The notes under the pieces: generated by a model | The model's database searches: none | What the model saw: the letters and a program-made list of their open reading frames with translations, nothing else | Told to the model about the DNA's origin: nothing | Shown here: one piece after another, positions 1 through 20,033 of the stretch | How the letters are laid out: each line of letters starts with the position of its first letter | How positions within the stretch are numbered: the first letter of the stretch is position 1 | Source: a virus | IMG/VR virus record: IMGVR_UViG_3300042401_000222 | Span: 1 to 20,033 of that record | Reading direction: 5' to 3' (one strand) | DNA: 20,033 bases | Position numbers and translations under genes: made by a program

Positions 1-135
1 TATTTGGAAACTTTTTTAGATGATGCTCTAGGTTTAAATGGTAATGATGCTGAACAAAAAGTAAAGCATTTATCAGGTAAAGGTCTTACAAAAGAAGTTT
101 TAGATTATTGGTTTGAAAAATTTAAAAAGAAATGA
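1..135 (+). CDS. 3' end of unknown phage gene (partial)
   Basis: Frame 1 is open from the window edge to a TGA at 133-135, giving 44 C-terminal residues with a lysine-rich end (WFEKFKKK). The ATGA at 132-135 overlaps the next start, the same coupling seen between several genes here, which supports this being a real coding end. No motif is recognised, and the start lies outside the window. Confidence 0.6.
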   Translation, partial: YLETFLDDALGLNGNDAEQKVKHLSGKGLTKEVLDYWFEKFKKK

Positions 136-368
136 AAGAAATAGAAACAGAAGTAAATGTATATGATGTACGTTTAGATGTACATGGGTATTACTCTCCA
201 CCAGAACCAATGGTTATGTATTATCCAGATGGATCTGGTTATCCAGGATGTTCTGCTGAGTTTGAAATATCATCAGTTAAGTTAGAAGGAATAGTTATCA
301 CTGATTTACTTAGTGATGATGTATACAATGAAATAATAGAGAAAGTAATAGAAAATATAAACAACTAA
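132..368 (+). CDS. unknown small phage protein, 78 aa
   Basis: This 78-aa protein has a central segment rich in Tyr, Pro and Gly (YYSPPEPMVMYYPDGSGYPG) followed by an alternating hydrophobic stretch, which suggests a small beta-rich fold. It has no signal peptide or membrane segment. The start overlaps the previous stop as ATGA, and the next gene begins 4 nt after its stop. It is the first complete gene in a run of small genes. The function is unknown; conserved-looking composition and tight packing support a real gene. Confidence 0.7.
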   Translation: MKEIETEVNVYDVRLDVHGYYSPPEPMVMYYPDGSGYPGCSAEFEISSVKLEGIVITDLLSDDVYNEIIEKVIENINN

Positions 369-372
369 ACTC

Positions 373-573
373 ATGATACCAAAAGCAGAAGAATTTTGGA
401 ATAAACAAAGTCCAATGATGAATATACCTAATGCAATGATTGAATTTACAAAACTTCACGTAGAAGGTGCTAAAGAACAATTTAAAATAGTATTCAGTGA
501 AATAGATGATCCTTATCCATTTGAGTACAATGATCCATTAGAAGATGTTTATCCTTTAACAAATATAAAATAG
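373..573 (+). CDS. unknown small phage protein, 66 aa
   Basis: A 66-aa protein whose C-terminal half is acidic and aromatic (FSEIDDPYPFEYNDPLEDVYP). Its start is 4 nt after the previous stop and it ends in TAG. No recognisable family, membrane segment or signal peptide is present. It is supported by co-directional packing and by Bacteroidota-phage codon use; the role is unknown. Confidence 0.6.
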   Translation: MIPKAEEFWNKQSPMMNIPNAMIEFTKLHVEGAKEQFKIVFSEIDDPYPFEYNDPLEDVYPLTNIK

Positions 574-578
574 AAACT

Positions 579-794
579 ATGCAAACAGCAGTAGAATGGT
601 TAGCAGAACAATTTGATAGTATTGTAGAATTGTATCCAAGTCAATTTGAAAAAATTAATAATGCTATTACACAAGCCAAAGAAATGGAAAAGCAACAAAT
701 TATTGAATTTGCAGATAAATATGATGCTTATGTAGTTCAAGGTGGTACTTTGACAGCAGAACGATACTGTAACAAAACATTTAAACAAAACTAA
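579..794 (+). CDS. small helical phage protein, 71 aa
   Basis: A 71-aa helical protein with an N-terminal TAVEWLAEQ segment and a central amphipathic helix (INNAITQAKEMEKQQIIEFADKY). From memory, short proteins of the type 'TAVEWLxEQ...AKEMEKQQI' recur in Bacteroidota phages, usually as hypothetical proteins. The C-terminus (YCNKTFKQN) also resembles theirs. It starts 5 nt after the previous TAG. The function is unknown. The opposite-strand frame over the same bases is a shadow. Confidence 0.75.
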   Translation: MQTAVEWLAEQFDSIVELYPSQFEKINNAITQAKEMEKQQIIEFADKYDAYVVQGGTLTAERYCNKTFKQN

Positions 795-796
795 TT

Positions 797-1030
797 ATGA
801 AGATTATTAATGGTAGATGGGTTGATGATAACAACAATCCTGTAGACAATTTTAATGTATCAGAGCTCTTAGAAATAGGAGACAATCTAAAGAAGATGTA
901 TGGAGAAGATATAACATATAGTAGAATCAATCTTGTTTCTGCTATTAAATCTCTTACACCGAAACAAGAAGATGATCTTGCTTATATATTAAGTCAAGAT
1001 GGATTAATGGCAAAACTAGCAGGATATTAG
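797..1030 (+). CDS. unknown phage protein, 77 aa
   Basis: A 77-aa protein beginning with a short beta-like stretch (MKIINGRWVDDNNNPV) followed by helices (SELLEIGDNLKKMYG and a region with a SLTPKQEDDLAYIL turn-helix). It starts 2 nt after the previous stop in the context TTATG and ends in TAG. No catalytic motif is visible. A small DNA- or protein-binding adaptor is possible but unproven. Confidence 0.7.
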   Translation: MKIINGRWVDDNNNPVDNFNVSELLEIGDNLKKMYGEDITYSRINLVSAIKSLTPKQEDDLAYILSQDGLMAKLAGY

Positions 1031-1032
1031 TT

Positions 1033-1449
1033 ATGGAAATAAGTAAAGAGTTCATTCCGTATGAACAAGCATTAGCTTTAAAAGAATTAGGATTTGATGA
1101 ACCTTGTTGTTGCTATTTTGGAGTTAAAAATAATAAATTATTTGAATGTAATTTTAGAGATAATGTAGCATTAGGTATTATTAAATCACCACTTTACCAA
1201 CAAGCATTTAGATGGATTAGAGAGAAGCATGATTTGGTTATAGAACAGTGTGTACCTTTTCAAAGACTTTATTCAACAGAAGATGACCATTTTGAAATAC
1301 TTGAATTTGGTTACAGAATTTATTCTTTTGACCAATATAGAGGAGGTTTAAGAGATAAAATTGAATGGGATGGTTATGGTAATTCTAATGAAGAAGAAGC
1401 AGAACTTGAATGTCTTAAAGAACTAATAGAAATAATTAAAACCCCTTAA
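1033..1449 (+). CDS. unknown Bacteroidota-phage protein, 138 aa
   Basis: A 138-aa protein opening with EFIPYEQALALKELGFDEPC, a pattern I recall from many uncharacterised Bacteroidota phage and prophage proteins, followed by an aromatic central part with the family-like QAFRWIREKHDL segment. The last 25 residues are acidic and helical (EEEAELECLKELIEIIK). Three adjacent cysteines at residues 25-27 are notable, but no zinc-site partner is obvious. It starts 2 nt after the previous stop. The function is unknown. Confidence 0.8.
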   Translation: MEISKEFIPYEQALALKELGFDEPCCCYFGVKNNKLFECNFRDNVALGIIKSPLYQQAFRWIREKHDLVIEQCVPFQRLYSTEDDHFEILEFGYRIYSFDQYRGGLRDKIEWDGYGNSNEEEAELECLKELIEIIKTP

Positions 1450-1453
1450 TAAC

Positions 1454-1747
1454 ATGGAAGAGATTTACATAGATGGTATACATGAGTATGACTATCTAAA
1501 AACAGAAACAAAGGATCAAACAATACACACATTGTATTACAGTGATCACCTTGAATGGAGCAGTAGTATTGTAGGAACAAAAGCTATTGAGTTAATTGAT
1601 ACTCATAATGATGTTGTTATAGAGAAAATAGATACTACTAAACCAATGAACTATCTACAAGTGGAACAGCTTCACATCATACTAAGACTATATAGTCAAG
1701 ATTGTACATATGAAATATCACCACAACCAATTAAAACAGGATTCTAA
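1454..1747 (+). CDS. unknown phage protein, 97 aa
   Basis: A 97-aa, mixed alpha/beta-looking protein with no membrane segment or recognisable motif. Its stop TAA (1745-1747) overlaps the next ATG as TAATG, indicating translational coupling with the acidic protein downstream. The function is unknown. Confidence 0.65.
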   Translation: MEEIYIDGIHEYDYLKTETKDQTIHTLYYSDHLEWSSSIVGTKAIELIDTHNDVVIEKIDTTKPMNYLQVEQLHIILRLYSQDCTYEISPQPIKTGF

Positions 1748-2196
1748 TGTGGTATACAGGAGAAATAGTATTAAAAAGTTACCTTCCTTTTACATTAGAG
1801 GAGGGTATGCTCTTTGTCAATAGAATATCTGTTGGCATAATGGAGCCATATGTAGAACTATGGGCACTAGAAGAAGTTCCTGAAGATGCTGATGCATTCA
1901 TGGCTACTAATGGTGCGCCTGTTGAACTATTCATCCTAGATGATGATGAAGAACTATTAGCAACTGAAGAAGAACTTGGTTGGTGGGATGAAGGACAACA
2001 TACAGATGAACTTAGAGAAATATCATTAGATGACATCAATTACTTATTAAGAGAATGTGATGGATATATAGATATAGAACTAAGTGAGAATGATGAAGAA
2101 CCAGGTCCTATATTATTTGAACATAGAGTAATATTAAGAGTTCCTGAATCAGATGATGATTGGGATGAAACATTAAACGATGGATTAGAAGAATAA
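1747..2196 (+). CDS. highly acidic unknown protein, 149 aa
   Basis: A 149-aa protein with about 44 Asp/Glu against about 6 Lys/Arg by hand count, so it is strongly negative along its whole length and not only at a tail. Acid clusters include DDDEE (near residues 65-69), EEE, and DDDWDE near the C-terminus. It starts in a TAATG overlap with the upstream gene. No family is recognised. Such composition is known in DNA-mimic proteins and in chaperone-like or SSB-tail-like binding proteins; which applies here is not determinable. The serine-rich opposite-strand frame is a shadow of the acidic codons. Confidence 0.75.
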   Translation: MWYTGEIVLKSYLPFTLEEGMLFVNRISVGIMEPYVELWALEEVPEDADAFMATNGAPVELFILDDDEELLATEEELGWWDEGQHTDELREISLDDINYLLRECDGYIDIELSENDEEPGPILFEHRVILRVPESDDDWDETLNDGLEE

Positions 2197-2201
2197 TAAA
2201 T

Positions 2202-2450
2202 ATGGAGTTAGTATCATCAGATAAGCATACCAAAGAAAGAAAGATAGCTGAAGCAATAGCCAACAAGCTAAAAACTACAGCTGCTACATTAGAATCAAAT
2301 GATCCAGCTCACAAGAATGGTGTTAAATACATGATATCAAGAAAGGTGTATGAGAACATTATACAAGTTGAGTTTGATACTAGAGAGTTATCACATAAGA
2401 ATAGAATGATTGTAAGAGAATTTATAAACCGTAAACTAAAACCAGTATGA
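2202..2450 (+). CDS. unknown basic protein, 82 aa
   Basis: An 82-aa lysine- and arginine-rich protein with an N-terminal helix (KERKIAEAIANKLKTTAATLES) and a C-terminal basic helix (NRMIVREFINRKLKP). It follows the very acidic 149-aa protein by 5 nt, which raises, without proof, a basic/acidic partner relationship. Its TGA at 2448-2450 overlaps the next ATG (ATGA). The function is unknown. Confidence 0.65.
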   Translation: MELVSSDKHTKERKIAEAIANKLKTTAATLESNDPAHKNGVKYMISRKVYENIIQVEFDTRELSHKNRMIVREFINRKLKPV

Positions 2451-2893
2451 AACATTACACACCGAAGCAAGTAAATGAGATTAAACAACAAATTAGAACA
2501 GGTAAACCTCTTCCTATTATAGCAGAAGATTTAGCTGTAGAATGGGAAAGACCATCATCAGGTATTTATAGCAAAGCTGTAGCATTAGCTAGAAACACTA
2601 GAAAGATTACTAACACTTGGAATGGACCAACTAAGAAAACAAAACTTAGACCAACTATTGTACAACAATCAATAGACTTTGATCTTCTGCCAGGTTCTCT
2701 ATTAGATGTAACTGATGATAAATCAAAATTTATATTAAAAGAGATATGTGAAGAGATTGTAGATAAGTCTGAGATTAAACAACAGCCTGCAGAAATAGGT
2801 ATTGAAGTTCCTCCAACTAATATATCATTCAATGGTATACCAAGTAGAGTGGTAATATATTCTGATCACGTAAGATATTATTATAATAACTAA
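2447..2893 (+). CDS. unknown protein with possible N-terminal HTH, 148 aa
   Basis: A 148-aa protein. Residues 5-45 (YTPKQVNEIKQQIRTGKPLPIIAEDLAVEW...) read like a helix-turn-helix of the type found in small phage regulators, and the segment around residue 50 is basic and could contact nucleic acid. The remainder (residues 60-148) is not recognised. It is the last gene before the polymerase promoter box, so it closes the small-gene cluster. A DNA-binding role is an inference from the N-terminus only. Confidence 0.65.
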   Translation: MKHYTPKQVNEIKQQIRTGKPLPIIAEDLAVEWERPSSGIYSKAVALARNTRKITNTWNGPTKKTKLRPTIVQQSIDFDLLPGSLLDVTDDKSKFILKEICEEIVDKSEIKQQPAEIGIEVPPTNISFNGIPSRVVIYSDHVRYYYNN

Positions 2894-2903
2894 TATTTTT
2901 TGT

Positions 2904-2911
2904 TATCTTTG
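2904..2911 (+). promoter_or_regulatory. Bacteroidota -7 promoter box (polymerase)
   Basis: TATCTTTG matches the Bacteroidota housekeeping -7 consensus TAnnTTTG exactly. It lies 22 nt before the polymerase ATG in the only sizeable gap (40 nt) of the first 5 kb. No TTTG -33 box is found at the usual spacing, so the upstream half is weak or phage-specific. Confidence 0.5.
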
Positions 2912-2933
2912 TAACCCTAAAAAAAATTAAATT

Positions 2934-4952
2934 ATGAATTATATAATATGTAAAAATAAAACACCATTTGAATCTATTGGAGATTATAATTACTGTACAC
3001 TAGAAGATATGGTATTACCTGAAACAATAGCTTGTGATTCAGAAACAACAGGGTTACAACCAAGAAATTGTGATATGTTTTGTTTTCAAATAGGAACAGG
3101 AGAAAATAATTACATAATTGTTATGTATAATGACAATTATGAGTTTGCTGATCTTGTTCCTTATATAAAAGATAAAACAATGATATTTCATAATGCTTTA
3201 TTTGATTTAGGATTTTGTTACAAGTATGGATTTTATCCTAAAAAGGTAAAAGATACAATGCTTGCTAGTAAAATTTTATATAATGGAGGTGTAGATGAAT
3301 ATTATCTACCTATAAGACATGATTTTGGTTCTGTTATGAAAAAAGAACTTGATATTTTATATGATAAAACAGATCAAAAAAACATTCATATTGTTAAACT
3401 TAGTCAACAAAGTACAATAGAATATTCCTTTAATGATGTTGATAGACTTATTGAGCTACATGATGCACTTATGTTAAAGATTGATAAAGGAGGCTTTACA
3501 GACACTTATAACTTACATTGCAGATATATTAAAGCTCTTGCTTATATTGAGCAATGTGGGCTTCCTATTAGCTCTAAAGCATGGAATAATAAAATGCTTG
3601 TTGATGTAGAAAATACAATTAAATGGAAAGAAGTTATTGAAGATTATATATTTGACCATCTTAAACAGTTTGCAAATAGTCAAATAGATATGTTTGATAC
3701 AAAAAAAAGAATACATATATCAATAGGTTCTCCATTACAAATGATTAAAGTGTTTAATGCTCTTGGTATAGAAACTAAAGATAAAGATGGTAAGAATAGT
3801 ATTGGTGAAAACATTATAAGTAAATCTAAACACAAATTTGTTAAAATGTGGCTTAGTTTTCAAGAAGCTAATCATAGAGTGACAACTTTTGGAAATAGTA
3901 TATATAAACAAATTGAAAATGAACGTATATATACTAATTTTAATCCAATGGTTGATACAGCTAGATTATCTACAAGAAAAGGCAATATAAATTTTTTAAA
4001 TTTTCCTTCTGATTCTATTACTAGAAAGTGTTTTAAAGCTAATAAAGGTAATGTAATTATTGTTTGTGATTATAGTGGTCAAGAAACTGTTGTTGCTGCA
4101 GATCTATCAGGAGATGCAGCAATGACTGCTTCTGTAGTTAATGGGGATGATTTACATTGTGCTTTTGCTAGAATATTATTTCCAGAGTTAAAAGAACTTG
4201 ATGATGAAACAATAATTAAAGAACATAAAGCTAAAAGACAATCAGCTAAAAGTCCTAGGTTTGCATTTCAATACGGAGGTTCAGCATATACTATCCATCA
4301 AAATGAAGGAATACCTCTAGAAAAAGCATATAAAATTGAAAATGCTTTTAAAGAACTTCATGAAGGATTGTATACATGGGGAGATGAAGTGTTTAAAGAA
4401 TCTATTAAACAAGGATATATTGAATCTGCAGATGGATGGAAACTTGTTCTTCCTAAATTTGATAAATTTAAAGAATACAAAGAGAAAGTAGAATCTATTA
4501 CAAAGGAACAATGGACAATGTATAAACAAGGCAAATTAGATTATAAAAAAAAGTTTGATGAAAAAGAAAAAGGAATAGATTATAATTATATTTATCCTAA
4601 AGCTGTAGATTTTTATAAATCTAAGAAAACAGAAGTATCACAATTTTTTAAACTTAAATCTGAATATCAACGTTTATGCTTAAACAATCCTGTTCAAACT
4701 CGTTCTGCACATCAATTGAAGCTATCTACTAGCATATTGTTTGATTGGATTGTAGCAAATAATTATCTTGGTAAAATAAAAATAGTTAATACAGTGCATG
4801 ATGAAATTATTGTTGAATGTGTTGAAGAACTAAAAAATATTGCTAAACAAGCTGTAGAAAATTCTATGCTTGAAGGGGGAAACTATTATTTAACTAACTT
4901 AAAAATTAAAGCTGATGCAAACATTGGGGAATCTTGGGGCGAAGCCAAGTAA
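2934..4952 (+). CDS. family A DNA polymerase with 3'-5' exonuclease
   Basis: Replicative DNA polymerase of 672 aa. The N-terminal DnaQ-like proofreading exonuclease shows ExoI (D35, E37 in ACDSETTG), ExoII (D91 in FHNALFDLGF) and ExoIII YxxxD (Y164, D168). The polymerase domain has motif A D379 (CDYSGQE, versus the usual DYSQIE), motif B with R435, K439, F443 and Y447-G448 in the exact spacing of the family O-helix, and motif C H622-D623-E624. Phe at 443 corresponds to the residue that governs dideoxynucleotide discrimination in Pol I enzymes. There is no 5'-nuclease domain. The length and the exo-pol fusion fit phage PolA enzymes, including those of some crAss-like phages. It has its own -7 box and an A-rich leader. 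The C-terminal end overlaps the next reading frame. Confidence 0.97.
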   Translation: MNYIICKNKTPFESIGDYNYCTLEDMVLPETIACDSETTGLQPRNCDMFCFQIGTGENNYIIVMYNDNYEFADLVPYIKDKTMIFHNALFDLGFCYKYGFYPKKVKDTMLASKILYNGGVDEYYLPIRHDFGSVMKKELDILYDKTDQKNIHIVKLSQQSTIEYSFNDVDRLIELHDALMLKIDKGGFTDTYNLHCRYIKALAYIEQCGLPISSKAWNNKMLVDVENTIKWKEVIEDYIFDHLKQFANSQIDMFDTKKRIHISIGSPLQMIKVFNALGIETKDKDGKNSIGENIISKSKHKFVKMWLSFQEANHRVTTFGNSIYKQIENERIYTNFNPMVDTARLSTRKGNINFLNFPSDSITRKCFKANKGNVIIVCDYSGQETVVAADLSGDAAMTASVVNGDDLHCAFARILFPELKELDDETIIKEHKAKRQSAKSPRFAFQYGGSAYTIHQNEGIPLEKAYKIENAFKELHEGLYTWGDEVFKESIKQGYIESADGWKLVLPKFDKFKEYKEKVESITKEQWTMYKQGKLDYKKKFDEKEKGIDYNYIYPKAVDFYKSKKTEVSQFFKLKSEYQRLCLNNPVQTRSAHQLKLSTSILFDWIVANNYLGKIKIVNTVHDEIIVECVEELKNIAKQAVENSMLEGGNYYLTNLKIKADANIGESWGEAK

Positions 4953-5202
4953 AATAAATCGCACAAACATTACCGAACATCTAATAGAATACCAATTAAA
5001 AATGATTGGTAAGACTATTGATGAGATTAAAGAAGATGAGTTGTGGTATAGTAATAATACTATGACAGAAGAACAACATGAGGAATTCAAGCATTATGCT
5101 ATTCCATTACTAAAGAAAATATTTAAGTTTAACAAAGGAAAAGCTGAGTCAACCTTCGGATGGTTTGACCTACAGTTTGGATTAAAAATCATTAACAATT
5201 AA
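4915..5202 (+). CDS. unknown conserved-looking phage protein, start uncertain
   Basis: The frame is open to 5202 and encodes ITEHLIEYQLKMIGKTIDEI...ESTFGWFDLQFGLKI, a pattern I recall next to polymerase genes in Bacteroidota phages. The most upstream ATG (4915) lies 38 nt inside the polymerase gene, and its first 12 or so residues (MQTLGNLGAKPS) look like a frame shadow of the polymerase end. The similarity-like part begins around residue 15 (NRTNITEH). The next ATG is at 5002 (MIGKTIDEI), which would remove that part. A non-ATG start (an ATA lies just before the NRT codons) is possible. No catalytic motif is seen. Confidence 0.7.
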   Translation: MQTLGNLGAKPSKINRTNITEHLIEYQLKMIGKTIDEIKEDELWYSNNTMTEEQHEEFKHYAIPLLKKIFKFNKGKAESTFGWFDLQFGLKIINN

Positions 5203-5213
5203 AGAAAGAAAAC

Positions 5214-5477
5214 ATGGAAACAAATTCAATTATTATTATTACAGGAGTGGTTGCTGTTGCTACAGCAATAATTTTAAGTCTATTCAAATCATCTAGAGAC
5301 TTAACAGTTACAATTAAAATGGAGAATGATGATGATTATCCAATCAAGAATGATGATGTAGTAGAGCTAGAAGTTAAGCCAAAGAGAAAATACACAAAAA
5401 GAGCTCCTAAGTTAACTGTTGTAAAATCTGCACCAGTTGCTAAGAAGCAAGTTGGAAGACCTAGAAAAGCTAAATAA
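5214..5477 (+). CDS. membrane-anchored basic protein with AT-hook-like tail
   Basis: An 87-aa protein. Residues 6-24 form one hydrophobic transmembrane segment (IIIITGVVAVATAIILSLF). Then comes a short acidic linker (ENDDDYPIKNDD), then a strongly basic tail (KPKRKYTKRAPK...) ending in GRPRKAK. GRPRK resembles the GRP core of an AT-hook minor-groove binder, and the genome is A/T-rich. With about five short polar residues before the helix and the positive charge after it, the basic tail is predicted to be cytoplasmic. An attractive but unproven role is tethering phage DNA or RNA to the inner membrane. It sits between the polymerase and helicase genes. Confidence 0.75.
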   Translation: METNSIIIITGVVAVATAIILSLFKSSRDLTVTIKMENDDDYPIKNDDVVELEVKPKRKYTKRAPKLTVVKSAPVAKKQVGRPRKAK

Positions 5478-5479
5478 TT

Positions 5480-5689
5480 ATGGACTGGCTGTTACAAGAT
5501 TGGGAATACACCAATGATGAAATCTATGCTGTTGAGAGACAAAAAGAGATTGAAGCAGCATGGCATAAATGGGAAGATGAACAGGAGAATAAGAAAAGAA
5601 AACCTGCAGTAATTAAAATAGTAAAACATGAAATTAACAATAAGCCCTCAACAATACGAGGAGCTCATCAAAAGAGGTCACAACCTTGA
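5480..5689 (+). CDS. unknown charged protein, 69 aa
   Basis: A 69-aa protein with a tryptophan-rich N-terminus (MDWLLQDWEYTNDEIYAVERQKEIEAAWHKWEDEQE, residues 1-36) predicted to be a long charged helix, and a basic C-terminus. It starts 2 nt after the previous stop. The last 62 nt overlap the next gene in another frame, so the final 20 residues may be constrained by that gene. The function is unknown. The Trp- and Glu-rich helix is the credible part. Confidence 0.6.
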   Translation: MDWLLQDWEYTNDEIYAVERQKEIEAAWHKWEDEQENKKRKPAVIKIVKHEINNKPSTIRGAHQKRSQP

Positions 5690-6257
5690 TGTTATATTTC
5701 TACTGAAGCTGATAGACGAACAATATGATGTCTCTCCTCTATGTGAGGGGAGTATGAAGATTGCTTCTGTCTATCAGTCTTTAATAAGAAAAGCATTGAT
5801 AACAAAAGATGATGAGAAACTCACAGTGCTAGGTAGAGATTTGTTGGTGTTTATGGACACTAAGATGAACACTAAGATTGTAAGAAGAAGACCTGCCACA
5901 ACAGATTTTGAAGAGTGGTGGAAGACTTACCCAGGTACAGATTCATTTGAACACAAGGGTAAGACATTCAAGGGCACTAGAGCACTTAGATTACATAAAG
6001 ATGATTGTAGATTGAAATTTGACAAAATACTCTTAGAAGGAGAATATACAGCTGAACAACTTATAGCTGCTCTCAACTTCGAGGTGAATCAAAAGAAAGA
6101 AACATCCATTACAGAGAATGCTAATAGACTTAAGTTTATGCAAGGCTCTTCTGTATATCTAAATCAAAGAGCATTTGAGCCTTTCATTGAACTAATTAAA
6201 GATGGTGGAACAATCACTGAAGCTAAACTAAAACCAACAGGAGGTACAGATATCTAA
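5628..6257 (+). CDS. winged-helix-like protein before DnaB helicase (possible replication/loader protein)
   Basis: A 209-aa protein. Residues 8-78 read like a winged helix (EELIKRGHNLDVIFLLKLI, SLIRKALITKDD, EKLTVLGRDLLVFMD: helix, recognition helix and beta-wing). A second part (95-200) begins DFEEWWKTYPGTDSF and contains a helical region ending VYLNQRAFEPFIELI, reminiscent of DnaD/replication-initiator C-terminal helical domains and of Bacteroidota phage proteins I recall upstream of DnaB helicases. Position two genes before the helicase suggests a helicase loader or initiator, by inference only. ATG 5628 is preferred because the winged helix starts right there; its stop overlaps the next ATG (TAATG). 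Confidence 0.75.
   Translation: MKLTISPQQYEELIKRGHNLDVIFLLKLIDEQYDVSPLCEGSMKIASVYQSLIRKALITKDDEKLTVLGRDLLVFMDTKMNTKIVRRRPATTDFEEWWKTYPGTDSFEHKGKTFKGTRALRLHKDDCRLKFDKILLEGEYTAEQLIAALNFEVNQKKETSITENANRLKFMQGSSVYLNQRAFEPFIELIKDGGTITEAKLKPTGGTDI
5732..5752 (+). other. GC-rich intragenic hairpin
   Basis: CTCTCCTC (5732-5739) pairs with GAGGGGAG (5745-5752): 8 bp with one G-U pair and a 5-nt loop, inside the winged-helix-like gene. It shares the CCTC/GAGG core with hairpins at 11720, 15285 and 19133. Confidence 0.35.
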
Positions 6258-6448
6258 TGACACCAAAAGAAAAAGCAGAAGAATTAGTAGGTAAATTTAT
6301 AAATCACACTCACGAATCTTGTAAATTAGAAGCTAAACAATGTGCATTAATAGCAGTTGATGAAATGATTGAAGAATCAATATGATATTTATCAATTGAT
6401 AGAAATAAATATTGGAAAGAAGTTAAACAAGAAATAGAGCTATTATGA
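6257..6448 (+). pseudogene. small phage protein interrupted by in-frame TGA
   Basis: Starting in a TAATG overlap, the frame encodes MTPKEKAEELVGKFIN...AKQCALIAVDEMIEESI, then TGA at 6383-6385, then continues in the same frame with YLSIDRNKYWKEVKQEIELL and a TGA at 6446-6448 overlapping the helicase ATG as ATGA. Both halves resemble the two ends of a small family I recall from Bacteroidota phages (start MTPKEKA, middle KQCALIAVDE, end YWxEVKQEI). The simplest reading is one 63-codon gene with a nonsense change. Alternatives are a 42-aa truncated product, UGA readthrough, or a sequencing error. The function of the family is unknown. Confidence 0.65.
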
Positions 6449-7509
6449 GTTTTAAACTATTAAATGCAGAAGTTGAGAAAGGAATGAATGATCTCAACAA
6501 AGGAATCCCTATGGGATTTGATCGCTTGACTAGATATGTAGGTATTCGTAAGAGTATGTATTATCTTGTAGGTGGTCTAACTGGTAGTGGTAAGACTTCT
6601 TTCATTGATGATGCATTTGTTCTTAATCCTGTTGATTGGGCTATGTCTAAAGAAGGAATTGCTTCAGGTATCAAGGTGAAGGTATGGTATAGGTCCATGG
6701 AGAGAAGTAGAACTTATAAGATTGCCAAATGGGTATCTCGTAAAATATTTCTAGACCAGGGAATCATTATTCCTGTAGGTAAGCTTCTTGGTTGGACTGA
6801 GAAGCTGACTAAAGATGAACATGATCTGTTCTTACATTACAAAGATTATGTAGATAAGCTGTGTGAAATTGTTACTATCATTGATGGACCAGAAAATCCT
6901 GTAGGTATAGCAAAAGAACTAAAAACTTATGCTGAAGAGAATGGATCTATAGAACAAATGGACCAATGGAATAAAATATATATTCCTAATGACCCAAGTC
7001 AAATCACTATGGTGGTTATAGATCACATTGGTTTGCTTAAGCTAACTAAAGATCAACCTACGAAGAAACAAGCTATTGATAAGATGTCTGATGAACTCAG
7101 ATATGCTAGAGATTTCTATGGATATTCACCAGTGGTGGTTAGTCAGTTCAATCGTGACATTTCTAATCCTTCTAGGATAAAGAATGGTGATGTAGAACCT
7201 CAACTAGAGGATTTTGCAGACAGCTCAGCAACACAGAATGATGCAGATGTTGTCATGGCATTATTTGATCCTATGAGATACAAGGTTGCAGACCCTAGTG
7301 GTTATGACTTAGATAAACTAAAAGATCAACATGGAGCTAAATATTTCAGAAGCTTGAGACTTATCAAGAATAGCTATGGAGAAGATGATGTACGCATTGG
7401 TTTAGGTTTCCTAGGCCAGATTGGAATGTTCAAGGAATTAAATAGGAAAAAAGATATGACTGATGCAGATTATGAATCAGTTGTTAATAAAACTTGGTTT
7501 CTTAGATAA
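6445..7509 (+). CDS. DnaB-like replicative helicase (SF4)
   Basis: A 354-aa RecA-fold helicase expected to unwind DNA ahead of the phage polymerase as a hexamer. Walker A is GLTGSGKT (residues 44-51, K50). The DnaB H1a-type motif is YRSMER with E86 as probable catalytic glutamate. Walker B is VVIDHIGLL (D193). The sensor glutamine is Q234 (VVVSQFNR). A DnaB H3/H4 region follows (SSATQNDADVV, then LIKNSYGEDDVRI at about 306-318). There is no N-terminal primase-interaction domain, so it is shorter than bacterial DnaB, as in many phages. The last 29 codons before its stop (7420-7506) occur again, diverged, at 8471-8557, so its present 3' end probably arrived with the homing-endonuclease insertion. 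Confidence 0.93.
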   Translation: MSFKLLNAEVEKGMNDLNKGIPMGFDRLTRYVGIRKSMYYLVGGLTGSGKTSFIDDAFVLNPVDWAMSKEGIASGIKVKVWYRSMERSRTYKIAKWVSRKIFLDQGIIIPVGKLLGWTEKLTKDEHDLFLHYKDYVDKLCEIVTIIDGPENPVGIAKELKTYAEENGSIEQMDQWNKIYIPNDPSQITMVVIDHIGLLKLTKDQPTKKQAIDKMSDELRYARDFYGYSPVVVSQFNRDISNPSRIKNGDVEPQLEDFADSSATQNDADVVMALFDPMRYKVADPSGYDLDKLKDQHGAKYFRSLRLIKNSYGEDDVRIGLGFLGQIGMFKELNRKKDMTDADYESVVNKTWFLR

Positions 7510-7525
7510 AATTTATTGAATAATA

Positions 7526-7557
7526 TTTGGTAGTTTGTAAAAGATACCTTAACTTTG
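7526..7557 (+). promoter_or_regulatory. complete Bacteroidota promoter driving the homing endonuclease
   Basis: A TTTG at 7526-7529 and TAACTTTG at 7550-7557 are separated by 20 nt, matching the Bacteroidota TTTG...TAnnTTTG promoter. The endonuclease ATG is 17 nt downstream. This is the only place where I find both boxes at proper spacing. Confidence 0.75.
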
Positions 7558-7574
7558 TAATAAAATTTTATATT

Positions 7575-8264
7575 ATGAAAACAGGTATCATTTACACACT
7601 CTCACATCCTATAACAAAAAAAGTTGTTTACGTAGGTAAAACAATCAATACCTTAGAAACTAGATTATATGGTCATATTGGAGATAGTAAAAGGCACAAT
7701 AGAAAGATCTGTAAATGGATAAGTAAATTAACTTCTGAAGGATTAATACCATTGATTGAAGAGTTGGACTCTTCTTCTGAAGAAGATTTAGCTAGATTAG
7801 AAATATTCTATATTGAACTATTCAAAGCTTGGGGATTTGATTTAAAAAATCATACTGATGGTGGAGAAGGATTAATAGGTTTCAATCATTCAGAAAAATC
7901 AAAATTATTAATGTCAAAAGAAAGAAGAAGAGAAAAAAATGCTTTTTATAACAAGACTCATTCTCAAGAAGCAAAAGACAAAATATCAAAGGCAAACAAA
8001 AATAGAAAAATGTCTGAAGAGTTTTGTAATAAGAGAAGTCAATACATGAAAGCTAATCCTATACCAAAAGAAACTTATCAAAAAATAGCAGAGGCTAACA
8101 AAATAAAAGTTGCCCAATATGATCTTGATATGAACCTTGTAAAGATACATGATTCAGCTGCTGATGCATGTAGAGATTCACCTGACTTATCAACTGGACA
8201 CATATCTAGTTGTTGTAAAGGTAAGAGAAAAACACACAAAGGGTTTGTGTGGAAGTATTATTAA
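7575..8264 (+). CDS. GIY-YIG homing endonuclease with NUMOD DNA-binding repeats
   Basis: A site-specific nuclease gene of 229 aa. The GIY-YIG domain (residues 3-95) shows GIIY (4-7), YVG (19-21), the catalytic Arg in ETRLYGH (R30), a candidate catalytic Glu in LARLEIFYIE (E76), and the NHTDGGEG segment (92-99). NUMOD3-like repeats follow (GFNHSEKSKLLMSKERR, NKTHSQEAKDKISKANK, about 102-150), then a NUMOD1/ENR-like module (VAQYDLDMNLVKIHDSAADACR ... KTHKGFVWKYY, 179-229). ATG 7575 is chosen over an upstream TTG at 7527 because the promoter lies between them and GIY-YIG proteins start right before the GIY motif. It sits just after the helicase stop with its own promoter. The likely target is the helicase gene near its 3' end in phages lacking the insertion. 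Confidence 0.93.
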   Translation: MKTGIIYTLSHPITKKVVYVGKTINTLETRLYGHIGDSKRHNRKICKWISKLTSEGLIPLIEELDSSSEEDLARLEIFYIELFKAWGFDLKNHTDGGEGLIGFNHSEKSKLLMSKERRREKNAFYNKTHSQEAKDKISKANKNRKMSEEFCNKRSQYMKANPIPKETYQKIAEANKIKVAQYDLDMNLVKIHDSAADACRDSPDLSTGHISSCCKGKRKTHKGFVWKYY

Positions 8265-8283
8265 TGTTTAAGACAAATAAGAA

Positions 8284-8454
8284 ATGGATATTACAGAAAA
8301 ACAAAGAAGTTATATTACTTTCATTGAAGATGAAACAGGTATAATTTTTAATGGAACAACAAAAAAGGAAGCTACAAAATACATATCTGAAAACAAAGAT
8401 AAAGTACCTGCATCTGGATCAATAAATATGTGGGCATTAGTTAATGGATATTAA
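8284..8454 (+). CDS. 56-aa protein carried with the homing endonuclease
   Basis: The ATG at 8284 opens 56 codons: MDITEKQRSYITFIEDETG, then FNGTTKKEATKYISEN, ending SINMWALVNGY. The pattern 'TEKQ..FI..IE..TG..F.GTTK.EA..YI' resembles short phage proteins related to the DUF3072-type fold, a guess from memory. It lies between the nuclease gene and the leftover helicase end, so it is probably part of the mobile insertion. The function is unknown. Confidence 0.65.
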   Translation: MDITEKQRSYITFIEDETGIIFNGTTKKEATKYISENKDKVPASGSINMWALVNGY

Positions 8455-8470
8455 TTTAAAAATAAATAAC

Positions 8471-8563
8471 ATTGGTATGTTCAAAGAACTCCCTAGAAAG
8501 AAAGATATAACAGATTCTGATTATACAGCAATTACTAACAAATCATATTTCCTAAGAGAATGA
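8471..8563 (+). pseudogene. orphan second copy of the helicase 3' end
   Basis: Reads IGMFKELPRKKDITDSDY, then TAITNKSYFLRE and TGA. It aligns without gaps to the last 29 residues of the helicase (IGMFKELNRKKDMTDADY...NKTWFLR), with 20 of 29 identical and many synonymous codon differences. It has no start of its own, and homology stops abruptly upstream at 8471. Its TGA (8561-8563) overlaps the SF2 helicase ATG at 8560 as ATGA, the coupling used elsewhere in this genome. It is therefore best read as the original 3' end of the helicase gene, cut off by the insertion. Confidence 0.85.
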
Positions 8564-9636
8564 CATTAAGAGATAAAAGGCAAGAAGAATTTGCTGATGA
8601 ATGGTTAATACATAAACATGGCATATTAAATTTATGCCCTAGATTTGGTAAAATTAGAACTAGTATCAATATACTTGTAAATCTTAATCCAAAAACTGTG
8701 TTAATTGCTTATCCAGACAACAAGATAAAAGACTCTTGGCAAGATGAGTTTGAAGATAGATTAATGACTCATCATATGGAAATAACATACAGCACACATC
8801 TATCATTAAAAAAGTTAGTAGACAATGAGTATGATATTATTATTATAGATGAGATACATCTTTTGTCTGAAGCTCAGATAGAAGCATGTAAGGATTTATT
8901 TAGTAACAATGCTTGTATACTAGGTCTCACTGGTACATTAGCCAGTGAGACAGAAAGAACCTTAGAAGAAGAACTTGATTTACATGTTATAGCTACATAT
9001 CCAATTGAAAAAGCAATTGAAGAGGGAGTGATAGTAGATTATGAAATACATGTAATAAGAGTTCCTCTGGATAACACTGTGTACAATGATTACAAGGGTA
9101 AGCTTAAGACTGAGAAGAAACATTATGATGGCATATCCTGGGTGATTAACAAACTACAGAATAGTGGCACAGACACAATGTTTTTACGTCTAGCAAGAAT
9201 GAGACTTATTCAATCATCTTTAGCTAAAACTAATGCTACGAAAAAGCTATTAGCTAAACATAAAGATGAAAGAGTGTTAGTATTCTGTGGCACCACTGCT
9301 GTTGCAGATAATCTAGGTATTCCTTCCTATCATAATAAGTCTAAAGAGAAAGAAATCTTTGAAGACTTTGCTGAAGGTAAAGGGAATCATCTAGCTGTAG
9401 TTAAAATTGGTAACACAGGTGTTACATATAAACCTCTTGACAAGGTGATAATAAACTATTTTGATAGTAATGCAGAGAACTTAGCACAGAAGATAAATAG
9501 ATGTATGGCTATGGAGTATAACACACCAGATAAAAAAGCTCACATATATATTGTCAGTACTAATGAACCTGTAGAGCTAAAATGGTTGTCAAAAGCATTA
9601 GAATTCTTTGATGAAAACAAAATAAAATACTTGTAA
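8560..9636 (+). CDS. SF2 DEAD/DEIH-type DNA helicase
   Basis: A 358-aa helicase of the UvsW/Rad3-like SF2 kind, expected to remodel forks or recombination intermediates. Motif I is PRFGKIRTS (K31), a non-standard Walker A lacking the Thr/Ser right after Lys. Motif Ia region is VLIAYP; motif II is DEIH (97-100); motif III is TGT (124-126); motif V is GNTGVTY (284-290); motif VI is QKINR (Q310, R314). Length matches short phage SF2 helicases with two RecA domains and no large insert. The start overlaps the orphan helicase 3' end (ATGA), so its original translational coupling partner is now separated from the intact helicase by about 1 kb. Confidence 0.9.
   Translation: MTLRDKRQEEFADEWLIHKHGILNLCPRFGKIRTSINILVNLNPKTVLIAYPDNKIKDSWQDEFEDRLMTHHMEITYSTHLSLKKLVDNEYDIIIIDEIHLLSEAQIEACKDLFSNNACILGLTGTLASETERTLEEELDLHVIATYPIEKAIEEGVIVDYEIHVIRVPLDNTVYNDYKGKLKTEKKHYDGISWVINKLQNSGTDTMFLRLARMRLIQSSLAKTNATKKLLAKHKDERVLVFCGTTAVADNLGIPSYHNKSKEKEIFEDFAEGKGNHLAVVKIGNTGVTYKPLDKVIINYFDSNAENLAQKINRCMAMEYNTPDKKAHIYIVSTNEPVELKWLSKALEFFDENKIKYL
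8924..8951 (+). other. perfect 10-bp inverted repeat inside SF2 helicase gene
   Basis: GTCTCACTGG (8924-8933) and CCAGTGAGAC (8942-8951) are perfect reverse complements with an 8-nt loop. It covers the codons of helicase motif III. Coding constraint alone does not require it. Confidence 0.5.
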
Positions 9637-9788
9637 TGGAAACAATAGAAAGAATTTTTCTTGAAAGAGCATTAAAAATGAAAAAATTATATGAATCAAC
9701 TCCTTGGTGGAGATTTAAAATACGAAGATATTTTAAAAAAGAATGGCATTTATGCAGAGAATTAATGGTTAAATATGGTTCTAATTAA
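9636..9788 (+). CDS. unknown basic protein, 50 aa
   Basis: Starts in a TAATG overlap with the SF2 helicase stop and encodes METIERIFLERALKMKKLYE, then a Trp- and Arg-rich stretch (STPWWRFKIRRYFKKEWHL), ending KYGSN. It is strongly basic, with helical N-terminal and aromatic-basic central parts, compatible with nucleic-acid or membrane-surface binding. No family is recognised. Tight coupling and regular codon use support a real gene. Confidence 0.6.
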   Translation: METIERIFLERALKMKKLYESTPWWRFKIRRYFKKEWHLCRELMVKYGSN

Positions 9789-9800
9789 AATAATTATTCG

Positions 9801-9808
9801 TATCTTTA
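9801..9808 (+). promoter_or_regulatory. probable -7 box before the Sak4-like gene
   Basis: TATCTTTA has one mismatch to TAnnTTTG. It lies in a 56-nt intergenic gap, 36 nt before the ATG at 9845. No clear TTTG -33 box is seen. Confidence 0.35.
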
Positions 9809-9821
9809 TAAACTTAAAATA

Positions 9822-9841
9822 AATAACTAAATAAATTAAAA
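9822..9841 (+). repeat. A/T-rich translation leader, copy 1
   Basis: Twenty bases here, beginning AATAACTAAATAA, are identical to 10801-10820. A 14-base part recurs at 10517-10530. Each copy ends 0-3 nt before, or runs into, a start codon, suggesting a conserved initiation leader in place of a Shine-Dalgarno site. Confidence 0.7.
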
Positions 9842-9844
9842 CAC

Positions 9845-10519
9845 ATGAGTTCAAAGCTAGTAGGGATTGTTGGTGCCACAGGTACAGGGAAGTCAACCAG
9901 TATCAAGCACCTAAATCCAGAGGAAACGTACATTATTAATGTTGCAAAGAAAGAGCTTCCATTCAAAGGAAGTGAGAAACTTTACAATGCAGAAAACAAG
10001 AATTACAAAGAAGTAGATGATGCTAATGAGATATCTCGATTGCTAAAAACATTATCTGAAAAAGCTCCACACATTAAGAACATCATCCTAGAAGACTCAA
10101 ATTATGTAATGGGTTTTACAATGCTTGATAAAGCAATGGAAAAAGGATATGAAAAGTTTAGCGTAATGGCTAGAGACACTGTTACAATGATTAAAACTGC
10201 TAGACAGTTAAGAGATGACATGACTGTGTTCTATTTCTCTCATCCAGATACTATTGAAGATGGTGGAGATATTATAGGATACAAGATGAAGACATCTGGA
10301 AAACTTATTGATAACCAAATCAATCTTGAAGGATTATTTACAGTGGTGTTATACACTAATGTAGAAGAGAGTAAAGATGGAAATATACAATATGGTTTTT
10401 TAACAAATCGTTTTAAAAAGATACCAGCTAAAAGTCCTGATGGAATGTTCAGTGAACTAAAAATACCAAATGACTTACAACTAGTAGTGAATACATTAAA
10501 TGAATATTATAACGCTTAA
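9845..10519 (+). CDS. Sak4-like RecA-fold ATPase (AAA_24 type)
   Basis: A 224-aa single-domain P-loop ATPase. Walker A is GATGTGKS (residues 10-17). Walker B is NIILEDSNYV (E83-D84). A sensor-like YFSHPD follows at about 130-135. A short protein with an isolated RecA-like core encoded two genes before an SSB-like protein fits phage Sak4 recombinases, which promote single-strand annealing with help from SSB. It has its own leader and a possible promoter box, so it may begin a Sak4-91aa-SSB transcription unit. A general AAA ATPase with another role cannot be excluded. Confidence 0.8.
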   Translation: MSSKLVGIVGATGTGKSTSIKHLNPEETYIINVAKKELPFKGSEKLYNAENKNYKEVDDANEISRLLKTLSEKAPHIKNIILEDSNYVMGFTMLDKAMEKGYEKFSVMARDTVTMIKTARQLRDDMTVFYFSHPDTIEDGGDIIGYKMKTSGKLIDNQINLEGLFTVVLYTNVEESKDGNIQYGFLTNRFKKIPAKSPDGMFSELKIPNDLQLVVNTLNEYYNA

Positions 10520-10529
10520 ATAAATTAAA

Positions 10530-10805
10530 ATGGGAGAAGAAGAATTATCAGTAGCACCACTAAGAATGATAGAAGAATGTGTTGAAAAATCAGAATACAG
10601 ACCATCTAGAACAGAACTTCTTAGATATCATCAAATTAATATTAAATTCTTATCTATAGGATGTGTAGTTGAAGTGGGATGTAAATCCATTCCTTTTGCA
10701 ACAGTTAAAGAAGGAATGAAAGCATTAAATGATTATATTGCTAATCCATATGAAGTTACAAAGATATGGGAAGAAAGATTTAACAAAGAAGAAGAATTAC
10801 AATAA
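10530..10805 (+). CDS. unknown conserved-looking protein, 91 aa
   Basis: A 91-aa protein with a central signature SEYRPSRTELLRYHQI...FLSIGCVVEVGCKSIPF (residues 20-53) and a helical, acidic C-terminus (VTKIWEERFNKEEELQ). From memory, proteins with 'YRPSxxELLRY...VGCVVxVGCKxIPF' occur in Bacteroidota phages without assigned function. Two cysteines (C44, C50) flank VVEVG. It sits between the recombinase-like ATPase and the SSB-like gene, so a role in recombination or DNA binding is plausible by context only. Confidence 0.75.
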   Translation: MGEEELSVAPLRMIEECVEKSEYRPSRTELLRYHQINIKFLSIGCVVEVGCKSIPFATVKEGMKALNDYIANPYEVTKIWEERFNKEEELQ

Positions 10806-10820
10806 CTAAATAAATTAAAA
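10801..10820 (+). repeat. A/T-rich translation leader, copy 2
   Basis: Identical over 20 bases to 9822-9841, placed 2 nt before the SSB-like ATG and overlapping the previous stop codon. Confidence 0.7.
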
Positions 10821-10822
10821 TT

Positions 10823-11698
10823 ATGAACATCGGAGGAAAAAAGAAAGAAAACACAGGAAGTGGAGATCTTGGAAAGAAAGTAGGCCTCTTCGAGGCTAAC
10901 GTGATTGCAATTAATCCAACAATTGAAGAGTTTAAAGACAAGCTTGGTATAGAGCTTAAAGAAGATAGCAAAGCTGCTGAATACTTAGGAGAAACTAAAG
11001 ATGGTAACACTTATGTTCGTATTGATGTATGGTTAAAAGATGTTAAAGATGCAACATTGCAACCAATGAAAGTGAGCTTCTTCTTAGAAGATAAAGAACG
11101 TGAGAATAAAGATGGTACTAAGAATCAATATATCAATTCTATTGGTATGTGTTCTTGGGCAGGTGATGAAAATGATCTAGCTGAATGGTTTACCAAAGGA
11201 AGAGATTATAGAATTGCATATACAGGAGAAGAAGATCTTTATAACTTCATGCGTACATGGTTAGCTGATCTTGATTATCGTGATGCAGACACTGTTCTAC
11301 AATTAGAATGGAAGAAGTTGATGAGAGGTAATGTAAAAGATCTTAAGGACCAAATTGATGGTGAGTGGGCTAAATCTGTTGCAGCTCTTGCTACTGTTAT
11401 TGTTAAAGAACGTGATGGTGAGTCTAAAGAGTATCAAGGAATCTATAACAAAGCTTTCTTAGGAGGTTATGCTCTTAAACAATTCAGACTTGTTGATTAT
11501 GGAAGCAAGAAAGTGCAGAGTGATCTTAAGAATAAGAAACCTCGTGACTTAAAAGCACATGAGAAGTTTGTAATGAATGTTATTGGAGAATATGGTTGTA
11601 AAGACTATTACATTCTCAAAGACTTACAAGATTATAATGCAGAGGATAACTTAGTTGCGTCTGATGCATATATAAGTGAAGATGGTGATGATTATTAA
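10823..11698 (+). CDS. single-stranded DNA-binding protein-like
   Basis: A 291-aa protein with a Gly/Lys-rich N-terminus (IGGKKKENTGSGDLGKK), a central beta-rich part with aromatic residues suited to stacking on DNA (YVRIDVWLKD, PMKVSFFLEDKE, YINSIGMCSW), and a C-terminus ending in acidic residues and an aromatic (YISEDGDDY), the hallmark of SSB tails that recruit partners. It is longer than bacterial SSB but within the range of phage SSBs. Position after the Sak4-like gene and before a strong terminator fits a highly expressed end-of-operon SSB. Assignment rests on architecture and context, not on a clear OB-fold motif. Confidence 0.7.
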   Translation: MNIGGKKKENTGSGDLGKKVGLFEANVIAINPTIEEFKDKLGIELKEDSKAAEYLGETKDGNTYVRIDVWLKDVKDATLQPMKVSFFLEDKERENKDGTKNQYINSIGMCSWAGDENDLAEWFTKGRDYRIAYTGEEDLYNFMRTWLADLDYRDADTVLQLEWKKLMRGNVKDLKDQIDGEWAKSVAALATVIVKERDGESKEYQGIYNKAFLGGYALKQFRLVDYGSKKVQSDLKNKKPRDLKAHEKFVMNVIGEYGCKDYYILKDLQDYNAEDNLVASDAYISEDGDDY

Positions 11699-11714
11699 TT
11701 CGTTTGTTGTTAAT

Positions 11715-11749
11715 AAAAGCCCTCTTCATTAATTTGGAGAGGGTTTTTT
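11715..11749 (+). terminator. intrinsic terminator after the SSB-like gene
   Basis: CCCTCTTC (11720-11727) pairs with GGAGAGGG (11736-11743), 8 bp with one G-U and an 8-nt loop, followed by six T (11744-11749) and preceded by four A (11715-11718) that extend the stem. It lies 16 nt after the stop codon. Confidence 0.85.
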
Positions 11750-11769
11750 ATTAGTAATAGTTTGCGAAA

Positions 11770-11788
11770 AGTACCAATTATTGGTACT
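11770..11788 (+). promoter_or_regulatory. 19-bp dyad, possible operator before the primase
   Basis: AGTACCAAT-T-ATTGGTACT is a perfect 9-bp inverted repeat around a single base, between the SSB terminator and the primase start (27 nt before the ATG). The 1-nt spacer suits a dimeric protein site on DNA better than an RNA hairpin. No regulator is identified. Confidence 0.5.
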
Positions 11789-11814
11789 AATAGCAATAAT
11801 TTACATTTAGAGCT

Positions 11815-12819
11815 ATGATAAAAGGAACAAAGAGAATAGATTTAACATTTGAAAATGTATTGAACAAAATATCTCCATATGATATATACAAAATGTACAT
11901 GCCTCATCAAAACTGGAAAATAAATGTTATTACTTACTCCCCATTTAGACAAGAAGATAACCCTTCTTTCATTATTGGATATAAAGAAGATGAGTTAATA
12001 TTTATTGATTTTGGAGATACAAGTTTTAAGGGAAACTGCTTTAAGTTTGTAATGATGATATTTAATCTTGCTAACATGAATGATGTTCTTATGATGATTG
12101 ATAGAGATTTTGATCTTGGTATTATTAATTCTTCCTCTACAAAGAACTATGAGAGAATTGTTTCTGAATATAAGCAACCACCCCCAGTGAGCAAACGTGA
12201 ATTCTTTATTCAAGTGAAGACAAGAAACTTCACACACGAAGAACTGTCATATTGGAATGAATACTATCAGGACATAGATGACCTTAGAGCTAATAATGTA
12301 TATTCAATAGACACTGTATATCTAAATAAAAAGAAGTTCCCTCTAAAGGACAATGAGCTTAGATTTGGATATCTATATGAAGGCTATTGGAAGATTTATC
12401 GTCCGTTTGCTAGTAAAAAAGAGAAATGGATGCCTAACAATGTCCCTATTACAATGATGGATGGATTAGCTGATATCAAAGATTGTGATGTTGCATTCAT
12501 CAATAAGAGTAAGAAGGATTATATGGTGATGAAGAAGGTTGTACCATGTTGTTGTGCTGTACAGAATGAAGGCTTAGGATGTTTCTCTGAAGAGAATGTA
12601 GAATACATCAAAGACAATTCTGACACACAAATCTTATCCTTCGATAGTGATGAAGCTGGTGTAAAGAATTCTCAACTCATAACAGAAAAGTTTGGGTTTG
12701 AGTATTGCAATGTACCAAAGATTTATCTAGAAGAAGGAATAAAAGATTGGGCAGACCTTGCCAGAACACATGGATTAAAGACAATTGAAAGATATTTAAC
12801 ACAAAGAGAAATTATATGA
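11815..12819 (+). CDS. DnaG-like primase with TOPRIM domain
   Basis: A 334-aa primase-like protein that would make RNA primers next to the DnaB-like helicase. Residues 41-80 mimic the CHC2 zinc domain in layout (YSPFRQEDNPSFII ... IFIDFGDTSFKGNCFKFV), but three of the four zinc ligands are missing. The TOPRIM domain (about 222-312) has ILSFDSDEAG with D277-x-D279 and a later KDWADL (310-315). The usual first TOPRIM Glu is replaced by INKSKKD (229-235), a variant I recall in other phage primases. It starts a new unit behind a terminator and dyad, and its stop overlaps the next start. Confidence 0.85.
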   Translation: MIKGTKRIDLTFENVLNKISPYDIYKMYMPHQNWKINVITYSPFRQEDNPSFIIGYKEDELIFIDFGDTSFKGNCFKFVMMIFNLANMNDVLMMIDRDFDLGIINSSSTKNYERIVSEYKQPPPVSKREFFIQVKTRNFTHEELSYWNEYYQDIDDLRANNVYSIDTVYLNKKKFPLKDNELRFGYLYEGYWKIYRPFASKKEKWMPNNVPITMMDGLADIKDCDVAFINKSKKDYMVMKKVVPCCCAVQNEGLGCFSEENVEYIKDNSDTQILSFDSDEAGVKNSQLITEKFGFEYCNVPKIYLEEGIKDWADLARTHGLKTIERYLTQREII

Positions 12820-13214
12820 GTAAATTAACATCAGATGAACTAAATGATATAGTAATAGAGAGCTTATCCCTCTCTGTTGCATTATTAGAAAGATTCGAAA
12901 CAATGAATGAGAATAATTTGTTTACACATAGAGCTAAACAGTCTCTTAAACAAACTATTCCACACATTGAGGGATATGTAGGTAAACTTATTGAAGTGAG
13001 AGATGAGGAAGATGCAGAACATTTCAAAAGAGGAGCTACAGTGATAATGGAACTATCAAATAGAATAGATAGTGCACTTAAGGTGAATAACATATTAGAT
13101 ATATCATCCAGAAAGAGGTATTTAGAAGCTCTGATTGATGCTACAGTGTTATTCCCTCCACAGAAGAAAGAGCTTTATGAAGCAATTAGAGATTCAGGAA
13201 TTTTAGAATATTAA
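12816..13214 (+). CDS. unknown helical phage protein, 132 aa
   Basis: A 132-aa, almost entirely helical protein without Cys, Trp, membrane segment or recognised motif. It begins in an ATGA overlap with the primase, so it is probably co-translated with it and may be a replication accessory factor by context. The C-terminus (LFPPQKKELYEAIRDSGILEY) reads like a capped helix. The function is unknown. Confidence 0.7.
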   Translation: MSKLTSDELNDIVIESLSLSVALLERFETMNENNLFTHRAKQSLKQTIPHIEGYVGKLIEVRDEEDAEHFKRGATVIMELSNRIDSALKVNNILDISSRKRYLEALIDATVLFPPQKKELYEAIRDSGILEY

Positions 13215-13216
13215 TT

Positions 13217-13720
13217 ATGACGCTAAAAGAAAAATTTAAAGATGTATTGTTAGCTTATGAAAAAAAAGAAATAAACATTTCAAGAGCTGAAAATAGTTGC
13301 AATGAAACAGCAGAAGATTTTGCTATTGGATTTGCGGAATGGATAAATATTAATGCTTATAAATATCCTACAAAAACAACCACCAAAGAACTATTAGAAA
13401 TGTTTAAAAAAAAAATCCCGCAATTGCTTGAAACGGCTGTTAGCGGGACAGTTACGGAAACTATAACATTCCAAGATGCTTTAAAATCATTAGGAATAGA
13501 AGACTATGCTAAAAGAATATTTAACAGTAATTCTCACGGAGAATTATTTCATATACAACAATATTTCACTTTGGCAGAAGTGTTAAAAGGCAATACAGAA
13601 TGGTTTAGAGAATGGTTTGAAAATGTTGTTAAATGGGCGGAAGAAAATTGGAAAAGACCAGAATCAATATTCCAACACATTAGTCGAATTTTAGCAGAGA
13701 GTTCTTCAACTGCCCACTAA
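13217..13720 (+). CDS. chimeric protein: phage N-terminus fused to foreign C-terminus, 167 aa
   Basis: Residues 1-65 (ending ELLEMFKKK) match the style and motif order of the small gene at 13829 (AExFAIxFAxW ... KELxEMFKK). That gene ends two or three residues after this motif, while this frame runs on for about 100 residues (IPQLLETAVSG ... GELFHIQQYF ... REWFENVVKWAEENWKRPESIFQH). From about 13413 the DNA changes: codons CCG, ACG, AGC-GGG and GCG appear, which neighbours avoid. The added part has no internal in-frame ATG. It ends at a TAA inside an attC-like arm. The best reading is an in-frame fusion created by insertion of foreign, possibly cassette-borne, DNA. The function of both halves is unknown. 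Confidence 0.75.
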   Translation: MTLKEKFKDVLLAYEKKEINISRAENSCNETAEDFAIGFAEWININAYKYPTKTTTKELLEMFKKKIPQLLETAVSGTVTETITFQDALKSLGIEDYAKRIFNSNSHGELFHIQQYFTLAEVLKGNTEWFREWFENVVKWAEENWKRPESIFQHISRILAESSSTAH

Positions 13721-13784
13721 CGTTAAAAATAACCGCAGTTTGCCTATACGGTTAGTTGCTTTGGCAAATTGAGGTTATTGCTTG
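13440..13784 (+). mobile_element. candidate integron gene cassette in phage gene
   Basis: Bounded by G|TTAGCGGG (13439-13447) and, at the right, G|TTATAT (13784-13790), with an attC-like structure at the end. Closing these ends into a circle would join the right arm to TTAGCGGG, and then CCCACTAAC (13713-13721) pairs with GTTAGCGGG at 8 of 9 positions, as R''/R' of an attC should. The weakness is that open coding continues about 27 nt left of the left edge in the same foreign composition. Confidence 0.45.
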
Positions 13785-13790
13785 TTATAT
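13713..13790 (+). repeat. attC-like imperfect palindrome
   Basis: Nested arms: CTAAC (13717-13721) with GTTA(T) (13784-13788); AATAACC (13728-13734) with GGTTATT (13773-13779); CAGTTTGCC (13736-13744) with GGCAAATTG (13763-13771, one G-U). A single G-A mismatch separates the two inner stems, and there is an 18-nt terminal loop. It begins at the stop codon of the upstream gene, as attC sites do. A bacterial intergenic repeat or a factor-dependent terminator is the alternative. Confidence 0.6.
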
Positions 13791-13828
13791 TCTCGGCTTT
13801 TTTTACACTAACAAATTAAAATAAAATT

Positions 13829-14044
13829 ATGAAACTATTTGATGAAATTTTACATTGTCCAGACGAGCAAGGATGGACAAATCCAAACATTAGCAGAACA
13901 AAAAACATAGTTGAAATAGCAGAAAGTTTTGCTATAAACTTTGCCAATTGGTATGAATTTATGTTAAGACAATCTGATAATTTAAACGGTCGATTCACTC
14001 CAAAAGAATTAATTGAAATGTTTAAAAAAGAAAAAGGATTATGA
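13829..14044 (+). CDS. small phage protein, paralogue of the 13217 N-terminus, 71 aa
   Basis: A 71-aa protein with AESFAINFANWYEF...FTPKELIEMFKKEKGL, aligning to AEDFAIGFAEWINI...TTKELLEMFKKK of the gene at 13217. This ends normally after FKKEKGL and gives the expected length of the family. It has an A/T-rich leader (AAATTAAAATAAAATTATG) and its TGA overlaps the next ATG. The pattern is one I recall in Bacteroidota phage small proteins; the role is unknown. Confidence 0.75.
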   Translation: MKLFDEILHCPDEQGWTNPNISRTKNIVEIAESFAINFANWYEFMLRQSDNLNGRFTPKELIEMFKKEKGL

Positions 14045-14208
14045 GAGTAGCAGATAAAGAACTAGAATATCTTGAAGAAGAGATTAAAGAGAACATCGAA
14101 TGGTTATCCACTACAGAAGATGATGAAGTGGAATGTATAGGAATAGAGAATTTAGAAGGAATATTAACAAGGTTCTTTCATAGGAACATATCATTAACAC
14201 TAGGATAA
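14041..14208 (+). CDS. unknown acidic protein, 55 aa
   Basis: ATG 14041 overlaps the previous TGA (ATGA). It encodes MRVADKELEYLEEEIKENIE, then WLSTTEDDEVECIGIENLEG, ending FFHRNISLTLG. A charged N-terminal helix with heptad-like Leu/Ile spacing could form a coiled coil. No family is recognised. Confidence 0.6.
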   Translation: MRVADKELEYLEEEIKENIEWLSTTEDDEVECIGIENLEGILTRFFHRNISLTLG

Positions 14209-14212
14209 AGTT

Positions 14213-14398
14213 ATGGAAGTAAATGTTCCCGTAGGACAAATTAAAACTTTTAGAGTTACTGGTGTAGATAGAAATAACAAAAGATTTGTTATAGAAAGTT
14301 CTTCATACCACTATGTATGTATGATTAATTTATGGAAAGGCTCTGTATGGGCAGTTTTAGAAAACAAAAAAATATTATTAAAAAGAGTAAACAATTAA
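14213..14398 (+). CDS. unknown small beta-rich protein, 61 aa
   Basis: A 61-aa basic protein with an alternating hydrophobic pattern (IKTFRVTGVDRNNKRFVIESS, SVWAVLENKKILLKRV) that suggests a small beta-barrel or SH3-like fold. It starts 4 nt after the previous stop and is followed by an A/T-rich leader for the next gene. The function is unknown. Confidence 0.6.
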   Translation: MEVNVPVGQIKTFRVTGVDRNNKRFVIESSSYHYVCMINLWKGSVWAVLENKKILLKRVNN

Positions 14399-14402
14399 AA
14401 TT

Positions 14403-15170
14403 ATGGAAAATTATAATACAGCAAGAGGAATGTTGCTAGCAGCACCAATCCCACAACAGACCAAAACTTACAAACCAGTTTCACATGAACAACTGATGGA
14501 TCTCACACTTGAGAGTATACATCAATCAGGATTTGTTCTAGACCAAGAACTATACACCTCTGCAAAAGAGGGTAGAGTTGCTAATGGTAAGTTCACAATT
14601 AAAAATGTGGCAGATAGTGAAATGCAATTACAAATAGGATGGCAGAATAGCTATGATAAGTCTCTATCATTGAAGTTTGCTATTGGTACCAGAATATTCA
14701 TTTGTGAGAACGGATGTGTTAGTGGTGATTATGGTGCATTCAAAAAGAAACACCAAGGAGAAATACAAACATTCACACCACAAGCTATTGTAGAATATAT
14801 CAAGAGAGCAGGAGAAGCATTTACAAAGATGCAAGTAGAGAGAGAAACTATGAAGAATGTTGATCTTGATAAAAGAGCACAAGCTGTATTGATTGGTAGA
14901 ATGTACATTGAAGAGCAGTTTATTGAATCAACACAATTGAACATCATTAAAAGGGAATTGGATAAACCAACTCATGATTACAATGCTAGCAATTCATTGT
15001 GGGAGCTTTATCAGTTTACAACATTTAGCATGAAACAAGTGCACCCAAGCTTATGGATGAACAATCATATTGATGCTCATACGTTCTTTACAGGAGCAGC
15101 AGATATTATTACATCTAAACAACAATTAGTTCTTCCTGTTATTAATCAATTAGAATTATTTGAAGTGTAA
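14403..15170 (+). CDS. DUF932-like phage/plasmid protein, 255 aa
   Basis: The middle part (residues 60-115) has the order seen in DUF932/phage-plasmid-like proteins: NGKFTIKNV, a Gly-Trp strand, NSYDKSLSLKFAIGTRIFICENG (82-104, with Cys101 and Cys105). The C-terminal half is helical (INQLELFEV end). The biochemical role of the family is not established; members are often encoded with replication or recombination genes on mobile elements. The stop overlaps the next ATG (TAATG), coupling it to the uracil-DNA glycosylase homologue. The family call is from pattern memory only. Confidence 0.55.
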   Translation: MENYNTARGMLLAAPIPQQTKTYKPVSHEQLMDLTLESIHQSGFVLDQELYTSAKEGRVANGKFTIKNVADSEMQLQIGWQNSYDKSLSLKFAIGTRIFICENGCVSGDYGAFKKKHQGEIQTFTPQAIVEYIKRAGEAFTKMQVERETMKNVDLDKRAQAVLIGRMYIEEQFIESTQLNIIKRELDKPTHDYNASNSLWELYQFTTFSMKQVHPSLWMNNHIDAHTFFTGAADIITSKQQLVLPVINQLELFEV

Positions 15171-15889
15171 TGGATTGGAATAAATTTTCTTCACAATTTC
15201 ACAAATCATGGCATGCTAAAATGCGTCCATTTATAGAGAGTGAGCAGTGTGATAAGATATATGCATTCCTAAAAGCAGAGAGTAAGAGGGGCAAGCGAGT
15301 TGCTCCTCTCTCTATGCATGTTTGGAGATGTTTCTTAGAGACACCATTAGATGAAATAAAGGTTGTGATGGTAGGACTATGTCCTTATCACACACTTAAG
15401 AATGATGCGCCTGTTGCAGATGGGTTACTCATGGGATGTTCTATTACAGAACAATTACAGCCTACGTTAGATCATTTCTATATGGGCATAGAGAGAGAAT
15501 ATTATAATGGATTGAACTTTGACATCATTAAAGATCCAGATATTAGTCATTTGGCTCATCAGGGTGTTCTTATGTTCAATGCCGCTCTAACAACAGAGAT
15601 TAACAAAGCAGGGAGTCATCTAGATGCGTGGGAACCACTTGTTAAATATCTGTTTGAAGAAGTAATTAACCATTTAGGAGTGCCAATTGTGTTTCTTGGT
15701 AAGGATGCAGCTAGATATAAAAAATACACAGGGATATTTACTCATGTGTTTGAGCTTAGTCATCCAGCCAGTGCTGCATATAAACATTCTGAATGGGATA
15801 CAGAAGGCGTATTTAGTAAAGTGGATGTGCTATTAGAAGAAAACAATGGATTTAGTGTACAATGGGTGCCTATAGATGTGCCCTTTTAA
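15170..15889 (+). CDS. uracil-DNA glycosylase family 1 homologue with Cys at catalytic Asp position
   Basis: A 239-aa protein with the family-1 UDG layout. The water-activating loop reads GLCPYH (69-74), where canonical enzymes have GQDPYH. It is followed by ADGLLMGCS (AHGLAFS region), GVLMFNAALTTE (132-143, GVLLLNxxLTV), PIVFLGKDAARYKK and the leucine-loop region ELSHPASAAY with H198. The catalytic Asp is thus C71 (codon TGT at 15380-15382) and the preceding Gln is L70, while the His is kept. It may be inactive, altered in chemistry, or used as a structural DNA-binding subunit, as the poxvirus UDG is in its polymerase complex. Confidence 0.85.
   Translation: MDWNKFSSQFHKSWHAKMRPFIESEQCDKIYAFLKAESKRGKRVAPLSMHVWRCFLETPLDEIKVVMVGLCPYHTLKNDAPVADGLLMGCSITEQLQPTLDHFYMGIEREYYNGLNFDIIKDPDISHLAHQGVLMFNAALTTEINKAGSHLDAWEPLVKYLFEEVINHLGVPIVFLGKDAARYKKYTGIFTHVFELSHPASAAYKHSEWDTEGVFSKVDVLLEENNGFSVQWVPIDVPF
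15285..15309 (+). other. 10-bp intragenic hairpin in UDG homologue gene
   Basis: AGAGGGGCAA (15285-15294) pairs with TTGCTCCTCT (15300-15309), 10 bp with one G-U and a 5-nt loop. GC-rich stems of this size are unexpected in such A/T-rich coding DNA. Confidence 0.4.
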
Positions 15890-15898
15890 TTTAACAAT

Positions 15899-16117
15899 AT
15901 GAAAATAGAAACAAAATATGATCCAGCAGATATTGTATGGATAATGATTAACAACAAACCAAAGGAATGTGTTATTTATGAAGTTGATCCAGGTAAAGTC
16001 ATGAAAAATATGAGTTATCAAGATGTATACACTATTGAAGGGTATAATGGAAATAGTCCTAGATTCTATGACAGAGAAATATTTAAAACAAAAGAAGAAT
16101 TACTTAAATCATTATAG
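15899..16117 (+). CDS. unknown small protein, SH3/KOW-like pattern, 72 aa
   Basis: A 72-aa protein with YDPADIVWIMINNKPKECVIYEV and VYTIEGY...PRFYDREIFKTKEELLKSL. The pattern of a strand, a turn, 'xxVIYEV', another strand and a C-terminal 'F.tkeELl..L' helix is typical of small SH3-like barrel proteins in phages. It starts 9 nt after the UDG homologue stop and ends in TAG. The function is unknown. Confidence 0.65.
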   Translation: MKIETKYDPADIVWIMINNKPKECVIYEVDPGKVMKNMSYQDVYTIEGYNGNSPRFYDREIFKTKEELLKSL

Positions 16118-16120
16118 ATT

Positions 16121-16465
16121 ATGGAAAATCAATTAATAAACATAGAAGACCTTGAGATAGGAGATGAAATCTTAACACTTACACAACAAGCTAAGTATTT
16201 AAGAGTAATGGAAACTCCTAGAAAAAGTAAAGTTCCTTATACATGGGGACCAATTACAGAAAGATACATAGCTGTAAAGTGTAAAGTTAATGTAGATGTT
16301 ACACAAAAACAATCTACTAAATGGGATTACAAGTCAAAACAAAGTCTTCCTTACACATATTTTGATAAAATTTATAAAATAGAGCCTCCTAAAGAGGATA
16401 GTCTTATTGAAAAATTTGACTTAAACTTTAAACAAATCTGGTTAGTAAAAAGAGAAACAATATGA
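16121..16465 (+). CDS. unknown phage protein, 114 aa
   Basis: A 114-aa protein with N-terminal NIEDLEIGDEILTLTQQ and a beta-rich core (AKYLRVMETPRKSK, RYIAVKCKVNVDV), ending FDLNFKQIWLVKRETI. The 'LxIGDEI' opening is shared with the next protein (DLKIGDFIAI), so the two may be related small beta-barrel proteins. The end overlaps the next ATG by 4 nt. I recall similar 'IWLVKRE' tails in Bacteroidota phages; the role is unknown. Confidence 0.7.
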   Translation: MENQLINIEDLEIGDEILTLTQQAKYLRVMETPRKSKVPYTWGPITERYIAVKCKVNVDVTQKQSTKWDYKSKQSLPYTYFDKIYKIEPPKEDSLIEKFDLNFKQIWLVKRETI

Positions 16466-16827
16466 GAACAGTAAAATATGGAGGAGATCTTAAAATAGGA
16501 GACTTCATAGCTATTAGTTATTCAAGTGGATTTACACTTGGCTGGTATTGTGGAGAAGGTAAAAACACATTACAAATCTTTGAAACACCTTGGCCTGCTA
16601 TATCTTTAGATTATTATAACAGAGTGAAAGCTGATGCAGCATATAGAGATCATGATAAAGCTAATTCAGAAGAGTTTGATAAAAGCTGGATAGCAAAATC
16701 ATATGTAAATAATTGGAGATTGAGAGTTATGAAAATTGAAGATCCAGAGAGTTTATTCACAGAACCATCAGATTTAAATAAATACATAGAATCAAAACAA
16801 ATTTTAGAACAAATTAAATTTATATAA
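16462..16827 (+). CDS. unknown phage protein, 121 aa
   Basis: A 121-aa protein, opening GGDLKIGDFIAISYSSGFTLGWYCGEGKNTLQ, with aromatic strands in the middle and SYVNNWRLRVMKIEDPESLF near the end. It overlaps the previous gene (ATGA) and ends 1 nt before the rIIA-like start. The shared LxIGD opening with the preceding protein suggests duplication and divergence. No catalytic motif is present. Confidence 0.7.
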   Translation: MRTVKYGGDLKIGDFIAISYSSGFTLGWYCGEGKNTLQIFETPWPAISLDYYNRVKADAAYRDHDKANSEEFDKSWIAKSYVNNWRLRVMKIEDPESLFTEPSDLNKYIESKQILEQIKFI

Positions 16828-16828
16828 C

Positions 16829-19126
16829 ATGATATTAGAAAAACAGACAGAAGCACATGTCCTAACAGAAGGACAAACACAAGAAAGTATTGGTATGTCC
16901 TTAGACTTAGATTCTGCACAGATATTGATGCAGATGTTAAGTAAGAATTTATATTCTGATGATATAGGCTCAGCTATTAGAGAATGCGCAAGTAATGCTC
17001 TAGATAGTCATAGAAGAGCTGGTGTGGACACACCAATTGTAGTTTCATTAAAAGCTGCATCATATAACAATTATGAGTTTTGTGTAGAAGATTTTGGTAT
17101 AGGCCTAGATGCTGATGATGTGCGTAACATCATTAGTAAGTATGGTAAATCTACTAAAAGAAATAGTGCTACAGAATTAGGTATGATGGGATTGGGCTTT
17201 AAAGCTCCTCTAGCATATTCTAGTAGTTTCTATTTTGTATGTAGAAAAGATGGTATGGAGCGTAAGTATATGATGTATGAAGGAGAAGATACTAACACTA
17301 TTGATCTTTTGTATGAAACAGAAACAACAGAAGCTAATGGTGTAAAAATCATCATTCCTGTTAAATATGGTGATAAGTACAACTTCCAAAGAAAGATTAA
17401 AGAGCAACTGTGTTATTTTGAGAGTGTGTATTTTGATGTACCAGAAGATTATTCTATTAATAATGATTTTGTTATTAGTAGACATGAACATTTTCAATTC
17501 TCTGAAATGTCTACAGATACTAGATTACATATCTGCTTGGACAATGTATATTATCCACTAGATTTTGAGAAACTTGGTATAGACAGACTTGAGTTTCCTA
17601 TAGCTCTTAGATTTTCTTTAACTGATGGATTATTTCCTACACCAAATAGAGAATCATTAAGATATACACAGGAAGCTAAAGACATTATCAAGAAGAAACT
17701 TGCACAGGTAGCAGATTATTTTATCGGTAAGTATAATGAAACTGTAATCAAGAGTGATGATATCAAATCTATGATTAATTACTTGGAGAAGAGTGGATGT
17801 TTTGTTGAAATGGTAAATAATAGAACACTCAGTATTGTTTCTTTGATTAAACATGGCACTATCAAAGCAGCTGTTCCAGAACTAAAAGGTGTAACGTTGT
17901 TAGATTTTCCTGCTGTATATGGTAGAACTAAGTCACACATGCTAGATAATGCATATGTTCTTAAATTCACATTGAAGGATAAGAAGATGAAGGATGCTAC
18001 TAAGCATTATGTTTGGGAATATAACGTAGAGAACATATGTAATGGTAAAATCAATGTGTATTTATATGAAGATAGAATTTCTCAATTGAAGAAAGACTAT
18101 ATGAAATCTATATGCAATGAGAATGTTCAACAATGTTTTGTTAAACGAAATAAACCTATGAAGCTAGGTAAACCTAGCAGTTATGATTCAGACACCTACT
18201 ACCACAGATTACAATTGCATCAGTATAAAAGACATGAGTGGAGACAAGTAATTAAGGAATATCAATATGTCCTATCTCTTATTGAAGCAAACTTCAAAAA
18301 TCTAGATGCAATTACTGTGTCACAATCATTTATTGATGGTAGAAAGAAAGTGAAAGTTAGTACAGCTGGTATAGCTAGTGGTAAAAGACTTAAGATTCAA
18401 GGAGAGATTATATGTAAGATAGGTGTGCCATTATTGAGATATAGCAATGGTAGAAACTGTAAGTTTGATTCTCAATTGTATAAACTGGAAGAGTTACATA
18501 AACGTAAACAAGTGATTGTATATGGTAAACATGAAGATTCATTGAAACTCGATACTCTTTATGGAATAATGTTAAAACAAAAAATGGAAGTGGTTACATT
18601 TTCAGATAGAGAACTAAAAATAGTTAATCAATTAGAAATACACAATTTAATATCATATGACAAATTTATGGAAGGAAAAACTGCACCATTTAAAAGAATA
18701 ATAACATCAACATTAATAAATCAGTTAATGATTGATTATAGATTTGTATTTGATAAATCTAAATTAATATCTTATACTTCTACAGATTTTTGTAATAAAC
18801 TGGATAAACTTACTGAATATAGACGTAAAAACTATTTGGCAACTGATTCAAGATTAACATCAGCAATGCATACTATAGCAGAAGAACATAAGTTGTATGA
18901 TCCTTTGATTTATACAGAATATTTAGAAATGAAAGCATTATTAGAAAAACTATCATTCTTAAATCGTTTATGTCAAACATCGGGATATTATGGACCAGAT
19001 GATCAAATGGTTAACATAATGTCAGATCTTTTCAAATATCACAAACATAGAGTGAACTTTGAGAATTATAAAATTAGAATAAATGATGAAGTATTAACAG
19101 AAGCTAGTTTAGAAGAATTAGTATAA
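16829..19126 (+). CDS. rIIA-like GHKL ATPase
   Basis: A 765-aa protein with an N-terminal GHKL (Hsp90/MutL-type) ATPase. The N-box is AIRECASNALDSH (E52, N56), the G1 box EDFGIGLD (87-94), and the G2 box GMMGLGFKAPLAYSS (118-132), preceded by SKYGKSTK. This order and length match T4 rIIA-like proteins, which in T4 control rapid lysis and confer resistance to lambda rex exclusion; the molecular mechanism is unknown. The C-terminal 500 residues are not recognisable. An rIIB-like gene follows after a hairpin and a 56-aa gene, supporting the call. It begins 1 nt after the previous stop. Confidence 0.88.
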   Translation: MILEKQTEAHVLTEGQTQESIGMSLDLDSAQILMQMLSKNLYSDDIGSAIRECASNALDSHRRAGVDTPIVVSLKAASYNNYEFCVEDFGIGLDADDVRNIISKYGKSTKRNSATELGMMGLGFKAPLAYSSSFYFVCRKDGMERKYMMYEGEDTNTIDLLYETETTEANGVKIIIPVKYGDKYNFQRKIKEQLCYFESVYFDVPEDYSINNDFVISRHEHFQFSEMSTDTRLHICLDNVYYPLDFEKLGIDRLEFPIALRFSLTDGLFPTPNRESLRYTQEAKDIIKKKLAQVADYFIGKYNETVIKSDDIKSMINYLEKSGCFVEMVNNRTLSIVSLIKHGTIKAAVPELKGVTLLDFPAVYGRTKSHMLDNAYVLKFTLKDKKMKDATKHYVWEYNVENICNGKINVYLYEDRISQLKKDYMKSICNENVQQCFVKRNKPMKLGKPSSYDSDTYYHRLQLHQYKRHEWRQVIKEYQYVLSLIEANFKNLDAITVSQSFIDGRKKVKVSTAGIASGKRLKIQGEIICKIGVPLLRYSNGRNCKFDSQLYKLEELHKRKQVIVYGKHEDSLKLDTLYGIMLKQKMEVVTFSDRELKIVNQLEIHNLISYDKFMEGKTAPFKRIITSTLINQLMIDYRFVFDKSKLISYTSTDFCNKLDKLTEYRRKNYLATDSRLTSAMHTIAEEHKLYDPLIYTEYLEMKALLEKLSFLNRLCQTSGYYGPDDQMVNIMSDLFKYHKHRVNFENYKIRINDEVLTEASLEELV

Positions 19127-19132
19127 TTTAAC

Positions 19133-19158
19133 AGAGGGACAGTCGTGTCCCTCTCTTT
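19133..19158 (+). terminator. strong hairpin after the rIIA-like gene
   Basis: AGAGGGACA (19133-19141) and TGTCCCTCT (19146-19154) form a perfect 9-bp stem with a GTCG loop, 6 nt after the stop. Only three T follow (19156-19158), so it may be a weak terminator, an attenuator between rIIA and rIIB, or an mRNA-stabilising end. Confidence 0.6.
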
Positions 19159-19187
19159 AACAAGTAACAATTAAATAAATAAATAAA

Positions 19188-19358
19188 ATGAAAAACAAAA
19201 AAGAAGAACTGATTAAAGCAATTGAAACTTATCTAATATTTGATCAAGTGTCAGACGAAAGACTTCATAATCCTAGTCCAAGTAACAAAGCGCATCATGA
19301 AAAAATAAAAAAAGATGCAGAAAAATTAACAGAAATAGCAATTAACACATTAAATTAA
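19188..19358 (+). CDS. unknown protein between rIIA and rIIB homologues, 56 aa
   Basis: Preceded by an A/T-rich leader (TTAAATAAATAAATAAAATG). It encodes MKNKKEELIKAIETYLIFDQ, then SDERLHNPSPSNKAHHEKIK and DAEKLTEIAINTLN. It is entirely helical and charged, with no family recognised. It ends 5 nt before the rIIB-like start, which has its own leader. Confidence 0.6.
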   Translation: MKNKKEELIKAIETYLIFDQVSDERLHNPSPSNKAHHEKIKKDAEKLTEIAINTLN

Positions 19359-19363
19359 AAATT

Positions 19364-20033
19364 ATGAGTAATACAAATAAATTCCTGTCTTTAGACTGGT
19401 TCAAGGAAACAGCAGAATCTGCAATTACTAAAGTGGTAGCTGAAAAGCTAGAGAGTTTAATGCAAGAAGAGGAAACTCCAAAGATAAGACCTTGTCTCAG
19501 AGTTCAATTGTCTAATGACATTCTCACTGTAGTGTTGAATGATGGAAGTGTAATAACTAAACCTGATGCAACAGAAGCAGATTTTCATGCTGTAAGTAAT
19601 GCTAAAAATGCATATGAAATATATGCTATCATAGGTTCTAGAGATGTTGCAGCTGATATAGAGAAGGTGAGAGCTGAAGCAGCTAGAATCAAAGCTTTAC
19701 AAAAAGGAATAGAATCACTTGCTAGTCTTCCTGATTTCACTGTAGAGGGTAATTCTGTATATTTAACAGGAACATCTAGAAGTATGCCTCAATTGCTTGT
19801 GGAGAAATTCATTGAGATAGTTGATAGAGTGAAGTATTACAAAGGCTTTGGTTTTACTTCTGATGCATTGAATGAAGATGATGATTATATGGCACACAAG
19901 AACTTCTTTATGTGGTGTTGTCTTAATCCAAGAGCTGAGGTGGCTAATGAACTATACAGATTCTTAACAGATAATAGTTTCAAGATTACTAAACAAGGAT
20001 TCTTTGTAGCTCTTAGAAATGTTGTTACTCTTC
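19364..20033 (+). CDS. rIIB-like protein (N-terminal 223 aa, cut by window end)
   Basis: The frame is open from ATG 19364 to the window edge. Residues 1-125 include a coiled helical region with an acidic stretch (ESLMQEEETPK). A later segment reads MPQLLVEKFIEIVDR ... FFMWCCLNPRAEVANELYRFLTDNSFKITKQGFF, which is the conserved C-terminal region of phage rIIB-like proteins (LNPxxxVxxxLYxFLxxNxFxIT). It follows an rIIA-like gene, as in T4. The leader is TAAATTAAAAATTATG. The 3' end lies outside the window. Confidence 0.8.
   Translation, partial: MSNTNKFLSLDWFKETAESAITKVVAEKLESLMQEEETPKIRPCLRVQLSNDILTVVLNDGSVITKPDATEADFHAVSNAKNAYEIYAIIGSRDVAADIEKVRAEAARIKALQKGIESLASLPDFTVEGNSVYLTGTSRSMPQLLVEKFIEIVDRVKYYKGFGFTSDALNEDDDYMAHKNFFMWCCLNPRAEVANELYRFLTDNSFKITKQGFFVALRNVVTL

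Follow-up and report, generated by a model that had tools for sequence, protein, structure and literature searches.

The window, that is, the whole stretch of DNA that was analysed, is a virus record of 20,033 bases. It carries an operon that encodes a DNA polymerase A, a DnaB-like helicase, an SF2 helicase, a Sak4-like protein, a primase and an RIIA-like protein. The nearest named relatives of the DnaB-like helicase are found in crAss-like phages and other Bacteroidota phages, at approximately 30% identity, and the window phage is itself crAss-like. The features in and behind the DnaB-like helicase gene are listed below, with the basis of each assignment in parentheses.

6445-7509, plus strand: DnaB-like helicase gene, 354 aa (Pfam DnaB_C, E 2e-15)
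6445-7419, plus strand: native helicase body, codons 1-325 (DnaB_C; 96.6% nucleotide identity to the uninserted locus L002, same group in the body tree)
7420-7509, plus strand: imported spare 3' end, codons 326-354 and stop (98-99% nucleotide identity among four carriers whose bodies are 77-87% identical)
7507-7509, plus strand: stop codon TAA of the hybrid helicase (sequence)
7526-7557, plus strand: predicted Bacteroidota-type promoter TTTG-N20-TAACTTTG in the nuclease leader (motif match)
7575-8264, plus strand: GIY-YIG homing-type endonuclease, 229 aa (Pfam PF01541, PF07460 and PF22083 above cut-offs; PHROG homing endonuclease, E 3e-20)
8284-8454, plus strand: predicted cargo ORF of 56 aa (tblastn and ORF comparison; also in L059)
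8455-8470, plus strand: right end of the inserted element, TTTAAAAATAAATAAC (junctions compared across nine carriers; native tail directly after)
8471-8563, plus strand: displaced native 3' end, codons 326-355 and TGA (100% nucleotide identity to the L002 tail; in-frame ATG at 8444)
8560-9636, plus strand: SF2 helicase gene (Pfam ResIII/Helicase_C; native ATGA overlap with the preceding helicase stop)

The helicase gene ends in 29 codons (7420-7506) that recur at 8471-8557. The two copies agree at 20 of 29 amino-acid positions and 62 of 87 nucleotides, and 9 of the 20 shared residues are specified by different codons. The best other 29-residue stretch on the plus strand reached at most 8 matching positions, and the maximum in 200,000 shuffles was 11. 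A diverged repeat with silent differences had been noticed in an earlier reading made from the window alone (the sequence-only reading), as had the stop codon, promoter, GIY-YIG nuclease and 56-aa ORF between the copies, all of which are present at 7507-8454. The downstream copy was also said to keep the ATGA overlap with the next helicase, and it does end in ...FLRE and a stop codon that overlaps the SF2 helicase gene in this manner at 8560. The accompanying remark that this copy has no start was wrong: its frame opens with ATG at 8444, runs for 40 codons and overlaps the 56-aa ORF. The helicase is not left in two pieces; it is full length (354 aa) with an alternative end. The nuclease gene, which is preceded by a stop codon, is free-standing and lies outside any intron or intein.

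Searching with both helicases and the nuclease yielded 164 loci, from which 89 distinct helicase ends could be read; the carriers of the element are all uncultured metagenome contigs. In L002, the uninserted locus nearest to the window, the helicase body is 96.6% identical in nucleotides, and the tail is 100% identical to the downstream copy of the window and 71% identical to the upstream copy. Consequently, the downstream copy is the native end, as the sequence-only reading had proposed, and the upstream copy, which follows the nuclease and not the helicase body, is imported. Uninserted loci that end in ...FLRE and a stop codon with the ATGA overlap to the SF2 gene, which had been expected among related phages, include L002, L004, L009, L024, L030, L033, L072 and others. 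Carriers keep a displaced native-type tail downstream of the nuclease. Nuclease-free relatives with both tails, the finding named beforehand as speaking against an import, were absent from the 89 distinct loci.

Carriers fall into two types by their upstream tails. In type A (the window, L010, L031 and L059), upstream tails are 98-99% identical in nucleotides, leaders are identical and nucleases are 98-99% identical, with bodies at 77-87%. Type B carriers (L043, L044, L046, L048, L049, L058 and L084) share their own tail, ELGIFAEMPRKKDITDDDYRRITDKSFFLK (including the preceding E), which is 97-100% identical in nucleotides among them and 61-64% identical to that of type A; their nuclease is 87% identical to the type A nuclease at the nucleotide level. 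Most differences between the leaders of the two types lie in a stretch of some 17 bases directly behind the stop codon, beyond which the leaders are nearly identical, so the tail was probably exchanged as a unit. In the tree of helicase bodies, carriers are scattered and do not form clades (AU p 8e-8 for type A and 2e-5 for type B), with 8 state changes for nine carriers. Carriers stand beside uninserted relatives in five pairs: the window with L002, L059 with L064, L031 with L047, L043 with L034, and L049 with L033. These relationships show repeated transfer of the cassette between lineages.

Downstream tails follow the local lineage (window and L002, 100%; L043 and L034, 97%; L049 and L036, 97%; L059 and L064, 94%), and that of L059 groups with L064, L065 and L067 (SH-aLRT 95). 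The lineage is less clear in L010, L031, L044 and L048, in which the best match of the downstream tail is not the nearest relative of the body, owing to heavy recombination and the short length of the tail (87 nt). When downstream tails were reassigned among carriers, a fit at least as good as that of the real tail-body pairings arose in 41 of 40,320 permutations, in support of a link between downstream tails and bodies; the corresponding value for upstream tails was also low (96 of 40,320), and the test does not give a clean contrast between the two copies because types A and B occur in different host groups. An AU test on the 87-nt tail tree is weak, rejecting the placement of the upstream tail of the window with L002 and L024 at p 0.04, and the tail comparisons rest on direct identities instead of such tests. 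Separate histories for body and tail had been anticipated, and the comparisons agree: the upstream tail travels with the nuclease, and the downstream tail of the window belongs to the local lineage (100% identity to L002).

Comparison of the junctions in nine carriers places the left edge of the element at codon 326. Type A carriers have ATT or GTT as the first tail codon and type B carriers have TTA or CTC, in each case the codon of the host, and the element's own sequence begins with the second codon. The spare end of the window is accordingly foreign from about its second codon, GGA; in L059 the first codon is GTT, as in the host lineage. At the right, the element ends in ...AAATAAC or a similar sequence, and the native tail starts immediately. 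In a structure model of the helicase built from 31 relatives (mean pLDDT 76), the junction falls in a turn between strands 316-323 and 328-331, and the tail forms the last strand and the C-terminal helix. This turn is, with moderate confidence in the model, a plausible site for an end swap. At the level of sequence comparison, the insertion, its left edge, the foreign upstream tail and the native downstream tail are established.

The element comprises a foreign 3' end, a stop codon, a Bacteroidota-type promoter, a GIY-YIG nuclease and variable cargo. The predicted promoter is the sole match to TTTG-N19/20-TAnnTTTG on either strand of the 20 kb, with 0.12 expected on the plus strand; this is the pattern of Bacteroidota promoters. 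It is nearly identical in type B carriers, and the same motif with a diverged spacer occurs in L160, L161 and L166. The C-terminal part of the nuclease contains NUMOD3 (PF07460) and an I-HmuI NUMOD-like domain (PF22083), constituting a DNA-binding NUMOD-type tail. Residues Y7, Y19, G21, R30, E76 and N92, which are typical of the GIY-YIG family and catalytic in it, are invariant in eight relatives. With dN/dS values of 0.09-0.29 between relatives, the nuclease is intact and under purifying selection. A PDB sequence search with the nuclease gave no match, and the named phages in the searched collection contained no close relative of it (best full-length match approximately 33%). The cargo between the nuclease and the right edge is the 56-aa ORF in the window and L059; other small ORFs occupy this position in L010/L031/L048, L043 and L049, and none is present in L044.

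We interpret this arrangement as a mobile homing cassette that carries a spare 3' end and has inserted at helicase codon 326, and assign this reading a probability of roughly 0.86. The general idea of the sequence-only reading, a nuclease that brings a spare helicase 3' end and uses neither intron nor intein, is supported by the relatives and the trees. During co-infection, the nuclease would cut element-free helicase genes near codon 325/326, and repair would copy the cassette into the break, with the helicase body as the left arm and the native tail and SF2 gene as the right arm. The spare end would complete the cut gene, such that the essential helicase stays functional. The recipient's own tail would be stranded downstream as the right homology arm, where it could decay, and the insertion by itself would part the two halves of the target site. 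The codon at the first changed position is GGA in all upstream copies and GGT in all displaced copies, and GGT is found in 47 of 60 nuclease-free ends; as a mark of cut resistance this difference is only suggestive, because GGA accounts for 29% of glycine codons in the bodies.

The alternative that survives best, although we consider it rather unlikely, holds that the nuclease normally resides in the spacer behind the helicase and cuts within the helicase gene. The 29 codons would then be the DNA between cut site and nuclease, and rescue would be a by-product, not the cause of the element's success. Six loci have the arrangement that this account starts from (type C: L161, L166, L293, L297, L298 and L303), with the same promoter pattern and the same nuclease family directly behind a helicase whose tail is type A-like (83% of amino acids in L293); their nucleases are approximately 60% identical in L161 and L166, and no displaced tail copy was seen in these loci. 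Intronless homing of the T4 type is also known to co-convert flanking DNA (PMC2988022). However, plain co-conversion would replace the recipient's tail, which stays intact behind the element in nine carriers, and one nuclease family is joined to two very different tails (61-64% nucleotide identity between A and B, compared with 87% for the nuclease) with the helicase frame exactly kept in both. This alternative concerns the origin of the element more than its present working. Under the favoured reading, too, the spare end probably derives from a more distant helicase gene behind which the nuclease originally resided, in the type C arrangement; in the simplest history, the nuclease first lived behind a type C-like helicase and took the end of that gene along when it moved. 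Tails similar to A and B also occur without this nuclease (L045, L028 and L117).

The remaining alternatives are far less probable. Tandem duplication of the helicase's own 3' end, with later insertion of a nuclease between the copies, would give the observed direct-repeat tails on both sides of the nuclease, but it has very little chance of being correct: the upstream copy is foreign to the lineage of the body (71% nucleotide identity to L002, compared with 98-99% to carriers with distant bodies), and no nuclease-free locus has both copies. It is scarcely credible that the downstream copy arrived later and that the upstream tail, although it continues the reading frame of the body, is the native one. 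At the ATGA junction of L002, the nearest relative that lacks the insertion, stands a tail of the downstream type (100%), which refutes the upstream tail as the native end, and in L059 the first tail codon, GTT, follows the native lineage while the remainder is foreign. Just as remote is a group I intron or intein with the body and the downstream tail as exons. Such an intron does exist elsewhere in this helicase gene (codon 47 of L072) and was detected there, but an Rfam search of 6300-9700 found no ribozyme core at the insertion, even at E<=1. The hybrid gene does not require splicing, and protein splicing is ruled out, because an in-frame foreign tail with its own stop codon precedes the nuclease. 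An assembly artefact has a negligible probability, for although the data are all metagenome contigs, more than 10 of them, from different metagenomes and with different flanks, show this arrangement with exact edges.

Some loci differ from the complete arrangement, and displaced ends decay. In L058, the displaced tail is reduced to NKSYFLRE and a stop codon, joined at a common AACAAAT. In L023, which is without the nuclease, the first 60 tail bases are 98% identical to type A and the last 27 are 100% native; such a tail would be the expected product of recombination, either of the two tail copies with each other or of a phage that has the insertion with one that lacks it.

Mirror-image elements, in which a GIY-YIG nuclease is accompanied by a foreign SF2 5' end and the native first 28 codons of the SF2 helicase gene are stranded upstream, are located at L034:2364-3388, L103:3060-4084 and L154:4718-5742. 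In L034, L103 and L043, this nuclease (270 aa), different from that of the window, follows these 28 codons (...NLCPR). The end of its gene overlaps an SF2 gene that is complete but begins with a foreign sequence, MSKSLRDIRQAEFAKAWIDKGKKGIIYACPR. Between L034 and L103, the nuclease and the spare 5' end are 99.9-100% identical and the stranded native starts 88% identical; L103 shares its stranded start, at 100% identity, with the relatives L035 and L044. L025 and L007 carry a LAGLIDADG nuclease followed by a different foreign SF2 start, with a frameshifted remnant of the native start upstream. Other pairings of a helicase end with a nuclease, for which the earlier reading had suggested looking, thus exist, mirror-image 5' ends included. 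A generic scan for flank duplications across 122 nuclease loci, which was not exhaustive and missed the type B pairs because their tails are too diverged, returned one case in an unrelated phage. At L209:2759-4969, the native start MTRKEIYSQC...TGTGK is stranded before a LAGLIDADG gene, which is followed by a full SF2 helicase with a different start. The element sits at the SF2 Walker A motif, and the gene is undisturbed in L268 and L269. L209 represents an independent spare-5'-end case.

A homing endonuclease that enters an essential gene is generally held to require an intron or intein, unless the gene can withstand being split. Mobile ORFs that bring a foreign C-terminus have been described in fungal mitochondria, in atp6 of Allomyces macrogynus and in atp6, atp9 (GIY-YIG), cox2 and nad3 of Glomus sp., where the hybrid gene is transcribed (PMC3630166). 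As in the window, an endonuclease gene and a foreign 3' end are inserted near the end of an essential gene, and the native end is displaced downstream and nearly identical to that of close relatives, whereas the imported end is diverged (PMC3630166). The window shows both hallmarks of such an ORF, the foreign in-frame 3' end and the displaced native end, in a phage and not in a fungal mitochondrion. The phage element further differs in its many carriers in several lineages, its two very different tails with one nuclease family, its own Bacteroidota-type promoter, its swapped cargo and its 5' mirror versions. Ophiostoma rps3 and Phlebia cox2/atp6 likewise have endonuclease insertions at the 3' end with the C-terminal segment doubled or moved downstream, but these are mitochondrial, and rps3 is fused in frame with a LAGLIDADG ORF (PMC12308204, PMC4019555).

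Among phages, the Seg and Mob nucleases of T4 and F-CphI are similarly free-standing genes beside essential genes that have spread to relatives; in T4-type systems, however, flanks are co-converted or the gene is split, as in Aeh1 nrdA/mobE and T4 gene 60/mobA (PMC2988022, PMC6083498). In contrast to the Aeh1 nrdA-mobE type, the helicase here is not left in two reassembling pieces. A review of T4 systems describes none with a spare gene end and a displaced native end (PMC2988022). The engineered HomeR drive also places a nuclease cassette in an essential replication gene together with a re-coded 3' end that keeps the gene functional, but it is a CRISPR system in Drosophila, and its re-coding was designed and not acquired from a relative (PMC7968924). 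A literature search, with subscription journals mostly outside its coverage, found the mitochondrial precedents and no phage report. Spare 3' ends were thus already known from fungal mitochondria; least expected are the mirrored 5' version and the involvement of several nuclease families.

Taken beyond this locus, the evidence somewhat favours spare-end homing as a general phage strategy, in which unrelated nucleases (GIY-YIG, LAGLIDADG and perhaps HNH) have repeatedly become natural home-and-rescue drives with spare 3' ends or spare 5' ends (plus promoter) of the essential genes that they cut, without introns or inteins. Bringing a new gene end would constitute another route into essential genes in phages. 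As natural counterparts of engineered home-and-rescue drives, these elements could reveal how such drives arise, exchange their rescue segments and disappear. In crAss-like phage genomes they account for chimeric helicase ends and for orphan gene fragments that an annotator would regard as errors. A gene end repeated across a nuclease gene offers a cheap genome signature for finding further elements.

Further variation was observed at other loci. HNH genes (PHROG E 3e-57) in L052:5126-5800, L117:3321-3995 and L055 overlap the SF2 start with their own gene end. The helicase end on one side of them resembles type B, and the SF2 start on the other side is altered, without stranded fragments; the two gene ends may have been exchanged in a single event. 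L063:6110-6970 contains a stranded SF2 5' fragment with a stop codon, three small ORFs and a foreign SF2 start, without a recognised nuclease, and is perhaps an element minus its nuclease. In L037:2611-4752, the SF2 helicase is split at motif II (VVIVD / EIHLL) by a GIY-YIG/NUMOD1 segment that has no Rfam match and is possibly an undetected intron; a truncated LAGLIDADG gene lies ahead of the SF2 start in the same locus. The helicase-SF2 spacer is a hot spot in many loci, with gaps of up to 2778 bases that hold ParB-like genes and many small genes, varying between close relatives. The group I intron of L072, a close relative of the window, occupies L072:4142-4482 (Rfam RF00028, 86 bits); within this lineage, the helicase gene thus also accommodates a mobile element by other means. 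An insertion of 823 bases at L131:1318-2140 also lies at helicase codon 47, without an Rfam match at gathering score. Finally, a 16-residue sequence is repeated with 100% identity on both sides of a LAGLIDADG gene in L244 (52-99 and 1364-1411).
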